Position numbers and translations under genes: made by a program. The notes beneath the pieces were generated by a model. The model worked only from the letters and a program-made list of their open reading frames with translations, was not told where the DNA came from and made no database searches. DNA of 64,000 bases, taken from positions 1 through 64,000 of the forward strand of contig LADZ01000018.1 in NCBI GenBank assembly GCA_000961845.1, written 5' to 3'. How positions within the stretch are numbered: the first letter of the stretch is position 1; each line of letters begins with the position of its first letter. The DNA comes from Flavobacteriales bacterium BRH_c54 (lineage in GTDB: Bacteria > Bacteroidota > Bacteroidia > Flavobacteriales_E > Vicingaceae). Shown piece after piece: positions 1-64,000 of the stretch.

Positions 1-2842
1 TACCGTCATCAAAATCCCATGCCCATGCTACACTATTCCCAATATTAACGGTTGTTAAATCTTGAAATTGTGTTGGTGTATTCAAACAAACTTCTGTAGG
101 AGTGAAATCTACAACAGGCAAAGACCATACATTTACTGTTTGTGTAATGGTATCTTTACAGTTCTGATCTGTAGTTACAACAAGAGTAACATTATATGCT
201 CCATCACTACCATAGGTATAACTTGGGTTTTGAGTGTTGTTAATTGGTGAACCATCATCAAAATCCCAATCCCAATTGGTAATATTACCTGATGAAACAT
301 TTGAATTATCTGTAAATGTATTTGCATCTGTATAACATACATCTGTAGGTGTATATGCTGCATTTGGCATTGGGTGTATGGTTATTGGATTACTAACTGT
401 ATCTGAACACCCTGCAGATGTAGTAACAATTAATTCTACGGTATAAGTTCCTGCTGTAGCATAGTTATTAGACGGATTTTGTTGGGTGTTGTCTGTATAA
501 TGGGTAACTCCATTATAATCAAAGTCCCAATCCCACTGATTAATTGTCCCCCCATTCCCTACAGATTGATCCGTAAATTGCCCAGCTAAATTCTGACATA
601 CATCTCCCGTTATAAATGACGCAGTTGGATTTGGGTAAACGGTAACGGTAACTGTCCCTGTATGTGTACAACCACTATCTGTTGTTACTGTTAAAGTTGC
701 ATTATAAGTACCTGCGTTTAAGTAAGTATAAATTGGGTTTTGTTGTATACTTGTTCCTACACCATCTCCAAAATCCCATTGCCAGCCTACAATATTCCCT
801 GTTAACACAGTTGAAGAATCCGTAAATTGAGTTGGAGTATTTAAACAAACATCAGAAGGTCCAAAATGAGCCACAGGAACTGGATGAACTGTAACAGTTT
901 TAGTAATAGAATCAACACAACCTAAGGCTGTTTCTATATGCAATTCAGTAGTGTAACTACCTGGAGCAGAAAAGGCATTTGTAGGGTTTTGGTTAATATT
1001 ATCTACAACCCCATCATTATCAAAATCCCAATTCCAATTTGAAATTATTCCTCCATTAGGTAATGATACATCTGTAAAAGTTGAAAGAGTTCCAAAACAC
1101 TCATTGGTAAAAGTAAAATCAGCTGTTGGTTGGGGAGACACACTTATGTTTATTATAGTATCATGTACACAACCTGTAACATCTGTAATAGAAAGGCTTA
1201 CAGGATATGTTCCCGGTCCTGGAAAAATATATGAAGGATTTTGAGTAAAATCATCAGGGTTGTTATCATTATCAAAATCCCATTCCCAATTAGTGATATT
1301 TCCCCCACTTCCAACAGTACTTAGATCTGCAAAACTAGTATTAAAACCTGCACAAGCTGTATCTGCTGAAAATTCTGCTATTGGATTACTATATACTTCT
1401 ACAGGAATTGTTATATTATCTGTACACCCACTATCAGAAGTTACTGTTAATGTAACATTATAAATCCCAGCAGCTGCATAATTATATGTGGGAGAAGCGT
1501 TATTATTAATTGGCGAAGCATCTCCAAAATCCCAAGCCCAACCTGTTATATTTCCCGTGGCAACTAAAGACATATCATTAAATGTGACAGCAGTTCCTAA
1601 ACACTCATTGTTGGCATTAAAATTAGCCGTTGGATTTGGATTGACAACTACCGTATGAACAATAGAATCCTTACATCCGCCATTTGCTTCAACCATTAAT
1701 TCAACCTGATATGTGCCAGGTCCAGGGTAGGAATAGGAAGGATTTTGTTGGGTATTATCTACAATTCCATCATTATTAAAATCCCAATTCCAATTGGTTA
1801 TCGTTGCTGCCGGTGTTGAGGCATCATTAAAGTTTATGGCATTCCCATCGCAGACATTCAAAGCATTAAAATCTGCAGTAGGCCCTCCAAAATTTATTGT
1901 TTGAGTTAATACTGTTGAACAACCATTAGCATCTGTTACCGTTAAAGTAACATTATAACTCAACGGATTTAAAGGGAATGTATGTGTTGGGTTCTGTGTA
2001 ATAACAAGTGGTGAACCATCTCCAAAATCCCATTCCCAACTAACAATATTACTTCCTGGAACAGGTGTAGATGTATCAGTAAATGTTACCGGTTGACCGG
2101 GACATACAGATGCCCCTCCAATACCTGGAGCAGAAAAATTTGCAGTTGGTGCAGGAACGATAGTTATGTTGAAAGAAGTAGTTCCACATGTATTTGACAT
2201 AGTAATTGTAGCAGTTTGTATAGTAGGACTATTGGTTGGCGTAAAAGCAGGTATATTTCCTGTACCACTTGCCGGTATCCCTATAGCTGGATTACTGTTT
2301 GTCCACGTATTGCCAGCAGGAAAATTGAAAGGACCTACTGTGTTTCCATTTCCTCCACATTCTGTAATATCAGGATATGTTGGTGGCGGTGGGATAATTA
2401 TTAATCCTGTGGAAGCAGGATACATTCCACAACCATCTTGAGTAAAAACTGTATTTCCTGATACTATTTCTATCGTAATAGGAGTATTAGTTGGCATACC
2501 GGGAAAGTCGTAAGATACCCAATCATTATAAGTGTTTGCCTGACCTGGACAACTACCAAATATAGTTATAGGAGTAGTACATCCAGGTAAATTATTCACA
2601 TTAGTATTCTGAATCCCTGTACTTGGAGAACCTGTTTGTTGTGTTGTTACTCCATTTACTGTAACATTTAAGGTCATTGTTGTAGAACCTATTGGTTCTG
2701 TACTATGCCAATGTTCAACCCAAATACGCAAATCCCCATTACAATTATAACAATAACCTACTTGTACAGAGTGTGCTTTTAATTTGTTATTTCCAACTAT
2801 AATTAAAAAAAATAAAATTAATAGTGTAAATAATTTATTCAT
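1..2842 (-). CDS. Multi-PKD-domain exported protein, C-terminus beyond the left edge
   Basis: The frame is open from an ATG at 2842 to base 1, so at least 947 residues are encoded and the C-terminus is missing. It starts with a Sec signal peptide (core LFTLLILFFLIIVG, cleavage probably near KA-HS). About 240 residues follow, including an Ig/PKD-like stretch near residues 170-250, and then nine PKD domains. Their W-x-W-D-F cores lie at about 2024, 1778, 1526, 1275, 1022, 770, 520, 260 and 11, a period of about 84 residues. Most repeats carry two cysteines that could pair. In this phylum such proteins are normally surface or secreted adhesins exported by type IX secretion through a C-terminal sorting domain; that part is not visible, so the export route is inferred. 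It is transcribed separately from cysN, whose terminator lies upstream. Confidence 0.9.
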   Translation of the reverse strand, partial: MNKLFTLLILFFLIIVGNNKLKAHSVQVGYCYNCNGDLRIWVEHWHSTEPIGSTTMTLNVTVNGVTTQQTGSPSTGIQNTNVNNLPGCTTPITIFGSCPGQANTYNDWVSYDFPGMPTNTPITIEIVSGNTVFTQDGCGMYPASTGLIIIPPPPTYPDITECGGNGNTVGPFNFPAGNTWTNSNPAIGIPASGTGNIPAFTPTNSPTIQTATITMSNTCGTTSFNITIVPAPTANFSAPGIGGASVCPGQPVTFTDTSTPVPGSNIVSWEWDFGDGSPLVITQNPTHTFPLNPLSYNVTLTVTDANGCSTVLTQTINFGGPTADFNALNVCDGNAINFNDASTPAATITNWNWDFNNDGIVDNTQQNPSYSYPGPGTYQVELMVEANGGCKDSIVHTVVVNPNPTANFNANNECLGTAVTFNDMSLVATGNITGWAWDFGDASPINNNASPTYNYAAAGIYNVTLTVTSDSGCTDNITIPVEVYSNPIAEFSADTACAGFNTSFADLSTVGSGGNITNWEWDFDNDNNPDDFTQNPSYIFPGPGTYPVSLSITDVTGCVHDTIINISVSPQPTADFTFTNECFGTLSTFTDVSLPNGGIISNWNWDFDNDGVVDNINQNPTNAFSAPGSYTTELHIETALGCVDSITKTVTVHPVPVAHFGPSDVCLNTPTQFTDSSTVLTGNIVGWQWDFGDGVGTSIQQNPIYTYLNAGTYNATLTVTTDSGCTHTGTVTVTVYPNPTASFITGDVCQNLAGQFTDQSVGNGGTINQWDWDFDYNGVTHYTDNTQQNPSNNYATAGTYTVELIVTTSAGCSDTVSNPITIHPMPNAAYTPTDVCYTDANTFTDNSNVSSGNITNWDWDFDDGSPINNTQNPSYTYGSDGAYNVTLVVTTDQNCKDTITQTVNVWSLPVVDFTPTEVCLNTPTQFQDLTTVNIGNSVAWAWDFDDG

Positions 2843-3028
2843 AATTTAAAATTTTTAGGTTGAGGTGTTAGTTTTGTTTCAGTTTTCAGACGACAATTAA
2901 TCAGTTAAGTTGCCTTCAATATACTTTAATCTGCATTAATTAACAATTAAGCTATAAATATACTAAGTTAATGGAGATTATTAAAAATTGGCATATTAAA
3001 TTTGAGTAAATTTTACGCTAATAAACAA

Positions 3029-3058
3029 AAAAGTTGGCACGTTACCATGCCAACTTTT
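3029..3058 (-). terminator. Intrinsic terminator after cysN
   Basis: An 11-bp perfect stem (3029-3039 with 3048-3058) and an 8-base loop are followed on the minus strand by a T-rich tract. It lies 30 bases past the cysN stop and separates the cysDN unit from the PKD gene downstream. Confidence 0.85.
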
Positions 3059-3087
3059 CAACAACTATAGTATTAAGTAGTTAATAA

Positions 3088-4374
3088 TTATACTATCATT
3101 GCAGCACCAACTGTCTCATTTGTTGCTTCATTTATCAATATTAAACTCCCTGTAATCCTATTTCTACTGTACTTATCAAACAATAACGGACGAGTAGTTC
3201 TTATTGTAATCCTAGCTATATCATTAGTGTTAATAACTTTATCATCTTCAATTCTATGAAGCGTATTAATATTGACTTTGTACTTAACCTCTTTAATAAT
3301 ACAGCGTGCATCATTGGTGGTATGTTTTAAAGCATATTTTCCTCCATTAATCATTGGTTTATCATTCAACCAGCACACCATTAAATCTAAGTCCTGACTA
3401 GCATTGGGCTGGTTGTTTTCTCTCACAATCATATCTCCTCTGCTAATATCAATATCATCTTCTAAAGTCATAGTTACCGACATTGGCGAAAAAGCTTCTT
3501 CTATTTCATTATTGTAAATATGAATCGATTTTATCTTAGAAGAAAAACCTGATGGCAAGACAACAACCTCGTCTCCTTTTTTAAAAATTCCTCCTGCAAT
3601 TCTTCCTGAATAACCTCTAAAATCATGAAATTCATCCAACTGTGGTCTAACAACATATTGAACAGGAAACCTACAATCAACATGATTATAATCGCTACCT
3701 ATATGAATATTTTCTAACAAATACATTAATGTTGATCCTTGATACCAAGACATATTTTCAGATTTGTTTACCACATTATCTCCTTTTAATGCACTTATAG
3801 GCACAAAATGAATATCTCTTACCTCTAATTTGGAAGAAAACGCTTCTAAATCTTTTTTAATCTTTTCAAAAACATCCTCTGAGTAATCAACTAAATCCAT
3901 TTTGTTTATACAAAAAACAACATGAGGAATTCCTAGCAATGAAGAAATAAATGTATGGCGACAGGTTTGCTCCACTACACCTTGACGAGCATCTACAAGA
4001 ATAATTGACAAATTAGATGTAGAAGCTCCGGTAACCATATTTCTTGTATATTGAATATGTCCGGGAGTATCTGCTATAATAAATTTACGTTTTGGTGTAG
4101 CAAAATATCTATACGCAACATCAATAGTTATCCCTTGTTCTCTCTCAGCTCTTAATCCATCTGTTAAAAGTGCTAAATTTACATTTTCATCGCCTTTTCT
4201 TCTACTAGTTTCTTCAATAGCTTCATATTGATCTGCAAAAATGGATTTTGAATCATACAATAATCTTCCTATTAAAGTACTCTTTCCATCATCAACACTT
4301 CCTGCCGTAGAAAAACGTAGCAATTCCATATCTAAATAAGATGATGTTTCATTTTTTGTAGTTGAATTTTCCAT
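3088..4374 (-). CDS. cysN: Sulfate adenylyltransferase subunit 1 (GTPase subunit)
   Basis: CysN is the GTPase that couples GTP hydrolysis to adenylation of sulfate by CysD, giving adenylylsulfate. Visible motifs are the P-loop GSVDDGKST (residues 25-33), DTPGH (102-106) and NKMD (157-160), followed by EF-Tu-like beta-barrel domains. At 428 residues it is the stand-alone form, without a fused APS kinase. It starts 18 bases after cysD, so the two form one transcription unit closed by the hairpin at 3029-3058. No cysC, cysH or sulfite reductase gene is next to it, so whether the product feeds assimilation or PAPS synthesis cannot be decided here. Confidence 0.95.
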   Translation of the reverse strand: MENSTTKNETSSYLDMELLRFSTAGSVDDGKSTLIGRLLYDSKSIFADQYEAIEETSRRKGDENVNLALLTDGLRAEREQGITIDVAYRYFATPKRKFIIADTPGHIQYTRNMVTGASTSNLSIILVDARQGVVEQTCRHTFISSLLGIPHVVFCINKMDLVDYSEDVFEKIKKDLEAFSSKLEVRDIHFVPISALKGDNVVNKSENMSWYQGSTLMYLLENIHIGSDYNHVDCRFPVQYVVRPQLDEFHDFRGYSGRIAGGIFKKGDEVVVLPSGFSSKIKSIHIYNNEIEEAFSPMSVTMTLEDDIDISRGDMIVRENNQPNASQDLDLMVCWLNDKPMINGGKYALKHTTNDARCIIKEVKYKVNINTLHRIEDDKVINTNDIARITIRTTRPLLFDKYSRNRITGSLILINEATNETVGAAMIV

Positions 4375-4392
4375 CTATTACTTTCTTAAACT

Positions 4393-5298
4393 TTAAAAAT
4401 ATCCTTGTTTTTTTCTATCTTCCATGGCTGCTTCAGAACGTTTATCATCAGATCTTGTACCTCTTTCTGTTGTTCTTGCCACAGCAACTTCTTCGATAAT
4501 TTTTTCTATAGAGTCGGCATTAGATTCAACTGCACCTGTACATGTGGCATCACCAATAGTTCTAAACCTAACTTGCATGTTAGTAGTAACTTCATTATCT
4601 CGTTGTTGGATAAAGCTTGAAGTACTCATAATTACACCTTCTCTAATAAAGACTTCTCTTTGATGAGCTAAGTAAATAGATGGTATTTCAATATTTTCTT
4701 TCAAAATATACTGCCATACATCCATTTCTGTCCAATTACTGATAGGGAAAACTCTAAAATGTTCGCCCATATCTTTTCTACCATTAAAGATATTCCAAAG
4801 TTCTGGTCTTTGATTTTTAGGATCCCATTGTCCAAATTCATCTCTGTGAGAGAAAAAACGCTCTTTTGCTCTAGCTTTTTCTTCATCTCTTCTAGCTCCA
4901 CCTATGGCACAATCAAATTTATATTGTTCAATCGTGTCAAGTAAAGTAACTGTTTGTAAAGCATTTCTACTTGCATTAAAGCCTTTTTCTTCAACAACTT
5001 TCCCTTCATTAATAGATTGTTGTACAGATCCAACAATTAAATTAGCCCCTATTTTTTGTACAAAATCATCTCTAAACTCAATAGTTTCAGTAAAATTATG
5101 TCCGGTATCTATATGAACTAATGGAAATGGAATTTTTGCAGGCCAAAAAGCTTTGCGAGCCATGTGAGCTACAACTATTGAGTCCTTTCCTCCAGAAAAT
5201 AGTAATGCCGGCTTTTCAAATTGAGAGGCTACTTCTCGCAAAATATAAATTGCTTCTGCCTCGAGTTCTTCAAGATGTGTTAAATTGTATGATTTCAT
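4393..5298 (-). CDS. cysD: Sulfate adenylyltransferase subunit 2
   Basis: CysD is the catalytic ATP-sulfurylase subunit, a PP-loop enzyme of the PAPS-reductase fold that forms adenylylsulfate with CysN. The PP-loop SGGKDS is at residues 35-40, and the N-terminal YNLTHLEELEAEAI stretch and C-terminal ERGTRSDD region are typical of the family. An in-frame ATG eight codons upstream (5322) exists, but it lies inside the probable -7 promoter box, and family members start at the ATG used here, giving 301 residues. It is the first gene of the cysD-cysN unit. Confidence 0.95.
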   Translation of the reverse strand: MKSYNLTHLEELEAEAIYILREVASQFEKPALLFSGGKDSIVVAHMARKAFWPAKIPFPLVHIDTGHNFTETIEFRDDFVQKIGANLIVGSVQQSINEGKVVEEKGFNASRNALQTVTLLDTIEQYKFDCAIGGARRDEEKARAKERFFSHRDEFGQWDPKNQRPELWNIFNGRKDMGEHFRVFPISNWTEMDVWQYILKENIEIPSIYLAHQREVFIREGVIMSTSSFIQQRDNEVTTNMQVRFRTIGDATCTGAVESNADSIEKIIEEVAVARTTERGTRSDDKRSEAAMEDRKKQGYF

Positions 5299-5319
5299 TA
5301 AAATAATTTTTCTGAAAAA

Positions 5320-5327
5320 CAAAAATA
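5320..5327 (-). promoter_or_regulatory. Probable cysDN promoter (-7 box)
   Basis: TATTTTTG on the minus strand matches the Bacteroidota -7 consensus TAnnTTTG. A TTTA sits 19 bases upstream at the -33 position. The expected start of transcription is about 15 bases before the ATG at 5298, which also argues against the upstream ATG at 5322. Confidence 0.5.
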
Positions 5328-5352
5328 GCTATTATAAAATACGCTATAAAAA

Positions 5353-5376
5353 AAGAGCGTATAAAATTACGCTCTT
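5353..5376 (-). terminator. Intrinsic terminator after the PorG-like gene
   Basis: The 9-bp stem AAGAGCGTA/TACGCTCTT with a 6-base loop is followed on the minus strand by a run of Ts (5346-5354 region). It lies 17 bases past the stop at 5393 and insulates the gene from cysDN. Confidence 0.8.
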
Positions 5377-5392
5377 AGTTATTTTTTCAAAT

Positions 5393-6322
5393 CTAGAATT
5401 TAGCTCTCGACTTTCTTCGTTTTGGTCCTTTTTTACCAAGCACCCAACCATGTCTAGATCTATAATATTTACTTCTACTTCTAATTGCCCAACTAAAATT
5501 AACTGTTGCTGTTAAATAACTATCATTATGAGAAGAATCTCCTCTTTTTCTACCAGGTTGATATGTTGTTACTCTCGGTAATTTTTCTGCGTCAGGATTA
5601 TCAATAGCAATTTGGTTAATAACTCCTTGATTAGTCTTATTTGCCATAGCTGCTACTACAGGATCAGTATGGGCAATATATTCTGTACTTACATCATCAA
5701 TATAATCAGTAAAAGTGGTTCTCCACCCTATCTCCATACCTAATCTATATTTCCTGTTTATAGTATAGTAAAACCCAACCCCAGTAGGAATAGTAAAATT
5801 AAATTTGCTATAAGCTACACCTTCTGTTTGCAATGGCTGAAGTGATATCCACTCTCCATTAGCATCTTCCCCTTTTGGATTACTGTAAAAAAGTCCTGCA
5901 CCTGCAAATAAATACAAATTAAAGTCTGAAGTATATCTACCAGTACCCCCTACATCATTTACTTTATAAACATATAATTCTCCGATAGCAGCCAACTCAA
6001 ACATATCGTTTTTAAAATTCAAATTTCTTCCTCTTCTGTATGGGTAGGTTGTATTAGCATCATCTCCTGAAAGACGAATGTAATTTAGTGTCCCTTTAAT
6101 TCCAAATTTAGGTGAAATTCTGTACCGATAAAATCCTCCGAGGTTCCATCTTGTTGCATTAAACTTCATATCCATTACAAAATCTCTTCTAGTGCCTTCT
6201 CCACCACCAATATCTCCTAAATAGTTTGAAGCTCCAATAGAAAAGCCATAATCAGTAAGGTACTGACCATAACTCAAGCTACTTGAAAGAATAATTATAA
6301 CGAATAGTAATTTTCTAAGCAT
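5393..6322 (-). CDS. porG: PorG-like outer-membrane beta-barrel protein (DUF6089 family)
   Basis: This 309-residue outer-membrane protein resembles the DUF6089 family that includes PorG, an outer-membrane component of the type IX secretion system contacting the PorK/PorN ring in Porphyromonas gingivalis. A signal peptide (MLRKLLFVIIILSSSLSYG) is followed by a GFSIGASNYLGDIGG start typical of the family, then amphipathic beta-strand sequence. The C-terminus is strikingly basic (many Lys/Arg from about residue 275). An ATG nine codons upstream is in frame, but the signal peptide favours 6322. Family assignment is good; the T9SS role is inferred from the family and from gldKLMN elsewhere in the window. 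Confidence 0.7.
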   Translation of the reverse strand: MLRKLLFVIIILSSSLSYGQYLTDYGFSIGASNYLGDIGGGEGTRRDFVMDMKFNATRWNLGGFYRYRISPKFGIKGTLNYIRLSGDDANTTYPYRRGRNLNFKNDMFELAAIGELYVYKVNDVGGTGRYTSDFNLYLFAGAGLFYSNPKGEDANGEWISLQPLQTEGVAYSKFNFTIPTGVGFYYTINRKYRLGMEIGWRTTFTDYIDDVSTEYIAHTDPVVAAMANKTNQGVINQIAIDNPDAEKLPRVTTYQPGRKRGDSSHNDSYLTATVNFSWAIRSRSKYYRSRHGWVLGKKGPKRRKSRAKF

Positions 6323-6346
6323 AAAAGCAAATCTACAAAAAAAGAA

Positions 6347-6354
6347 CAAATGTA
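6347..6354 (-). promoter_or_regulatory. Candidate -7 box for the PorG-like gene
   Basis: TACATTTG on the minus strand fits TAnnTTTG, 24 bases before the ATG at 6322. A second match, TAGATTTG (6328-6335), ends only 5 bases before the ATG. Either could be the promoter. Confidence 0.4.
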
Positions 6355-6384
6355 ATACTTTAATAGTTTAAATAAAAGTTATTT

Positions 6385-6414
6385 TTTGTTCAATCAATTC
6401 ATTTAGTAATTTCG
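6385..6414 (+). promoter_or_regulatory. Probable promoter of the nitronate monooxygenase gene
   Basis: TTTG (6385-6388), an 18-base spacer and TAATTTCG (6407-6414) match the Bacteroidota -33/-7 pattern with one mismatch, 26 bases before the ATG at 6441. Confidence 0.45.
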
Positions 6415-6440
6415 CAAATGTACAAATACATTACAATACA

Positions 6441-7391
6441 ATGAATAAAATTTGCAAACTTTTTAATATTCAATACCCTATAATACAAGGCGGTATGATA
6501 TGGAATAGTGGCTGGAAGCTTGCTTCCGCTGTTAGTAATTCAGGTGGCTTAGGGTTAATTGGAGCAGGATCTATGTATCCGGAAGTTTTTCATGAACATA
6601 TAAAAAAATGCAAAAATGCTACAACAAAGCCATTTGGTGTTAATTTACCAATGTTGTATCCACAAATGGATGAAATGATTAAAATCATTCTTGAAGAGAA
6701 AATAAAAATTGTTTTTACCTCAGCAGGAAATCCAAAAACCTACACTTCTTATCTTCAAGAACATGGAATAACAGTAGTGCACGTCGTCCCGGGTGTTAAA
6801 TTTGCCTTAAAAGCACAAGAGGCTGGAGTTGATGCTATCGTTGCTGAAGGTTTTGAAGCCGGTGGACATAATGGAAGAGATGAAACAACTACCCTTTGTT
6901 TAATTCCTATGGTAAAGAAAGAACTACACATACCTATTATTTCGGCTGGAGGAATTGCTACAGGCAATGCTATGCTTGCAGCTTTAAATCTTGGTGCTGA
7001 TGGTGTTCAAATGGGAAGCAGGTTTGCTGCATCTGAAGAAGCTTCTTCTCACATTAATTTTAAAAATGAAATTGTAAAAGCTAAAGAAGGTGATACATTA
7101 TTAACACTGAAAGAACTTACTCCAGTTAGATTGTTGAAAAACAAATTTTTTAATGATGTACAACTTGCCATTCAAAATGGAGCTAATGCTGAGGAACTAA
7201 AAACCCTTTTAGGGAGAGGAAGAGCTAAAAAAGGAATGTTTGAAGGTGATTTAAATGAAGGTGAATTAGAAATTGGTCAGATTGCTGGGTTAATTGATGA
7301 TATAAAACCTGTAAAAGAAATTATTGAAACCATTATCACAGAATACCATCAAGCAGTAACAGCAATAAACTCACCTAAATTTCAATTTTAA
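6441..7391 (+). CDS. Nitronate monooxygenase / FabK-like FMN-dependent TIM-barrel enzyme
   Basis: A 316-residue member of the 2-nitropropane dioxygenase superfamily. Visible features are the N-terminal YPIIQGGM, the catalytic-loop EAGGHNG with His143, the phosphate-binding GGIATGN (170-176) and GADGVQMGSRF (185-195). The superfamily contains nitronate monooxygenases, which oxidise toxic alkyl nitronates with FMN, and enoyl-ACP reductase II (FabK), which has very similar motifs. The sequence alone does not separate the two, and no fatty-acid gene lies nearby. The M16 peptidase gene starts 7 bases downstream, so they are probably co-transcribed. Confidence 0.85.
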   Translation: MNKICKLFNIQYPIIQGGMIWNSGWKLASAVSNSGGLGLIGAGSMYPEVFHEHIKKCKNATTKPFGVNLPMLYPQMDEMIKIILEEKIKIVFTSAGNPKTYTSYLQEHGITVVHVVPGVKFALKAQEAGVDAIVAEGFEAGGHNGRDETTTLCLIPMVKKELHIPIISAGGIATGNAMLAALNLGADGVQMGSRFAASEEASSHINFKNEIVKAKEGDTLLTLKELTPVRLLKNKFFNDVQLAIQNGANAEELKTLLGRGRAKKGMFEGDLNEGELEIGQIAGLIDDIKPVKEIIETIITEYHQAVTAINSPKFQF

Positions 7392-7398
7392 AATTAAT

Positions 7399-8637
7399 AT
7401 GATTCCATTCAAAAAATTTACATTAAGCAATGGTTTAAAAGTTATTGTCCACCGAGATATTTCAACACCTATTGTAGCTTTTAATGTATTGTACAATGTG
7501 GGTGCAAGAGATGAAGATGAAAACCATACCGGTTTTGCTCATTTATTTGAACACTTAATGTTTGGCGGTTCTGTAAACATTCCAAACTTTGATGAACCTT
7601 TACAAAAAGTGGGAGGAGAAAACAATGCTTTCACTTCCAATGATATTACTAATTATTATATTACCCTTCCTAAAGAAAATTTAGAAACTGCTTTTTGGTT
7701 AGAATCAGACCGAATGTTAAGTTTAGCTTTTACTGAAAAAAGCCTTGAAGTTCAACGTCAGGTAGTAATTGAAGAATTTAAACAAAACTATTTAAATCAG
7801 CCTTATGGCGATGTTTGGCTTTTGCTCAGGCCACTAGCTTATCAAGTTCATCCTTACAAATGGGCCACTATTGGAAAAGAAATTAGCCACATTGAAAATG
7901 CTAACATGCAAGAGGTAAAAGACTTCTTCAATATTTATTATACTCCAAATAATGCTATTTTATCCGTTGCCGGAAATATTGAGTTAAATAAAATAAAACA
8001 GCTTACAGAAAAATGGTTTGGAAGCATTCCATCAGGAAATAACAACAATAGAAACTTACCTAAAGAACCTTCGCAAAAAGAAGCAAGAAGATTAGAAGTA
8101 AAAAGAAAAGTACCTGCAAATGCTATTTATAAAGCTTATAAAATGTGTAGCAAAACACATCCAGATTTTTATGCAACCGATTTACTTACTGATATTCTAT
8201 CTTTAGGAAACTCATCTAAACTTTATATTTCTCTTATCAAAGAACAAAAACTTTTTAGCAATATTAATGCGTATGTTTTAGGAAGTTTTGATGACGGACT
8301 TCTTATTATTAGCGGTCATATTTCTGAAAATGTATCTTTTAATGATGCAGAAAATGGAATTATTAATGAACTCAAAAAAATAAAAAAACTAGCGGTAACT
8401 CCCAAGGAATTAGAAAAAGTAAAAAACAAAGTGGAGTCTATGCAAGCGTTTTCTGAAACCAGTGTTTTAAATAAAGCCATGAACCTTGCTATTAATGAAC
8501 TTTTAGGTGATGCAAACAAAGTAAATACTGATATAGAAGCCTATAGAAAAGTTGCTGCTGAAGACATAAGAAGGTTGGCAAACGAAATTTTTAACGAGTC
8601 CAATTGTTCTACACTTATTTATGCAAAAGAAGAGTAA
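7399..8637 (+). CDS. M16 family zinc metallopeptidase
   Basis: This 412-residue pitrilysin/processing-peptidase-like protein has the inverted zinc motif HLFEH (residues 48-52) with a third ligand Glu near residue 126 in VVIEEF. It contains one N-terminal catalytic half and one M16_C half, the usual length for bacterial single-chain M16B peptidases. No signal peptide is visible (MIPFKKFTLSNGLKV), so it is probably cytoplasmic. Bacteroidota often carry two M16 genes in tandem; only one is present here. It sits 7 bases after the monooxygenase gene and upstream of bshA. Confidence 0.9.
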   Translation: MIPFKKFTLSNGLKVIVHRDISTPIVAFNVLYNVGARDEDENHTGFAHLFEHLMFGGSVNIPNFDEPLQKVGGENNAFTSNDITNYYITLPKENLETAFWLESDRMLSLAFTEKSLEVQRQVVIEEFKQNYLNQPYGDVWLLLRPLAYQVHPYKWATIGKEISHIENANMQEVKDFFNIYYTPNNAILSVAGNIELNKIKQLTEKWFGSIPSGNNNNRNLPKEPSQKEARRLEVKRKVPANAIYKAYKMCSKTHPDFYATDLLTDILSLGNSSKLYISLIKEQKLFSNINAYVLGSFDDGLLIISGHISENVSFNDAENGIINELKKIKKLAVTPKELEKVKNKVESMQAFSETSVLNKAMNLAINELLGDANKVNTDIEAYRKVAAEDIRRLANEIFNESNCSTLIYAKEE

Positions 8638-8714
8638 TTTAACTTATTTTACCTTTTTTGCCTGATACAATTGGCTTAATTTTATCCCTCAATTAAAAAA
8701 GATAAAACACACGT

Positions 8715-9842
8715 ATGAAAATCGGAATAGTTTGTTATCCAACCTTTGGAGGAAGTGGCGTTGTAGCCACAGAGCTAGGAAAAGCGCTTGCTGCAAAAGG
8801 AAATAAAGTTCATTTTATATCTTATCAACAACCTTTTAAATTAGATCTTTTCTCCGAAAATATTTTTTATCACGAAGTAAAAGTTACCAATTACCCTTTA
8901 TTCGATTATCAACCTTACGAACTGGTATTAACAAGCAAATTAGTAGATGTTATCAAATTTGAAAAGTTAGATGTACTTCATGTCCACTATGCTATTCCAC
9001 ATGCTTCTGCAGCTTATATGGCTCAACATATTTTAAAATCCGAAGGAATTAACATACCTTTTATTACTACCTTGCATGGAACAGATATTACCCTTGTTGG
9101 AAAAGATAAATCATTTGCTCCTGTAATTACTTTTGCCATTAATGAATCTAATATTGTAACGGCTGTCTCTGAAAGTTTAAAACAAGATACTATAGCTCAT
9201 TTTAATGTTAAAAGAGAAATTAAAGTTATTCCCAACTTCATTTGTTTTTCAGATTATGAAAACTTAGGAGATACTTCTAGTATAAGAAAAAGTTTTGCTC
9301 CTAACAACGAAAAAATATTAATCCATGTATCTAACTTCCGAAAAGTAAAAAGAGTTCAGGATGTTTTTAAGGTTTTTATCAAGGTAAATGAAAAAATTCC
9401 GGCAAAGTTATTATTGGTTGGCGATGGACCAGAAAGGTATCAATTAGAAGAGTTTTGCCGTAACCAAGGAGTATGCGATAAAGTTCATTTTTTAGGTAAA
9501 TTAAAAGATACAGAACGTATTTTATCTGCTTCAGACTTATTTTTACTTACATCAGAATCGGAGAGTTTTGGATTGGCTGCATTAGAAGCTATGGCAGCAA
9601 AAGTTCCTGTAATTTCATCTAATACCGGTGGTATTCCGGAAGTAAACAAACATGGTTTCTCCGGTTATTTAAGTAATGTAGGAGATATTGATGATATGGC
9701 AACAAACGCTTTAAAAATTCTTTCTGACGATGCTGTTTTAGAACAATTTAAACAAAATGCTTACCAACAGGCAAAACAATTTGATATTGAGAAAATTCTT
9801 CCTCAATATGAAGCCATTTACAAAGAACTGATTGAAAAATAA
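8715..9842 (+). CDS. bshA: N-acetyl-alpha-D-glucosaminyl L-malate synthase, bacillithiol biosynthesis
   Basis: BshA is the GT4 glycosyltransferase that joins GlcNAc from UDP-GlcNAc to L-malate, the first step of bacillithiol synthesis. The 375-residue protein begins MKIGIVCYPTFGGSGVVATELG, typical of BshA, and has the GT-B C-terminal motif SESFGLAALEAMA and the SNTGGIPEV loop. The stop codon almost touches that of convergent murI. A bacilliredoxin at 53.9 kb in this window would use the same thiol. bshB and bshC are not in the window. Confidence 0.93.
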   Translation: MKIGIVCYPTFGGSGVVATELGKALAAKGNKVHFISYQQPFKLDLFSENIFYHEVKVTNYPLFDYQPYELVLTSKLVDVIKFEKLDVLHVHYAIPHASAAYMAQHILKSEGINIPFITTLHGTDITLVGKDKSFAPVITFAINESNIVTAVSESLKQDTIAHFNVKREIKVIPNFICFSDYENLGDTSSIRKSFAPNNEKILIHVSNFRKVKRVQDVFKVFIKVNEKIPAKLLLVGDGPERYQLEEFCRNQGVCDKVHFLGKLKDTERILSASDLFLLTSESESFGLAALEAMAAKVPVISSNTGGIPEVNKHGFSGYLSNVGDIDDMATNALKILSDDAVLEQFKQNAYQQAKQFDIEKILPQYEAIYKELIEK

Positions 9843-9843
9843 A

Positions 9844-10647
9844 TTAAAAATCTTCTTGTTTCACCAAGCAATTTTCAATTTTTAATTGTTTTAAAAAAGC
9901 CGTTAATACAGCTATATTATTTCCATTAGAATATACAACATGCTCTTTTTTGTTCGCTGCATACCTCAACATATTTTTTATTTCTAAAATGTGTTTGGTT
10001 TGTCTTGCAACTGCTTCTCCTGAATCAATTAAAGCAATGTGTTGAGGTAAAATTCTTTTAATAATAGGAATTAACATTGGGTAATGAGTACAACCTAGCA
10101 CAACACTATCAACACCTTTTTCTAACATTTTACCTAAATATTGCTCTAATAAAGGCATAGCTTTTTCAAGTTCGCCACTTTCTACTATTTCAACCAAACC
10201 CGCACCTTCTACTTCTATAAACTGCGTGTTTTCAAACTTTTTGGAGGTAAGCGTAAACAACTCACTGCTTAAGGTCCCTTTTGTTGCCAACACTCCTACT
10301 TTATCTGTTTTAGAATTTAAAGCAGCAGGTTTTATTGCCGGTTCTATCCCTATAAAAGGAATATTATAGTTTTCTCTTAAATATTTAATAGCATTTGTTG
10401 TGGCTGTGTTGCAAGCTACTACAATCATTTTGCATCCTAAATCAATCAGTTTTTCTGTGTTTTTAATGCTTAGGGCAATAATTTCTTCTTTAGATTTTTT
10501 GCCGTATGGAGCATTTTTACTGTCCGCCAAATAAATCAACTGTTCATTAGGTAGCATTTGATATACTTCCGACAGTATGGTCAACCCTCCTAATCCGGAA
10601 TCGAAAAAACCTATGGGGCTACTTGATGATGTTTTATTATTTTCCAC
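9844..10647 (-). CDS. murI: Glutamate racemase
   Basis: MurI interconverts L- and D-glutamate for peptidoglycan synthesis in the cytoplasm. The 267-residue protein shows FFDSGLGGLT near the N-terminus, the first catalytic cysteine in VACNTA (Cys79) and the second in GCTHYP (Cys186), all expected for the family. It converges with bshA, with one base between the two stop codons and no room for a dedicated terminator. Its own upstream region is shared with the divergent BlaI-like gene. Confidence 0.95.
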   Translation of the reverse strand: MENNKTSSSSPIGFFDSGLGGLTILSEVYQMLPNEQLIYLADSKNAPYGKKSKEEIIALSIKNTEKLIDLGCKMIVVACNTATTNAIKYLRENYNIPFIGIEPAIKPAALNSKTDKVGVLATKGTLSSELFTLTSKKFENTQFIEVEGAGLVEIVESGELEKAMPLLEQYLGKMLEKGVDSVVLGCTHYPMLIPIIKRILPQHIALIDSGEAVARQTKHILEIKNMLRYAANKKEHVVYSNGNNIAVLTAFLKQLKIENCLVKQEDF

Positions 10648-10714
10648 TTCTTAACCACTATTTTTAATAGGATAAATGTACTTATTTTTAATCTTCTATT
10701 AAAAAACTAAAAAA

Positions 10715-10749
10715 ATAGTTGTATAACTATGTTTTTAGTTATATATTTG
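10715..10749 (+). promoter_or_regulatory. Promoter and candidate BlaI-type operator
   Basis: ATAGTT-GTAT-AACTAT (10715-10730) is a 16-base palindrome, and a second half-like TAGTTATATA follows at 10736. TTG (10719-10721), a 20-base spacer and TATATTTG (10742-10749) form a Bacteroidota promoter, so a repressor bound at the palindrome would cover the -33 region. The -7 box ends 4 bases before the ATG at 10754, so the mRNA may be leaderless. Confidence 0.55.
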
Positions 10750-10753
10750 CCTT

Positions 10754-11110
10754 ATGATAGAATTAACTAAAGCAGAAGAAGAAATTATGCAAGTAGTTTG
10801 GCAGTTAAAAAATTGTTTTGTGAAAGAAATAATTGAACAACTTCCAGAACCTAAACCTGCATACAATACCGTTTCAACAATTGTAAGAATATTAGAACGA
10901 AAAAATTTTGTAAGCTATAAAGCATTTGGAAAAACACATCAATACTATCCTATTATAAATAAAGAAGACTATACTAAGTTTAAAACTAATAACTTGCTTA
11001 GCAACTATTTTGGTGGATCAGCAGAAAAAATGATGTCTTTCTTTATAAAAGAAAAGAAAATTGATTTAAAACAGATAGATGAACTACTTAAATCTATAAA
11101 AAATGAATAG
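10754..11110 (+). CDS. BlaI/MecI family transcriptional repressor
   Basis: A 118-residue winged-helix repressor of the BlaI/MecI/CopY family, with the characteristic opening LTKAEEEIMQVVWQL and the wing region AYNTVSTIVRILERKNFV. Its gene overlaps the M56 (BlaR1-like) gene by 8 bases, the classical repressor-sensor arrangement. In Bacteroidota such pairs are widespread and usually not linked to beta-lactamases; none is present here. The palindrome at 10715-10730 is a plausible autoregulatory operator. Confidence 0.92.
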   Translation: MIELTKAEEEIMQVVWQLKNCFVKEIIEQLPEPKPAYNTVSTIVRILERKNFVSYKAFGKTHQYYPIINKEDYTKFKTNNLLSNYFGGSAEKMMSFFIKEKKIDLKQIDELLKSIKNE

Positions 11111-12278
11111 TATGGAGTTACCTATATATTTACTAAAAAGTACGTTAATCTTTAGTATGATGTATTTATGCTATCAAGTATTGTTTAGCAAAACAACTTT
11201 TTTTCAGTTAAACCGATTTTATTTATTGGCTATCATCCCTATTTCTTTGGTATTGCCTTTTTTAAACATTGCTAATTCCACTATTATTGAAAATACTTTT
11301 TTGGCTCAATTGCCAGAAATTACAATAAATTCAAATCAAGAAACTATTAGCAATTCAATTATGAATTGGAAAAATGTTTATTGGACAATAAGTTTTAGTT
11401 TAATGGCTTTGTACTTTTTTAAATTAATTCGATTGGTATCGCTAATCTTTAAATTAAAAAAAGATGTAACTAAAAACATTCTGCCATTTTCATTCTTCAA
11501 CTTTATTTATATTCCTGAAAATATTGATAATGAAGCAAAAAATATGATTTTAGCTCACGAAAGAATTCATGCTAAAGAACTTCATTCGCTTGATATTTTA
11601 ATTTATGAATTATATAAAACACTATTTTGGTTTAACCCATTGGTTTGGATAGCATTAAAAAACATAAAAAACAATCATGAATTTATTGCTGACAATATTG
11701 TCTCTCAATCAAATAAAAAACACTATTTTAATGTATTGATAGCTCAATTATTGGGTGCCAATTGCAGCGATTTAGTAAATAATTTTAACAATCAATTATT
11801 AATCAAAAAAAGAATAGCCATGATGAAAACACAAAAAACTAATAACATTAAAGTATTAAATTACTTATTGATAATACCAATAATGGTAATTGCTTTAATG
11901 GGTGCAGCAACTTTAAATGCACAAGAAAATAATGCTAAAACCGTTAAAAAGGCTGATAAAATTTACGACCAAGTTGACCAAATGCCCGAATTTAAAGGTG
12001 GAATGGATGCTTTAATGAAGTATATGGGTGATAATGTTACTTATCCTGAAAAAGCTAAAGAAGAAAAAATTGAGGGAAAAGTTTTTGTTTCATTTATAGT
12101 AAATGAAAAAGGAAAAGTTACAGAAGCTAAAATAGTGAAGGGGGCAAATGAGCTTTTAGATAAAGAAGCGTTAAGAGTAATTAATAAAATGCCTGATTGG
12201 ACTCCCGGGAAACATGAAGGCAAAAATGTAAATGTTAAAATGCATTTGCCAATTAATTTCAAACTAGATGATAAATAG
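11103..12278 (+). CDS. BlaR1-like M56 metallopeptidase with C-terminal TonB domain
   Basis: A 391-residue membrane protein. N-terminal transmembrane helices are followed by an M56 peptidase region with the zinc motif HERIH (residues 152-156), another transmembrane segment near residues 252-270, and a C-terminal TonB_C-type domain (about 312-390, with VSFIVNEKGKV and PDWTPGKHEGK). The family senses an envelope signal and cleaves its cognate BlaI repressor. The TonB-like domain replaces the penicillin-binding sensor of true BlaR1, so the signal is unknown. It is translationally coupled to the repressor gene by an 8-base overlap and closed by the terminator at 12297-12328. Confidence 0.88.
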   Translation: MNSMELPIYLLKSTLIFSMMYLCYQVLFSKTTFFQLNRFYLLAIIPISLVLPFLNIANSTIIENTFLAQLPEITINSNQETISNSIMNWKNVYWTISFSLMALYFFKLIRLVSLIFKLKKDVTKNILPFSFFNFIYIPENIDNEAKNMILAHERIHAKELHSLDILIYELYKTLFWFNPLVWIALKNIKNNHEFIADNIVSQSNKKHYFNVLIAQLLGANCSDLVNNFNNQLLIKKRIAMMKTQKTNNIKVLNYLLIIPIMVIALMGAATLNAQENNAKTVKKADKIYDQVDQMPEFKGGMDALMKYMGDNVTYPEKAKEEKIEGKVFVSFIVNEKGKVTEAKIVKGANELLDKEALRVINKMPDWTPGKHEGKNVNVKMHLPINFKLDDK

Positions 12279-12296
12279 TTTAATATTAACACCAAC

Positions 12297-12328
12297 AAAA
12301 AAGGCTGCAATAAATTGCAGCCTTTTTT
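12297..12328. terminator. Bidirectional intrinsic terminator
   Basis: A 14-bp perfect stem with a TAAA loop, flanked by As on the left and Ts on the right, lies between the convergent BlaR1-like and DUF2795 genes and should work in both directions. Confidence 0.9.
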
Positions 12329-12349
12329 GTTTTGTCCTATTTTTTCAAA

Positions 12350-12571
12350 TCAATATTCATCCTCATTAAAAAAGAAATCTTCTTTGGTAGGATAATCCGG
12401 CCAAACATCATCAATGCTATCATAAATTTCTTCATCTCCTTCTAACTCTTGAAGGTTTTCTATTACTTCTAAAGGGGCACCTGTTCTGATAGCATAATCA
12501 ATTAATTCATCTTTATCTGCAGGCCATGGTGCATCTTCTAAATGTGATGCTAATTCTAGTGTCCAATACAT
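12350..12571 (-). CDS. DUF2795 family protein
   Basis: A 73-residue acidic cytoplasmic protein of the DUF2795 type, strongly conserved in Bacteroidota, opening MYWTLELASHLEDAPWP and containing KDELIDYAIRTGAP. The second half is very acidic and ends in a WPDYPT segment and a Glu/Asp-rich tail. No function is established for the family that I know of. It is monocistronic, with a promoter at 12630-12659 and the bidirectional hairpin at 12297-12328. Confidence 0.85.
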   Translation of the reverse strand: MYWTLELASHLEDAPWPADKDELIDYAIRTGAPLEVIENLQELEGDEEIYDSIDDVWPDYPTKEDFFFNEDEY

Positions 12572-12629
12572 AATTTCTAAGTTTTAGTTATGTTTAATTT
12601 TGGTTTTTATGCGTTTTTTAATCGTTACG

Positions 12630-12659
12630 CAAAAGTAGATTTTTTGTTTACATAAGCAA
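12630..12659 (-). promoter_or_regulatory. Promoter of the DUF2795 gene
   Basis: On the minus strand TTG (12659-12657), a 19-base spacer and TACTTTTG (12637-12630) match the Bacteroidota -33/-7 pattern. The predicted leader is about 50 bases. Confidence 0.6.
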
Positions 12660-12721
12660 GAAAAAAATTATCAACTATTTTTCAGCATGATTATCAACTC
12701 ACAAAAAAGGCTTTTCAGTCT

Positions 12722-13270
12722 TTAATAACGAGGCTTCCAAGGTATTTCTTTAGCCTTAAAATCTTGTGTAAACTTTCTACTTAATACAAATAAATAGTCT
12801 GATAATCGGTTAAGATAAATGATAATATCTTCATTTATTGGCTCTTTTTCCGATAAAAATACAACTAACCTTTCAGCTCTTCTGCAAACACATCTGGCAA
12901 TGTGACAATAAGAAACCGTTGGGTGCCCACCAGGCAAGACGAAAGAACGCATTTCAGGCAAAGTTTCATTCATTTTATCAATTTCTTTTTCTAATAATTC
13001 AATATCTGATTTATTGAGTTGAGGCGTTTTTACTTTTTTATTACTTGGATCAGTAGCTAAATTAGAACCCAAGGTAAATAGCCTGTCTTGCACTTCCAAT
13101 AAAATGTTAAAAGTAGCCTCATCAATAACTTGGTCTCTTATCAACCCAATAGTTGAATTTAATTCATCAACCGTTCCATAAGCTTCAATTCTATAATGAT
13201 ATTTAGGAACTCTTTCCCCTCCAAAAAGTGAAGTTTCTCCTCTATCGCCTGTCTTTGTGTATATTTTCAT
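12722..13270 (-). CDS. Cob(I)yrinic acid a,c-diamide adenosyltransferase (PduO type)
   Basis: A 182-residue ATP:corrinoid adenosyltransferase that transfers the adenosyl group of ATP to Co(I) corrinoids to make adenosylcobalamin. The N-terminal MKIYTKTGDRGETSLFGGERV is the ATP-binding signature of the PduO/MMAB family, and the active-site helix CRRAERLV is present. No cobalamin synthesis gene or B12 riboswitch is nearby, consistent with cofactor salvage. It is transcribed alone; a GC-rich inverted repeat (13291-13320) lies just upstream. Confidence 0.93.
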   Translation of the reverse strand: MKIYTKTGDRGETSLFGGERVPKYHYRIEAYGTVDELNSTIGLIRDQVIDEATFNILLEVQDRLFTLGSNLATDPSNKKVKTPQLNKSDIELLEKEIDKMNETLPEMRSFVLPGGHPTVSYCHIARCVCRRAERLVVFLSEKEPINEDIIIYLNRLSDYLFVLSRKFTQDFKAKEIPWKPRY

Positions 13271-13290
13271 CTTTTTTTTAATTTAATTAG

Positions 13291-13320
13291 CCCCCTCTAA
13301 CTCCCCCGAAAGGGGAGGAT
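13291..13320. repeat. GC-rich inverted repeat, possible dispersed element remnant
   Basis: A C/G-rich tract in AT-rich intergenic DNA contains CTCCCC/GGGGAG arms (13301-13306 and 13312-13317) around CGAAA. It resembles short C-rich elements scattered through many Bacteroidota genomes; its copy number cannot be determined here. Confidence 0.4.
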
Positions 13321-13396
13321 ATCCAACGCAAAAGGCTAATACATTCGTATATTTTATTAATTTAACTCACCTCAAAATTATACCTTTTTTATGGTA

Positions 13397-13427
13397 TTGT
13401 TTATAATGATTCTAAATAGTACTTTTG
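13397..13427 (+). promoter_or_regulatory. Promoter of the small Cys-rich ORF
   Basis: TTG (13397-13399), a 20-base spacer and TACTTTTG (13420-13427) form a Bacteroidota promoter. The -7 box ends 4 bases before the ATG at 13432, the same geometry as upstream of the BlaI-like gene. Confidence 0.55.
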
Positions 13428-13431
13428 CTTT

Positions 13432-13581
13432 ATGAAAGCAACAACGTCATCTAAATCTATTTTTGAACAAAAGTCTCAAGAGGTTTTTGATTTAAGAAAG
13501 AAGAAAAAGAAATCTGCTTGTTGCGAAAAATTTAAGAAGAAAGGCAAGTTCTGTAAAAGCTGTCCTTGCAGTTGGGCTTAA
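13432..13581 (+). CDS. Small Cys-rich basic protein (49 aa)
   Basis: A short ORF from ATG 13432 to TAA 13579-13581. The N-terminal 20 residues are polar and followed by a Lys-rich stretch (residues 22-27). Then come five cysteines in a compact C-terminal half: Cys30-Cys31, Cys41, Cys44 and Cys46 (CC-x9-C-x2-C-P-C). This spacing could bind zinc or another metal. Support for expression comes from the promoter with its -7 box 4 bases before the ATG. The stop lies two bases from the stop of the convergent MORN-repeat gene. I recall similar tiny CC...CP proteins in Bacteroidota, but no function. Confidence 0.65.
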   Translation: MKATTSSKSIFEQKSQEVFDLRKKKKKSACCEKFKKKGKFCKSCPCSWA

Positions 13582-13583
13582 AT

Positions 13584-15362
13584 TTACTCTTCCTTCACTT
13601 TCTTACCTTCCTTAAAATACATTATTCTTTTTACTTTTCCTTGTTGTTTTTCATAAAATACCCATTTTCCTTCTGCTTGTCCATTTTTATAATTCTTTTC
13701 ACTTTCTAACGTTCCTATTTCGTACCAAGAGGTTACTTTACCTTCTTGTCTTCCTCCTACCATTGTTTGTTCGTACATTTTATTACCATTTTCGTAATAA
13801 TACGTCCATTTCCCATCTTGTTCATTATTTACAAAAAACCCATCCGTTTTTGGTTTACCGTTTTCATACCACTCAAAACAAGCTCCTTCTTTAACGGAAA
13901 GCATATATTGATCATTTACTTCCATAAACTTATTATTTCTATCTTTATAATATTTCTTTTTATCTTTAGGAACAATCATATATGTCTCAAGCAATTCTTG
14001 CTTCCCGTTTTCGTACCAATGCTCCCAAATACCGTCTTTCAATCCGTTTTTATATTCTCCCGCATAATCTTTATTTCCATTTAAAAACCAACCTTCCCAC
14101 TTGCCATTCATTAAACCGTTTGTATAATACCCTTTATCTTTTAGTTCTCCCGAATCGTACCAAGATTGCCACAAACCCTCTTCTTTTCCGTTTTCAAATT
14201 TACCTTGCATTACTAATTGGCTTTCTTCTGTATAAAAACTCCACAACCCATGTTTTAAATTATCTTTATAACTTCCTTGTTTCCACACCACTCCATTTGG
14301 ATACCAATACGTCCATTCTCCATTTTTCTTGTCATTTTCATAATTTCCTTCATAACTTTTATTGGCTTTAGAGTCATAAAAAGTCCATAATCCATGTCTT
14401 AAATCATCTTTAAAATGACCAATAAAATCGGTATTTCCATTTTCTAATAAATACATCCATTTCCCATCTTTTTTACCATTTTTATAATTCCCTTCTGCGC
14501 TTAATTTTCCATTTTCGAACCACTCCTTATAAGTACCATTTTCTTTTCCAGCAACATAATTAACTTGTTTTAATAATTGTCCATTAGCATACCAGAATTT
14601 CCAAGTTCCATCAAAAACACCATCTTTAAAGTTTCCTTCCGAAAAAATAGATTCATCAGGTCTGAAGTTAGTCCACTTTCCATCTCTTAAATTATTTTTG
14701 TACGACCCTTCTGTAATTTTAGCTCCATTATTGGCATATTCTATCCATAAACCAGTTTTTAAACTATCTTTATATTTTCCTGAAATTTGAGGATTCTTAT
14801 TTTCATGATATTCTATAAATTGCCCATTACCATTTACAACTAAACCTTTCCCATCATTACTCCAAAAACTTATCATTTTAGCAACACCATTATCAAACAA
14901 CATTTTACTTTTTATTTGCTTATTGTCGTACCAAGAGGTCCATTCACCAGCTCTTTCATCCCTTTTAAAATGTCCTTCTTCTTTTTTATTTCCCGATGGA
15001 TAATAAAAAGTCCATAAACTATCTCTGTAACCAATTTTGTTATATCCCACCAATTCGAGCTGACCGTTTTCGTACCAAACTTTGCATTCTCCTTCTTTCA
15101 TTGAATGAACAAAATTTCCTTGTTCTACTTTTTTACCTTCATCATTATAATTAATATATTCACCATGAAATTCACCATCTTTATAAGTAACTTCTTGCTG
15201 AATTACACCTTCTTTACTCCAGAAAGTCCACTTTCCTTGCTCAAGACCATCTTTAACAACTCCTTCGGCTTTTTTATTACCATTAGTCCATTTGTAAGTA
15301 TGCAACTGTGCAAAAACAGAAGTGTTTAACAATAATAAAACAATAAATAATCGTATGTTCAT
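13584..15362 (-). CDS. Exported MORN-type (YwqK-like) repeat protein
   Basis: A 592-residue protein with a Sec signal peptide (MNIRLFIVLLLLNTSVFAQ) followed by about 21 tandem repeats of roughly 23 residues. The consensus is DGKWTxWYxNG-x-x-x-x-x-GxYKNG, the MORN_2/toxin-antitoxin YwqK pattern. One degenerate insertion (around residues 465-490, MIVPKDKKKYYKDRNN) breaks the period. The repeats form a long beta-meander. Despite the database name, nothing here suggests a toxin-antitoxin pair. Periplasmic or outer-surface location is inferred from the signal peptide. It is monocistronic. Confidence 0.85.
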   Translation of the reverse strand: MNIRLFIVLLLLNTSVFAQLHTYKWTNGNKKAEGVVKDGLEQGKWTFWSKEGVIQQEVTYKDGEFHGEYINYNDEGKKVEQGNFVHSMKEGECKVWYENGQLELVGYNKIGYRDSLWTFYYPSGNKKEEGHFKRDERAGEWTSWYDNKQIKSKMLFDNGVAKMISFWSNDGKGLVVNGNGQFIEYHENKNPQISGKYKDSLKTGLWIEYANNGAKITEGSYKNNLRDGKWTNFRPDESIFSEGNFKDGVFDGTWKFWYANGQLLKQVNYVAGKENGTYKEWFENGKLSAEGNYKNGKKDGKWMYLLENGNTDFIGHFKDDLRHGLWTFYDSKANKSYEGNYENDKKNGEWTYWYPNGVVWKQGSYKDNLKHGLWSFYTEESQLVMQGKFENGKEEGLWQSWYDSGELKDKGYYTNGLMNGKWEGWFLNGNKDYAGEYKNGLKDGIWEHWYENGKQELLETYMIVPKDKKKYYKDRNNKFMEVNDQYMLSVKEGACFEWYENGKPKTDGFFVNNEQDGKWTYYYENGNKMYEQTMVGGRQEGKVTSWYEIGTLESEKNYKNGQAEGKWVFYEKQQGKVKRIMYFKEGKKVKEE

Positions 15363-15457
15363 GGTTTAAAAATTTTGCTACGAATTTAACGAAAAAAGAC
15401 AAACTTTATTGGTTTAAACAAAGCTTAGGTATTTTATAGAAATATGGTATTTTAACT

Positions 15458-15465
15458 TACCTTTG
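15458..15465 (+). promoter_or_regulatory. Candidate -7 box of the TPR-phosphatase gene
   Basis: TACCTTTG matches TAnnTTTG and ends 20 bases before the GTG at 15486, supporting that start over the next in-frame ATG about 50 bases further in. Confidence 0.45.
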
Positions 15466-15485
15466 AAGCCAATAGTCATAATATA

Positions 15486-17231
15486 GTGAATCCAACACTT
15501 GAAAATATAAGCTCATTATTACAGTCTTCTTCGGAATTGATGGAAGACAATTTGCCTGAAGCTATTCATAAAGCTCGTGAGGCAGAAAAAATTGCAACAG
15601 AAATTTTCGATACAAAAGCATTGGCAGATTGTTCTAAACAAATCGCTCTTTGTTATTCTCAAGCTTCAAATTATATTGAAACGCTAAAAGCTGTTTTGCA
15701 TGCTCAAGAACTTTATCAGTCAGTTAATGATTATAAAGGCGAGGCAGATTGCTTAAACATTTTAGGTGGCGTTTATAATTTTTTAAAAGATTATCAAAAA
15801 CGATTGGAATGTAATTTAAGGTGCTTAGAACTTAGAAAAAAAGTAAACGATAAAAACGGACAGCTCAGTACCTACAATAATATTGGTGATACTTACACCG
15901 TTATGGGTGATTATGAAAATGCTCTACATTATTTTAATATTTGTTTAAGTTTTCCTGATATCTCTACTCGAATTAAAGCCATTGTACATCACAATATTGG
16001 AGAGGTTAATTTTTTTAAAAAAGATTACCCTAATGCTTTAATTTATTTAAATCAAGGGTTGGAACTAGGTAAAGAAAGCAATTATTGGCAAATTATTATT
16101 GCCTCCAGCACCATGATCGGGGCTATACATAATATCCAAAATAACACTACCGAAGCTATTAAAATATTAAATACAGCTTTAAAAGTTGCTCAAGAAAAAA
16201 AATCTATTGAAGAAGAAATTCCTATTTACAAAGAACTTTCTATTACCTATGCAAAACTAAACAACTTCAACAAAGCTTACGAATTTCTTAATCTTCACAA
16301 CCAATATAAAGAACAACTTTTAGCGGATAATAATGCTCAACAGCTTAAAAAAATTGAATTTAATTTTCAATTAAAAGCAATAACTTCCGAAACAGAAGAA
16401 ACAAAAAGAAAAAACACGCAACTTACTAAGGCTTTTAATAAAATTGAGCAACAAAGAAATGAAATTGAATTTAAAAACATAGCCATTACAGATAGTATTC
16501 ACTATGCAAAAAGAATTCAATTAGCCATTATTCCCAGTGAAAATAAGGTTAAATCCCTACTTAAAAACAGCTTTGTGTTTTATCAACCAAAAGATATTGT
16601 TTCGGGCGATTTTTATTGGACAGAAAAAATAGGTGCTAAAACATTTTTTGCTGTTATAGATTGTACCGGACATGGAGTTCCTGGAGCTTTTGTTAGTCTT
16701 ATTGCCTTTAATTTATTGAACAAAGTAGTATTAGAAAAACAAATCTCTCAACCATCAGAAATTTTAACCCAATTAGATGAATTATTAATTCGCTTATTCA
16801 AAAAATCAGATAAAAATATTAGAGATGGTTTTGATATGGGTTTATGTTGTTGGGATAATGAAGACAACACATTAAATTTTTCGGGAGCTAATCATTCTCT
16901 TTTTAGGATAATTAATAACGAATTACAAGAAATTAAAGGCACTAAAGCATCTATAGGTTATTCATTATATGAAACCAAACACATATTTAAAAATCATACT
17001 TTTAAACTAGAAAAAGGAGAAACTGTTTATTTGTGTTCTGATGGATTACCGGATCAATTTGGAGGAGAAAAAGGCAAAAAACTAAAGTGGAAAGGTTTTA
17101 AAAATTGGTTAATAGAAATTCAATCTACCTCTATGGATAAGCAAAAAAATAAAATTCATCAACTTTTTAAAAATTGGAAAAAAGACCAAGAGCAAATTGA
17201 TGATGTTTGCATGTTAGGAGTTAGGTTTTAA
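15486..17231 (+). CDS. TPR-repeat PP2C-type (SpoIIE) serine phosphatase
   Basis: A 581-residue cytoplasmic signalling protein. Residues about 20-290 are tetratricopeptide repeats (for example GDTYTVMGDYENALHYF), followed by a coiled coil (about 290-345) and a SpoIIE/PP2C phosphatase domain. The metal-binding blocks VSGDFYW, DCTGHGVPGAF, SDGLPDQFGG and a terminal DDVCMLGVR are all intact, so it should be active. These enzymes usually dephosphorylate anti-sigma-factor antagonists; no such partner is adjacent. The start is GTG, chosen because a -7 box lies 20 bases upstream and the TPR region begins soon after. Confidence 0.88.
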   Translation: MNPTLENISSLLQSSSELMEDNLPEAIHKAREAEKIATEIFDTKALADCSKQIALCYSQASNYIETLKAVLHAQELYQSVNDYKGEADCLNILGGVYNFLKDYQKRLECNLRCLELRKKVNDKNGQLSTYNNIGDTYTVMGDYENALHYFNICLSFPDISTRIKAIVHHNIGEVNFFKKDYPNALIYLNQGLELGKESNYWQIIIASSTMIGAIHNIQNNTTEAIKILNTALKVAQEKKSIEEEIPIYKELSITYAKLNNFNKAYEFLNLHNQYKEQLLADNNAQQLKKIEFNFQLKAITSETEETKRKNTQLTKAFNKIEQQRNEIEFKNIAITDSIHYAKRIQLAIIPSENKVKSLLKNSFVFYQPKDIVSGDFYWTEKIGAKTFFAVIDCTGHGVPGAFVSLIAFNLLNKVVLEKQISQPSEILTQLDELLIRLFKKSDKNIRDGFDMGLCCWDNEDNTLNFSGANHSLFRIINNELQEIKGTKASIGYSLYETKHIFKNHTFKLEKGETVYLCSDGLPDQFGGEKGKKLKWKGFKNWLIEIQSTSMDKQKNKIHQLFKNWKKDQEQIDDVCMLGVRF

Positions 17232-17309
17232 CTTTTTTATACTTATTATTAAATCTATTAGACTTAGACTAAGTTATAAAAAAGTGTTATTTTTTTATAC
17301 GGTCAAATT

Positions 17310-17317
17310 TATGTTTG
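17310..17317 (+). promoter_or_regulatory. Candidate -7 box upstream of the efflux cassette
   Basis: TATGTTTG matches TAnnTTTG 46 bases before the ATG at 17364. No good -33 TTTG is visible at the expected distance. Confidence 0.35.
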
Positions 17318-17363
17318 TACATTTGCTATCTATTCTAAATTTAGAATGTTACTGACTAACAAA

Positions 17364-17777
17364 ATGAAAAAAAATCAAAACTGCATAAATTATAAATCTA
17401 TTCTTAGTTACAGTTTAGTAGTTTTTTTGTCTTTATTCTATGTTTGGAGTCTTTATTCAGCCAATACAAATAACAGCAAACAGGAAAATAATGACATTTT
17501 TGTTATTCATCTAACCGAAAATGCCACTGTTTCCTACTATAATCCCTACCATTTACCATTTAAAAAGTCAAGTGAATCAGAGGTTCCTACTGAAAATGAA
17601 ACCGAAGATAATTTTGATGAAGATGTAGATCATTTAATTGAAAAACACTCTTGTAAAGATAAACTTTTCTATTCTTTTGAAGACCATACTTTATTTCAAT
17701 TAAAGCAATCTTTAGAAAACCGAACTACGGTATCTCTATTAATTCTCTACCATTCCTGGAAGAGTTTTCTTATTTAA
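17364..17777 (+). CDS. Small membrane-anchored protein of unknown function
   Basis: A 137-residue protein from the ATG at 17364; another ATG at 17346 is in frame, but the Lys-rich MKKNQN start fits a membrane signal better. One hydrophobic segment (about residues 16-34, SYSLVVFLSLFYVWSLYSA) is followed by a soluble, partly acidic region (SESEVPTENETEDNFDED). I do not recognise a family. It precedes the RND adaptor gene by 127 bases, and its position mirrors the small protein after the outer-membrane efflux gene, so it may belong to the same cassette. Confidence 0.6.
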   Translation: MKKNQNCINYKSILSYSLVVFLSLFYVWSLYSANTNNSKQENNDIFVIHLTENATVSYYNPYHLPFKKSSESEVPTENETEDNFDEDVDHLIEKHSCKDKLFYSFEDHTLFQLKQSLENRTTVSLLILYHSWKSFLI

Positions 17778-17904
17778 TCTATTTTTTTTAAATTAACCTA
17801 ACTACTTGGTTAATAAATATTTGTATTTAATCCTTTAAAAGATTTTAGGTTTAAATCATTTACTATTTTTCTATCAATCATTATTTTTTAATTCAAAATT
17901 AATT

Positions 17905-18990
17905 ATGAAGAGATTATTAATTCTCATCAGTCTAACAAGTTTATTAATATCTATAAGCTGTAAGCATGATGAGCATAAAAAGCACGAAGAAGCTACATTT
18001 ATTGTAACTAATCCAATAAAAAAAGACACGATTATCAATAAAGAATATGTTGGACAAATTCACTCTATCCAACACATAGAACTACGTTCATTAGACGAGG
18101 GTTATCTTCAACAAATATATGTAGATGAAGGACAAAGCGTTCAGAAGGGTCAGTTGTTATTTAAATTACAATCCATAGTATATGAGGCGGAAGTAAAGAA
18201 GGCAGAAGCAGAGCTAGAGTATGCTAAAATTGAATATCAAAACACCAAAATGCTTGCAGACAGTAACATTGTTTCTCCTAATGAATTAGCCTTAGCAAAA
18301 GCTCATTATGACAAAGCCAAGGCTGACTTAGCTCTTGCTGAAGCAGAATTTAGTTTTACTGAAATCCGTGCTCCTTTTAATGGAATTATTGGCCGTTTTG
18401 AAGATGTACGTTTAGGAAGTTTATTGGAAGAAGGTGAGTTACTTACAACTTTGTCTGATAACAGTAAAATGTGGGTATATTTCAATGTTCCAGAAGCAGA
18501 ATACCTCAACTATACTTACAATTCATCACTAGACAAGTTACCTAAAGTTACCCTTCAATTGGCTAATGGACGTATTTATGATGAAAACGGAGTTATAGAA
18601 ACTATTGAAGCCAAATTCAATAATGAAACTGGTAACATTGCATTTAGGGCTACATTTTCTAACCCAAATAAAATTTTAAGACACGGACAAACGGGTAATA
18701 TTATTATGCCAACCAATCTTAAAAATGCACTTCTCATCCCTCAGAAGGCAACATTCGAAATTTTGGACAAAAGAAATGTTTTTGTCGTGGATAATAATAG
18801 TAAAATACAAACCCGAGAAATTGAGATTGAGGCTGAATTAAATCACTTATTTGTGGTTAAAAAAGGATTAAAACCTGAAGATAAAATTCTTTTAGAGGGT
18901 TTAAGAAAAGTGAAAAATGGAGAAAAAATAGCTACTAAAATAGTTAACCCCGATACTGTATTCAGTCATTTAGACTTATATGTCGAATAG
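17905..18990 (+). CDS. RND efflux periplasmic adaptor (membrane fusion protein), lipoprotein
   Basis: A 361-residue HlyD/AcrA-type adaptor that links the inner-membrane pump to the outer-membrane channel. The N-terminus is a lipoprotein signal (lipobox LISISC), followed by a His-rich stretch KHDEHKKHEE. The lipoyl-like halves (LRSLDEGYLQQIYVDEGQ and FTEIRAPFNGIIG) flank a coiled-coil hairpin at about residues 95-150. Membrane-proximal beta domains follow. The permease gene starts 24 bases downstream. The short His-rich stretch might hint at metal-related transport, but the permease itself looks like the drug-exporting HAE1 class. Confidence 0.92.
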   Translation: MKRLLILISLTSLLISISCKHDEHKKHEEATFIVTNPIKKDTIINKEYVGQIHSIQHIELRSLDEGYLQQIYVDEGQSVQKGQLLFKLQSIVYEAEVKKAEAELEYAKIEYQNTKMLADSNIVSPNELALAKAHYDKAKADLALAEAEFSFTEIRAPFNGIIGRFEDVRLGSLLEEGELLTTLSDNSKMWVYFNVPEAEYLNYTYNSSLDKLPKVTLQLANGRIYDENGVIETIEAKFNNETGNIAFRATFSNPNKILRHGQTGNIIMPTNLKNALLIPQKATFEILDKRNVFVVDNNSKIQTREIEIEAELNHLFVVKKGLKPEDKILLEGLRKVKNGEKIATKIVNPDTVFSHLDLYVE

Positions 18991-19014
18991 TATAAATCTT
19001 TAAAAAGAAAAATT

Positions 19015-22000
19015 ATGTTTAGTAAATTTTTAAAAAGACCGGTATTTGCTATCGTCATATCTATTGTAATTATTTTTATGGGGGCTTTAGCAATTAAACA
19101 ATTACCCATATCACAATTTCCGCAAATTGCACCTACAACAGTAAACATATTCATTGCCTACCCTGGATCTAGTGCGGATGTTTTAACCAAATCTACCCTT
19201 ATTCCATTAGAAACTGCCATTAACGGTGTCCAAGGTATGCGGTACATTGCTTCAGATGCTACCAGTGCTGGAGAAGGCACTATAAGAATCATTTTTGAGC
19301 CAGGTACCGATCCCAACCAAGCGGTAATAAGAGTAAAAACAAGGGTAGATCAGGTGATGCCACTACTACCTGATTTAGTGCAACGAGAAGGAGTTATTAT
19401 CACTCCCATTCAACCAAGTATGTTAATGTATGTGAATTTGTTTAGCGATAATAAAAATGCGGACGAAAAATTTTTATACAACTACGCTTATACCAAGATT
19501 ATACCTGAAATACAACGTATAAATGGTATTGCACGTGCACAAATACTTGGATCTAGAATATATGCTATGAGAATATGGTTAAAACCAGACAGAATGAGAG
19601 CCTATAATATTTCAGCAGAGGAAGTTATGGAAGCTATGCAAGAACAAAGTATTATTGCACGCCCCGGAAGGTTAGGTCAAAGTTCAGGTAAAAGTGCCCA
19701 ATCTTTGGAATATGTATTAACATATCAAGGAAGGTATAACGAACCCGCACAATATGAAAACATAATCATACGTGCCAATGAGGAGGGTGAGTTTATTCAT
19801 TTAAAAGATATAGCTCAAGTTGAATTAGGAACAGAATTCTTTGACATCTATACCAGCCTTGATGGCAAACCAGCTACTTCCCTTGTACTAAAACAAAATG
19901 TGGGCAGTAATGCAAGTGAGGTTATTGATAATGTAAAAGAAAAACTTAAAGAGTTAAAAGAAGATTTTCCTCCTGGAATGGATTATCAATTGAGCTATGA
20001 TGTATCTCAATTTCTAGATGCTTCTATAGAGCAAGTATTACATACCTTACGTGATGCTTTTATATTGGTGGCACTTGTGGTTTTCTTATTTTTAGGTGAT
20101 TGGCGTTCCACATTAATACCTATTTTAGCTGTTCCCGTTTCTTTAATCGGAACATTTTTCGTTTTACAGGCATTTGGATTTTCTATCAACTTAATTACCT
20201 TATTTGCACTAGTACTTGCTATTGGTATTGTAGTAGATGATGCCATTGTAGTGGTAGAGGCAGTTCATGCTAAAATGGAAGAGGAAAAACATATTAGTCC
20301 ACATAACGCTGTAAAAAAAGTACTAGGCGAAATTAGCGGAGCAATTATAGCCATAAGTGGTGTAATGGTAGCTGTTTTTATTCCCATTGCATTTATGTCC
20401 GGGCCGGTGGGTGTTTTTTATCGGCAGTTCTCTATTACCATGGCAAGTTCAATTATTATCTCTGCTGTCGTAGCCCTTACACTAACACCTGTTTTATGTG
20501 CTATTTTGCTTAAAAACAATCATAGCAAACCTAAAAGAAAATCACCCATTCAATGGTTTTTAGACTGGTTTAATCGTGGATTTGAAAAACTTACAGGTAG
20601 GTATGTAAACGTATTAGAACGAATTGTAAATAGAAGACTGCTTACGTTTGGAATTTTATTGATTTTCTGTGTCGGAATTTTTGGTGTAAACAAAATCCTT
20701 CCTGCCGGCTTTGTGCCCAATGAAGACCAGGGAACCATTTATGCCATTATACAAACTCCACCAGGTAGCACACTTGAAAGGACTAACGATGTTGCTCACC
20801 AATTAATGGAAATATGTGAGGAAATTGAAGGAATAGAATCAGTTACCTCTCTTGCGGGATATGAGATTATGACAGAAGGAAGAGGATCAAATGCAGGTAC
20901 ATGCCTTATCAACTTAAAGCCATGGTCAGATCGTGAACATTCTGTACATGAAATCATGGAAGAAATAGAGGAAGAATCTGAAGATCTTGGTGCTATTGTA
21001 GAACTTTTTGAACCACCTGCAGTACCGGGGTTTGGTTCATCTGGAGGATTTTCTATGCGTTTGTTAGAAAAAGTTGCATCCGATGATTATCAAGAATTTG
21101 ATAGAATAAATCAAGCTTTTATGGATAAGCTTAAGGAAAGGAAAGAACTTACGGGCTTATTTACCTTTTATGCTGCTAATTATCCACAATATGAGTTGCA
21201 AATAGATAACAAAAAAGCAATGCAGAAGGGAGTTTCTATTGGTAAAGCAATGGAAAATCTCAATATACTTATTGGGAGTACTTACGAGCAAGGGTTTATT
21301 CGCTTTGGTCGATTTTTTAAAGTTTATGTACAATCAGGCCCTGAATACAGAAGATATCCGTCTGATCTTGAAAATCTTTTTGTAAAAAATGAAGAAGGCG
21401 AAATGGTACCTTATTCTTCTTTTATGTCTTTTAAAAAGACGCAAGGACCCAATGAAATTACCCGATACAATTTATACAATTCAGCAGCTATTAGGGGGTT
21501 GCCTGCTAAAGGCTTTACCACAGGTGATGCTATCAAAGCTATACAGGAAGTAGCTGCAGAATCATTACCTAGAGGATACGATATCTCCTGGGAGGGACTT
21601 TCTTACGATGAAGCACAAAGAGGCAATGAAGCAATATTCATATTTATTGTAGTACTTATTTTTGTTTACTTGGTGCTTGCTGCACAATATGAAAGCTTTA
21701 TTCTTCCTTTAGCAGTTATTTTTTCTTTACCCGTTGGTGTATTTGGCTCATTTTTAATGTTAAAATTAATGGGACTTGCCAATGATGTGTATGCCCAAAT
21801 AGGTCTGATTATGTTGGTAGGTCTATTAGGTAAAAATGCCGTATTAATTGTAGAATTTGCTGTGCTAAAACAGCAGCAAGGAGCTACCATATTAGCTGCA
21901 GCCATCGAGGGTGCTAAAGTTCGTTTCAGGCCTATTTTGATGACTTCCTTTGCATTTATTGCAGGTCTTATTCCTTTGGTGATAGCTACAGGTGCTGGGG

Positions 22001-22260
22001 CTATTGGAAATCATACAATTGGAGGTTCGGCATTAGGTGGTATGCTTATAGGAACCATATTTGGAGTTATCATCATTCCAGGATTGTACTATATTTTTGC
22101 AAAACTAGCTGAAGGCAAATCCCTAATAAAAGGTGAAGATCTTAATCCATTATCTGAGGATTTTGTAAATAGTAATTCAAAAACCTCTTTGATTAAGAAG
22201 TTACAAAAATTAGGCTTAGTTGTAAAAGCCGTTAAAAGAAAAAGAAATGGAAAACAATAA
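19015..22260 (+). CDS. RND efflux permease, HAE1 (AcrB-like) family
   Basis: A 1081-residue inner-membrane proton antiporter with 12 expected membrane helices and two large periplasmic loops. The N-terminus FLKRPVFAIVISIVIIFMG is typical. Proton-relay residues are intact: the Asp pair in VDDAIVVVE (TM4) and Lys in GLLGKNAVLIVEFA (TM10). The length and motifs fit the hydrophobe/amphiphile (HAE1) class rather than the heavy-metal (HME/CusA) class. The gene overlaps the outer-membrane factor gene by 14 bases. The C-terminal tail after the last helix is about 55 residues and basic. Confidence 0.95.
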   Translation: MFSKFLKRPVFAIVISIVIIFMGALAIKQLPISQFPQIAPTTVNIFIAYPGSSADVLTKSTLIPLETAINGVQGMRYIASDATSAGEGTIRIIFEPGTDPNQAVIRVKTRVDQVMPLLPDLVQREGVIITPIQPSMLMYVNLFSDNKNADEKFLYNYAYTKIIPEIQRINGIARAQILGSRIYAMRIWLKPDRMRAYNISAEEVMEAMQEQSIIARPGRLGQSSGKSAQSLEYVLTYQGRYNEPAQYENIIIRANEEGEFIHLKDIAQVELGTEFFDIYTSLDGKPATSLVLKQNVGSNASEVIDNVKEKLKELKEDFPPGMDYQLSYDVSQFLDASIEQVLHTLRDAFILVALVVFLFLGDWRSTLIPILAVPVSLIGTFFVLQAFGFSINLITLFALVLAIGIVVDDAIVVVEAVHAKMEEEKHISPHNAVKKVLGEISGAIIAISGVMVAVFIPIAFMSGPVGVFYRQFSITMASSIIISAVVALTLTPVLCAILLKNNHSKPKRKSPIQWFLDWFNRGFEKLTGRYVNVLERIVNRRLLTFGILLIFCVGIFGVNKILPAGFVPNEDQGTIYAIIQTPPGSTLERTNDVAHQLMEICEEIEGIESVTSLAGYEIMTEGRGSNAGTCLINLKPWSDREHSVHEIMEEIEEESEDLGAIVELFEPPAVPGFGSSGGFSMRLLEKVASDDYQEFDRINQAFMDKLKERKELTGLFTFYAANYPQYELQIDNKKAMQKGVSIGKAMENLNILIGSTYEQGFIRFGRFFKVYVQSGPEYRRYPSDLENLFVKNEEGEMVPYSSFMSFKKTQGPNEITRYNLYNSAAIRGLPAKGFTTGDAIKAIQEVAAESLPRGYDISWEGLSYDEAQRGNEAIFIFIVVLIFVYLVLAAQYESFILPLAVIFSLPVGVFGSFLMLKLMGLANDVYAQIGLIMLVGLLGKNAVLIVEFAVLKQQQGATILAAAIEGAKVRFRPILMTSFAFIAGLIPLVIATGAGAIGNHTIGGSALGGMLIGTIFGVIIIPGLYYIFAKLAEGKSLIKGEDLNPLSEDFVNSNSKTSLIKKLQKLGLVVKAVKRKRNGKQ

Positions 22261-23686
22261 AATAAATTTATGGTATAGAGTACTGTCAACTGTTGTGGTA
22301 ATATTTTTTCTAAGTAATTGTAGTTTAACCAAGCAACCAATTAGAGAAGAAAATAAATCAGTACCTGAAAGCTACTCCAACTCAACAGACTCAATAAATA
22401 GTGCAACAATAAAATGGAAAGATTATTTTAATGATCAACATTTAATAGCACTTATTGATACAGCTCTTAAAAATAATCAAGAATTAAATATTACACTGCA
22501 AGAAATTGAAATTGCTAAAAATGAAGCAAAGGCAAGAAAAGGAGAGTATTTACCATTTATTAATTTAAATGGTGGCGCAGGACTTGAAAAGGAAGGTAGA
22601 TATACCAGACACGGGGCTGTTGATGAAAATTTAGACATCAAGCATAATACTGCTTTTCCTGAACCTTTAACAGATTATATGTTTGGTATTTCTGCTTCAT
22701 GGGAATTAGATGTATGGAAAAAACTTCGTAATGCAAAAAAATCTGCTGTAACCAAATATTTAGCAACCATAGAAGGGAAAAACTTTATGGTAACTAATCT
22801 AATTGCAGAAATAGCCAATTCCTATTACGAATTAATGGCTTTAGATAACTTAATTGGTATAATTGAAAAGAACATAGAAATTCAATCAAATGCATTTAAT
22901 GTTGTAAAGCAACAAAAAAATGCTGCTAAAGTAACACAATTAGCAGTAAACAGATTTGAAGCTCAGCTACTCAACACTCAAAATCTTCAATATGAGATTA
23001 AGCAAAAAATTATTGAAACTGAAAATAAGCTTGTTTTTTTAACCGGAAAATTTTCAAGAAACATTCCTAGAAATTCAACAAGTTTTAATAGCATAGCAGT
23101 CGATTCTGTTTTTTCAGGAATTCCTTCTCAGTTATTAGAAAATCGCCCGGATATTCGTCAGGCGGAATTAAATCTCTTAGCTTCAAAATTAGATGTAAAA
23201 GCAGCTAAGGCAAATTTTTATCCTTCCTTTAGAATTACAGCTGCGACAGGATTTCAATCTTTTAAACCTACATTTTTATTAAACCCTGAATCTATGTTAT
23301 ATAATTTAACTGGAGATTTAATAGCTCCTTTAATTAACAGAAATGCTATTAAAGCAGCTTATAACACCGCAAATGCACAGCAAATTCAGGCAGTATATAA
23401 CTATGAGCAAAGTATATTAAATGCCTATGTAGAGGTACTTAATCAATTATCTAAAATTGATAACTATTCAAATAGTTATAAAACTAAATCTAAAGAAGTA
23501 GAAATACTAATACAATCTGTTACTATTGCAAACAATTTGTTCAATTCGGCAAGAGCAGATTATACCGAAGTTTTACTTACACAACGGGAAGCACTAGAAG
23601 CAAAAATAGAGCTCATTGAAATAAAAATGAAGCAACTTAACGGAAAAGTCAACATATACAAGGCTTTAGGGGGAGGGTGGAATTAA
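22247..23686 (+). CDS. Outer-membrane efflux lipoprotein (TolC/OprM, NodT family)
   Basis: A 479-residue channel protein for the adjacent RND pump. A lipoprotein signal (lipobox FLSNC) is followed by two outer-membrane efflux repeats with the typical ELDVWKKLRNAKK and ENRPDIRQAELNL motifs. It overlaps the permease gene by 14 bases, so the three genes form one translationally coupled tripartite system. The following small gene begins 6 bases after the stop. Confidence 0.95.
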   Translation: MENNKINLWYRVLSTVVVIFFLSNCSLTKQPIREENKSVPESYSNSTDSINSATIKWKDYFNDQHLIALIDTALKNNQELNITLQEIEIAKNEAKARKGEYLPFINLNGGAGLEKEGRYTRHGAVDENLDIKHNTAFPEPLTDYMFGISASWELDVWKKLRNAKKSAVTKYLATIEGKNFMVTNLIAEIANSYYELMALDNLIGIIEKNIEIQSNAFNVVKQQKNAAKVTQLAVNRFEAQLLNTQNLQYEIKQKIIETENKLVFLTGKFSRNIPRNSTSFNSIAVDSVFSGIPSQLLENRPDIRQAELNLLASKLDVKAAKANFYPSFRITAATGFQSFKPTFLLNPESMLYNLTGDLIAPLINRNAIKAAYNTANAQQIQAVYNYEQSILNAYVEVLNQLSKIDNYSNSYKTKSKEVEILIQSVTIANNLFNSARADYTEVLLTQREALEAKIELIEIKMKQLNGKVNIYKALGGGWN

Positions 23687-23692
23687 ATTATT

Positions 23693-24232
23693 ATGCTAAA
23701 AAAATCCCTGTCTATATTATTATTGAGTTTACTCATATTTAATATGACAGGGATTTTTATTGTCTTTAAAATTGAACAAGTGCACATTCGAAAATCCATA
23801 AAGCATCAAATAAAAGCAGGAATTCCGGAAGAAGAATTACATATATTTAATCTATCCAAAGTAGAGTATATTAAATTAGATTGGGTAAGACCTGATATTG
23901 AATTTAGAAAAAACAAAGAAATGTTTGATATTGTTCATATGAAAAGTTTAAATGATTCTGTACGCCTATATTGTGTAAATGACAAGGAAGAGTCTATACT
24001 TTTTGCTCAATTGGACAAAATGATTAAAAAAAAGATGCAACAAGAATCTAATTCATTAAACAGCCCAATAAATAAAGTATTAAAACTGTTTAATTTAATT
24101 TATATTTCAAATCAAACCGAAAACAAGTCGCTAACCTATTATCGTATGAATAAAAAATCATACCACTACTTCACAAATTTATATGATTCACCACTTATAA
24201 AACAACCCTCTCCTCCACCAAAATCTGTTTAA
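23693..24232 (+). CDS. Small membrane-anchored protein of unknown function
   Basis: A 179-residue protein with one N-terminal hydrophobic segment (about residues 6-26) and a soluble region with many Lys, Glu and aromatic residues (HIRKSIKHQIKAGIPEEEL is a recognisable patch). It ends in a proline-rich PSPPPKSV tail. I recall similar uncharacterised proteins beside TonB-dependent receptors and efflux systems in Bacteroidota, but no assigned role. It lies between the efflux genes (6 bases) and a TonB-dependent receptor (98 bases). Its first 22 codons also form the large hairpin at 23700-23758. Confidence 0.7.
   Translation: MLKKSLSILLLSLLIFNMTGIFIVFKIEQVHIRKSIKHQIKAGIPEEELHIFNLSKVEYIKLDWVRPDIEFRKNKEMFDIVHMKSLNDSVRLYCVNDKEESILFAQLDKMIKKKMQQESNSLNSPINKVLKLFNLIYISNQTENKSLTYYRMNKKSYHYFTNLYDSPLIKQPSPPPKSV
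23700..23758 (+). terminator. Terminator-like hairpin inside the start of a CDS
   Basis: AAAAATCCCTGTC (23700-23712) pairs perfectly with GACAGGGATTTTT (23746-23758). Within the loop ATATTA/TAATAT and TGAG/CTCA pair further, so nearly the whole 59 bases fold back. The right arm ends in Ts, as in an intrinsic terminator. It starts 14 bases after the efflux operon stop and occupies codons 3-22 of the next gene. Confidence 0.65.
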
Positions 24233-24260
24233 TCTTCTGATTTTTTTACTATTTAATGAT

Positions 24261-24288
24261 ACTTCTTTTTTATTAAAAGAGAAGAAGT
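24261..24288 (+). other. Short inverted repeat upstream of the TonB receptor
   Basis: ACTTCTT (24261-24267) and AAGAAGT (24282-24288) flank an AT-rich loop between the small gene and the receptor gene. It could be a weak terminator or an operator; no T-run follows. Confidence 0.3.
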
Positions 24289-24330
24289 GTCTTATATAAT
24301 TAATTTACAAACGAATTAAACAGAATAAAA

Positions 24331-26634
24331 ATGAAAAAAATATTTTTACTTATTATAGGCATAATCAGTATAATAGTGTCTATCGCACAACCATGTCAAC
24401 TACAAGGTAAAATAGTTGACACAAATAATATTCCTCTTAATGGAGCAACTATTTATATTAATGAATTGAATAAAGGTACATCAAGTAATAATAATGGTGA
24501 TTTTATTATAAGCAGCTTAGGAAAAGGAGTCTATAACATTCAATTTTCTTATATAGGTTATCATACTAAAATTATAAAAGTTAATTTAACTGAAGAAGAT
24601 ACAACAACACTACTTATTGAATTACAAAAATCAACAATAAACATTAATGAAGTAGTTATTTCTAGTGCCTTTACCAATGCTCAAGATGAGAACACACAAA
24701 TAGTTGATGTAGTTAAAAAAAATGATATGCAGAAATATGGTGCATTTACAGTAATGGATATTATTAACAAAATTCCAGGAGTTGATGCTGTAACTACAGG
24801 TCCTTTAGTTACTCGCCCAATCATAAGAGGGTTATCAAGTAATAGGGTTTTAACTGTTATTGATGGAGTTCGTTTTGAAACACAACAATGGGATGATGAA
24901 CATGGAATAGGGGTAAATGAATTAGGTGTAGATAGAATTGAAATTATTAAAGGCCCTTCAAGTTTAATTTATGGACCTGAAGCCATGGGAGGAATTGTTC
25001 ATTTTATTGATGAGCATGCAGCAAATATTGGAAAAACAGAAGGAAATTTAAAAACAACTTTTTTCTCCAACAACTTTGGTGGAATGACTAATTTTAACAT
25101 AAAGGGAGCAAAAGAAAAATATAATTGGGGAATTAATGTGTTAGGAAAAGTATTCTCCGATTATTTTTATAACGGATATGATTTTCGTGTTCCAAATACC
25201 CGTTTAACAGAGTATGGAGGTAAAGGATACATAGGAATTAATAGAAAGTGGGGAGCTACCAAACTTTCGTATTTGTTTAATACTGCTTATTATGGAATTT
25301 TAGATGGTAAAGACATTGTAAAAAAACCTGATGGAAGTATTGTAAACACAGACAGTTTAGAAAAGGAAAAATTTCCGGTAGAAACTGAAGCTCCTTTTCA
25401 TTTTGTAATGGATAATAGAATAAATTCTAATACAACTATTTTAGTCAGAAAATCTAAACTCCAATTAATTTTAGGTTACCAAAACAACCATCGTTCAGAA
25501 CATGAAGAGTTAAGTGGAAAGAAAAAAGGCTACAATTATGTAGATATGATTTTACAATCAAGCACTTATAATTTAAAATGGTATTTACCAACATTCAAAA
25601 ATTTCTCTACTATAATTGGCTCCCAAGGTATGTATAAAAATAATTCAAATTCATCAGCTGCAAGTACACAATTAGTTCCAGATGCAACCATCACTGATGT
25701 TGGTTTTTTTGCCTTAACAAAATATCAATTCAAAAACTTTAGTTTTAATGTTGGAGGTCGTTATGATGCTCGTTCGTTAAATACAGTAACTCGCATTGAT
25801 TCTATTGTAAATATGCCTGGTATTTCTCGTAGCTACGATAATATAAGTGGCTCTTTTAGCGTAGCGTACAAGCTCAAAAAACACTTAATTTTAAGAGCAA
25901 GTTATTCCTCTGGCTACCGTTCTCCAAACCTCAACGAACTAATGGCAAATGGAGTAAAACTAGAATCATTAACATACGAAAAAGGAAATCCTAATTTTAA
26001 AAAAGAATTTAATACTGAAGTTGATATTAACCTGACTTTTAAGAGCAAGCATTTTTCATTAACTGCTGCTGCATATCAAAATAACATTAATAACTTTATT
26101 TATTTAGCACCAACAGACATTTATGTTGTAAGCGGAATTACAAGAGCTCCATTTGTTCCCGTTTATCAGTTTTTACAAGATAACGCTGTAATTAAAGGAG
26201 GCGAAGCTACATTAAATATTCATCCAAATGCTAAATGGTTCGATTATGAAGTTAGAACTTCTACTTTAACAGCGATAAGAACTAATGATAATTCTTATTT
26301 ACCAATGATGCCAACTAATAAAATTTACAACACTTTAACATTTAGTTTTGACCAACTAAAAAAGTTTGAAAAAGTGTATTTTAGAATTGGCACCATGACT
26401 GCCTTAAAGCAGTTCAAAGTAGCTGACACTGAACAAAAAACACCTTCATATACATTGCTAAATACAGGGCTAGGAGCCGTTCTTAATGACTTTGAATTTT
26501 CTTTAGCGGCAAACAATATTTTAGATAGAATATACTTAGATAATATGTCTAGATTCAGATCTTACGAAATATATGGTCCAGGATTAAGTATTTCAATAAG
26601 CGTGAAAAAATATTTTAATTTCAATAAAAAATAA
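24331..26634 (+). CDS. TonB-dependent outer-membrane receptor
   Basis: A 767-residue receptor. A signal peptide (MKKIFLLIIGIISIIVSIAQ) precedes a CarboxypepD_reg-like domain (about 22-105, GKIVDTNNIPLNGATIYIN), a TonB plug (about 125-230, with RPIIRGLSSNRVLTVIDG and GPSSLIYGPEAMGGIV) and a 22-strand barrel. A WDDEHG loop follows the plug start, similar to receptors for metals or siderophores, but the ligand cannot be named from sequence. It follows the efflux cassette on the same strand. Energy would come from an ExbB/ExbD complex such as that at 47-49.6 kb. It converges on the membrane-protein gene at 26648. Confidence 0.9.
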   Translation: MKKIFLLIIGIISIIVSIAQPCQLQGKIVDTNNIPLNGATIYINELNKGTSSNNNGDFIISSLGKGVYNIQFSYIGYHTKIIKVNLTEEDTTTLLIELQKSTININEVVISSAFTNAQDENTQIVDVVKKNDMQKYGAFTVMDIINKIPGVDAVTTGPLVTRPIIRGLSSNRVLTVIDGVRFETQQWDDEHGIGVNELGVDRIEIIKGPSSLIYGPEAMGGIVHFIDEHAANIGKTEGNLKTTFFSNNFGGMTNFNIKGAKEKYNWGINVLGKVFSDYFYNGYDFRVPNTRLTEYGGKGYIGINRKWGATKLSYLFNTAYYGILDGKDIVKKPDGSIVNTDSLEKEKFPVETEAPFHFVMDNRINSNTTILVRKSKLQLILGYQNNHRSEHEELSGKKKGYNYVDMILQSSTYNLKWYLPTFKNFSTIIGSQGMYKNNSNSSAASTQLVPDATITDVGFFALTKYQFKNFSFNVGGRYDARSLNTVTRIDSIVNMPGISRSYDNISGSFSVAYKLKKHLILRASYSSGYRSPNLNELMANGVKLESLTYEKGNPNFKKEFNTEVDINLTFKSKHFSLTAAAYQNNINNFIYLAPTDIYVVSGITRAPFVPVYQFLQDNAVIKGGEATLNIHPNAKWFDYEVRTSTLTAIRTNDNSYLPMMPTNKIYNTLTFSFDQLKKFEKVYFRIGTMTALKQFKVADTEQKTPSYTLLNTGLGAVLNDFEFSLAANNILDRIYLDNMSRFRSYEIYGPGLSISISVKKYFNFNKK

Positions 26635-26647
26635 ATTGATTCTATTC

Positions 26648-26694
26648 TTAAGATAAATACTTGCTATATAAGCTATAGTGAGTATTTATCTTAA
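26648..26694. terminator. Long inverted repeat shared by two convergent genes
   Basis: A 14-bp perfect stem (26648-26661 with 26681-26694) has a 19-base loop that contains a further CTATA/TATAG pair. It is the only candidate terminator for the TonB receptor gene and overlaps the last 15 codons of the convergent membrane-protein gene. Confidence 0.6.
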
Positions 26695-28153
26695 ATCGGT
26701 TAATGTCCACCAAAGCTAAAACGCTAATCATTAATAACACTAAAGCCGGAATTTTGTATCTTACAATAGCTCCCATAACCGGAGTTGTTATCCCTACAAA
26801 CACCAAAATTAATAAGGTAGATGTAAACCCAAAAGCCACTAAATTGGAATTAAACTGCTTTTTGCGAAACAAAATAGCCACTATTAGCATTAATAAAATA
26901 AAAAAGTTTTCAATTCCGCTTATTAAAAGTAGAGGGTTTCTTGACGAAAACAAAAAAGGTTTAAACATGGCATAATACAACGCTTTTGGTACGTGCAAAG
27001 TAAATGAAACAATATCTCCATCTAATTTATTGGTATGAATCAAACTTCCAGATGCAGGGTGGTTAAATGTTACTTTAAAAACCGTTGTATCATCATTATA
27101 AATAATAGGTACAAAGTTATTACTACCTTTCTCTCTAAATTCTATTAACGTATTTTTTGGAAGTTTACAAAGTGTATCATTAATAAAAAAAATTGATGCT
27201 TTATTTTCATATGGAACTCGAATTTCCCCTTTATCATCATACATATATACTCCACCTTGAGCCATATTAATAAAGTTGTTTTGTTTAGTGGCAATTTGAT
27301 TGATAAGCTTATATTTTGGGAATAATTCTCCAACAGAAATCCCAATTAAAACAATGAAAAAATAGCCTAAAACATAACTTAACAAAACACGTTTCCATTG
27401 GTATTTTTCAATAATAAAATAAATGAGTAATGCAGGAATAATAAGTAAAAATATATACGGCTTGATGCTTAACATGATTAGTATTGACAACAGTAAAAGA
27501 AAAATATATTTTACCGATTGAAAAACATGAATGAGCTTAAAATAAGCATATAGAAACAAGCCTAATCCGAAAAACAAAATGCTTTCCTTACTTACTCCTG
27601 TTGACCAAAACAATACTGATGGGACAAAAAATAGCACTAAAAGCAATAATTTTTTATGCTCAAAAAATCGTTCAAAAGCTTTGTACAAAAAAGTAAACCC
27701 TACAAACGATAAAAAAGTAAATACTATTAAGTGAACGCCATAATAACCAAATGACACAAAATGCAAAAGTGCATTCAGTTTAATCATTAACCTACTATCA
27801 TTATAAAGTTCGTTTGGATCGGAATTCACCCAAAAATTTAATTTATTGATATAAGCTTCTTGAATAAAAGAAGTTTCTCCACCAAATATCAATCTAAAAA
27901 AATCCAAGGAACTTTCATGAAAAAGTTGAAATAAAACTACACTGTCATCAAAAAACTTAAAAATATCAGCAGTTGACCTGTCTTGATAATAAAAAGTATA
28001 TAACAGAAAAAAAACTAAAGCCACAGCTACTTTAACAGTAAAAACTAAAGGCAACAACTTTTTTTTAAGAAATGAAAAATGAAAAAATGAATGCTTATAA
28101 ATGATATAGCAAAAGGTTAAAAAAAATACAATTGGCAGAATAAATTCAAACAA
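26648..28153 (-). CDS. Polytopic membrane protein of unknown function
   Basis: A 501-residue inner-membrane protein with roughly ten hydrophobic segments. A larger soluble loop (about residues 285-385) holds a YDDKGEIRVPYENKAS patch. The segment VLFWSTGVSKESILF recalls polymerase or glycosyltransferase-like polytopic proteins (Wzy, EpsG, GT-C types), but I see no decisive motif and leave it unnamed. It starts 3 bases after gatC and ends inside a convergent inverted repeat. Co-transcription with the acyltransferase and gatC is likely. Confidence 0.75.
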   Translation of the reverse strand: MFEFILPIVFFLTFCYIIYKHSFFHFSFLKKKLLPLVFTVKVAVALVFFLLYTFYYQDRSTADIFKFFDDSVVLFQLFHESSLDFFRLIFGGETSFIQEAYINKLNFWVNSDPNELYNDSRLMIKLNALLHFVSFGYYGVHLIVFTFLSFVGFTFLYKAFERFFEHKKLLLLVLFFVPSVLFWSTGVSKESILFFGLGLFLYAYFKLIHVFQSVKYIFLLLLSILIMLSIKPYIFLLIIPALLIYFIIEKYQWKRVLLSYVLGYFFIVLIGISVGELFPKYKLINQIATKQNNFINMAQGGVYMYDDKGEIRVPYENKASIFFINDTLCKLPKNTLIEFREKGSNNFVPIIYNDDTTVFKVTFNHPASGSLIHTNKLDGDIVSFTLHVPKALYYAMFKPFLFSSRNPLLLISGIENFFILLMLIVAILFRKKQFNSNLVAFGFTSTLLILVFVGITTPVMGAIVRYKIPALVLLMISVLALVDINRFKINTHYSLYSKYLS

Positions 28154-28156
28154 TGT

Positions 28157-28447
28157 TTATCGTTTAATAACTTTAGGCACTTTAAAGAAGTCGGTATCTT
28201 TATCAGGAGCGTTCTTTAAAGCTTCCTCCTGCGATATTTCTTGTAATGGCTCGTCTTTCCTTAATGTAGGACGTTCGTTCAGCATATACACCAATGGCTC
28301 TACATTTTCTGTATCAACTTCATTCAATTTGTTTACAAAATCTAACATTCTACTCAAGTCTTGTTGAATAGAAACTGCTTGTTCCTCATTAAACTCCAAC
28401 TTAACCAAAGTGGCTATTTTTTTTACAGTTAACTTATCTACGGCCAT
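28157..28447 (-). CDS. gatC: Asp-tRNA(Asn)/Glu-tRNA(Gln) amidotransferase subunit C
   Basis: GatC is the 96-residue stabilising subunit of the GatCAB amidotransferase, which converts Glu-tRNA(Gln) and Asp-tRNA(Asn) to the amidated forms. The sequence has the typical VKKIATLVKLEFNEEQ start, DFVNKLNEVDTENVEPL centre and an RKDEP region. gatA and gatB are not nearby, which is common in this phylum. It overlaps the acyltransferase gene by 14 bases. Confidence 0.93.
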   Translation of the reverse strand: MAVDKLTVKKIATLVKLEFNEEQAVSIQQDLSRMLDFVNKLNEVDTENVEPLVYMLNERPTLRKDEPLQEISQEEALKNAPDKDTDFFKVPKVIKR

Positions 28448-29189
28448 GTTTTTCTAACTCTTTATTAATTATTGCATAAACTTTATCTTGTAAAGATATT
28501 AAATCTTTTTCAGTTAAGCCAGCTGTAGGAATTGGCTCGTGTATTATTGCCCTAGCTATTCCTGGGCCTGCTTTCCCTGAAAAGAGCCCTTTCATCTCTA
28601 ATCTTTTGTAATTATCTAAAAAAGTAATAGGAATAATTGGTATTTGATTTTCAACAGCTAACTTAAAAGCTCCACTTTTAAAATTACCCAATTGAGGCGT
28701 ATTTTTAGGAATTGTTCCTTCAGGAAAAACTACCACACTATTTCCTTTTTTAAGCTCCTCTTCACACCTATCCATTGCTCTTTTACCGGAAATTCTACTT
28801 TTTCTATTTACCGTAATATTCATATTTTTAAAGAATATGTTAAAAATTGGAACTTTAGCCAATTCTTCCTTCCCCATAAAAACAAAATAATTTTTAAATG
28901 TTTGATAAAGGATTACAATATCTAAAAAAGAAGTATGATTAGGTGCTATAACATAGGTTTGATTTTTATCTATGTTATGTCCGTTATAAAGCTTAACTCT
29001 TATTCCCGACAGAATTAATAATATTTTGGTGTGGAAATATAATAACCTAAACGCTTTTTTAAACTTTCGTTCTTTTCCTTTTCTGAGGTAGTTACTATAA
29101 AACGGATAGAAGAGCAATAAAAATACAATAAAGCACACAATTACGTGTAGTTTCCATATTCCTCCCAGTATTTCTTTTACTTTTCGCAT
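28434..29189 (-). CDS. 1-acyl-sn-glycerol-3-phosphate acyltransferase (PlsC-like)
   Basis: A 251-residue membrane-associated acyltransferase of phospholipid synthesis, transferring an acyl group to lysophosphatidate. The catalytic HX4D motif is in NHTSFLD and the glycerol-phosphate-binding motif is VFPEGT; a hydrophobic N-terminal segment (IVCFIVFLLLFYPFY) anchors it. It is the first gene of the acyltransferase-gatC-membrane protein unit. Its ATG is 7 bases after a -7 promoter box (29197-29204). Paralogues are common in Bacteroidota, so the exact substrate is uncertain. Confidence 0.9.
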   Translation of the reverse strand: MRKVKEILGGIWKLHVIVCFIVFLLLFYPFYSNYLRKGKERKFKKAFRLLYFHTKILLILSGIRVKLYNGHNIDKNQTYVIAPNHTSFLDIVILYQTFKNYFVFMGKEELAKVPIFNIFFKNMNITVNRKSRISGKRAMDRCEEELKKGNSVVVFPEGTIPKNTPQLGNFKSGAFKLAVENQIPIIPITFLDNYKRLEMKGLFSGKAGPGIARAIIHEPIPTAGLTEKDLISLQDKVYAIINKELEKHGRR

Positions 29190-29196
29190 AAGTGTA

Positions 29197-29204
29197 CAAA
29201 AGTA
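29197..29204 (-). promoter_or_regulatory. -7 box of the acyltransferase gene
   Basis: TACTTTTG on the minus strand ends 7 bases before the ATG at 29189, predicting an almost leaderless mRNA. The -33 element is not obvious. Confidence 0.45.
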
Positions 29205-29262
29205 TTAAAGATATTGTTATGATTTATTAATCTATTTAAGTGTAGATTAAATTCAAAAAAAT

Positions 29263-29270
29263 TATTTTTG
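29263..29270 (+). promoter_or_regulatory. -7 box of trpS
   Basis: TATTTTTG ends 4 bases before the ATG at 29275, the same spacing as upstream of the BlaI-like gene and the small Cys-rich ORF. A clear -33 element is not visible. Confidence 0.45.
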
Positions 29271-29274
29271 CTGC

Positions 29275-30243
29275 ATGGCAAGAATATTAACAGGAGTACA
29301 AAGCACAGGAACTCCACACTTAGGAAATTTATTAGGAGCGATACTTCCTGCAATAGAAATGGCTAATGACCCTAAAAACGAAGCTTTTTTATTTATTGCG
29401 GATTTACATTCGTTAACCCAAATAAAAAACAAAGAAACATTAAGAGATAATACTTACAGAACAGCTGCTGCTTGGTTAGCTTGTGGATTAAACCCGGAAA
29501 CTACGGTATTTTATCGTCAGTCAGATGTACCAGAGGTTGCTGAATTATCCTGGTATTTAAGTTGTTTCTTTCCCTTCCAAAGACTAACATTGGCTCATTC
29601 ATTTAAAGATAAGGCCGGCCGTTTAGAAGATATTAATGCCGGATTATTTACCTATCCTATGTTAATGGCTGCCGACATTTTACTTTATGAAGCTAACTTT
29701 GTTCCTGTAGGGAAAGACCAATTACAACATCTAGAAATTACGCGTGATGTTGCCAGCAGATTTAACCACATGATGGGAGAAACATTGGTTTTACCGGAAC
29801 CTATTGTTCAAAAAGATACCATGTTAATTCCAGGAACAGATGGTGAAAAAATGAGTAAATCTAAAGGAAATTTGATTAATATCTTCTTAGATGATAAAGC
29901 GTTAAGAAAGCAAATCATGTCTATACAAACTGATAGCACACCTTTAGAAGAACCAAAAGATACTGCTACTTGTGTAGTTTTTAAACTGTATAGTTTTATT
30001 GGAAATGAAGATCAAGTAAATGAAATGAGAAAAAACTATGAAAGTGGTAATTATGGTTACGGACATGCTAAACAAGCTTTGTTCGAGTTAATATGCAGTA
30101 GGTTTGAAAAAGAAAGAGCCACTTTTAATCATTACATAAACAACACTGCTAAACTAGAAAATGCTTTAAAATTAGGGGCAGATAAAGCAAGAAATGTTGC
30201 TACTCCTGTTCTTAAAAAAGTAAGAGAACAACTTGGTTATTAA
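29275..30243 (+). CDS. trpS: Tryptophanyl-tRNA synthetase
   Basis: TrpS charges tRNA(Trp). This 322-residue class I synthetase has the HIGH-type motif TPHLGN near residue 13 and the KMSKS loop in GEKMSKSKGN, and its length is normal for the bacterial enzyme. It is divergent from the acyltransferase gene over an 85-base spacer holding both promoters. It is transcribed alone and ends at the bidirectional terminator 30285-30320. Confidence 0.96.
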   Translation: MARILTGVQSTGTPHLGNLLGAILPAIEMANDPKNEAFLFIADLHSLTQIKNKETLRDNTYRTAAAWLACGLNPETTVFYRQSDVPEVAELSWYLSCFFPFQRLTLAHSFKDKAGRLEDINAGLFTYPMLMAADILLYEANFVPVGKDQLQHLEITRDVASRFNHMMGETLVLPEPIVQKDTMLIPGTDGEKMSKSKGNLINIFLDDKALRKQIMSIQTDSTPLEEPKDTATCVVFKLYSFIGNEDQVNEMRKNYESGNYGYGHAKQALFELICSRFEKERATFNHYINNTAKLENALKLGADKARNVATPVLKKVREQLGY

Positions 30244-30284
30244 TTTGATATTACACTTTACAATAATTAGGAAAATGGAAACAT

Positions 30285-30320
30285 AAAAAAAGCTGCTAAA
30301 ATATTTTAGCAGCTTTTTTT
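30285..30320. terminator. Bidirectional terminator between trpS and gldN
   Basis: A perfect 36-base palindrome (18-base arms) with a GCTGC/GCAGC core, A-rich left flank and T-rich right flank, suited to stop transcription of both convergent units. Confidence 0.9.
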
Positions 30321-30343
30321 ATAAATATATGTATGATGTACAT

Positions 30344-31189
30344 TTAGAAATGCCATACATCATGTTCCATATTAAATATCTCTTCTTTTACTTGTTCAGC
30401 TTCTAACAATCTATCAATTCCCATTTTGTAGTCAATTAACATTCTGTCATATACGTTAGATCTTTTAATAATATAACTGTTGAACATTCTTTTCCAAAAA
30501 ATATCTTCAAAAGTTCTACGTTCTGCATCATTCTGTCTATTAAACACATCATAATTAGCAAAAACATAACGAGCTTCAGGAAAATATATCCAAAAAAGAC
30601 TTTTTAATCCTTTAAACTGACCATTTTCATCTAACACACTCACCAATGGTGCTATTCCCATAATTCTAACATCCATTATTGAACGTTCTCTGTCAAAAAA
30701 CCAATCTTCCTTCATATGATATTTCACAACATCCACACTAGCAATTTCTTGATAAGTGTTAGTTTCAACTAATTCAAAAGTTTCAGGGTCTTCAACAAGA
30801 ACTGAAATGGTATCACCCATTTTTACCATAGCTTCAGAAGGAGTTAATTTAATTTTAAACTCATCATCACTTGGATCGTAAGCTGACAATTCACCTGCAA
30901 GAACAGCATCTTTAATTACATCAAAAAGCGATTTTCTATCATCAATTTTTGTAGTAGGATAGTACAGAGGATGATTAATTTTTTCTCTTAAATCAATTTC
31001 TCTCCATATTCTTCTATGCCACATTACATCTTGTTCTCTTACGTGGGTATAAGGAATAACACGTCTGGTAGGTGTATTTTCTTTAACCCAAGGTTTATCT
31101 AATACTTTTAAATCTTGTGCAGACAAACTAAATCCAGAAGTCAATAATACTCCTACCAACAATAATGTACCAATTTTGATTAATTTCAT
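30344..31189 (-). CDS. gldN: Type IX secretion / gliding protein GldN
   Basis: GldN (PorN) is a periplasmic protein that, with GldK, forms the large ring under the outer membrane in the type IX secretion machine. The 281-residue product has a signal peptide ending SLSAQ and the family pattern RRVIPYTHVREQDVMWHRRIWREIDLREK (positions about 42-70). It is the last gene of the porP-gldKLMN run. An unusually good Shine-Dalgarno sequence (31196-31202) precedes the ATG. The perfect hairpin at 30285-30320 ends the unit. Confidence 0.95.
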   Translation of the reverse strand: MKLIKIGTLLLVGVLLTSGFSLSAQDLKVLDKPWVKENTPTRRVIPYTHVREQDVMWHRRIWREIDLREKINHPLYYPTTKIDDRKSLFDVIKDAVLAGELSAYDPSDDEFKIKLTPSEAMVKMGDTISVLVEDPETFELVETNTYQEIASVDVVKYHMKEDWFFDRERSIMDVRIMGIAPLVSVLDENGQFKGLKSLFWIYFPEARYVFANYDVFNRQNDAERRTFEDIFWKRMFNSYIIKRSNVYDRMLIDYKMGIDRLLEAEQVKEEIFNMEHDVWHF

Positions 31190-31195
31190 AATATA

Positions 31196-31202
31196 CCTCC
31201 TT
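31196..31202 (-). promoter_or_regulatory. Strong ribosome binding site of gldN
   Basis: AAGGAGG on the minus strand with 6 bases to the ATG at 31189. Most genes in this window lack such a sequence. Confidence 0.75.
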
Positions 31203-31237
31203 CTTTATGGTTTATGTTTATTCGTCTAATAGTAAAA

Positions 31238-32905
31238 TTATATTACAGTTATAATAATTGGAGCTAAATTTCTCGTAGTGCCATCAGGCATTTTACATTT
31301 AATATCTTCAATATAAAATTTCTGATTTCTGGTAGCACCACTTATCATATTTTTACAAGTTCCGTTTAATCTAAATCCGTTTACTTTTTCTTCTGTAATC
31401 ATTCCTGATTTTACAGTTGAAAATTTAAAAGAAGATACATTAACATTAACTTCAAAATCAAAATTATCCATTTGTGCTTGAACAGTACTTGCTGCATTTA
31501 AAGCTGCTTTTTTAATAGCAAATGAACCAGCTTTCCCTACAATTGATGAAACTGGATCAGGAATTCTTTTTACTCTAAACTCAGAACTTCCAAGTTTGAC
31601 TTTCTTTCCACTTTCATCTTCTCCCGTAACTGTAATAGTAACTGTTTTTGCAGTTTTTGGAGGTCGCATCACATAACCTTTAGATGTTTTACTCAATCCC
31701 GGACCTGAAGCTGTAAAATTAGGCATTGGAGCTGATACAGAAACCGGGTTGTCCACACCAATATAAAATACATTCATCTTTTCAGCAGCTACTGTTGTAG
31801 AAGGTCTTCCTACTTCAAAAGTATGATCAAAAGGATAAATTTTTGGTCCTTTTTTAGTTTTAACCTTAATTATTCCTTCCCACTCATGCACCCCAATTCC
31901 TTCTTTTATTTTTAAATAACCTTTACCAGCTTCTACTTCTTTAAGTTCAAACCACCCTCCTTTTTTAAAATCTTCCCAAGTTTCACCTTTAGTTCCTTGC
32001 ATAATTTTAGTTTCGTCTGTTTCTCCTTTTGCAACTAACGCACTATCATATTTTCCAATGTAAATTTCTGGGTTTTCAATATCATTGTACGCAGCTGTAA
32101 ATATTTCTGCCGCAAATGAATCTCCATCCAACACATAAGCTTTTTTAGCAAAAGCAAAACCATCTACTTTACTAAATGATACAGAACCTGCATCAATGTT
32201 TTCATAAAGTTTAGCCACCGCTTCAGCTTCAGCACTTCTAACATCCGATTGTAATTTTGATAAAATAGTAATTACAGCTGCTAGAGGTACATGATAAAAA
32301 TTAGCAGATTCCCAGTTTTTATCATCTCCCGATCCTTTTGGTGGATCAGGTGTTTCTAAAACATCAAGTGTTTGTTTCATCAAATCTTGAGCTTCTTTAT
32401 TTTCACTAAATAACGCTAATATATCATCTCTATATTTATTGATTTTATTTTTTAAATCAACAGCAGACCATTCTCCATCTTTAGGTTTTGCAGGATCAGC
32501 TAACCCCATAACTAAAGTTGGAATATCATAATTGTCTTTACTTTGAACTTTACTGATATGAAACAAACTATCAGGTGCACCATCAGGTAAACCATCAGTT
32601 TTTTTGATTAATTGTCTTTTCAATTCAGCAATATGATTATATAAATCATCTGACATTTTTTTTACATTATTTGCTTTAGCTTGATAAGGTTTTGCTGCAT
32701 CACTATCAGCAGCAGCACTAGCAAATGCCGTATAATAAATCCCTGTTTTATCCGCAAATGATTCGGTTGAATTCTCAATACCTCCATTCACTACAATAAA
32801 AGCATCTAAAATATCTTTAGAAACGTTCATCGCTAACAAAGCAGTTAATACTAGGTACATCATACCAATCATCTTCTGCCTTGGTGGTAAATCTCCTCCA
32901 CTCAT
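31238..32905 (-). CDS. gldM: Type IX secretion / gliding motor protein GldM
   Basis: GldM (PorM) spans the inner membrane once and reaches through the periplasm; with GldL it forms the proton-driven motor of type IX secretion and gliding. The 555-residue sequence begins MSGGDLPPRQKMIGMMYLVLT, with the single membrane helix at about residues 13-30, followed by periplasmic domains. It lies 42 bases after gldL and 48 bases before gldN. No Shine-Dalgarno is visible. Confidence 0.95.
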   Translation of the reverse strand: MSGGDLPPRQKMIGMMYLVLTALLAMNVSKDILDAFIVVNGGIENSTESFADKTGIYYTAFASAAADSDAAKPYQAKANNVKKMSDDLYNHIAELKRQLIKKTDGLPDGAPDSLFHISKVQSKDNYDIPTLVMGLADPAKPKDGEWSAVDLKNKINKYRDDILALFSENKEAQDLMKQTLDVLETPDPPKGSGDDKNWESANFYHVPLAAVITILSKLQSDVRSAEAEAVAKLYENIDAGSVSFSKVDGFAFAKKAYVLDGDSFAAEIFTAAYNDIENPEIYIGKYDSALVAKGETDETKIMQGTKGETWEDFKKGGWFELKEVEAGKGYLKIKEGIGVHEWEGIIKVKTKKGPKIYPFDHTFEVGRPSTTVAAEKMNVFYIGVDNPVSVSAPMPNFTASGPGLSKTSKGYVMRPPKTAKTVTITVTGEDESGKKVKLGSSEFRVKRIPDPVSSIVGKAGSFAIKKAALNAASTVQAQMDNFDFEVNVNVSSFKFSTVKSGMITEEKVNGFRLNGTCKNMISGATRNQKFYIEDIKCKMPDGTTRNLAPIIITVI

Positions 32906-32947
32906 AATTTTATAATTTTAAATTAAGTTAAACAAAAAAATAATTAG

Positions 32948-33742
32948 TTACGATTTCATTGCAGTAAGCATGTTACCATAGATGTTATTAAGAGCTGACA
33001 AGTTAGTAGATAACTCAGCAATATTGTCTTTATAACGTTTAGTATCTTCTACAGAATCAGACAAGTTAGTCATTAATGCAGTAATACCGGCATACATAGC
33101 TTGCATTGTCTCTGCTTGCTGCTGAGAGCCTTGTAATTGAGACTCATAAGAAGAGTTTAATGCTTCTAAAGTAGATGCCATTTTCTTTAGGTTATCACCT
33201 GTAGAAGCACCAGATTCAGCAGCACTTGAAAGCCCAGTTAAAGCTTGAGAAGCTTCTTCATAAGTTCCTGCTAAAGCAGTTACTTTAACTGATGCGTTTT
33301 TTAAACTGTCAGCATACTCATTTGTAGCAACAGATGCATCAGAAATTTCTGATAATTTATTAGCATTTGTGCTTAAGCTTCTTAATCCTTGTCCTAAACT
33401 TTCAATTAATTCAGGTCCAATTTTAGCTTCTTCCAACATGTTGTCTAATTGTTCAACAGCACTACCTTTTTTTCCATGACCATGACCATCTTCATCATCC
33501 ATTCCGGCTAATTCCGGATAAGCTAATGTCCAATCTAATGGCAAATGCTGTGGTTCAAATGCCGACACAAGGAAGATTAATGCTTCAGTACTTAATCCAA
33601 TAACAAGCATTGGACCTGCACCAGGCCAGTGCATAATTTTAAATAGTGCTCCAACAATTACAACTGCTGCACCTGCACCATAGAGAATCCCCATGATGGT
33701 TTTACCTTTTTTGGTTTCAAATAAAAATTCAATAAATCCCAT
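32948..33742 (-). CDS. gldL: Type IX secretion / gliding motor protein GldL
   Basis: GldL (PorL) is the inner-membrane partner of GldM and carries the glutamate needed for proton flow. The 264-residue protein has two membrane helices: MGILYGAGAAVVIVGALF (about residues 17-34) and PMLVIGLSTEALIFLVSAF (about 44-62, containing the likely functional Glu in TEALIF). A long helical cytoplasmic tail rich in Ser, Ala and Gln follows. It sits between gldK and gldM in the conserved order. Confidence 0.94.
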   Translation of the reverse strand: MGFIEFLFETKKGKTIMGILYGAGAAVVIVGALFKIMHWPGAGPMLVIGLSTEALIFLVSAFEPQHLPLDWTLAYPELAGMDDEDGHGHGKKGSAVEQLDNMLEEAKIGPELIESLGQGLRSLSTNANKLSEISDASVATNEYADSLKNASVKVTALAGTYEEASQALTGLSSAAESGASTGDNLKKMASTLEALNSSYESQLQGSQQQAETMQAMYAGITALMTNLSDSVEDTKRYKDNIAELSTNLSALNNIYGNMLTAMKS

Positions 33743-33799
33743 AATTTTAATTTTTAAAAGTTAATATATAATTTAGATAGGTTTTACGTTTATAAAATT

Positions 33800-35128
33800 T
33801 TACAAATTGTCATCTTTTGCTCTTCCTAAATAAGTCATTACACATCTAAATCCGATATAAGATTTAGCTGTATCTTGATACTCATAAGTTCTTGTTCCTG
33901 TTTGAAGGTAGTAACCTATGTCTTTCCAAGAACCACCTCTGATTACTTTTCTTTTCAACACTTCAGGCTCATCATCTTTAGCATCATACATGTAATCTGG
34001 ATTAAGGTCATGTGCAAAATTGTAAGCAGACTCATCAAAAGCATTGCTTGTCCATTCTGCTACATTACCAGCCATGCAATACAGACCATAATCATTTGGA
34101 TTATAAGAATTAATTTTTACAGTATGAAAACCCCCATCATCAATATAATTACCTCTCATTGGTTTAAAATTACCTAAGAAACATCCTCTAGCATTTCTAA
34201 TATAAGGACCTCCCCAAGGATATGGACTTAAATCTAATCCTCCACGGGCAGCATATTCCCATTCAGATTCTGTTGGTAAACGGAAATCATTTGTAACTGT
34301 TCCTCCTATATCTGCTAAATAAGCATGTAATAAACGAGTTCTCCAAATACTAAATGCAGTAGCTTGTTTCCAAGAAACACCAACAACCGGATAATCATCA
34401 TAAGCTGGATGCCAAAAATAGTTTTGAGTCATCGGTTCATTAAATGAATAGGTGAAATCATGAATCCATGCTAAAGTGTCAGGATAAACATTTATCACAT
34501 CTCTCATGATAAACTGAGATCTATCCATAGAAAATGCATGTTTAGCTCCTTCTGGACCATTTAAAGCATCTCTACTTGATCTTTTAGCAGCTCTTCTATA
34601 ATCTATCCAATAATAAGTATAATTAAATTTTCTAGTATCAAACTGTCTTCTTCCCATGTATCTTTCCCCCATGTTATAATACATAGGCTCTAATGCTTCC
34701 CTAATTTCAGGTTGTTTAGGGTCACCATATTTTAACTTAGCGTACCAGTTAATAATAGGCACATCATACTCTTCTTCCCACTCATTCATAAGTAATAGAT
34801 AATATTCTTCATCTATTTCTTCTCCTAATATTTTTCGAGCGATAGAATCTCTAACATGATACACGAACTGACGATATTCATTATTAGATATCTCAGTTTG
34901 ATCAATGTAAAAAGCTTGTACAGAAACTGTTTTTGATTGTGCAGTTAAAGCATAAGGAACATCCTGATCTGATGGTCCCATATTATAACTTCCCATAGGG
35001 ATAAAAAGCATTCCAAAAGGATCTGGTTGATACCATTCTTGCCTTCCTTGAACGCCAATTAACTCTCCATTACCTTTATTACATGAATAAAGTATGACTA
35101 ATGCTAATATTATTAGTATTTTTTTCAT
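33800..35128 (-). CDS. gldK: Type IX secretion lipoprotein GldK
   Basis: GldK (PorK) is the outer-membrane-anchored lipoprotein of the GldK/GldN ring. The 442-residue protein has a lipobox (ALVILYSC, Cys about residue 16) and an FGE-sulfatase-like fold with IPMGSYNMG, LPTESEWEYAARGG and GNVAEWTSN, ending GFRCVM. The fold is used structurally in this family. It follows the porP-like gene by 136 bases, which contain a small inverted repeat (35155-35173), and it has a strong Shine-Dalgarno sequence. Confidence 0.95.
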   Translation of the reverse strand: MKKILIILALVILYSCNKGNGELIGVQGRQEWYQPDPFGMLFIPMGSYNMGPSDQDVPYALTAQSKTVSVQAFYIDQTEISNNEYRQFVYHVRDSIARKILGEEIDEEYYLLLMNEWEEEYDVPIINWYAKLKYGDPKQPEIREALEPMYYNMGERYMGRRQFDTRKFNYTYYWIDYRRAAKRSSRDALNGPEGAKHAFSMDRSQFIMRDVINVYPDTLAWIHDFTYSFNEPMTQNYFWHPAYDDYPVVGVSWKQATAFSIWRTRLLHAYLADIGGTVTNDFRLPTESEWEYAARGGLDLSPYPWGGPYIRNARGCFLGNFKPMRGNYIDDGGFHTVKINSYNPNDYGLYCMAGNVAEWTSNAFDESAYNFAHDLNPDYMYDAKDDEPEVLKRKVIRGGSWKDIGYYLQTGTRTYEYQDTAKSYIGFRCVMTYLGRAKDDNL

Positions 35129-35133
35129 TGTTA

Positions 35134-35140
35134 CCTCCTT
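35134..35140 (-). promoter_or_regulatory. Strong ribosome binding site of gldK
   Basis: AAGGAGG on the minus strand with 5 bases to the ATG at 35128, rare in this AT-rich Bacteroidota sequence. Confidence 0.75.
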
Positions 35141-35154
35141 CTTTCTTTTTTATT

Positions 35155-35173
35155 GTTGACTATATAGGTCAAC
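35155..35173 (-). promoter_or_regulatory. Inverted repeat in the gldK leader
   Basis: GTTGAC (35155-35160) and GTCAAC (35168-35173) flank TATATAG, 27-45 bases upstream of gldK. It could be an operator, an mRNA hairpin or chance. Confidence 0.3.
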
Positions 35174-35264
35174 TTATTATCACGTCTTAAAATCTTAATT
35201 CTTATCTTATTAAAATTTAAACGAGTTGGCTTAAACGGGTTATTCTAATAAATGTTACAATTAA

Positions 35265-36233
35265 TTATAAAAATCTTACAGACCTATAAACTTCTCTTTT
35301 TGGTTGTTTATAAATACTTGTACAATATCTCAACATAATTTCAAAACTTCCACTACTGTGATCAGCTAATGCAGATGTTGTTAAATCATAAGCAACACCA
35401 ACTTTTAATCCTGATATACTAGGCTCATTTATTGCTTCTCCTATATCAACACCTAATAACAATCCAATTGCGTCTTCAACTCTATAAGTAACGCCTCCCC
35501 ATAACATCTTATTGTATTCCATTAAAACGTTTACATCTAATTGTGTAGAAGCAGCATCTGTTTTAGCAAGTATAGATGGCTTTAACACCCATTTTTTATC
35601 GTTATTAATATCCCAATCATAACCAGCCATTATATAATAATGTCTTGATTGTTGAAAATTTAATGCTCCAACTCCACCTTGATCGGCCACATCTTCTACT
35701 GAAGTTTGTGGAATGTGTAAGGTAGAAATACCTACATACATCTTATTAGCGATAGAATAATAAAGACCTGCACCAAAATCAAAAGTGGCTGCTGAAGTGC
35801 CTGAATTAGGAATTGATGGGTCTAATGAAGGATCGTCAATAGCTATAAAATTATCTTTAAAAGACTTGCTCAACATACCTGCTTCAATACCTATACCTAA
35901 TTCTCCAGGACCTAAAGTTAAATGATAAGCATAAGCTAATTTAGCTACTAAAGATTTTTCTATACCTAATTGATCTTGAAAAACAGTAAGCCCAACACCA
36001 TGTTTGCTAATACGAGCATCTGCACTTAACATATGTGTTTGAGGGTTCCCTTCAAAACCTGTCCATTGCTGACGAGTAAACAATGTTCCACATATACCAC
36101 CATTATGACCAGCAGAACCAGGGTTTACACTTAATTTATTAAACATATTTTGTGTAAACTGAGCGTCTTGCTGAGCCATCAGAGAGAAAGTTCCTAGGAA
36201 CAAAAAAGACACAGAAAGTAATATTTTTTTCAT
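35265..36233 (-). CDS. porP: PorP/SprF family outer-membrane protein
   Basis: A 322-residue outer-membrane beta-barrel protein of the PorP/SprF family, which helps type IX secretion and, in PorP's case, surface attachment of cargo. A signal peptide (MKKILLSVSFLFLGTFSLMAQ) precedes the family start QDAQFTQNMFNKLSVNPG and the GLTVFQDQLG patch. An in-frame ATG 15 codons upstream (36278) is unlikely because it precedes a normal signal peptide start and overlaps the promoter start region. Its place directly before gldK matches the porPKLMN order of Porphyromonas rather than the sprB-sprF pair of Flavobacterium. Confidence 0.88.
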   Translation of the reverse strand: MKKILLSVSFLFLGTFSLMAQQDAQFTQNMFNKLSVNPGSAGHNGGICGTLFTRQQWTGFEGNPQTHMLSADARISKHGVGLTVFQDQLGIEKSLVAKLAYAYHLTLGPGELGIGIEAGMLSKSFKDNFIAIDDPSLDPSIPNSGTSAATFDFGAGLYYSIANKMYVGISTLHIPQTSVEDVADQGGVGALNFQQSRHYYIMAGYDWDINNDKKWVLKPSILAKTDAASTQLDVNVLMEYNKMLWGGVTYRVEDAIGLLLGVDIGEAINEPSISGLKVGVAYDLTTSALADHSSGSFEIMLRYCTSIYKQPKREVYRSVRFL

Positions 36234-36286
36234 AGTATTAGGGTATTTTTTTACAATTATAAATATAATTTTTCTCAATTAGTCGG

Positions 36287-36317
36287 CTAAGATAAATAAA
36301 AAAAAATAACATGCAAA
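36287..36317 (-). promoter_or_regulatory. Probable promoter of the porP-gldKLMN unit
   Basis: On the minus strand TTTG (36317-36314), a 19-base spacer and TATCTTAG (36294-36287) match the Bacteroidota promoter with one mismatch in the -7 box. The leader would be about 45 bases. Confidence 0.5.
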
Positions 36318-36391
36318 AACTTTTTTAACTTTATTTTGTTAATTTCTTGTTGAGAACTCGTGAAAAACTTGTTAATTGCTTGACCGGTTAC

Positions 36392-37558
36392 TTAAATTAA
36401 TTTTTGAAAAGTTCTAATCCAAATATCAGGTAACTCATTATTACATGCAACTTGATAGTCTTTATAAGTGCAGGGAATTAATAAATGTCTTTCATTTTTA
36501 ATTTTTTCATGGGAAGGATATGGAACATCTATCCACCAACGATCACTTTTGTCACTTTTATAAAAAATTAAGTCGTTTCCGCCTTCTAACATCGAAACTA
36601 CATATTTAGTATAATCTTTTCGACTACCAATAGGAAAATCATTTTTTCTGTTGTTTACGCCATCTATAAAATACCAAATCATTTGTGCAACACTATGAGC
36701 TGTTTGATTATTAAAATCCACAGTAGGATTAAATTCATAAAACCCAATAGATGTGAGTTTATCGCTAATACCGGCATATCTTGCAATTTGGCAGGCTTGC
36801 TCTCCATAAAATCCATTAGGAGATGCATTTTTATTTCCCGGAGCTTCTGCCTGTCTTATTGAGGACACATCAAAACTAACAATATCTGCATTTCTAACTA
36901 TAGGCTCCACCTCTTCCATATTGTTTTGAATTTCTCCTAAACGATAAGCATCAAAATAAAGTTTAGAAATTAAATCAATTTCTTCGGTAGATACAAAGTA
37001 ACTTTGATAACCAATATTGCTAAAGTTAAATAAGTAATTAGGTTGGTGAAGAATAATTTTTGCCAAATAGTTGTCAGCATTAATAGCATAGTTAGCATCA
37101 TCTAAATTTAACTTAGCATCTACAGCAACTAAGTTAACGGACTGTTCTAAATTTTTATATGCTAAAAAATTAGCATAGGTTAAATCCTGACTGCCTCCTA
37201 TAATAATAGGTAAGATATTTTTTTTGATTAACTCTTCCAGAATATTACTTAGTGCAAAATAAGTATCTTCAACTGTAGCTCCATTTTTTAGATTCCCGAA
37301 ATCTGCTATTTTTTTCTTTCCATTAAATGAAAGTCGGTATAAAAATTTTCTTACAAAGTCAGGAGCTTTACCACATCCTTCATTATTGGATGCATTTCTT
37401 TCTTCTTCAATTCCAATAATTGCTATAGCAACATCAGATAACTCTTGGTTCTCTTCACTATAATAAAGTAAGTTATTGGCAAAATGATTACTTTTATAAT
37501 CGAAGTTAAAAACTTCTTTAGATAAATCTATTGGTTGAAAATAATCAAAAAAATCCAT
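36392..37558 (-). CDS. Arginase/formimidoylglutamase-fold protein with degenerate metal site
   Basis: A 388-residue ureohydrolase-superfamily protein of the kind annotated formimidoylglutamase in Bacteroidota. The three metal-binding blocks are recognisable but altered. Arginase GGDHS is GGSQD here, DAHxDxN is DAKLNL, and SxDxDxxDP is SFDVSSIRQ. Only two of the six canonical ligands (the first Asp of each of the last two blocks) remain, so hydrolase activity is unlikely. An extra N-terminal segment (about 45 residues) and an aromatic C-terminal region (RWWIDVPYPS) are present. It lies between topA (39 bases) and porP, and I infer a structural or regulatory role. Fold assignment is good; function unknown. 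Confidence 0.8.
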   Translation of the reverse strand: MDFFDYFQPIDLSKEVFNFDYKSNHFANNLLYYSEENQELSDVAIAIIGIEEERNASNNEGCGKAPDFVRKFLYRLSFNGKKKIADFGNLKNGATVEDTYFALSNILEELIKKNILPIIIGGSQDLTYANFLAYKNLEQSVNLVAVDAKLNLDDANYAINADNYLAKIILHQPNYLFNFSNIGYQSYFVSTEEIDLISKLYFDAYRLGEIQNNMEEVEPIVRNADIVSFDVSSIRQAEAPGNKNASPNGFYGEQACQIARYAGISDKLTSIGFYEFNPTVDFNNQTAHSVAQMIWYFIDGVNNRKNDFPIGSRKDYTKYVVSMLEGGNDLIFYKSDKSDRWWIDVPYPSHEKIKNERHLLIPCTYKDYQVACNNELPDIWIRTFQKLI

Positions 37559-37597
37559 ATAGTGTTTTGTGTTGATTCAATGATGAGTGTAAAAATC

Positions 37598-40075
37598 CTA
37601 TTTTTTCTTTTTGGTTTTTTTTGCCGGTTTTTGTTTTTCAATTATTTTTTCAACATCTTCCAAAGTCATTTTTTCTACATCCGTATCTTTTGGCAATTCA
37701 ATTTTTGTTTTTCCTTTCACAATATTAAATCTTCCCCAACGGGCTTTCTGAACTGAAATACCTTTATCTTCCCAATTATGAATAAATTTATCTTTTTCTT
37801 TTTGTAGCTTATCCTCAATTAATTCTTTAATGTCACTTTGAGACAAGTTATCAAAATTATATTTCTTATTTACATTGATAAACATGTTGTTCCATTTAAT
37901 AAAGGGTCCAAATCTTCCTACTCCTTTTTGAACTGGTTTCCCCTGATATTCTGCAATAGGAGCATCTGCCTGTTGTTTTTCCTTAATTAATTCAATAGCT
38001 CTATTAAGATTAACAGCAGTAATTTCTTCACCTTTGGGTAATGAAATGAACTTTTCATCAAATTTAATATATGGTCCAAACTTGCCTTGAGACACCACTA
38101 CTTCTTTACCTTCATGATTTCCTAAGGTTTTTGGAAACTGAAATAATGTCAATGCCTGTTCTAAGGTTATATTAGAAATATTTTGTTCTGGAAGCAAACT
38201 TGCAAACTGAGGTTTTTCTTCATCCTCTGTACTTCCTATCTGAATCATTGGTCCGAATCTCCCAATACGAGCAATAACTGGTTTTTTTGTTTTTGGATCT
38301 GTACCTAACAATCTTTCACCACTAGCTCTTTCGGCATTTTCAAGCGTATCAGTAATTTGATTGTGAAAAGGCTTGTAAAATTCAGCAATCATCTTGCTCC
38401 ATTCTTTTAATCCTTCAGCAATTTCATCAAACTGTTCTTCAACCCTTGCTGTAAAATTATAGTCTAAAACTTTTCCGAAATTTTCAACCAAGAAATCTGT
38501 AACAACAATACCTATATCTGTTGGAAACATTTTTTTCTTCTCAAAACCAAAATTTTCTTTGAGTTGTTTTTCAGAAATTTTCCCTGATTTAAGTGTTAAC
38601 AATACATAGTTTCGCTGACTACCATCTCTATCTTCTCTAACAATATATCCTCTTTTTTGGATAGTTGAAATAGTTGGAGCATAAGTAGAAGGTCGTCCGA
38701 TACCTAATTCTTCTAACTTTTTAACCAAACTAGCCTCGGTGTATCTTGGTGGATGATTGTTATATTTTTCTGTAGCGGTAAGTTCGTTTAGGTTTAACTC
38801 TTCTCCTTTCTTTACTTGTGGTAAAATGCCTTCTTTTTCATCTTCCTGATGGTCATCATCACTAGATTCTAAATAAACTTTTAAGAAACCTTCGAACAGT
38901 AATACTTCGCCTTTAGCTACAAATTTTTCTTTTGAGGTATTTATACCTATAGTAATAGTAGTTTTTTCAAGTTTGGCATCGCTCATTTGAGAGGCAATGG
39001 TTCTTTTCCAAATTAAATCATACAACCTTGCTTGAGCAGCATCACCGGAAATCGAATGTTTATTCATATAAGTTGGTCGGATAGCCTCGTGAGCTTCTTG
39101 AGCACCTTTAGATTTGGTACTAAATTTTCTTACTTGAGAAAACTCCTCGCCATAACTAACTGTGATTTCTTTCTTTGCAGCTCCAATTGCTTCATTTGAT
39201 AAATTTACCGAATCCGTTCTCATATACGTTATGTTTCCAGATTCGTATAATTTTTGAGCTACCGACATGGTTTGAGCTACTGAAAAACCTAATTTCCTAC
39301 TTGCTTCTTGTTGTAATGTTGAAGTTGTAAAAGGTGCTGCCGGAGATCTTTTTGAAGGTTTCGTTTCTAAATCTTCAACTGTAAAAACGGCATTATTACA
39401 AATTTCTAAAAACTTCTCTGCTTCTTTTTGTGTTTTAAATCTGTGCGGAAGTTCAGCTTTTATTGTTGCTTTATCATTGGTTTCAAATAAAGCGATTACT
39501 CTAAAAGCAGATTCATAGGTAAAGTTATCTATTTCTCTTTCTCTTTCAACAATTAACCTTACCGCTACAGATTGTACTCTACCAGCAGATAATGATGGTC
39601 TAACTTTTTTCCACAATACAGGTGACAACTCATAACCCACTAATCTATCCAAGACTCTTCTTGCTTGTTGAGCATCAACTAAGTGTGTATTAATTTTTCT
39701 AGGATTTTCTATGGCTTTAGTAATTGCCGATTTAGTAATCTCATGAAAAACAATACGTTTAGTCTTTTTTTCATCTAAGCCTAAGGCTTCTAATAAATGC
39801 CAAGAAATGGCTTCTCCCTCACGATCCTCATCGGAAGCTAGCCATACAACATCTGCCTCCTTTGCTAATTTTTTTAATTCTGCAACTATTTTCTTCTTAT
39901 CGCTAGGAACAACATAGTTTGGTTCAAAGTTGTTTTCTATATCAATGGATATGTTTTTTCCCGGTAAATCTCTAATGTGTCCAAAACTAGATTTTACAGT
40001 AAAATCTTTCCCCAAAAATTTTTCAATAGTTTTTGCTTTGGCAGGTGACTCAACGATAACTAAATTTTTTGTCAT
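37598..40075 (-). CDS. topA: DNA topoisomerase I
   Basis: TopA is the type IA topoisomerase that relaxes negative supercoils. The 825-residue protein has the TOPRIM start LVIVESPAKAKTIEKFLG, the acidic DEDREGEA motif and the catalytic tyrosine in ITYMRTDSVNL. Instead of zinc fingers, the C-terminus carries repeated topo_C-type modules (KFGPYIKFDEK, GRFGPFIKW, RWGRFNIVKG) and a Lys-rich tail, the usual arrangement in this phylum. A 27-base hairpin lies 13 bases upstream of the ATG. Confidence 0.96.
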   Translation of the reverse strand: MTKNLVIVESPAKAKTIEKFLGKDFTVKSSFGHIRDLPGKNISIDIENNFEPNYVVPSDKKKIVAELKKLAKEADVVWLASDEDREGEAISWHLLEALGLDEKKTKRIVFHEITKSAITKAIENPRKINTHLVDAQQARRVLDRLVGYELSPVLWKKVRPSLSAGRVQSVAVRLIVEREREIDNFTYESAFRVIALFETNDKATIKAELPHRFKTQKEAEKFLEICNNAVFTVEDLETKPSKRSPAAPFTTSTLQQEASRKLGFSVAQTMSVAQKLYESGNITYMRTDSVNLSNEAIGAAKKEITVSYGEEFSQVRKFSTKSKGAQEAHEAIRPTYMNKHSISGDAAQARLYDLIWKRTIASQMSDAKLEKTTITIGINTSKEKFVAKGEVLLFEGFLKVYLESSDDDHQEDEKEGILPQVKKGEELNLNELTATEKYNNHPPRYTEASLVKKLEELGIGRPSTYAPTISTIQKRGYIVREDRDGSQRNYVLLTLKSGKISEKQLKENFGFEKKKMFPTDIGIVVTDFLVENFGKVLDYNFTARVEEQFDEIAEGLKEWSKMIAEFYKPFHNQITDTLENAERASGERLLGTDPKTKKPVIARIGRFGPMIQIGSTEDEEKPQFASLLPEQNISNITLEQALTLFQFPKTLGNHEGKEVVVSQGKFGPYIKFDEKFISLPKGEEITAVNLNRAIELIKEKQQADAPIAEYQGKPVQKGVGRFGPFIKWNNMFINVNKKYNFDNLSQSDIKELIEDKLQKEKDKFIHNWEDKGISVQKARWGRFNIVKGKTKIELPKDTDVEKMTLEDVEKIIEKQKPAKKTKKKK

Positions 40076-40087
40076 ATTAGAAGGTTT

Positions 40088-40114
40088 AAATCACTAATTC
40101 ATTTATAGTGATTT
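40088..40114 (-). promoter_or_regulatory. Hairpin or operator in the topA leader
   Basis: AAATCACTA (40088-40096) and TAGTGATTT (40106-40114) form a perfect 9-bp inverted repeat around ATTCATTTA, 13 bases before the topA ATG. It could control translation or bind a regulator. Confidence 0.4.
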
Positions 40115-40298
40115 TAAATTTTGACTTGCAAAGAAATGAAATTAAATTTAGCTTTTCCAAATTTTAATCATTTTACCTTTCTGAAAAGTAATTAAAAAAC
40201 ATATTTTAACACTTGTATCATTCAATATAAAACTATTAAAATTCAATTAAATAAGTGATATATTTATAAAAAAATAATTTCTTTCTCCTTTAAGCAAC

Positions 40299-40306
40299 TA
40301 TCTTTG
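40299..40306 (+). promoter_or_regulatory. -7 box of proC
   Basis: TATCTTTG matches TAnnTTTG and ends 15 bases before the ATG at 40322. It overlaps a possible upstream TTG start (40304), which rules that start out. Confidence 0.5.
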
Positions 40307-40321
40307 TCGAAAAATTACCTC

Positions 40322-41137
40322 ATGAGTCAACTAGAAAAGAAAATAGCTGTTATTGGTGCCGGGAACCTCGGCTTGTCATTTGTTAAAGGATTAATAGAGA
40401 GTAAACATTATGATTATAATGATTTTATCTTAACAAAAAGAAACCTTGATACGCTTAAATATTTTGAAGAAAATGGTTGTGCTATTACTACCACTAATAT
40501 TGGTGGAGTAAAAAATGCAGCTATTATTGTATTGGCAGTTTTGCCTCAAAAAGTAAACAAAGTGCTTAATGAGATTAAAGGTGAACTAACTCCTAATCAC
40601 CTTTTAATTTCTGTAGTTACCGGAATAAAAGTTAAAGATATTGAAAATGTTATTGGAACAAATACTCCAATAGTTAGGGCAATGCCAAATACTGCTATTG
40701 CCATCAGAGAATCTATGACTTGTATTGCTACCACCGAACAATGGAAAACCCAACTTCCTAAAGTTGATACGATTTTTAAACATGTTGGAGAAACTATAGT
40801 TATAAATGAAGAACAAATGACTTCAGCGACAGCATTATGTGCTTGTGGAATTGCTTTTTTCTTAAGAGCCATAAGAGCAGCATCCCAAGGTGGAAATGAG
40901 ATTGATTTTCATGCTGATGAAGCTTTAAAAATGGCTGCTCAAACTGCTAAAGGTGCAGCAAGTCTGCTAATTCATAATCAATCGCACCCTGAGGATGAAA
41001 TTGATAAAGTTACTTCACCTAAAGGGTGTACCATCGCAGGACTAAACGAGATGGAACATAACGGGTTTAGCTCTTCTTTTATTAAAGGTATTACTATTTC
41101 TGCAAAAAAAGCTAAAGGACTTTATACCGAAGAATAA
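40322..41137 (+). CDS. proC: Pyrroline-5-carboxylate reductase
   Basis: ProC reduces pyrroline-5-carboxylate to proline with NAD(P)H. The 271-residue protein has the dinucleotide-binding IAVIGAGNLG near the N-terminus, VRAMPNTAIAI in the centre, and the C-terminal VTSPKGCTIAGLNEME signature. The ATG at 40322 is chosen over the in-frame TTG six codons upstream because the -7 promoter box covers that TTG. It converges with an Lrp-type regulator gene, with two bases between stops. Confidence 0.94.
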   Translation: MSQLEKKIAVIGAGNLGLSFVKGLIESKHYDYNDFILTKRNLDTLKYFEENGCAITTTNIGGVKNAAIIVLAVLPQKVNKVLNEIKGELTPNHLLISVVTGIKVKDIENVIGTNTPIVRAMPNTAIAIRESMTCIATTEQWKTQLPKVDTIFKHVGETIVINEEQMTSATALCACGIAFFLRAIRAASQGGNEIDFHADEALKMAAQTAKGAASLLIHNQSHPEDEIDKVTSPKGCTIAGLNEMEHNGFSSSFIKGITISAKKAKGLYTEE

Positions 41138-41139
41138 TT

Positions 41140-41613
41140 TTATTTATCTAAATATTGAAAAGGCAAAACAGTTGAATATTTATCTTTAGAAATTACTACC
41201 ATGGAATGCATATTTCTAATTTCTTCTATAGGCGATAATTTATCTTTTACCAATGCATCAAAAGCGGCAATATCTTTTACTAAGATTTTCAATAGATAAT
41301 CTGCCTGTCCGGTAACATTGTAACATTCCATTACTTCATCAATTTTATTAATCTTTTCAATAAAATTATTTATGGCATTGTCTCTTTGCCTGATTAATGA
41401 AATTTGCATAAAAACACATAAGCCTAATTGAAGTTTTTCCTCACTTGCTAATGCATGATAACTCTTAATAAATCCTTTTCCCTCCAATTTTTTTACTCGT
41501 TCTAAAGTAGGGGCAGGCGATAAAGATATTTCTTTAGAGAGTTGTAAGTTAGTTATTTTCGCGTTCTCCTGAAGTTTTTTTAAAATCTTCAAATCTATTT
41601 CGTCTAGCTTCAT
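41140..41613 (-). CDS. Lrp/AsnC family transcriptional regulator
   Basis: A 157-residue regulator with an N-terminal helix-turn-helix (LDEIDLKILKKLQENAKITN) and a C-terminal RAM ligand-binding domain (CYNVTGQADYLLKI). The family usually senses amino acids and controls their metabolism. It converges on proC, and whether it regulates proC cannot be told from the sequence. It may be transcribed on its own or from the cyclase gene 67 bases upstream. Confidence 0.93.
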   Translation of the reverse strand: MKLDEIDLKILKKLQENAKITNLQLSKEISLSPAPTLERVKKLEGKGFIKSYHALASEEKLQLGLCVFMQISLIRQRDNAINNFIEKINKIDEVMECYNVTGQADYLLKILVKDIAAFDALVKDKLSPIEEIRNMHSMVVISKDKYSTVLPFQYLDK

Positions 41614-41680
41614 ATGAGTTATTTTGTGAGGTTAAAAATATCGAAAAAAATCCAAGCTTATTTTAACGAAAAGTTAAAAT

Positions 41681-42430
41681 TTATTCCCAAATTTTATAAA
41701 GCACTGGTTTACTTGGAGAAGCGTCATTCTCAAAAGATGCAATTTGTATATTTAAAAAATAAGTTCCGTCAGGAATATTATTATCTATGAAAACCAATTC
41801 TGTTATAGTTCTGTGGGTTTGAGTATTATTTGGGTATTCCCAAAAAATGTGGTGAGCAGCTAATTTTCCATCATCACTTTCTCTGTCAACAGAAGGCGTA
41901 TCAATTAATAAATGATTAATCCCGTTTTGTGTTAAATAAGCAGCCACTTCAGCTTCAATATAAGCAGGGTTAGTATTAGAGTATTGTAAAGATTTTTTGT
42001 CATTACTATTAGGAAGTGTCCTGATGATGATTGCTTCACTGCCTTTTGGCTGCCATAGTTGTTTTATTTGGGCTAAAGTAATTACAGCATCATCACCAAC
42101 TTTTTCAGGTGTAATAGTTATCAAATCTGCAAAAAAGAAAAATTGTTTCAAACATTGATTAATAGTATAAGGCTCTTTACTTATATGTCCAACACACTCT
42201 GTATGCGTTCCATGTCCGTGCGGATTAAAAAAAATATTTCTAAAATTTACATTTCCTCCTAAATTAACATCGCCAACAAAGCCATTTTCCATAACAGGAG
42301 TAAATTCCGGTTTTGAAACATACCAAGCAGTTATATTTTCAGGTGTATTACTTAAAGGTAAAGAAATATCAATGGGTTGAGATAAATCTATTTTGTAGTT
42401 TTTGTTTTGATGGGTAATAGTTGTTATCAT
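41681..42430 (-). CDS. Cyclase family protein (kynurenine formamidase-like)
   Basis: A 249-residue protein of the cyclase/KynB metal-dependent hydrolase family. The metal-binding motif HGHGTHTECVGH is intact, with the expected DTPSVDRE segment further on. Known members hydrolyse N-formylkynurenine or act in polyketide cyclisation. No tryptophan-degradation gene is adjacent, so the substrate is open. It starts 44 bases after hemW on the same strand. Confidence 0.85.
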   Translation of the reverse strand: MITTITHQNKNYKIDLSQPIDISLPLSNTPENITAWYVSKPEFTPVMENGFVGDVNLGGNVNFRNIFFNPHGHGTHTECVGHISKEPYTINQCLKQFFFFADLITITPEKVGDDAVITLAQIKQLWQPKGSEAIIIRTLPNSNDKKSLQYSNTNPAYIEAEVAAYLTQNGINHLLIDTPSVDRESDDGKLAAHHIFWEYPNNTQTHRTITELVFIDNNIPDGTYFLNIQIASFENDASPSKPVLYKIWE

Positions 42431-42474
42431 AATTACAATAAAATTAAATCTTATAATTCGTGCATTTGTGGCAA

Positions 42475-43614
42475 TTATACATAAAATAAGTCTGATGTAA
42501 TTTTATCGACCACAAAAATGCCTTTAGTGGTTAAAGTTACTTTATTTTTTGAAATCGTTATCAATTCAGAATTTTTATAAGCTTCCAACTCTTTTTCAAA
42601 ATGATGAAGCAAAACAGGGTTAAACGTGTTTTTAATATATTCCAAATCCAACCCCCAAATGGTTCGTAATCGGGTTAATATATATTCATTAAAAGCGGTG
42701 GTTTCGTCTATAAGTTCTTCTTCAAAATAAGGTGTGTTTTGATTTATCGCGTCTATGTACTTAGTATTATTGGCAACGTTCCAACTTCTTTTTTGAGAGG
42801 TATTATTATTCATAAACGAATGTGCAGAAGGACCAATTCCCAAATAATTTTCGCCTTTCCAATAATTACTGTTATGTTGCGAAAAATAACCTTCTTTACC
42901 AAAGTTAGATACTTCATAATGTATCAATCCAGCTTGTTTGGTTTTGTCCATTAACAACTTAAATTGCTCAATAGCTTGATCATCTGTTGGCAAACTGGTT
43001 TGCTTAGTTTTTACCAAATGATGTAAGGCTGTTTTAGGCTCTACAGTTAAGGTATAAGCAGAAAGATGTGGCACATTTAAACTGATAAATTTATCTAAGT
43101 TTTGCTCCCATTTTTTTAATGTTAACAGCGGACTATTATAAATTAAATCAATCGTAATGTTATCAATTCCGGCATCTTGCGTTTTTAAAATACTTTGTTC
43201 TGCTTCACTAGCATAGTGGGCACGATTAAAAAACTGCAAATCGTCATCAAAAAAAGATTGTATCCCAATGCTTAACCTGTTTACGCCACTTTTTTTATAC
43301 TCGTTTATTTTTTTAGAAGTAATATCATCGGGATTACATTCCATTGTCAGCTCTACTTTTTCATTTACTTGGTAATTCCTATAAACAGCTTCTAGCAATA
43401 AATTTAATTCTTTTTCTGTCAACACCGAAGGTGTTCCTCCTCCAAAATAGATGGTGTTTATGGTCTCGGTTTTGAAATGGCCTTTTTGTAAAAGAATCTC
43501 TTTTTGTAATGCAGCTAATAATGCTGATTTGTGCTTAAAACTAGTAGAAAAATGAAAATCGCAATAGCTGCATTTTTTTTTACAGAAAGGAATATGGATG
43601 TAAATACCTGCCAT
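42475..43614 (-). CDS. hemW: Radical SAM protein HemW (coproporphyrinogen III oxidase-like)
   Basis: A 379-residue radical-SAM enzyme with the cluster motif CKKKCSYC near residue 11 and the family opening MAGIYIHIPFC, plus GGGTPS and LSIGIQSF. Proteins of this length that start like this are HemW, a heme chaperone, rather than the oxidase HemN, though the two are often confused. It starts 10 bases after the sensor kinase gene. hemD, the uroporphyrinogen synthase, lies just beyond that kinase. Confidence 0.9.
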   Translation of the reverse strand: MAGIYIHIPFCKKKCSYCDFHFSTSFKHKSALLAALQKEILLQKGHFKTETINTIYFGGGTPSVLTEKELNLLLEAVYRNYQVNEKVELTMECNPDDITSKKINEYKKSGVNRLSIGIQSFFDDDLQFFNRAHYASEAEQSILKTQDAGIDNITIDLIYNSPLLTLKKWEQNLDKFISLNVPHLSAYTLTVEPKTALHHLVKTKQTSLPTDDQAIEQFKLLMDKTKQAGLIHYEVSNFGKEGYFSQHNSNYWKGENYLGIGPSAHSFMNNNTSQKRSWNVANNTKYIDAINQNTPYFEEELIDETTAFNEYILTRLRTIWGLDLEYIKNTFNPVLLHHFEKELEAYKNSELITISKNKVTLTTKGIFVVDKITSDLFYV

Positions 43615-43624
43615 TAGTTTAGGC

Positions 43625-45148
43625 TTAATACTTTTTTAAAACAATTCTAAAAATAGTACCATTTTCACTAGATTGTTTCACGAAAATTTTACCGTTATGG
43701 TAATTTTCAATAATACGTTTGGTTAACGACAACCCTAATCCCCAACCTCTTTTTTTAGTGGTGAAACCGGGTTCAAAAATGGTTTTTTGTTTAGATTTTG
43801 GAATACCATGACCTGTATCGCTAATATCTATATACACAAATTGTTTTTGATCTATCATAAAAATATCAATAGTTCCTCCGCCTTGCATAGCATCTACTGC
43901 ATTTTTAATTAAATTTTCTATTACCCAACTAAACAATGAGGTATTTAATGGGGCTAAAATTCTTTCTTCTTTAGAAAAATGAAAATTAATGATAACATTT
44001 TTTGAGATTCTTGGTTGTAAATAGGCAGCTGTGCTTCTTAAAACTTCACCAACATTTTCATCAATTAATTTAGGTATAGATCCTATTTTAGAAAAACGTT
44101 CGGTAATAATTTCTAACCTGTTTACATCTTTAGAAAGTTCGTCAATAGTAGCTTGGTCAACATTTTTTAATTTTAAATATTCTACCCACGCCATTAATGA
44201 AGAAAGTGGTGTGCCTAATTGATGAGCTGTTTCTTTTGCCAGCCCAACCCAAACCTGGTTTTGTTCACTTTTTCTGGAAGTGCTGAATAAATAATAAGCA
44301 ATTAAAATAAATAAACCGATTACGCCAAATTGAAAGAAAGGATAGTATTTAAGTTGGGTTAATAGTTCACTATCTTTATAAAAAATATATTGTGTTTCGT
44401 TATTATTGATAGAAATAGCAATAGGTGTGTTTTGGCTTCGCATTTCTGCAATAGTATTGGCCAAATAGGTAGAATCCTTAATTTTATCTTTATCTAAATT
44501 ACCGTATTCAATAACATTAGTTTGGGTGCTGTCAGTAAAAACTACAGGAACAGCAGCAGAGTTCACCACAATTTCAGAAATAAAGGATTTTATTAAATCA
44601 TCTAAAACAATTTTTAATTCGGTAAAAATTTCAGAATCTTGATAATATAATTTGTGGTTCCAAGTAATATTTCGGGTAACATGAATTTTTAAATCTATGG
44701 GTTCATTGGTATTTTTCATGGAATCGAGCTGAGCATTTAAATAACTTGCTGTATCAATTCCTGCTGTTAATTTTATATTTCTATAGTTGATAATTTTATT
44801 TTCTTCATCTGTTACAATAACCGGAATGGTTTCATTTTTACCAATAATTTGAAGATAAAAGTTAGTGGCGTCTTGATTGGTAGAGGTAATAATTCGTTTG
44901 GTAGCTTCAGCCCAAATTTCAATTCTGTTTCTTTCTTCTTTAGAAATTTTATCAAATAATTCTCCTGTAAGCTGTACCAACGTGGCTTTATTTTGAATAG
45001 CTCCTGCCCACAACCTTACTTTCTCTCGTTCTTCTTGAGCAATTTGCCTAACTAAAATATTGGTGTACCACAAGGAAGACAACACAATTAGCGTTGCAAT
45101 TCCTACTAATAAAAGTTTCCATCTTTGTTTTTTAGAATATAAATTCAC
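43625..45148 (-). CDS. Sensor histidine kinase with duplicated periplasmic domain
   Basis: A 507-residue inner-membrane kinase. TM1 is at about residues 12-30 and TM2 at about 271-289; the phospho-acceptor is His309 in AKETAHQLGTPLSSL, followed by an N-box (NLIKNAVDAM) and G-boxes (DTGHGIP, GWGLGLSL). The periplasmic sensor contains two similar units (about 106-182 and 198-270), each with PVxxTD, a SYLNAQLDSM or TYLANTIAEM helix and a YYQDSEIFTELK or FYKDSELLTQLK end. The start is GTG. No response regulator is adjacent, so the partner is unknown. Confidence 0.9.
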   Translation of the reverse strand: MNLYSKKQRWKLLLVGIATLIVLSSLWYTNILVRQIAQEEREKVRLWAGAIQNKATLVQLTGELFDKISKEERNRIEIWAEATKRIITSTNQDATNFYLQIIGKNETIPVIVTDEENKIINYRNIKLTAGIDTASYLNAQLDSMKNTNEPIDLKIHVTRNITWNHKLYYQDSEIFTELKIVLDDLIKSFISEIVVNSAAVPVVFTDSTQTNVIEYGNLDKDKIKDSTYLANTIAEMRSQNTPIAISINNNETQYIFYKDSELLTQLKYYPFFQFGVIGLFILIAYYLFSTSRKSEQNQVWVGLAKETAHQLGTPLSSLMAWVEYLKLKNVDQATIDELSKDVNRLEIITERFSKIGSIPKLIDENVGEVLRSTAAYLQPRISKNVIINFHFSKEERILAPLNTSLFSWVIENLIKNAVDAMQGGGTIDIFMIDQKQFVYIDISDTGHGIPKSKQKTIFEPGFTTKKRGWGLGLSLTKRIIENYHNGKIFVKQSSENGTIFRIVLKKY

Positions 45149-45210
45149 GCTAAATCAATTATAGGTATGAAATTACAAAATTGTTTGTATATACTTCTTG
45201 ATAACAAAGA

Positions 45211-45241
45211 AAAAGAGCCGAATAAATTATTCGGCTCTTTT
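45211..45241 (-). terminator. Intrinsic terminator after hemD
   Basis: The 13-bp stem AAAAGAGCCGAAT/ATTCGGCTCTTTT with a 5-base loop lies 19 bases past the hemD stop; its minus-strand side ends in a T run. Confidence 0.88.
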
Positions 45242-45259
45242 CTATTTATCTTATAAAAA

Positions 45260-46018
45260 CTATTTCTTTCCGTTTTTATTAGCATCTTTTATGTACAACT
45301 CTAATGCTTTAGTCATTGATGGAGCTTCGGGTTGCGGAGCACAAATATCTATCCTCAATCCTGCTTCTTCTGCTGCTTTTGATGTTGTTGAACCAAAAAC
45401 TGCTATTCTAGTATCGTTTTGTTTGAAGTTAGGAAAATTTTGAAACAATGATTTAATTCCTGATGGGCTAAAGAAAGCCAACACATCATAATTAACATCA
45501 CTTAAATCACTTAAATCGCTACAAACAGTTCTATACAAAACAACACACTGGTAGTTAATGTTATCTTTCTCTAACAACTCTTTTATGTTCGGACTAATAA
45601 TATCTGAACAAGGTAACAAAAACTTACTGTCTTTGTTTTTCTTTAACAATGGAATTAAATCCTGAAATGTTTGTTTACCGGTAAACACTTTTCTTTTTCT
45701 ATAAACAATATACTTTTGAAGATAAAAAGCAATTGCCTCAGAAATACAAAAATATTTTAATGATTCCGGAACATTATATCTTATTTCTTCAGCAGTTTTA
45801 AAGAAATAATCTACGGCATTTCTACTTGTAAAGATTACAGCATTAAAATCAGTAAAATTTATTCGTTGACTTCTAAAATCTTTTGTTGATACGCCTTCAA
45901 CATGGATAAACGGCCTAAAGTCAATTTTTACTTTACAATTTGTGGCAAGATCAAAATAGGGTGATTTATCGCTTTCAGGTTTTGGTTGAGAAACTAAAAC
46001 ACTTTTCACTTTCAACAT
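45260..46018 (-). CDS. hemD: Uroporphyrinogen-III synthase
   Basis: HemD cyclises hydroxymethylbilane to uroporphyrinogen III in heme and siroheme synthesis. The 252-residue protein has the two-domain HemD pattern, with FTSRNAVDYFF in the first half and FFSPSGIKSLF plus FGSTTSKAAEEAG in the second. The family is poorly conserved, but the DUF4271 gene 30 bases upstream is its usual neighbour in Bacteroidota, which strengthens the call. Confidence 0.9.
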   Translation of the reverse strand: MLKVKSVLVSQPKPESDKSPYFDLATNCKVKIDFRPFIHVEGVSTKDFRSQRINFTDFNAVIFTSRNAVDYFFKTAEEIRYNVPESLKYFCISEAIAFYLQKYIVYRKRKVFTGKQTFQDLIPLLKKNKDSKFLLPCSDIISPNIKELLEKDNINYQCVVLYRTVCSDLSDLSDVNYDVLAFFSPSGIKSLFQNFPNFKQNDTRIAVFGSTTSKAAEEAGLRIDICAPQPEAPSMTKALELYIKDANKNGKK

Positions 46019-46048
46019 AAACTCATTTTTTTAGTTAAATAATCATTT

Positions 46049-47047
46049 TTAAAAGATAAAGTACCTAATAACAACGATTAACGGTAAAATTTCGAGGGTG
46101 CAAAGGTACAAAATTATATGGAATATAGAAATATTTTTTTGTCTCGCTACAAAATACAGTCTTAACAAATTGATAATGAACACAAAAAGAACTAGTGTTG
46201 CCATCAACATTTTATAATTTTCTACTTCTTGCAGATAAGAATAATAGTTCAACGTCATTAATGGAAGTAAAATTACTCCAATAAGTATGGTATGAATTGA
46301 TGTTAAGTAAACGTAAGCTGTTTTCAAGTTGTCAAAATCAAAAACATTATTAATAAGTAATCCTAAAAGTTGTTTTATAACATATAAAACAACTACTACA
46401 GCAATTACCTTCATAAAGAAAAATGACGTGTCTCTATAGAATATATCTTTATACAATAAAAAGTCATAAAAGAATAAAGAAAGACTAAAAAAGGCTACCA
46501 CATGCAACAGTAAGTTTGCCTGATTGAAAAACATTTTTTCGCTTCTAATTGCTTCTTGCACACCACTTGATGTAAAAAGAGACTTTATAATAAGTTTTAC
46601 TCGTAAACTATTAAATGATTTTGCTAACCCTACTAATACGAAACAACCAAGCAAAATAATGGTTTGCCAAGTGTGCACATATTCTGTTCTATATTCAGGT
46701 GTAAAAACTATCTCTTGTTGAGTTGTTGTAGTATCTTTTGGCAATTCTCTTTTTTCATTAACTTCTCTAACCGGTAAAGAATAGAGCTTTTTTGCATTTA
46801 AACCAAAGTTGGTTGTGTCAGCAATAAAATCTGCATCCTCACTTAATGTATTGGTTAACGGTTGCTGTTGGATGTTAGTATATCTTGGTTTTTTGGGTTT
46901 TACAACTTCTTTTATAGATACTTCATCAATTTCTTCCATTAAATCAATAGGAAAAGTATCAGTTTGTGGTAACACAACGCTGTCATTCTTCTCTTGTTTT
47001 TTTGTTTGAGAAGTATCTGACTGTTGATATAAAAAATAGCTGTGCAT
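46049..47047 (-). CDS. DUF4271 integral membrane protein
   Basis: A 332-residue protein. An N-terminal soluble part (about 100 residues, Pro/Thr/Glu rich) is followed by about six transmembrane segments, the pattern of DUF4271, a family typically encoded next to hemD in Bacteroidota. No function is known. The ATG at 47047 is chosen over the TTG at 47056 because the probable -7 promoter box covers the TTG. hemD follows after 30 bases, so they share a transcript. Confidence 0.85.
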   Translation of the reverse strand: MHSYFLYQQSDTSQTKKQEKNDSVVLPQTDTFPIDLMEEIDEVSIKEVVKPKKPRYTNIQQQPLTNTLSEDADFIADTTNFGLNAKKLYSLPVREVNEKRELPKDTTTTQQEIVFTPEYRTEYVHTWQTIILLGCFVLVGLAKSFNSLRVKLIIKSLFTSSGVQEAIRSEKMFFNQANLLLHVVAFFSLSLFFYDFLLYKDIFYRDTSFFFMKVIAVVVVLYVIKQLLGLLINNVFDFDNLKTAYVYLTSIHTILIGVILLPLMTLNYYSYLQEVENYKMLMATLVLFVFIINLLRLYFVARQKNISIFHIILYLCTLEILPLIVVIRYFIF

Positions 47048-47053
47048 AAACAA

Positions 47054-47061
47054 CAAAAATA
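47054..47061 (-). promoter_or_regulatory. -7 box of the DUF4271-hemD unit
   Basis: TATTTTTG on the minus strand ends 6 bases before the ATG at 47047 and covers the alternative TTG start. Confidence 0.45.
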
Positions 47062-47117
47062 CATTATTCTAAATGAAGTTGTTTAAAACCTGAGTCAACT
47101 TTAAGCTGTATCCATAA

Positions 47118-47154
47118 AAAAAGCTCAGTAGGCTGATTGCTTACTGAGCTTTTT
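47118..47154 (-). terminator. Intrinsic terminator after the exbB-exbD cluster
   Basis: The 13-bp stem AAAAAGCTCAGTA/TACTGAGCTTTTT with an 11-base loop lies 18 bases past the last exbD stop, with Ts on the minus-strand side. Confidence 0.85.
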
Positions 47155-47172
47155 ATGTTATTTAAAACACTA

Positions 47173-47649
47173 TTAGTTAAGTATCTTGTCTGTTTTCTTA
47201 GTTGAGTAGTTAATTTTTAAAGCATTGGCTTTTCTAAGTTCTTGCTTTACATCTGTAACAATACCCATTTCTGTTTTTTGATCGACTTTTAAAGACCATG
47301 TAATTAAGTTTCTTTCAGCTTCATCTCTTTCATCTCTTTCCATTTCTACAAACTGAAAAATATCTTCTTTAGTTTTAAAAGCATCATTTAACTGAATTCT
47401 TGGAGCTGTACCAAAAACCGGTTGAAGTTCTTTAATTGGTTTACCAATATAAATGTAACTTACCAATGATTTTCTTTCTAACTTTTCTATTTCCGTTGCA
47501 AATGGAATTTTATTTTCCACTTTCAACGTAGTTTCTCTCATGGTAGTGGTTACCATAAAGAAGAAAAGTAACATAAATACAATATCAGGAAGTGCAGCTG
47601 TATTAACAGCAGGCTGACTTTTTTTACCTTTTTTTCTAAATTTTGACAT
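47173..47649 (-). CDS. exbD: ExbD/TolR family protein (second copy)
   Basis: A 158-residue biopolymer transport protein with one N-terminal membrane helix containing the functional Asp (TAALPDIVFMLLFFFMV) and a periplasmic domain. Such proteins couple proton flow through ExbB to TonB. It overlaps the preceding exbD by one base (TAATG), so the two are translationally coupled. Two different exbD genes behind one exbB-like gene is a common Bacteroidota arrangement. Confidence 0.92.
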   Translation of the reverse strand: MSKFRKKGKKSQPAVNTAALPDIVFMLLFFFMVTTTMRETTLKVENKIPFATEIEKLERKSLVSYIYIGKPIKELQPVFGTAPRIQLNDAFKTKEDIFQFVEMERDERDEAERNLITWSLKVDQKTEMGIVTDVKQELRKANALKINYSTKKTDKILN

Positions 47650-48254
47650 TAGTTGGTCCCTCCTACTTTTTTGGGTTCTGCCTCAGAAATTCTTTGTGGA
47701 TAAACTTTTTTAACAGCGTCTAATTGTTGTTCTACTGCTTCAGAAGCTCCTGCTTGTTGAAGAAGTTCTTGGTAAGTTTTTCCGAATTTTTGCTGGGCGA
47801 ACTCATTTCTTAATTCATTATAAGCCGCTACTAATTCATTTTGCACTTTAATGTACATATCGTAAGATGTTCCATTATCGTTTTGTAATGAAATGATTTG
47901 CTTAGAAACAGGATATAAACCTAGTCCATCAATTTGTTCTTCTTTAAACTCAGGCATATTAGGGTTTCCCACATCAGATTTAATAAACTCCTTCGCTTTT
48001 TCTCTTAATTCTGTTATTTGCATATACTCCCCTTCAACCAATAATTGATCATTCGCATTAACCAATATTTCAAAAATATTTCTTTGTTTAATTGGTGGTG
48101 GCGGCTCAGTTAAATCTTCCGGTGGTGGTGGCAATTTTCTAATCAATCCTGTATCCGTATCCATAGTGGTAGTCACCAAGAAGAATATCAACAACAGGAA
48201 TGCAATATCCGCCATTGAGCCGGCATTAATTTCTGATATTTCTCTTTTAGCCAT
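47649..48254 (-). CDS. exbD: ExbD/TolR family protein (first copy)
   Basis: A 201-residue ExbD with the membrane helix MADIAFLLLIFFLVTTTMD, including the conserved Asp. A proline-rich stretch LPPPPEDLTEPPPPIKQ follows the helix, and a longer periplasmic domain than that of the second copy ends in a Lys/Glu-rich tail. It starts 3 bases after the small membrane-protein gene. It may pair with the second ExbD as a heterodimer. Confidence 0.92.
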   Translation of the reverse strand: MAKREISEINAGSMADIAFLLLIFFLVTTTMDTDTGLIRKLPPPPEDLTEPPPPIKQRNIFEILVNANDQLLVEGEYMQITELREKAKEFIKSDVGNPNMPEFKEEQIDGLGLYPVSKQIISLQNDNGTSYDMYIKVQNELVAAYNELRNEFAQQKFGKTYQELLQQAGASEAVEQQLDAVKKVYPQRISEAEPKKVGGTN

Positions 48255-48257
48255 TTT

Positions 48258-48665
48258 TTATTTGAATATTTTAGATACTTCTGAAAAAATTATTACTCCA
48301 ATAGCACCTACGCCTAAGATATAAAACGCATTTAAACCAGCTTCAGATAATTGAGAAGTTGAAGCGTCTGCTAACAACTTAGCACTTGCATCAAAAACTT
48401 CTTCATTGCTTGCTGTAAAATAACCAATCGCAAAAACAACTGCTAATCCAACAACACCTATCAAAGCATTTTTTGCATTTTTAGGATTTTGTGCCATCGT
48501 CATAATTGGAAAAACTATTGCTGTAAGCGTAGCTATTCCTAATAATATATAGCACCAGTTAATCAGCATTCCTTCAGATATAACATCCGCAAAGAAAAGA
48601 ATACTTAAAACTGCTGAAAGTCCTAACAATACATATAATATGATACTGAATAATTTGTTATTCAT
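48258..48665 (-). CDS. Small four-helix membrane protein of the exbB-exbD cluster
   Basis: A 135-residue protein with about four hydrophobic segments (LFSIILYVLLGLSAVLSILFF, LINWCYILLGIATLTAIVF, ALIGVVGLAVVFAIGYF and a C-terminal one). It is regularly found between MotA/TolQ/ExbB and ExbD genes in Bacteroidota. No function is assigned to my knowledge; the conserved place and 3-base spacing suggest it is part of, or an accessory to, the proton-channel complex. Confidence 0.75.
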   Translation of the reverse strand: MNNKLFSIILYVLLGLSAVLSILFFADVISEGMLINWCYILLGIATLTAIVFPIMTMAQNPKNAKNALIGVVGLAVVFAIGYFTASNEEVFDASAKLLADASTSQLSEAGLNAFYILGVGAIGVIIFSEVSKIFK

Positions 48666-48683
48666 AATATTTTATTTTATTTA

Positions 48684-49559
48684 TTATTTTTTAGATAGTT
48701 GGTGCTTCACTAATAAATCTATTAATGAAATAGAAGCATTTTCCATATCGTTTACTAAGTTATCCACTTTTGCAACGATGTAATTGTAAAATATTTGTAG
48801 GATAATTGCTACTATCAAACCAAATACAGTTGTTAAAAGGGCTACTTTAATACCATCAGCAACAACAGCAGGAGAAATATCACCTGCAGCGGCAATTGCA
48901 TCAAATGCTCCAATCATACCAATTACTGTACCCATGAAACCAAGCATCGGAGCCAAAGCAATAAATAATGATATCCAAGAGATTCCTTTTTCTAATAAGC
49001 CCATTTGAACTCCACCGTAAGAAACAACTGATTTCTCCACCATGTCAATTCCTTCGTGACTTCTATCTAACCCTTGGTAGAAAATACTAGCAACAGGTCC
49101 TTTTGTATTTCTACAAACTTCTTTAGCTGCTTCAACACCACCTGCATTTAATGAATCTTCGATGTTTTTTAATAGTTTATCAGTATTAGTTGTTGCCATG
49201 TTTAAGTAAACAATTCTTTCAATAACAATTGCCAAACCTAAAATAAGACATACTAAAACGATTCCCATAAATCCGGGACCACCTTCAATAAATTTTTGTT
49301 TGATTATTTGAGTAAAAGACAAGTCTTCTTCAACAACGTCTGGTGTTGTTGCATCTGCTGCTGCTTGAGCTTCTTTTTCTGCTTTTGCTTTGGCATCTGC
49401 CTCCGCTTTTGCTTTAGCATCCGCTTCAGCTTTTGCTTGAGTTGCTGAATCTTCTGCTGTTTGCTCTGTTGCTGTTTCTGTTTCTAGAGCGTACACATTA
49501 GTAGTATTTGTAAAATTCAATACTGCTGTTAGTGTTAATAATGCAAATAATTGTTTCAT
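48684..49559 (-). CDS. exbB: MotA/TolQ/ExbB proton channel protein with charged N-terminal extension
   Basis: A 291-residue ExbB/TolQ-type inner-membrane channel. A signal-like segment (residues about 1-25) is followed by an Ala/Lys/Glu/Asp-rich low-complexity region (about 30-72, units of AKAEAD), then three channel helices with GIVLVCLILGLAIVIERIVY, ISLFIALAPMLGFMGTVIGMIGAF and VALLTTVFGLIVAIILQI. It powers TonB-type outer-membrane import with the two ExbDs encoded downstream. It is the first gene of the cluster. Confidence 0.92.
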   Translation of the reverse strand: MKQLFALLTLTAVLNFTNTTNVYALETETATEQTAEDSATQAKAEADAKAKAEADAKAKAEKEAQAAADATTPDVVEEDLSFTQIIKQKFIEGGPGFMGIVLVCLILGLAIVIERIVYLNMATTNTDKLLKNIEDSLNAGGVEAAKEVCRNTKGPVASIFYQGLDRSHEGIDMVEKSVVSYGGVQMGLLEKGISWISLFIALAPMLGFMGTVIGMIGAFDAIAAAGDISPAVVADGIKVALLTTVFGLIVAIILQIFYNYIVAKVDNLVNDMENASISLIDLLVKHQLSKK

Positions 49560-49710
49560 AATTTTGATTTGTTTATTGCTTACTTTAATTAATTATTTTT
49601 TTAAAATCAGCTGCCAAATTACAAAAAAAAATATTTAAACATCAAATTAATTGAGTTAAGTTTATTTAGTTTTTGTTCTGACAATCGAATTAACGTTATT
49701 AGTGAATTAT

Positions 49711-50967
49711 TTATTTTAATTTAAACTCTTTTTTTATTTTACTTACATAGTCCAATTCTTCCCATGGGAATAACTTCACCTTAATTTTTTTCTTCTCTCC
49801 AGAACCATTAGTAAACTCTTTGGTGATTTCCTGAGGAGTTCTTCCCATATGTCCGTAAGCTGCTGTTTCAGAATAAATAGGTGTTCTTAATTTAAATCTG
49901 GTTTCAATTGCATAAGGTCTTAAATCAAATAACTTCATTAATTTTTTTGCAATATCTCCATCTTTCATATCTACTTTTGAAGTTCCGTAAGTAGAAACAA
50001 ACAACCCTACAGGCTGAGCAACTCCAATAGCATAAGCTACTTGTACCAACGCTTCATCACACAAACCTGCTGCAACCATATTTTTAGCGATATGTCTGGT
50101 AGCATAAGCTGCAGAACGATCTACTTTACTAGGGTCCTTTCCTGAGAATGCTCCACCACCGTGAGCTCCTTTACCACCATAAGTATCAACAATAATTTTT
50201 CTGCCTGTTAAACCAGTATCTCCATGTGGTCCACCAATTACAAATATTCCTGTTGGGTTTACATGGTATTTAATTTTATCATTAAATAATTTTTGGATGT
50301 GTTTTGGAAGCAATTTTTTAACTCTTGGAATTAAAATGTTAATTACATCATCTTTAATTTGCTTTAACATTTTAGCTTCTGTATCAAAATCATCATGCTG
50401 AGTAGAAACAACAATAGCATCAATTCTTACTGGTTGATTGTTATCATCGTACTCAATAGTTACCTGAGATTTTGAATCGGGACGAAGGTATTTCATTTTT
50501 TTACCTTCTCTTCTGATAGCAGCCAATTCTTTCAACAACAAATGAGATATCTCTAATGCCAATGGCATATAATTATCTGTCTCTTTTGTTGCGTAACCAA
50601 ACATCATTCCTTGATCTCCGGCACCTTGCTCTTCTTTTTTCTTTCTTTCTACTCCTTGATTAATATCAGGCGATTGCTCATGTATAGCCGAAAAAACGCC
50701 ACAAGAATTTCCTTCAAACATATACTCGCTTTTCGTGTAACCAATTCTATTAATAGTTTCACGAGCAATTTTTTGTACGTCTAAATAAGTATTAGATTTA
50801 ACTTCTCCTGCCAACACTACTTGACCCGTTGTTACTAAGGTTTCGCAAGCTACTTTTGAGTCAGGATCAAAAGCTAAAAAATGATCAATTAAAGCATCAG
50901 AAATTTGATCGGCTACTTTGTCCGGATGCCCTTCTGATACAGATTCGGATGTAAATAAATAAGACAT
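49711..50967 (-). CDS. metK: S-adenosylmethionine synthetase
   Basis: MetK makes S-adenosylmethionine from methionine and ATP. The 418-residue protein has the family motifs [13 protein letters not shown] at the N-terminus, [12 protein letters not shown] and [19 protein letters not shown]. The gene is preceded by a SAM-II riboswitch (51031-51080) that should reduce expression when SAM is plentiful, and by a promoter at 51090-51097. It is monocistronic. Confidence 0.97.
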
Positions 50968-51030
50968 TTAATTTTATTTTAACAAGTTAATAAAAAAAGA
51001 AATGCAGGCTGGTAGCAATGTGAAAAGTAC

Positions 51031-51080
51031 ACTTTTTAGCATTTTTTCATGTGGTTGCAAGCAGCCAAATCATTCCACAA
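51031..51080 (-). promoter_or_regulatory. SAM-II riboswitch in the metK leader
   Basis: Read on the minus strand, GTGG (51078-51075) pairs with CCAC. The loop is AATGATTTGGCTGCTTGCAA, and the tail has ATGAAAAAATGCTAAAAAG. This matches the SAM-II (metA/SAM-alpha) pattern: P1 stem, TGATTT...TTGCAA loop and conserved GCTAAAAAG forming the pseudoknot. It begins a few bases after the predicted transcription start and lies about 64 bases before the metK ATG. SAM binding is expected to lower MetK production. Confidence 0.85.
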
Positions 51081-51089
51081 TAACGAGGT

Positions 51090-51097
51090 CAAAAGTA
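51090..51097 (-). promoter_or_regulatory. -7 box of the metK transcript
   Basis: TACTTTTG on the minus strand fits TAnnTTTG. It places transcription start near 51083, just at the 5-prime edge of the riboswitch. Confidence 0.55.
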
Positions 51098-51129
51098 GAT
51101 TTTTTTTACAAACTAAACTACTTTTTAGT

Positions 51130-52044
51130 TTATTTTTTGTTTGAAGTCAATTTCTTAAAAATACTTTCTAAACTTTCATTTTCTTTCTGAAGTGTTAACA
51201 CCACCATTTCGTGCTCTACAGCAAATTGAAAAATGGCGTTTCTTACACTATCATTAGCTATTTCAAACAACCAAGAATTGTTTGCCGGATTTTTCTTTAC
51301 TTTTAAAACACCGTTAATTTTTAACAGCAAACCCTCTCTGGTTGTTTTGTCAAACTCAACGGTTAATACAATTTTATTTTCTTTATTTAACTTCAGTCCT
51401 GCAGTGGTTTCATTAGCCACAATTTTTCCTTGGTTGATAATAATGGTTTTATCGCAAATAGCTTCTACCTCTTGCATAATATGCGTAGAAAGCATAATGG
51501 TTTTTTCTTTTCCTATAGCTTTTATTAAGCTTCTAATTTCCTCTAACTGATTAGGATCTAATCCTGTTGTTGGTTCATCTAAAATCAACACTTTTGGGTC
51601 GTGTATCATGGCTTGAGCCAACCCTACTCTTTGTCTGTACCCTTTAGATAAGGCTCCAATTTTTTTATTTTGCTCAATTTCCAATCCCACCATATCAATC
51701 ATTTCTTTTACTCTTTCAGTTAGATTAGGGACATGATGCACGCCACCAACAAAATGTAAATATTCTTTTACATACATGTCTAAATAAAGTGGGTTATGCT
51801 CCGGCAAATAACCTACTTGTTTTTTTACATCAATAGGATGTTCAATTACATCATAACCACATACAGAAACACTACCTGATGTTTGAGGAATAAAACAAGT
51901 AATGATTTTCATCATGGTTGATTTTCCGGCTCCATTTGGCCCTAAAAACCCAACAATATGACCAGGTTCTACAACAAAAGAAACATCGTCTAATGCCTTT
52001 TGCTTTCCATAAATTTTGGTTACATTATTAACTATAACTGACAT
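51130..52044 (-). CDS. gldA: ABC transporter ATP-binding protein GldA
   Basis: A 304-residue ABC ATPase with Walker A GPNGAGKST (about 34-42), signature LSKGYRQRVGLAQ, Walker B LILDEPTTGLDP and a C-terminal extension. It matches the GldA type of gliding-associated ABC transporter in Flavobacteriia. The permease partners (GldF/GldG) are not next to it, so a gliding role is inferred. It is divergent from rsgA across a region with inverted repeats. Confidence 0.82.
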   Translation of the reverse strand: MSVIVNNVTKIYGKQKALDDVSFVVEPGHIVGFLGPNGAGKSTMMKIITCFIPQTSGSVSVCGYDVIEHPIDVKKQVGYLPEHNPLYLDMYVKEYLHFVGGVHHVPNLTERVKEMIDMVGLEIEQNKKIGALSKGYRQRVGLAQAMIHDPKVLILDEPTTGLDPNQLEEIRSLIKAIGKEKTIMLSTHIMQEVEAICDKTIIINQGKIVANETTAGLKLNKENKIVLTVEFDKTTREGLLLKINGVLKVKKNPANNSWLFEIANDSVRNAIFQFAVEHEMVVLTLQKENESLESIFKKLTSNKK

Positions 52045-52120
52045 TTTTTATTTTAAAGGTTATGAGTTTATAAGTCCCGAAAAATGTTTTTCTGTGAAAA
52101 ACTAATTTTTTGAGGATGCT

Positions 52121-52148
52121 CGTAAAATTAAAAAAAATTGTTTTTACG
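52121..52148. other. Inverted repeat in the gldA-rsgA divergent region
   Basis: CGTAAAA (52121-52127) and TTTTACG (52142-52148) flank an A-rich loop. It may be a hairpin in the gldA leader. Confidence 0.3.
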
Positions 52149-52162
52149 GCATTCAAAGCACG

Positions 52163-52209
52163 AAAGTAATGAATTTTGCTTTAGAACATTTACGATTTCA
52201 TTACTTTTG
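52163..52209. promoter_or_regulatory. Palindromic divergent promoter region of gldA and rsgA
   Basis: AAAGTAATGAA (52163-52173) is repeated inverted as TTCATTACTTT (52197-52207). The right arm contains TACTTTTG (52202-52209), a -7 box 24 bases before the rsgA TTG start. The left arm gives TACTTTCG on the minus strand, a near -7 box facing gldA. Confidence 0.45.
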
Positions 52210-52233
52210 GTTTTTTTAACATTCTCAATAAAT

Positions 52234-53169
52234 TTGGAAGAAGGAATCGTAATAAAATCTACAGGCAACTTGTATCATGTTCGCATGAATAATGGTGAGA
52301 CCTTGGCGGTAAGAATTAAAGGCAGCTTTAGAATGATGGATATTAAAACTACTAATCCGGTAGCGGTTGGCGATAAAGTTATTGTTAGCGATACTGCTAC
52401 AGACCCTGTTATTTCTGAAATTAAACCCCGAACCAATTACATTATTAGAAAATCGGTTAACCTCTCTAAGCAAGCTCATATTATTGCTGCCAATGTTGAT
52501 CAAGCTATTTTAATAGCTACCATTGCTCAGCCGGAAACTTCTACAGGTTTTATTGATCGGTTTTTAATTACTGCCGAAGCTTACCATATTCCTACCACTA
52601 TTGTTTTTAATAAAACCGATATTTATACCGAAAAAGATATGGAGAAACTCCATTTTTTAATGGAAACCTATACTAATATTGGTTACGAATGCTTGGCAAT
52701 TTCTGTAACCGCCAACAAAAACATTGATCAACTAATTGCTAAATTAAAAAATAAAACTTCATTGGTTTCAGGACATTCGGGAGTAGGAAAATCTTCTTTG
52801 CTTAATCTTATAGAACCTTCTTTACAACTTAAAACCTCTATTATTTCTGATGCGCATCAGTTAGGAAAACACACCACCACTTATGCCGAAATGCACGAGC
52901 TTTCTTTTGGTGGTTATGTGGTAGATACCCCAGGTATTAAAGCTTTTGGATTAATAGATTTTGACAAAACAGAACTTTCACATTATTTTATTGAAATGAG
53001 AGCATTGTTATCCGAGTGTCAGTTTAATAATTGTCAGCATATTAACGAACCGAAGTGTGCTGTAAAAAAAGCAGTAGAAAACAACGAAATAGCTAGTTTC
53101 AGATATCAAAATTACTTGTCAATGTATGATGACAATGAAAGTGAAAGCTATAGAGGAAAAGGGTATTAA
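52234..53169 (+). CDS. rsgA: Ribosome small subunit-dependent GTPase A
   Basis: RsgA is a circularly permuted GTPase in late 30S maturation. An OB fold (GIVIKSTGNLYHV) is followed by NKTD, the P-loop SGHSGVGKSSLLN, VDTPG and a C-terminal zinc-binding CX4CXHX5C (CQFNNCQH...C). I start at TTG 52234, giving 311 residues and the usual M-E-E-G-I-V-I-K-S-T-G start. A longer frame back to 52138 adds a hydrophobic stretch foreign to the family, and the -7 box at 52202-52209 lies inside it. dtd follows 5 bases later. Confidence 0.9.
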   Translation: MEEGIVIKSTGNLYHVRMNNGETLAVRIKGSFRMMDIKTTNPVAVGDKVIVSDTATDPVISEIKPRTNYIIRKSVNLSKQAHIIAANVDQAILIATIAQPETSTGFIDRFLITAEAYHIPTTIVFNKTDIYTEKDMEKLHFLMETYTNIGYECLAISVTANKNIDQLIAKLKNKTSLVSGHSGVGKSSLLNLIEPSLQLKTSIISDAHQLGKHTTTYAEMHELSFGGYVVDTPGIKAFGLIDFDKTELSHYFIEMRALLSECQFNNCQHINEPKCAVKKAVENNEIASFRYQNYLSMYDDNESESYRGKGY

Positions 53170-53174
53170 TATTT

Positions 53175-53624
53175 ATGAAAGCAGTAATTCAACGTGTAAG
53201 TGAGGCATCGGTAAGCATTGAAAACAAAACTACTTCGATAGGAAAAGGCTTACTAATTTTATTAGGCGTAGAAGAAAACGACCAAGAAGAGGATATTACT
53301 TGGTTGACTAAAAAAGTTGCTCAACTCAGAATTTTCGATGATAAAAACAACATTCCTAATCTTTCTGTAAATGATATTAATGGAGAAGTGTTGCTTATCA
53401 GCCAATTTACACTTATGGCAAGCACCAAAAAAGGTAATCGACCATCTTTTATTATGGCAGCCAAACCTCCAAAAGCAATAGATTTATATAATAATTTTAT
53501 AAAAGAACTTACTCCATTATTACAACGACCACTTAAAACAGGTGAGTTTGGTGCATATATGAAAGTGGCTTTAGTTAACGAAGGGCCATTTACTATCATT
53601 ATAGATAGTAAAAATAGGGTTTGA
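53175..53624 (+). CDS. dtd: D-aminoacyl-tRNA deacylase
   Basis: Dtd removes wrongly attached D-amino acids from tRNA. The 149-residue protein has the start MKAVIQRVSEASVSI, the catalytic SQFTL block and the C-terminal NEGPFTI, a Phe variant of the common GPVT motif. It is coupled to rsgA with a 5-base gap. Confidence 0.95.
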   Translation: MKAVIQRVSEASVSIENKTTSIGKGLLILLGVEENDQEEDITWLTKKVAQLRIFDDKNNIPNLSVNDINGEVLLISQFTLMASTKKGNRPSFIMAAKPPKAIDLYNNFIKELTPLLQRPLKTGEFGAYMKVALVNEGPFTIIIDSKNRV

Positions 53625-53897
53625 CAAAAATCTATTAAGAAAAGTATAGCAATTTGAAATTGCTGCTAATTTATTTGAAAGAAAGCTTACCCCTCATTAT
53701 TGAACAAATTACCTCTACTGAACTATAACAATAAATAAGATTTTAATCTCTTGTCCCAACAAGATTCCTCCTGAACGAGGAATAGAAAACCTTACCCAAC
53801 TGTTAATTTTTATAAAAGCCACTCTTTGGGAAAATTTTTATGTTTAGATTGAGTATTTTTGTAGAAATTATTTAGTCATATAAAAAAACGTAAAAAT
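53625..53897 (+). other. 273-base intergenic region with minor hairpins
   Basis: No ORF is credible. Two small inverted repeats are visible: AGCAAT/ATTGCT near 53648-53664, shortly after dtd, and ATTCCTC/GAGGAAT at 53764-53783. Neither has a T run, so they are weak terminator candidates. The bacilliredoxin promoter lies at 53854-53861. Confidence 0.4.
53854..53861 (+). promoter_or_regulatory. -7 box of the bacilliredoxin gene
   Basis: TATTTTTG fits TAnnTTTG, 36 bases before the ATG at 53898. A TTTG at 53825-53828 is 25 bases upstream, further than usual. Confidence 0.4.
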
Positions 53898-54308
53898 ATG
53901 TATCCACCAGAATTAGTAGCCCCAATGAAAAGCGAACTTACAGAAGTAGGTTTTGAAGAATTATTAACTCCCGATGCTGTTGATAAAGCCATCACTAGCG
54001 AAGGAACAACTTTTGTTTTAATCAACTCTGTTTGTGGTTGTGCCGCAGCTAATGCTCGTCCTGCTGCGCGTATGGCAGTTACCAACAACAAACGTCCGGA
54101 TAGAATCACCACTGTTTTTGCAGGTGTTGATGCCGAAGCGGTAAATCAAGCAAGAAAACACATGTTGCCTTATCCTCCTTCATCGCCATCAATGGCATTG
54201 TTTAAAAATGGTAAATTAGTTCATTTTATTGAAAGACATCATATTGAAGGAAGACCGGCAGAAATGATTGCTGAAAATTTAGCTGCTGCTTTTAACGAAT
54301 ATTGTTAA
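53898..54308 (+). CDS. Bacilliredoxin (BrxA/BrxB family, CGC motif)
   Basis: A 136-residue thioredoxin-fold protein of the YphP/YqiW (BrxA/BrxB) family, which removes bacillithiol from oxidised protein cysteines. The active-site motif CGC is at Cys46-Gly-Cys48 in SVCGCAAANARPAAR, exactly as in the family, and the start MYPPELVAPMKSEL is characteristic. It fits with bshA at 8.7 kb, showing that this genome makes and uses bacillithiol. It lies upstream of rpoN with a 49-base gap. Confidence 0.93.
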   Translation: MYPPELVAPMKSELTEVGFEELLTPDAVDKAITSEGTTFVLINSVCGCAAANARPAARMAVTNNKRPDRITTVFAGVDAEAVNQARKHMLPYPPSSPSMALFKNGKLVHFIERHHIEGRPAEMIAENLAAAFNEYC

Positions 54309-54357
54309 TTTAGCCTTACGCTACAATATTGAAGCTTAACGCTTAACTTTATAATAA

Positions 54358-55818
54358 ATGGCACTAAAACAAACATTAAGTTTTAAACTACAGCAAAAGC
54401 TATCGCCTCAACAAATTCAGTTAATGAAATTGTTGCAACTGCCTACCGTTGCACTCGAACAAAGAATTAAAGAGGAAATGGAAAACAATCCTGCTTTAGA
54501 TGAGGGGAAAGATGAAGAGGAAGAGATGGAACTTACTCAGCATGATGATTATGAAGAGAAAGAACGAAGCGAAGCTGAAAAAGAGTTTAATTTTGATGAT
54601 TATGTTGATGATTCCGATACGCCAAGCTATAAGCTAACTGCTAACAATCACAGTAAAGATGATGAAGATAAGCAGACACCTATTAGCATTGGTTCTACTT
54701 TTCAGGAAACCTTAGAGGCTCAAATTAATTTATTTAATTTGGATGATGATGACCATAACATTGCTCTACACCTTATTGGTAGTTTAGATGATGCCGGTTA
54801 TCTCCGCAGAGATATTAATGCCATAGTTGATGATTTAGCGTTTACCCAAAATATCATTACCGATAAAGAACACGTTGAAAAGATAGTAAAACTTATTCAG
54901 CATTTAGATCCTGCAGGTGTTGGAGCAAGAAGTCTTCAGGAATGTTTACTTATTCAGCTTAACAAGAAAAAACATCATACCCTTATTTCTAAAAATGCGA
55001 TAGAAATTATCACTAACTATTTTGATGAGTTTTCTAAAAAACATTACTCAAAAATTATTGAAAAGCTTAGTATTTCTGAAGATGACTTAAGGTTAGTAAT
55101 TGAAGAAATTCTAAAGTTAAATCCGAAGCCAGGAAACTCCTCTAATGATGGTTTAAGAGTTACTCAACATATTGTTCCTGATTTTGTTCTTACTGTTGAT
55201 GATGGCGAAATAGACATCACTTTAAACGGAAGAAATACACCTGATTTAAAAGTTAGTCGTTCTTATAAAGAAATGATTGAAGGGTACAAAGCTCAAAAAG
55301 AAAAGCCTTCAAAATCGCAGAAAGATGCATTGATGTTTGTAAAACAAAAGTTAGATGCTGCCAAATGGTTCATTGATGCCATAAGACAACGTCAGCACAC
55401 ACTTATGTTAACCGTAGATGCAATTGTTGAAAGACAAAAAAAATATTTTTTAGAAGGAGATGAAACGCTGATAGTACCCATGATTTTAAAAGATATTGCC
55501 GAAGAAATTGATATGGATATATCAACAGTTTCTCGTGTGGTAAACAGCAAATACATTCAAACGCCTTACGGAACTTTTCTTTTAAAAACCTTCTTTTCAG
55601 AATCACTAAGTACAGATAGTGGCGAAGAAGTTTCAAGCAGAGAAGTAAAGAAGATTTTGCAAAATGCCGTGGAAGATGAAGACAAACGCAAACCATTAAC
55701 AGACGAAAAACTTTCTAAATTACTTAACGATAAAGGTTACAACATTGCTAGGAGAACAATTGCCAAATACCGAGAGCAATTAAATATTCCTGTAGCCCGA
55801 TTACGTAAAGAAATTTAA
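54358..55818 (+). CDS. rpoN: RNA polymerase sigma-54 factor
   Basis: The 486-residue sigma-54 has region I (KQTLSFKLQQKLSPQQIQLMKLLQLP) for enhancer-activator response, an acidic region II (about residues 47-100), the core-binding domain and the C-terminal RpoN box ARRTIAKYRE (about 470-479). It should direct transcription from -24/-12 promoters with an AAA+ activator, none of which is in the window. The next gene starts 8 bases after the stop, so they form an operon. Confidence 0.96.
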   Translation: MALKQTLSFKLQQKLSPQQIQLMKLLQLPTVALEQRIKEEMENNPALDEGKDEEEEMELTQHDDYEEKERSEAEKEFNFDDYVDDSDTPSYKLTANNHSKDDEDKQTPISIGSTFQETLEAQINLFNLDDDDHNIALHLIGSLDDAGYLRRDINAIVDDLAFTQNIITDKEHVEKIVKLIQHLDPAGVGARSLQECLLIQLNKKKHHTLISKNAIEIITNYFDEFSKKHYSKIIEKLSISEDDLRLVIEEILKLNPKPGNSSNDGLRVTQHIVPDFVLTVDDGEIDITLNGRNTPDLKVSRSYKEMIEGYKAQKEKPSKSQKDALMFVKQKLDAAKWFIDAIRQRQHTLMLTVDAIVERQKKYFLEGDETLIVPMILKDIAEEIDMDISTVSRVVNSKYIQTPYGTFLLKTFFSESLSTDSGEEVSSREVKKILQNAVEDEDKRKPLTDEKLSKLLNDKGYNIARRTIAKYREQLNIPVARLRKEI

Positions 55819-55826
55819 GTCTGAAC

Positions 55827-56432
55827 ATGAGGTTAGCTGCAAAAATTATTTCCATTCTTTTTAATCCATTATTCATGCCCACTCTTGGGCTTTTTCTACT
55901 ATTTAATACAGATACTTATATTAATTACGCAGTACATTTTAAACTAAAACAATTTACTGTTCTTTTAGTAGCACTCGTAACTTTTATTATTCCTTTACTT
56001 TCCATTCTTTTTCTTCGTAATAGAGGAATTATTACCAGCATGCAAATGTATGCATCTAAAGAGCGAATTATTCCTTATATCATTACTATTATATCTTTTA
56101 TTTTCACGCTTTACTTACTCAAACAAACTACTGTAATTCCAATTATTTTTAATTTTATTATAGGAGCTACTTATGCTATTATTTTAACTTTTATCATCAA
56201 TATAAAATGGAAAATTAGTGCCCATACTGTTGGTGTTGGTGGATTACTTGGAGCATTTTTGTGTGTTGCCACCAAATTGCAAACTGATGTAAGCATTTTT
56301 ATTGTAGCACTATTGGTTGTCTTTGGTTTAGTAGCTACTGCTCGATTAATTTTAAATGCTCATACCCAGGCTCAAATTTATGCTGGCTTTCTACTGGGAA
56401 TTGCAACACAGTTTGCTGTGTTTTATTTTTAA
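55827..56432 (+). CDS. PAP2-like integral membrane protein
   Basis: A 201-residue membrane protein with about six hydrophobic segments, similar to the short PAP2-superfamily proteins of Bacteroidota. Remnants of the phosphatase motifs appear: K-E-R-I-I-P for KX6RP, SAHT for PSGH, and an R-X5-H-X3 block in ARLILNAHTQAQ, where the last Asp of the classical motif is Gln. It may be a lipid phosphatase or have lost activity. Coupled to rpoN by 8 bases. Confidence 0.65.
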   Translation: MRLAAKIISILFNPLFMPTLGLFLLFNTDTYINYAVHFKLKQFTVLLVALVTFIIPLLSILFLRNRGIITSMQMYASKERIIPYIITIISFIFTLYLLKQTTVIPIIFNFIIGATYAIILTFIINIKWKISAHTVGVGGLLGAFLCVATKLQTDVSIFIVALLVVFGLVATARLILNAHTQAQIYAGFLLGIATQFAVFYF

Positions 56433-56574
56433 ATAGAACATACAGAAACTTTATTGTTATCTATAACATCATTATTAATATATAGATTGATTATCAATAC
56501 CATTTCATTTTAAATTAATGTATTAATACTACTTCGTGGTACTTCACTACGCCTCTCAATGATGATAAGAATAA

Positions 56575-56602
56575 AAAAAGCACGCCAAATAGCGTGCTTT
56601 TT
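56575..56602. terminator. Bidirectional terminator between the PAP2-like gene and actF
   Basis: The 11-bp stem AAAAAGCACGC/GCGTGCTTTTT with a 6-base loop has A and T flanks suited to both directions. Confidence 0.88.
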
Positions 56603-56626
56603 AAAACTAAATTATTCAATCTATAA

Positions 56627-57838
56627 TTAGTGATGTAAATGTAAACTTTCGTCAAGCATTGGGTGGTTTTTAGTAACCAATGATGCTTTAGTAAGTGATG
56701 TTAACACTACAAAAATGAAAATTCCTGTAAACATTAAGAACATGCCTATTTCTACCATTCCTAATTTACCTTCTTCAAACATAGTTCCTGGTAACACCAT
56801 AGTTAAAACATCTAACCAGTGTCCGATAAAAATGATTAAAGCGATAGGCAATAAGAACACAGCGTTTCTTTTTGCATCTCTTGACATTAATACAAAGAAT
56901 GGTAATAAGAAGTTTACAAAGAAAGTTCCTACATATAATAATTTATAATGCTCAAATCTAAATAAGTAATAAGTTACCTCTTCCGGTATATCAGAATACC
57001 AAATTAACATAAACTGAGAGAACCATAAGTAAGACCATAAACAACTAATAGCAAACATCCATTTACCTAAATCGTGAATATGGCTATCGTTTACTTCTTT
57101 TAAGAAACCTTTACCTTTAAGGTACAACACTAATACCACAGCGAAAATCATACATGATACCCACATTCCTGAGAATGCATACCACCCAAATAATGTACTG
57201 AACCAGTGAGTATCAATACTCATTAACCAGTCCCATGCTGAAGAAGAAGAAGTATAAGCAAAGAAGAAAATAAACAATACTCCCATAAAAATACTTCTTT
57301 TGTAAATTGGAGAAACATCTCCGGCAGCTAGGTTTAATTGATCTTCTTCCATAGATTTTTTTCTGAACCAATAAGCAAAAAACATCCAAACACCAATGTA
57401 TATTAATGATCTAATAAAGAAAAAAGGAATATTTAAATAAGCACCTTTATTCGCAATTAATTCATCATAATGACTACTTTCCGGATTATGAACTTCTGGA
57501 TCCATCCAGTGATATAAATGGTGCATGTGAGCTGCTCCTGCAATAAATACTGCTAACAAAACTACTGCTCCAATTGGCATAAAACTCATTATCGCCTGAA
57601 AAACTCTATGTGTAGTTACTCCCCAAGCCATTTCTGAAACATATTGTAAGGCTAAAAAGAACAATGCTGCTAATGAAATAGTAAAATAGAAATATCCATT
57701 TACTAATAAGTTAGCCCAAAATCTTTGAGAAACATGGTGACCATGATCAGTAGTTAAACCAACAATTAAAGCTAGCAGACCAACTACAATAAGAATAATA
57801 GTAGTTAGTTTCGCGTTTTTTGATATTGTATATTCCAT
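56627..57838 (-). CDS. actF: Alternative complex III membrane subunit ActF
   Basis: ActF is a polytopic, NrfD-like quinol-binding subunit of alternative complex III, which oxidises quinol and passes electrons to cytochrome c or directly to the oxidase. The 403-residue protein has about ten transmembrane segments and ends with a His-rich MLDESLHLHH. It is the last gene of actABCDEF here, followed by the terminator at 56575-56602. Cytochrome oxidase genes, often next in other Bacteroidota, are absent from this side. Confidence 0.92.
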   Translation of the reverse strand: MEYTISKNAKLTTIILIVVGLLALIVGLTTDHGHHVSQRFWANLLVNGYFYFTISLAALFFLALQYVSEMAWGVTTHRVFQAIMSFMPIGAVVLLAVFIAGAAHMHHLYHWMDPEVHNPESSHYDELIANKGAYLNIPFFFIRSLIYIGVWMFFAYWFRKKSMEEDQLNLAAGDVSPIYKRSIFMGVLFIFFFAYTSSSSAWDWLMSIDTHWFSTLFGWYAFSGMWVSCMIFAVVLVLYLKGKGFLKEVNDSHIHDLGKWMFAISCLWSYLWFSQFMLIWYSDIPEEVTYYLFRFEHYKLLYVGTFFVNFLLPFFVLMSRDAKRNAVFLLPIALIIFIGHWLDVLTMVLPGTMFEEGKLGMVEIGMFLMFTGIFIFVVLTSLTKASLVTKNHPMLDESLHLHH

Positions 57839-57875
57839 TTGTTAAAATGTTTTTAGTGTAATCTTCTTTTAAATT

Positions 57876-58523
57876 TTATTGTACTACAGCATTTGTATCA
57901 GCACTAACAGCGGTTTGTCCCATATCTGCTGTTAATGGTTTTTTCATAAAACCTACTCTAATGTAATGAATTAATTGCCATCTTTCTTCTTGAGTTAACT
58001 GAGAAGCATGAGATCCCATTAATCCTTTTCCGAAAGTAATGGTGTGGAACATTTTACCTTCTGGTAATTCTAAACTCTCAGTAAATTTAATCGGTAGTGG
58101 AGGAAAAACTTCTCTTTCTACTAATGAACCATCTCCTTGTCCGGCTCCTCCATGACAATGAACACAAAACATTCCGTACAATTCTTTTCCTTTAGCTACA
58201 GATTGTTCTGTATAATCAAAAGGACTCTTTAAGAACTCTCCTGCTTGGTTATAGCCTTCAATAGAATTTTCGTAAGGATAAGGAGTAAAACCTCTATGTA
58301 TGGTTCCTTCAACAGGTTTTCTTGCTGTAAGTGTATTTCTCAAAGAATCATCACCTTGTTTACCTCTTAATTCACCATAATCTACATAAGTTTCTATAGA
58401 AGGAGAACGATACATATCTGGCATATATTCAGGTGCTAAACCATTTTCTTCTTTACAAGAAAAAAGAGAAATAATAGCAACCATTCCAATTATTTTTATG
58501 CTATTGTTCAGGTAGTTTTTCAT
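57876..58523 (-). CDS. actE: Alternative complex III cytochrome c subunit ActE
   Basis: A 216-residue monoheme cytochrome c lipoprotein. The lipobox is IISLFSC (after MKNYLNNSIKI), the heme motif is CVHCH, and the axial Met is likely in GLMGSHA. A longer frame back to 58592 overlaps actD and adds 23 residues before a normal lipoprotein signal, so the ATG at 58523 is preferred. It receives electrons from the ActA/ActB/ActC modules. Confidence 0.92.
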   Translation of the reverse strand: MKNYLNNSIKIIGMVAIISLFSCKEENGLAPEYMPDMYRSPSIETYVDYGELRGKQGDDSLRNTLTARKPVEGTIHRGFTPYPYENSIEGYNQAGEFLKSPFDYTEQSVAKGKELYGMFCVHCHGGAGQGDGSLVEREVFPPLPIKFTESLELPEGKMFHTITFGKGLMGSHASQLTQEERWQLIHYIRVGFMKKPLTADMGQTAVSADTNAVVQ

Positions 58524-58557
58524 GTTTATATTTTTTATAATCTCTAAATTAATCGTT

Positions 58558-59082
58558 TTATTTTTCGTCAATCTGAAGCACATAAGTTTCATTAAGAGCT
58601 GCTTTAATTTCTTCAGCCGTCATTCCACTATCACTTGGATGAATTTCCATCACAAATCTGTTGTCAGTTGTACTTGGATAAGGATTTCTGGCTTTAAAAC
58701 CCGGTAAAGTCCAGTTTCTTAATAAGTAAGTGAAAGACATACCGTGTGCAGCACATAATACTCCAAATTCAAATGTTACCGGAACAAATGCCGGAATATT
58801 ATCAATTAATGAAAAGTTAGGTTTACCACCTATATTCATTGGCCAATCCTGCACCATAAAATACCACATTCCTGTTAGTGCAAGGGAAACACCTATCATT
58901 CCATAAATGAATGCAGTAATTGCAATACGAGTTCTTTTTAACCCAATAACAGGATCTATTCCATGAATAGGAAAAGGAGAAAATACATCTCTAATGTGAA
59001 TTCCTTTTGAAACTAGATGTTTTGCACTTTCTAAAAGTACATAATCATCATCATAAATTGCGTATAGTTTTTTATCTGACAT
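58558..59082 (-). CDS. actD: Alternative complex III subunit ActD (DUF3341)
   Basis: A 174-residue membrane subunit with two transmembrane helices (about residues 52-72 and 97-118) and N-terminal DDDYVLLESAKHLVSKGIHI, typical of DUF3341. It has no cofactor motif and is a structural subunit. It lies 24 bases after actC and 34 bases before actE. Confidence 0.93.
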   Translation of the reverse strand: MSDKKLYAIYDDDYVLLESAKHLVSKGIHIRDVFSPFPIHGIDPVIGLKRTRIAITAFIYGMIGVSLALTGMWYFMVQDWPMNIGGKPNFSLIDNIPAFVPVTFEFGVLCAAHGMSFTYLLRNWTLPGFKARNPYPSTTDNRFVMEIHPSDSGMTAEEIKAALNETYVLQIDEK

Positions 59083-59106
59083 AACTAAAAGTTTCTAACG
59101 ATATAA

Positions 59107-60516
59107 TTATTTTTTTACTGGGTGTAATTTTTTAAAGTCTTCATCAGACATGTTTTTGTATTTCTCTCCTGAAGATTTTAAAATTGTTTTCAATTCATTA
59201 AGTGCTAATACAGGAAAATATCTTAGGAATAATAAATAGAATACACTAAATAAGCCTAACGTTCCAATAAAAACCCCTATATCAACCCAAGTTGGATAGA
59301 ACATAGACCAACTTGATGGTAAGTAATCTCTGTGAACTGAAGTTACAATAATTACAAACCTTTCGAACCACATTCCTATATTTACTACAATAGACATTAT
59401 AAAAGTAAATGCTAAATTGGTTCTTAATTTTTTCCACCAAAATAAGTGAGGAGAGATTACATTACATGTCATCATACACCAGTAAGCCCAAGCATAAGGA
59501 CCTGAAAATCTGTTAATGAACGCATAAGATTCGTATTCAACACCTGAATACCAAGAAATAAATAACTCTGTTAAGTAAGCAACACCAACTATAGAACCTG
59601 TTACGATAATAATGATATTCATGTACTCAATATGTTTAATCGTTACATATTTTTCTAAGTGCATTACTTTTCTCACAATAATCATTAATGTTTGTACCAT
59701 TGCGAAACCAGAGAATACCGCTCCTGCAACGAAATATGGAGGGAAGATAGTGGTATGCCAACCCGGAATTACCGAAGTGGCAAAATCCATAGATACAATA
59801 GAGTGAACCGAGAATACAAGTGGAGTTGCTAAACCAGCTAATACTAAAGAGACTTCTTCAAAACGTTGCCAAGCTTTAGCGTTTCCTGTCCAACCGAAGC
59901 TTAATAAGCTATACATTAATTTTGGAACTGGAGATTTTGCTCTATCTCTAATGGTTGCAAAATCAGGTATTAACCCAATATACCAAAATACTAATGATAC
60001 AGAAAGATAAGTTGAAATTGCAAATACATCCCATAAAAGAGGAGAGTTAAAGTTTACCCACATTGGTCCGAACTCATTTGGCAAAGGTAATACCCAGTAA
60101 GCCATCCAAATTCTACCCATGTGTATCATTGGGAACAATCCTGCCATAAATACGGCAAAGATGGTCATTGCTTCTGCTGGTCTGTTAATTGCCATTCTCC
60201 ATTTCTGACGGAATAACAATAAAACGGCAGAAATTAATGTTCCTGCGTGACCAATACCAACCCACCAAACGAAGTTGGTGATATCCCATGCCCAACCAAC
60301 AGTTTTATTCAATCCCCATGTTCCGATACCTGTTCCTATAAGGTAAAGGATATTTCCTACACCCCAAAGACCAACTATAGCGGCTATGGTCATTAATATT
60401 TTCCAACCTTTAGTTGTTTTTCCTTCGATAGTTGCTAATACATCATCGGAGATCTTTGAGTAATTTACATCGTCTCCTAATATTAACGGTTCTCTAATTG
60501 CGGCTTCTTTATGCAT
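59107..60516 (-). CDS. actC: Alternative complex III quinol-oxidising subunit ActC (NrfD-like)
   Basis: A 469-residue NrfD/PsrC-like integral membrane subunit with about ten helices, which holds the main quinol site of the complex. The segment FVWWVGIGHAGTLISAVLLLFRQ and the PFTVFAVFMAG-like helices are typical. It is coupled to actB (13-base gap) and forms the membrane base for the ActB iron-sulfur subunit. Confidence 0.94.
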   Translation of the reverse strand: MHKEAAIREPLILGDDVNYSKISDDVLATIEGKTTKGWKILMTIAAIVGLWGVGNILYLIGTGIGTWGLNKTVGWAWDITNFVWWVGIGHAGTLISAVLLLFRQKWRMAINRPAEAMTIFAVFMAGLFPMIHMGRIWMAYWVLPLPNEFGPMWVNFNSPLLWDVFAISTYLSVSLVFWYIGLIPDFATIRDRAKSPVPKLMYSLLSFGWTGNAKAWQRFEEVSLVLAGLATPLVFSVHSIVSMDFATSVIPGWHTTIFPPYFVAGAVFSGFAMVQTLMIIVRKVMHLEKYVTIKHIEYMNIIIIVTGSIVGVAYLTELFISWYSGVEYESYAFINRFSGPYAWAYWCMMTCNVISPHLFWWKKLRTNLAFTFIMSIVVNIGMWFERFVIIVTSVHRDYLPSSWSMFYPTWVDIGVFIGTLGLFSVFYLLFLRYFPVLALNELKTILKSSGEKYKNMSDEDFKKLHPVKK

Positions 60517-60529
60517 TTTTTATACTTTT

Positions 60530-63500
60530 TTAAGCTTCGTTGTTTTCTAAATTTCTAACTTTTGTCAAGTAATATACGTTAGGTTGTTGACCAACTTCTT
60601 CTATTACTCTGTAAGCTCTATCATGGTTCATATCTCCATTAATTTTGCTTTCTGTATCATTCAAATCACCAAAAGTAATGGCATTTGTAGGACAAGCACC
60701 AGAACATGCTGTTTGAATGGCTCCATCTTGAACTTTTGTACTTGCTTTTTTAGCATCTAATTTTCCAGCTTGAATTCTTTGAACACACATGCTACATTTT
60801 TCCATTACCCCTCTTGCTCTAACAACTACATCTGGATTTAATACCATTCTTCCTAAATCATCTTGAGCTGGATTAACTTCAGTAAACTTATCGTAAGCGA
60901 TATAGTTAAACCAGTTGAATCTTCTTACTTTATAAGCACAGTTGTTAGCACAATATCTTGTACCAATACATCTGTTGTAAGCCATCATGTTCAATCCTTC
61001 ATTACTATGTGTTGTTGCTGCAACAGGACAAACTGTTTCGCAACCTGCGTGGTTACAGTGCTGACACATCATTGGCTGGTGAACAACTTGTGGGTTGTCA
61101 GCAGGATCTTCCATTTTTCTATATCCAGCAATTGATTTGTCTTCAATATCTGCATCAGTACTATAATATCTATCGATACGCATCCAGTGCATTTCTCTTC
61201 CTCGTCTTACTTCATCTTTACCTACAACAGGAACATTATTTTCAGAAATACATGCTGTTACACAAGCACTACATCCAATACAAGTATTCATGTCAATAGA
61301 CATTCCCCATCTGTGTCCAATATTTTCTACCGGATGTTCTTTCCATAAATCAAACTCTTTGATGTTTTTCTTAATAAATTCACCTTTCTCGTGCGTTACT
61401 AATTTATGTTCCGGGTTATAAGCGTCTTTATTTCCTTGTTTGTAAGTTGCCAAAGTAGTTTCTCTAACTACAGAGTCTCTACCCATAACTGTTTGATGCG
61501 TTTGAGTAGCTGCAATAGGGTAAGTTCCGCTAACTTCTGCGATGGTAGCTCCTACGTAGTAAGCAGCTCCTGTAGCAGAACGTCCAACTAAAGGATATGC
61601 GTTTTTACCTGTTGGTTCAGACATGTTTCCAACAACTTTTCCGTAACCTACAGCAATACCAATAGTTCCTCTTGCCTGACCTGGTTGAGCAACAACCGGC
61701 ATATTTTCTACAGTAACACCATTTGCAGTAACACTAATCATGTTTGCTGGTGATTCCTGACCTAATTGAGTATTGTAACCTCTTTCCTTCATTTCTGCAG
61801 GATTCATAGTTACATAGTTGTCCCAAGTAATTTTAGTTATCGGATCCGGAGTTTCTTGTAACCATGGGTTATCTGCTCCTGCTCCTGCACCAACTGCTGC
61901 ATTTTGAGTAATTTCTAATTCAAAATCTCCGGCAAATGGTTTGTTGCTAACTTTTATTCCTGCTAATGCTTCACCATTAAATGAAGCAACACCAGTTTCA
62001 ACATTCATTTTAATCTCTCCATCATGAACAACTTTGTTCCAGAAATCATTAAATGGCGTTAATATTAATTCGCTAGCAAATGTATTTTTCCATGTTTCTC
62101 TAATAAAATTATAATAACTTGTATCTTCTTTCCCTGCCCAAACTAAACAACTCTCTTGTGCTTGACGAGTATTAAATAAAGGAGAAATAGTTGGTTGTTG
62201 TATCGTGTAATAATTGCTTACCGGATTGTAATCATTCCATGATTCGAATGCGTGATTATCCGGACAAACATATTTACAAGCTTTAGACGTTTCGTTTGCT
62301 TTTGTTGCAAAAGAAATAGTTGATTTAACTTTTCCTAAAGCTACTTTAAATTTCTCTCCTAAACTGAAAACAGGGTCAACACCATAAATAGCTAAAACGT
62401 CCACTTTACCTTCATTCATTTCAGCGATTAATGCTTCTACTTTAGCATCGTCTCCGGCTTTAGTTTTAGATATCGTATTCACATCAATAGTATTCCCATA
62501 ATTTCCTAAAATTTGGTTGATACCATTAACGATTAATTGCGTGTCTTTATCATTATTTCCTGCAACAACAATAGAAGCGCCTTTAGCAGCTTTTAAAGAT
62601 TTAATTGCATTAGCAATTTGTGCATCATAATTAGTTTTAGGAGCATCAATACTTCCTCCTAATTGTTTGTATATGTTGGCTAAAATAGCAGCATATTCAG
62701 ATGGTTTTACAGGAACTCTTACATCTGCATTTGTTCCTGAAAGCGACATGTTCGCCTCAAATTGGAAATGTTTCGACATCCAATCATTATCCGGCTTACG
62801 TGTTTGAGCATAATCATTCAAATACATAGGAGTATCTAGCCAGTTGCCCATAAAATCTGCTCCAACACTAACAATAGTTTTTGCTTTAGCGAAATTATAA
62901 GTTGGGATTGCTCTAACGCCAAATGATGCCATATTAGCATCTAACATTCCTGAGTAAGAAATTTCATCTAATTGAACAATATTTAATTTATTAGTTGCTG
63001 CCCCTTCTTCAATTGAAGCTGTTGTCCCTAAACTTTCAATCGCTTTTCTTGTTGATGGACTTATTAAACTTGCAGTTAAAACTCTTACATTTTTAGCAGC
63101 TGTTAAGTCTTTTTTAATAGCAGCATCAATAGTTTTCCAATCAGTAGCATTTCCGCCCATCATTGGGTTTTGGTACCTGTTATTATCATATAATGAAAGT
63201 ACAGCACCTGCAATTCTTGCATTAATTGCTCCTTTAGTAAGCTTAGATTCTTTGTTACCTGTTACATGAATAGGTCTTCCTTCTCTGGTTTTAACCAAAA
63301 TTGGAGCAAAATCATTACCATCAGAATAAGTAGAAGCATAATAATTTGCTTTACCAGGAGTAATTTCTTCCGGTTTAGTAATATAAGGAATAGCCTTAGT
63401 AACCGGAGTTTCGCAAGCCGCTAATGAAGCTGCTGCAACACCAAAACCAAGATATTTTAAGAAGTCTCTACGTGATGTAGATGAATTTTCCAATGTTTCG

Positions 63501-63622
63501 TTGTCACCTAAAAACTTGTCTATCGGTAACTCCTCAGGAAATTCATTGTTCACAGACTCCAAAAATTTAGGGTCATTATTTAGTTGTTCTAAACCTTTCC
63601 AGTATTTTTTTGAATTAGCCAT
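60530..63622 (-). CDS. actB: Alternative complex III iron-sulfur subunit ActB (TAT signal)
   Basis: A 1030-residue fusion of a molybdopterin-oxidoreductase-like domain (about residues 60-750; in ACIII this lacks the molybdenum cofactor) and a C-terminal four-cluster ferredoxin domain. A twin-arginine motif SRRDFLKYLGF (about residues 51-61) with a following Ala-rich stretch and Cys suggests export and anchoring. Cluster motifs include CIGCSACVTAC, CQHCNHAGCETVCP and CSMCVQRIQ, with CSGACPTNAI near the end. It accepts electrons from ActC and passes them to the heme subunits. Confidence 0.95.
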   Translation of the reverse strand: MANSKKYWKGLEQLNNDPKFLESVNNEFPEELPIDKFLGDNETLENSSTSRRDFLKYLGFGVAAASLAACETPVTKAIPYITKPEEITPGKANYYASTYSDGNDFAPILVKTREGRPIHVTGNKESKLTKGAINARIAGAVLSLYDNNRYQNPMMGGNATDWKTIDAAIKKDLTAAKNVRVLTASLISPSTRKAIESLGTTASIEEGAATNKLNIVQLDEISYSGMLDANMASFGVRAIPTYNFAKAKTIVSVGADFMGNWLDTPMYLNDYAQTRKPDNDWMSKHFQFEANMSLSGTNADVRVPVKPSEYAAILANIYKQLGGSIDAPKTNYDAQIANAIKSLKAAKGASIVVAGNNDKDTQLIVNGINQILGNYGNTIDVNTISKTKAGDDAKVEALIAEMNEGKVDVLAIYGVDPVFSLGEKFKVALGKVKSTISFATKANETSKACKYVCPDNHAFESWNDYNPVSNYYTIQQPTISPLFNTRQAQESCLVWAGKEDTSYYNFIRETWKNTFASELILTPFNDFWNKVVHDGEIKMNVETGVASFNGEALAGIKVSNKPFAGDFELEITQNAAVGAGAGADNPWLQETPDPITKITWDNYVTMNPAEMKERGYNTQLGQESPANMISVTANGVTVENMPVVAQPGQARGTIGIAVGYGKVVGNMSEPTGKNAYPLVGRSATGAAYYVGATIAEVSGTYPIAATQTHQTVMGRDSVVRETTLATYKQGNKDAYNPEHKLVTHEKGEFIKKNIKEFDLWKEHPVENIGHRWGMSIDMNTCIGCSACVTACISENNVPVVGKDEVRRGREMHWMRIDRYYSTDADIEDKSIAGYRKMEDPADNPQVVHQPMMCQHCNHAGCETVCPVAATTHSNEGLNMMAYNRCIGTRYCANNCAYKVRRFNWFNYIAYDKFTEVNPAQDDLGRMVLNPDVVVRARGVMEKCSMCVQRIQAGKLDAKKASTKVQDGAIQTACSGACPTNAITFGDLNDTESKINGDMNHDRAYRVIEEVGQQPNVYYLTKVRNLENNEA

Positions 63623-63683
63623 ATTTATGTTAATTGTAAGTCTTACTTTATATATCTATTAAAAGAATCTTATTTATTATTGA

Positions 63684-64000
63684 TTAGTAGTGACATTTAG
63701 CACACTCCATTCCACCAATTTCATCAACCGTTAGTTTACCATCTTCTAGCACTTTGTTTCTAAACTCTTCCGGCATTCTTTTATGCATTTCATCATAATA
63801 ACCATTGTCTTTTGTAGAAACTCCTGTGCTTTTATGACACTCGATACACCATCCCATAGTTAATTTAGAATGTTGACCTACCACATCCATTTCTTCAACT
63901 GGCCCGTGACAAGTTTGACATTGTTGGTTTCCAACAGTTACGTGTTGTTGGTGACTAAAGAATACGTGATCTGGTAAGTTGTGAACTTTTATCCATTTAA
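63684..64000 (-). CDS. actA: Alternative complex III multiheme cytochrome c subunit ActA, C-terminal part
   Basis: The frame is open from the right edge to the stop at 63684 and encodes the C-terminal 105 residues of a multiheme cytochrome c. Three heme motifs are visible, CQTCH, CIECH and CAKCH (the last ends the protein), with surrounding HVFFSHQQH typical of the pentaheme ActA. The N-terminus lies outside the window. It precedes actB by 61 bases and is the first gene of the operon as far as visible. Confidence 0.92.
   Translation of the reverse strand, partial: KWIKVHNLPDHVFFSHQQHVTVGNQQCQTCHGPVEEMDVVGQHSKLTMGWCIECHKSTGVSTKDNGYYDEMHKRMPEEFRNKVLEDGKLTVDEIGGMECAKCHY

Follow-up and report, generated by a model that had tools for sequence, protein, structure and literature searches.

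What does an arginase-like protein do once it has lost most of the residues that bind its metals, and why should its gene stand between a topoisomerase gene and the core genes of the T9SS? The question is raised by an open reading frame in contig LADZ01000018.1 of Flavobacteriales bacterium BRH_c54, of which a stretch of 64,000 nucleotides (the window) was analysed. An earlier note had proposed that this gene, placed between topA and porP-gldKLMN, encodes a pseudoenzyme kept for a secretion-related or regulatory role. The gene, referred to here as a member of family X, starts with ATG, and the neighbours named in that note were confirmed, topA lying upstream and porP-gldK-L-M-N downstream:

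37598–40075, minus strand: topA, DNA topoisomerase I, immediately upstream of X with a gap of 39 nt
36392–37558, minus strand: family X protein of 388 aa with a degenerate arginase fold (from the open reading frame, Pfam, AlphaFold2 and Foldseek)
35265–36233, minus strand: porP/sprF family gene, downstream of X
33800–35128, minus strand: gldK/porK
32948–33742, minus strand: gldL/porL
31238–32905, minus strand: gldM/porM
30344–31189, minus strand: gldN/porN

The protein belongs to the arginase superfamily, matching Pfam PF00491 (Arginase) with E 6e-21 and 75.6 bits against a cut-off of 22. By sequence, the nearest proteins of solved structure are formimidoylglutamases, the best PDB relative being that of Bacillus subtilis (3m1r), which was also the top Foldseek match (E 4.6e-14, probability 1.00) of an AlphaFold2 model built with 37 family sequences (pLDDT 81.6, pTM 0.86), so that the predicted structure appears to be an arginase fold. 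Among curated models the best match is hutG (TIGR01227), and its 86.6 bits do not reach the equivalog cut-off of 229 bits. A histidine-degradation neighbourhood was not found either: no hut gene occurs among the identified neighbours of X, which are topA, porP and gldK or an NAD-dependent epimerase gene, the annotation of the neighbours being partial.

In arginase, metal site A is formed by H101, D124, D128 and D232, and site B by H126, D124, D232 and D234. The corresponding blocks of the window protein are the following:

37184–37198, minus strand: GGSQD block, residues 121–125, with Q124 aligned to ligand H101
37106–37120, minus strand: DAKLN block, residues 147–151, with D147 corresponding to D124 (kept), K149 in place of H126 and N151 in place of D128
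36851–36877, minus strand: SFDVSSIRQ block, residues 228–236, with D230 corresponding to D232 (kept) and S232 in place of D234

On alignment to ureohydrolases, the window protein retains two of the six canonical ligands (H, D, H, D, D, D), namely both bridging aspartates, and has Q for H101, K for H126, N for D128 and S for D234; the claim that four of the six ligands had been replaced was therefore exact. D125 of the GGSQD block is also present in the GGGHD block of HutG-type proteins. The Asn at the D128 position is shared with a few other lineages (17 of 220 aligned family members).

A profile of 25 family X members was searched against 345 genomes taken evenly from the class Bacteroidia. 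The family was present in 319 of them, and in 276 of the 294 near-complete genomes, and it is retained in genomes down to 1.7 Mb. Ligands were tabulated for 220 aligned members, and 68 diverse representatives were used for conservation. Three ligands are kept in 162 of the 220 members and four in 19, and no member has five or six, so that the loss seen in the window protein turned out to be family-wide across Bacteroidia; none of these proteins has the six ligands of an active ureohydrolase. The commonest pattern is Q-D-x-D-D-S. D124, D128 and D232, of the site A type, are mostly retained and Q is the most frequent residue at the H101 position, whereas the site-B-specific H126 and D234 are lost, being retained in seven and four members, respectively, and never together in the 68 representatives. 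Three members from family f4 (L176, L178 and L179) read N-S-I-S-N-D, the bridging aspartates being lost too and an Asp standing at D234.

Between the window protein and its nearest relative (L034, 95% identical), dN/dS is 0.044, which indicates strong purifying selection on a gene that is not decaying. A decaying pseudogene is ruled out by this value and by the fact that none of the listed members contains an in-frame stop. Because the ligand loss is family-wide and accompanied by such a low dN/dS, it exceeds what chance would produce. As far as sequences can tell, the view of family X as a pseudoenzyme without binuclear hydrolysis is well supported; this part of the earlier proposal stands, while its secretion part is not supported, as discussed below.

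The least variable positions among the 68 diverse members include E218, R222, G249, G263, W295, G300, F332, C363 and Y368, and D125, PNG 247–249 and C256 are strongly conserved in the family. Of 387 ranked positions, the former ligands occupy ranks 52 (D230), 56 (D147), 86 (N151), 187 (Q124), 198 (S232) and 316 (K149). Two regions should be mentioned separately:

36887–37048, minus strand: conserved segment, residues 171–224, in which Q185, R206, E218 and R222 are nearly or fully invariant
36395–36646, minus strand: C-terminal domain, residues 305–388, predicted to contain four strands and two helices

The conserved segment, part of which has low confidence in the AlphaFold2 model, is a candidate interface. 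The C-terminal domain is well conserved, with F332, C363 and Y368 invariant. The alignment with canonical PDB relatives does not extend into the last 85 residues of X, and no significant match to the domain was found in Pfam, PDB sequences or Foldseek.

In other classes of the phylum, HutG-like relatives usually retain all six ligands (GGGHD, NIDTHLD, SFDLD), and a HutI-type amidohydrolase gene adjoins one of them. Together with the other canonical paralogues, they form one separate clade with 100/100 support, which, combined with the family-wide ligand loss, is consistent with a single departure of X from an active HutG-type line; this departure would have preceded the radiation of the class. 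A formimidoylglutamase-like protein from outside the class (L225, 4052–5020) reads GGSND, with Asn at the H101 position and the other five ligands present, and possibly represents an intermediate state. Two proteins of about 310 aa from family f94 (L234 and L235, in G350 and G381) are extremely divergent, with a branch length of 4.8, and match chiefly the C-terminal half of the family X profile.

With slightly better than even confidence, we regard family X as a non-hydrolytic housekeeping protein of HutG-type descent, whose function is general and not specific to secretion. The sequences show that the family split from the HutG type of ureohydrolase, lost H126 and D234, and usually H101, carries an extra C-terminal domain and is held under strong purifying selection; presumably it has abandoned the two-metal hydrolysis of guanidino or formimino substrates. 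Since no signal peptide is evident in its sequence, X probably acts in the cytoplasm, where it may serve as a binding or scaffold protein, its degenerate pocket, segment 171–224 and C-terminal domain contacting a small ligand or a partner protein. Ureohydrolases are generally homo-oligomers, and for this reason X is most likely one as well.

It should be noted that the state of the pocket speaks against this explanation. The positions of D147, D151 and D230 are jointly kept in 45 of the 68 representatives, more often than a functionless pocket would seem to need, so that a single bound metal or another reaction is conceivable. X might thus be an enzyme with an altered single-metal or metal-free mechanism: in most members one ion would still be bound by the site A residues (Q/N/H, D, D, D), and a new reaction would take place in the pocket, N151 in the lineage of the window being further drift. 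The joint retention of D124, D128 and D232, the prevalence of Q at the H101 position and the strong conservation of D125, PNG 247–249 and C256 would all fit such an enzyme. However, the aspartates have also been lost in several lineages (N151 in the window, NSISND in f4), conservation is higher in the C-terminal domain than at the former ligands, and the aspartates that are kept may be structural. We consider this alternative unlikely, but far from negligible.

A different alternative, that X is a T9SS or gliding accessory protein, comes from the gene order. Of about 50 families sampled, 22 show the arrangement topA-X-porP-gldKLMN, or topA-X-gldKLMN in family f5. Many families carry X far from T9SS genes. 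Counted over loci whose flanks were long enough on either side, topA and porP/gldK both adjoin X in 67, topA alone in 29, porP/gldK alone in 2 and neither in 43; the topA-only cases are not independent, because 26 of the 29 are from closer relatives. Where both topA and T9SS neighbours are absent, a divergent NAD-dependent epimerase-type gene is frequent beside X (about 18 loci in unrelated families, including L144, L148, L158 and L184–L187).

Promoters of the sigma-A type in Bacteroidota have the consensus TAnnTTTG (PMC9723704). The gaps on both sides of X were scanned for TTG-N17-23-TAnnTT(T/A)G, elements being predicted by this consensus pattern only, and shuffled gaps served as control. 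The element was found in 54 of 75 gaps between X and porP/gldK (41 of 44 in the closer set and 13 of 31 in the diverse set), mostly about 54 nt ahead of the porP/gldK start codon, compared with 1 of 59 topA-X gaps and 2% of the shuffles. Its copy in the window is:

36287–36317, minus strand: promoter-like element TTTG-N19-TATCTTAG of the Bacteroidota sigma-A-type consensus, 53 nt before porP

The topA-X gap has a median of 16 nt in the diverse set and 51 nt in the closer set, and the X-porP/gldK gap has a median of 133–140 nt and is never shorter than 30 nt. Judging from the gaps and the predicted elements, X is probably on one transcript with topA where the two are linked, and transcription of the adjacent porP-gldKLMN operon seems to begin at a promoter of its own, although some read-through from X may occur. 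Such an arrangement would point to a general, rather than secretion-specific, function of X.

As for co-occurrence, family X was found in 274 of the 286 near-complete genomes with GldL and in 2 of the 8 without it, so that X and the T9SS are found together in 274 of the 294. The raw numbers make this a strong association, but few independent losses lie behind it. Within family f12, and in two reduced genomes, there are cases in which both the T9SS and X have been lost. Nor is the co-occurrence strict. G518 and G609 contain neither GldL nor GldM, yet have a full-length, intact X; SprA was not found in either genome, although the SprA model also missed two GldL-positive genomes. Conversely, family X was absent at E 1e-20 from twelve near-complete GldL-positive genomes belonging to f11, f12, f67, f94 (which holds the two divergent copies mentioned above), f98, f107 and f114; in each of these twelve, GldM was detected. 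In f12, no match to X was obtained in 81 sampled genomes, those of the GldL-positive genus g239 included. G623 is GldL-negative, but was not counted as T9SS-negative because it has SprA and its GldM lies at the edge of a contig; G348 (95% complete), without GldL, GldM and SprA, was left out of the argument.

In genus g2, no T9SS motor genes were detected in G518, which keeps X, and gldL of G627, another species (C22:42123–42809), has in-frame stops; this suggests decay of the T9SS in this genus while X is kept.

The gene order, the promoter-like element, the presence of X in the motor-less G518 and G609 and the twelve T9SS genomes without X all argue against the secretion role put forward in the earlier note. 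There may be a weak link of X to the T9SS, but we find it improbable that X is an accessory protein of that system. In the open-licence full-text literature that combines formimidoylglutamase or arginase with the T9SS, gldK, Flavobacterium or P. gingivalis, nothing was found on the X gene.

A role of X as a metal-free subunit that partners a canonical ureohydrolase within its cell seems more doubtful still. There is a precedent in MetCb, which has lost five of the six ligands and is required for the activity of MetCa in metformin hydrolase (PMC11271267), and canonical ureohydrolase paralogues are also encoded in most sampled genomes. However, no recurrent canonical paralogue occurs among the identified neighbours of X, as a MetCb-type pairing would imply. 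Moreover, no PF00491 protein other than X was found in the genomes G518 (L187) and G554 (L146), which rules out pairing as a general rule and, with it, as the general role of X. The source genome of the window itself encodes two canonical paralogues (L001 on contig C45 and L002 on contig C2) with the motifs GDHS/GGDHN and DAHxDL; one of the two paralogues lies beside an argS-like gene.

That X is a still-active binuclear formimidoylglutamase with replacement ligands is very improbable, for although hutG is its best curated match and Asn at the H101 position is tolerated in the B. subtilis and T. cruzi HutG (as judged from the alignment and from the title of entry 4myn), 86.6 bits is far under the cut-off of 229, the site-B-specific ligands are never both kept in the 68 representatives, and no residue consistently replaces them.

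Family X could be, and this broader picture is offered tentatively, an ancient former ureohydrolase on which nearly the whole class depends, with a new function, a degenerate and perhaps one-metal pocket and a novel C-terminal domain, acting in a general process and often expressed with topA. As X is kept in genomes down to 1.7 Mb, and also in genomes that lack the T9SS motor genes, it is a promising candidate for a core gene that has been overlooked. Because its best curated match is formimidoylglutamase, that name would mislead reconstructions of histidine degradation.

Among known systems, HutG (TIGR01227; 3m1r, 1xfk, 4mxr) is the closest match to X in both sequence and structure, with which it has a common fold, and in the first metal block X and the HutG-like relatives share the form GG-x-x-D. 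X differs from HutG in that the site B ligands, and usually H101, are gone, in its additional C-terminal domain (about 85 aa), in a score far under the curated HutG cut-off, and in having no hut cluster around it among the identified neighbours. The T9SS core porP-gldKLMN is on the same strand as X and adjacent to it in 22 of about 50 sampled families, but its genes are not homologous to X and have a separate promoter-like element, and each occurs without the other.

The arginase-like protein of Trypanosoma brucei belongs, unlike X, to the eukaryotic arginase branch, and is likened to X by description only. It was reported by Hai et al. (2015), as cited in PMC11271267. MetCb (8ryi, 8snf, 8x3g) and X are both arginase-family proteins that have been retained with changed ligands (three to five of six in the MetCb clade); however, the MetCb gene adjoins that of its catalytic partner, while family X occurs throughout the class, has no paired subunit and resembles HutG more closely in sequence, which makes an origin independent of MetCb probable. 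Few arginase-fold pseudoenzymes have been described, and while the T. brucei protein and MetCb are of limited distribution, family X is nearly universal in Bacteroidia.
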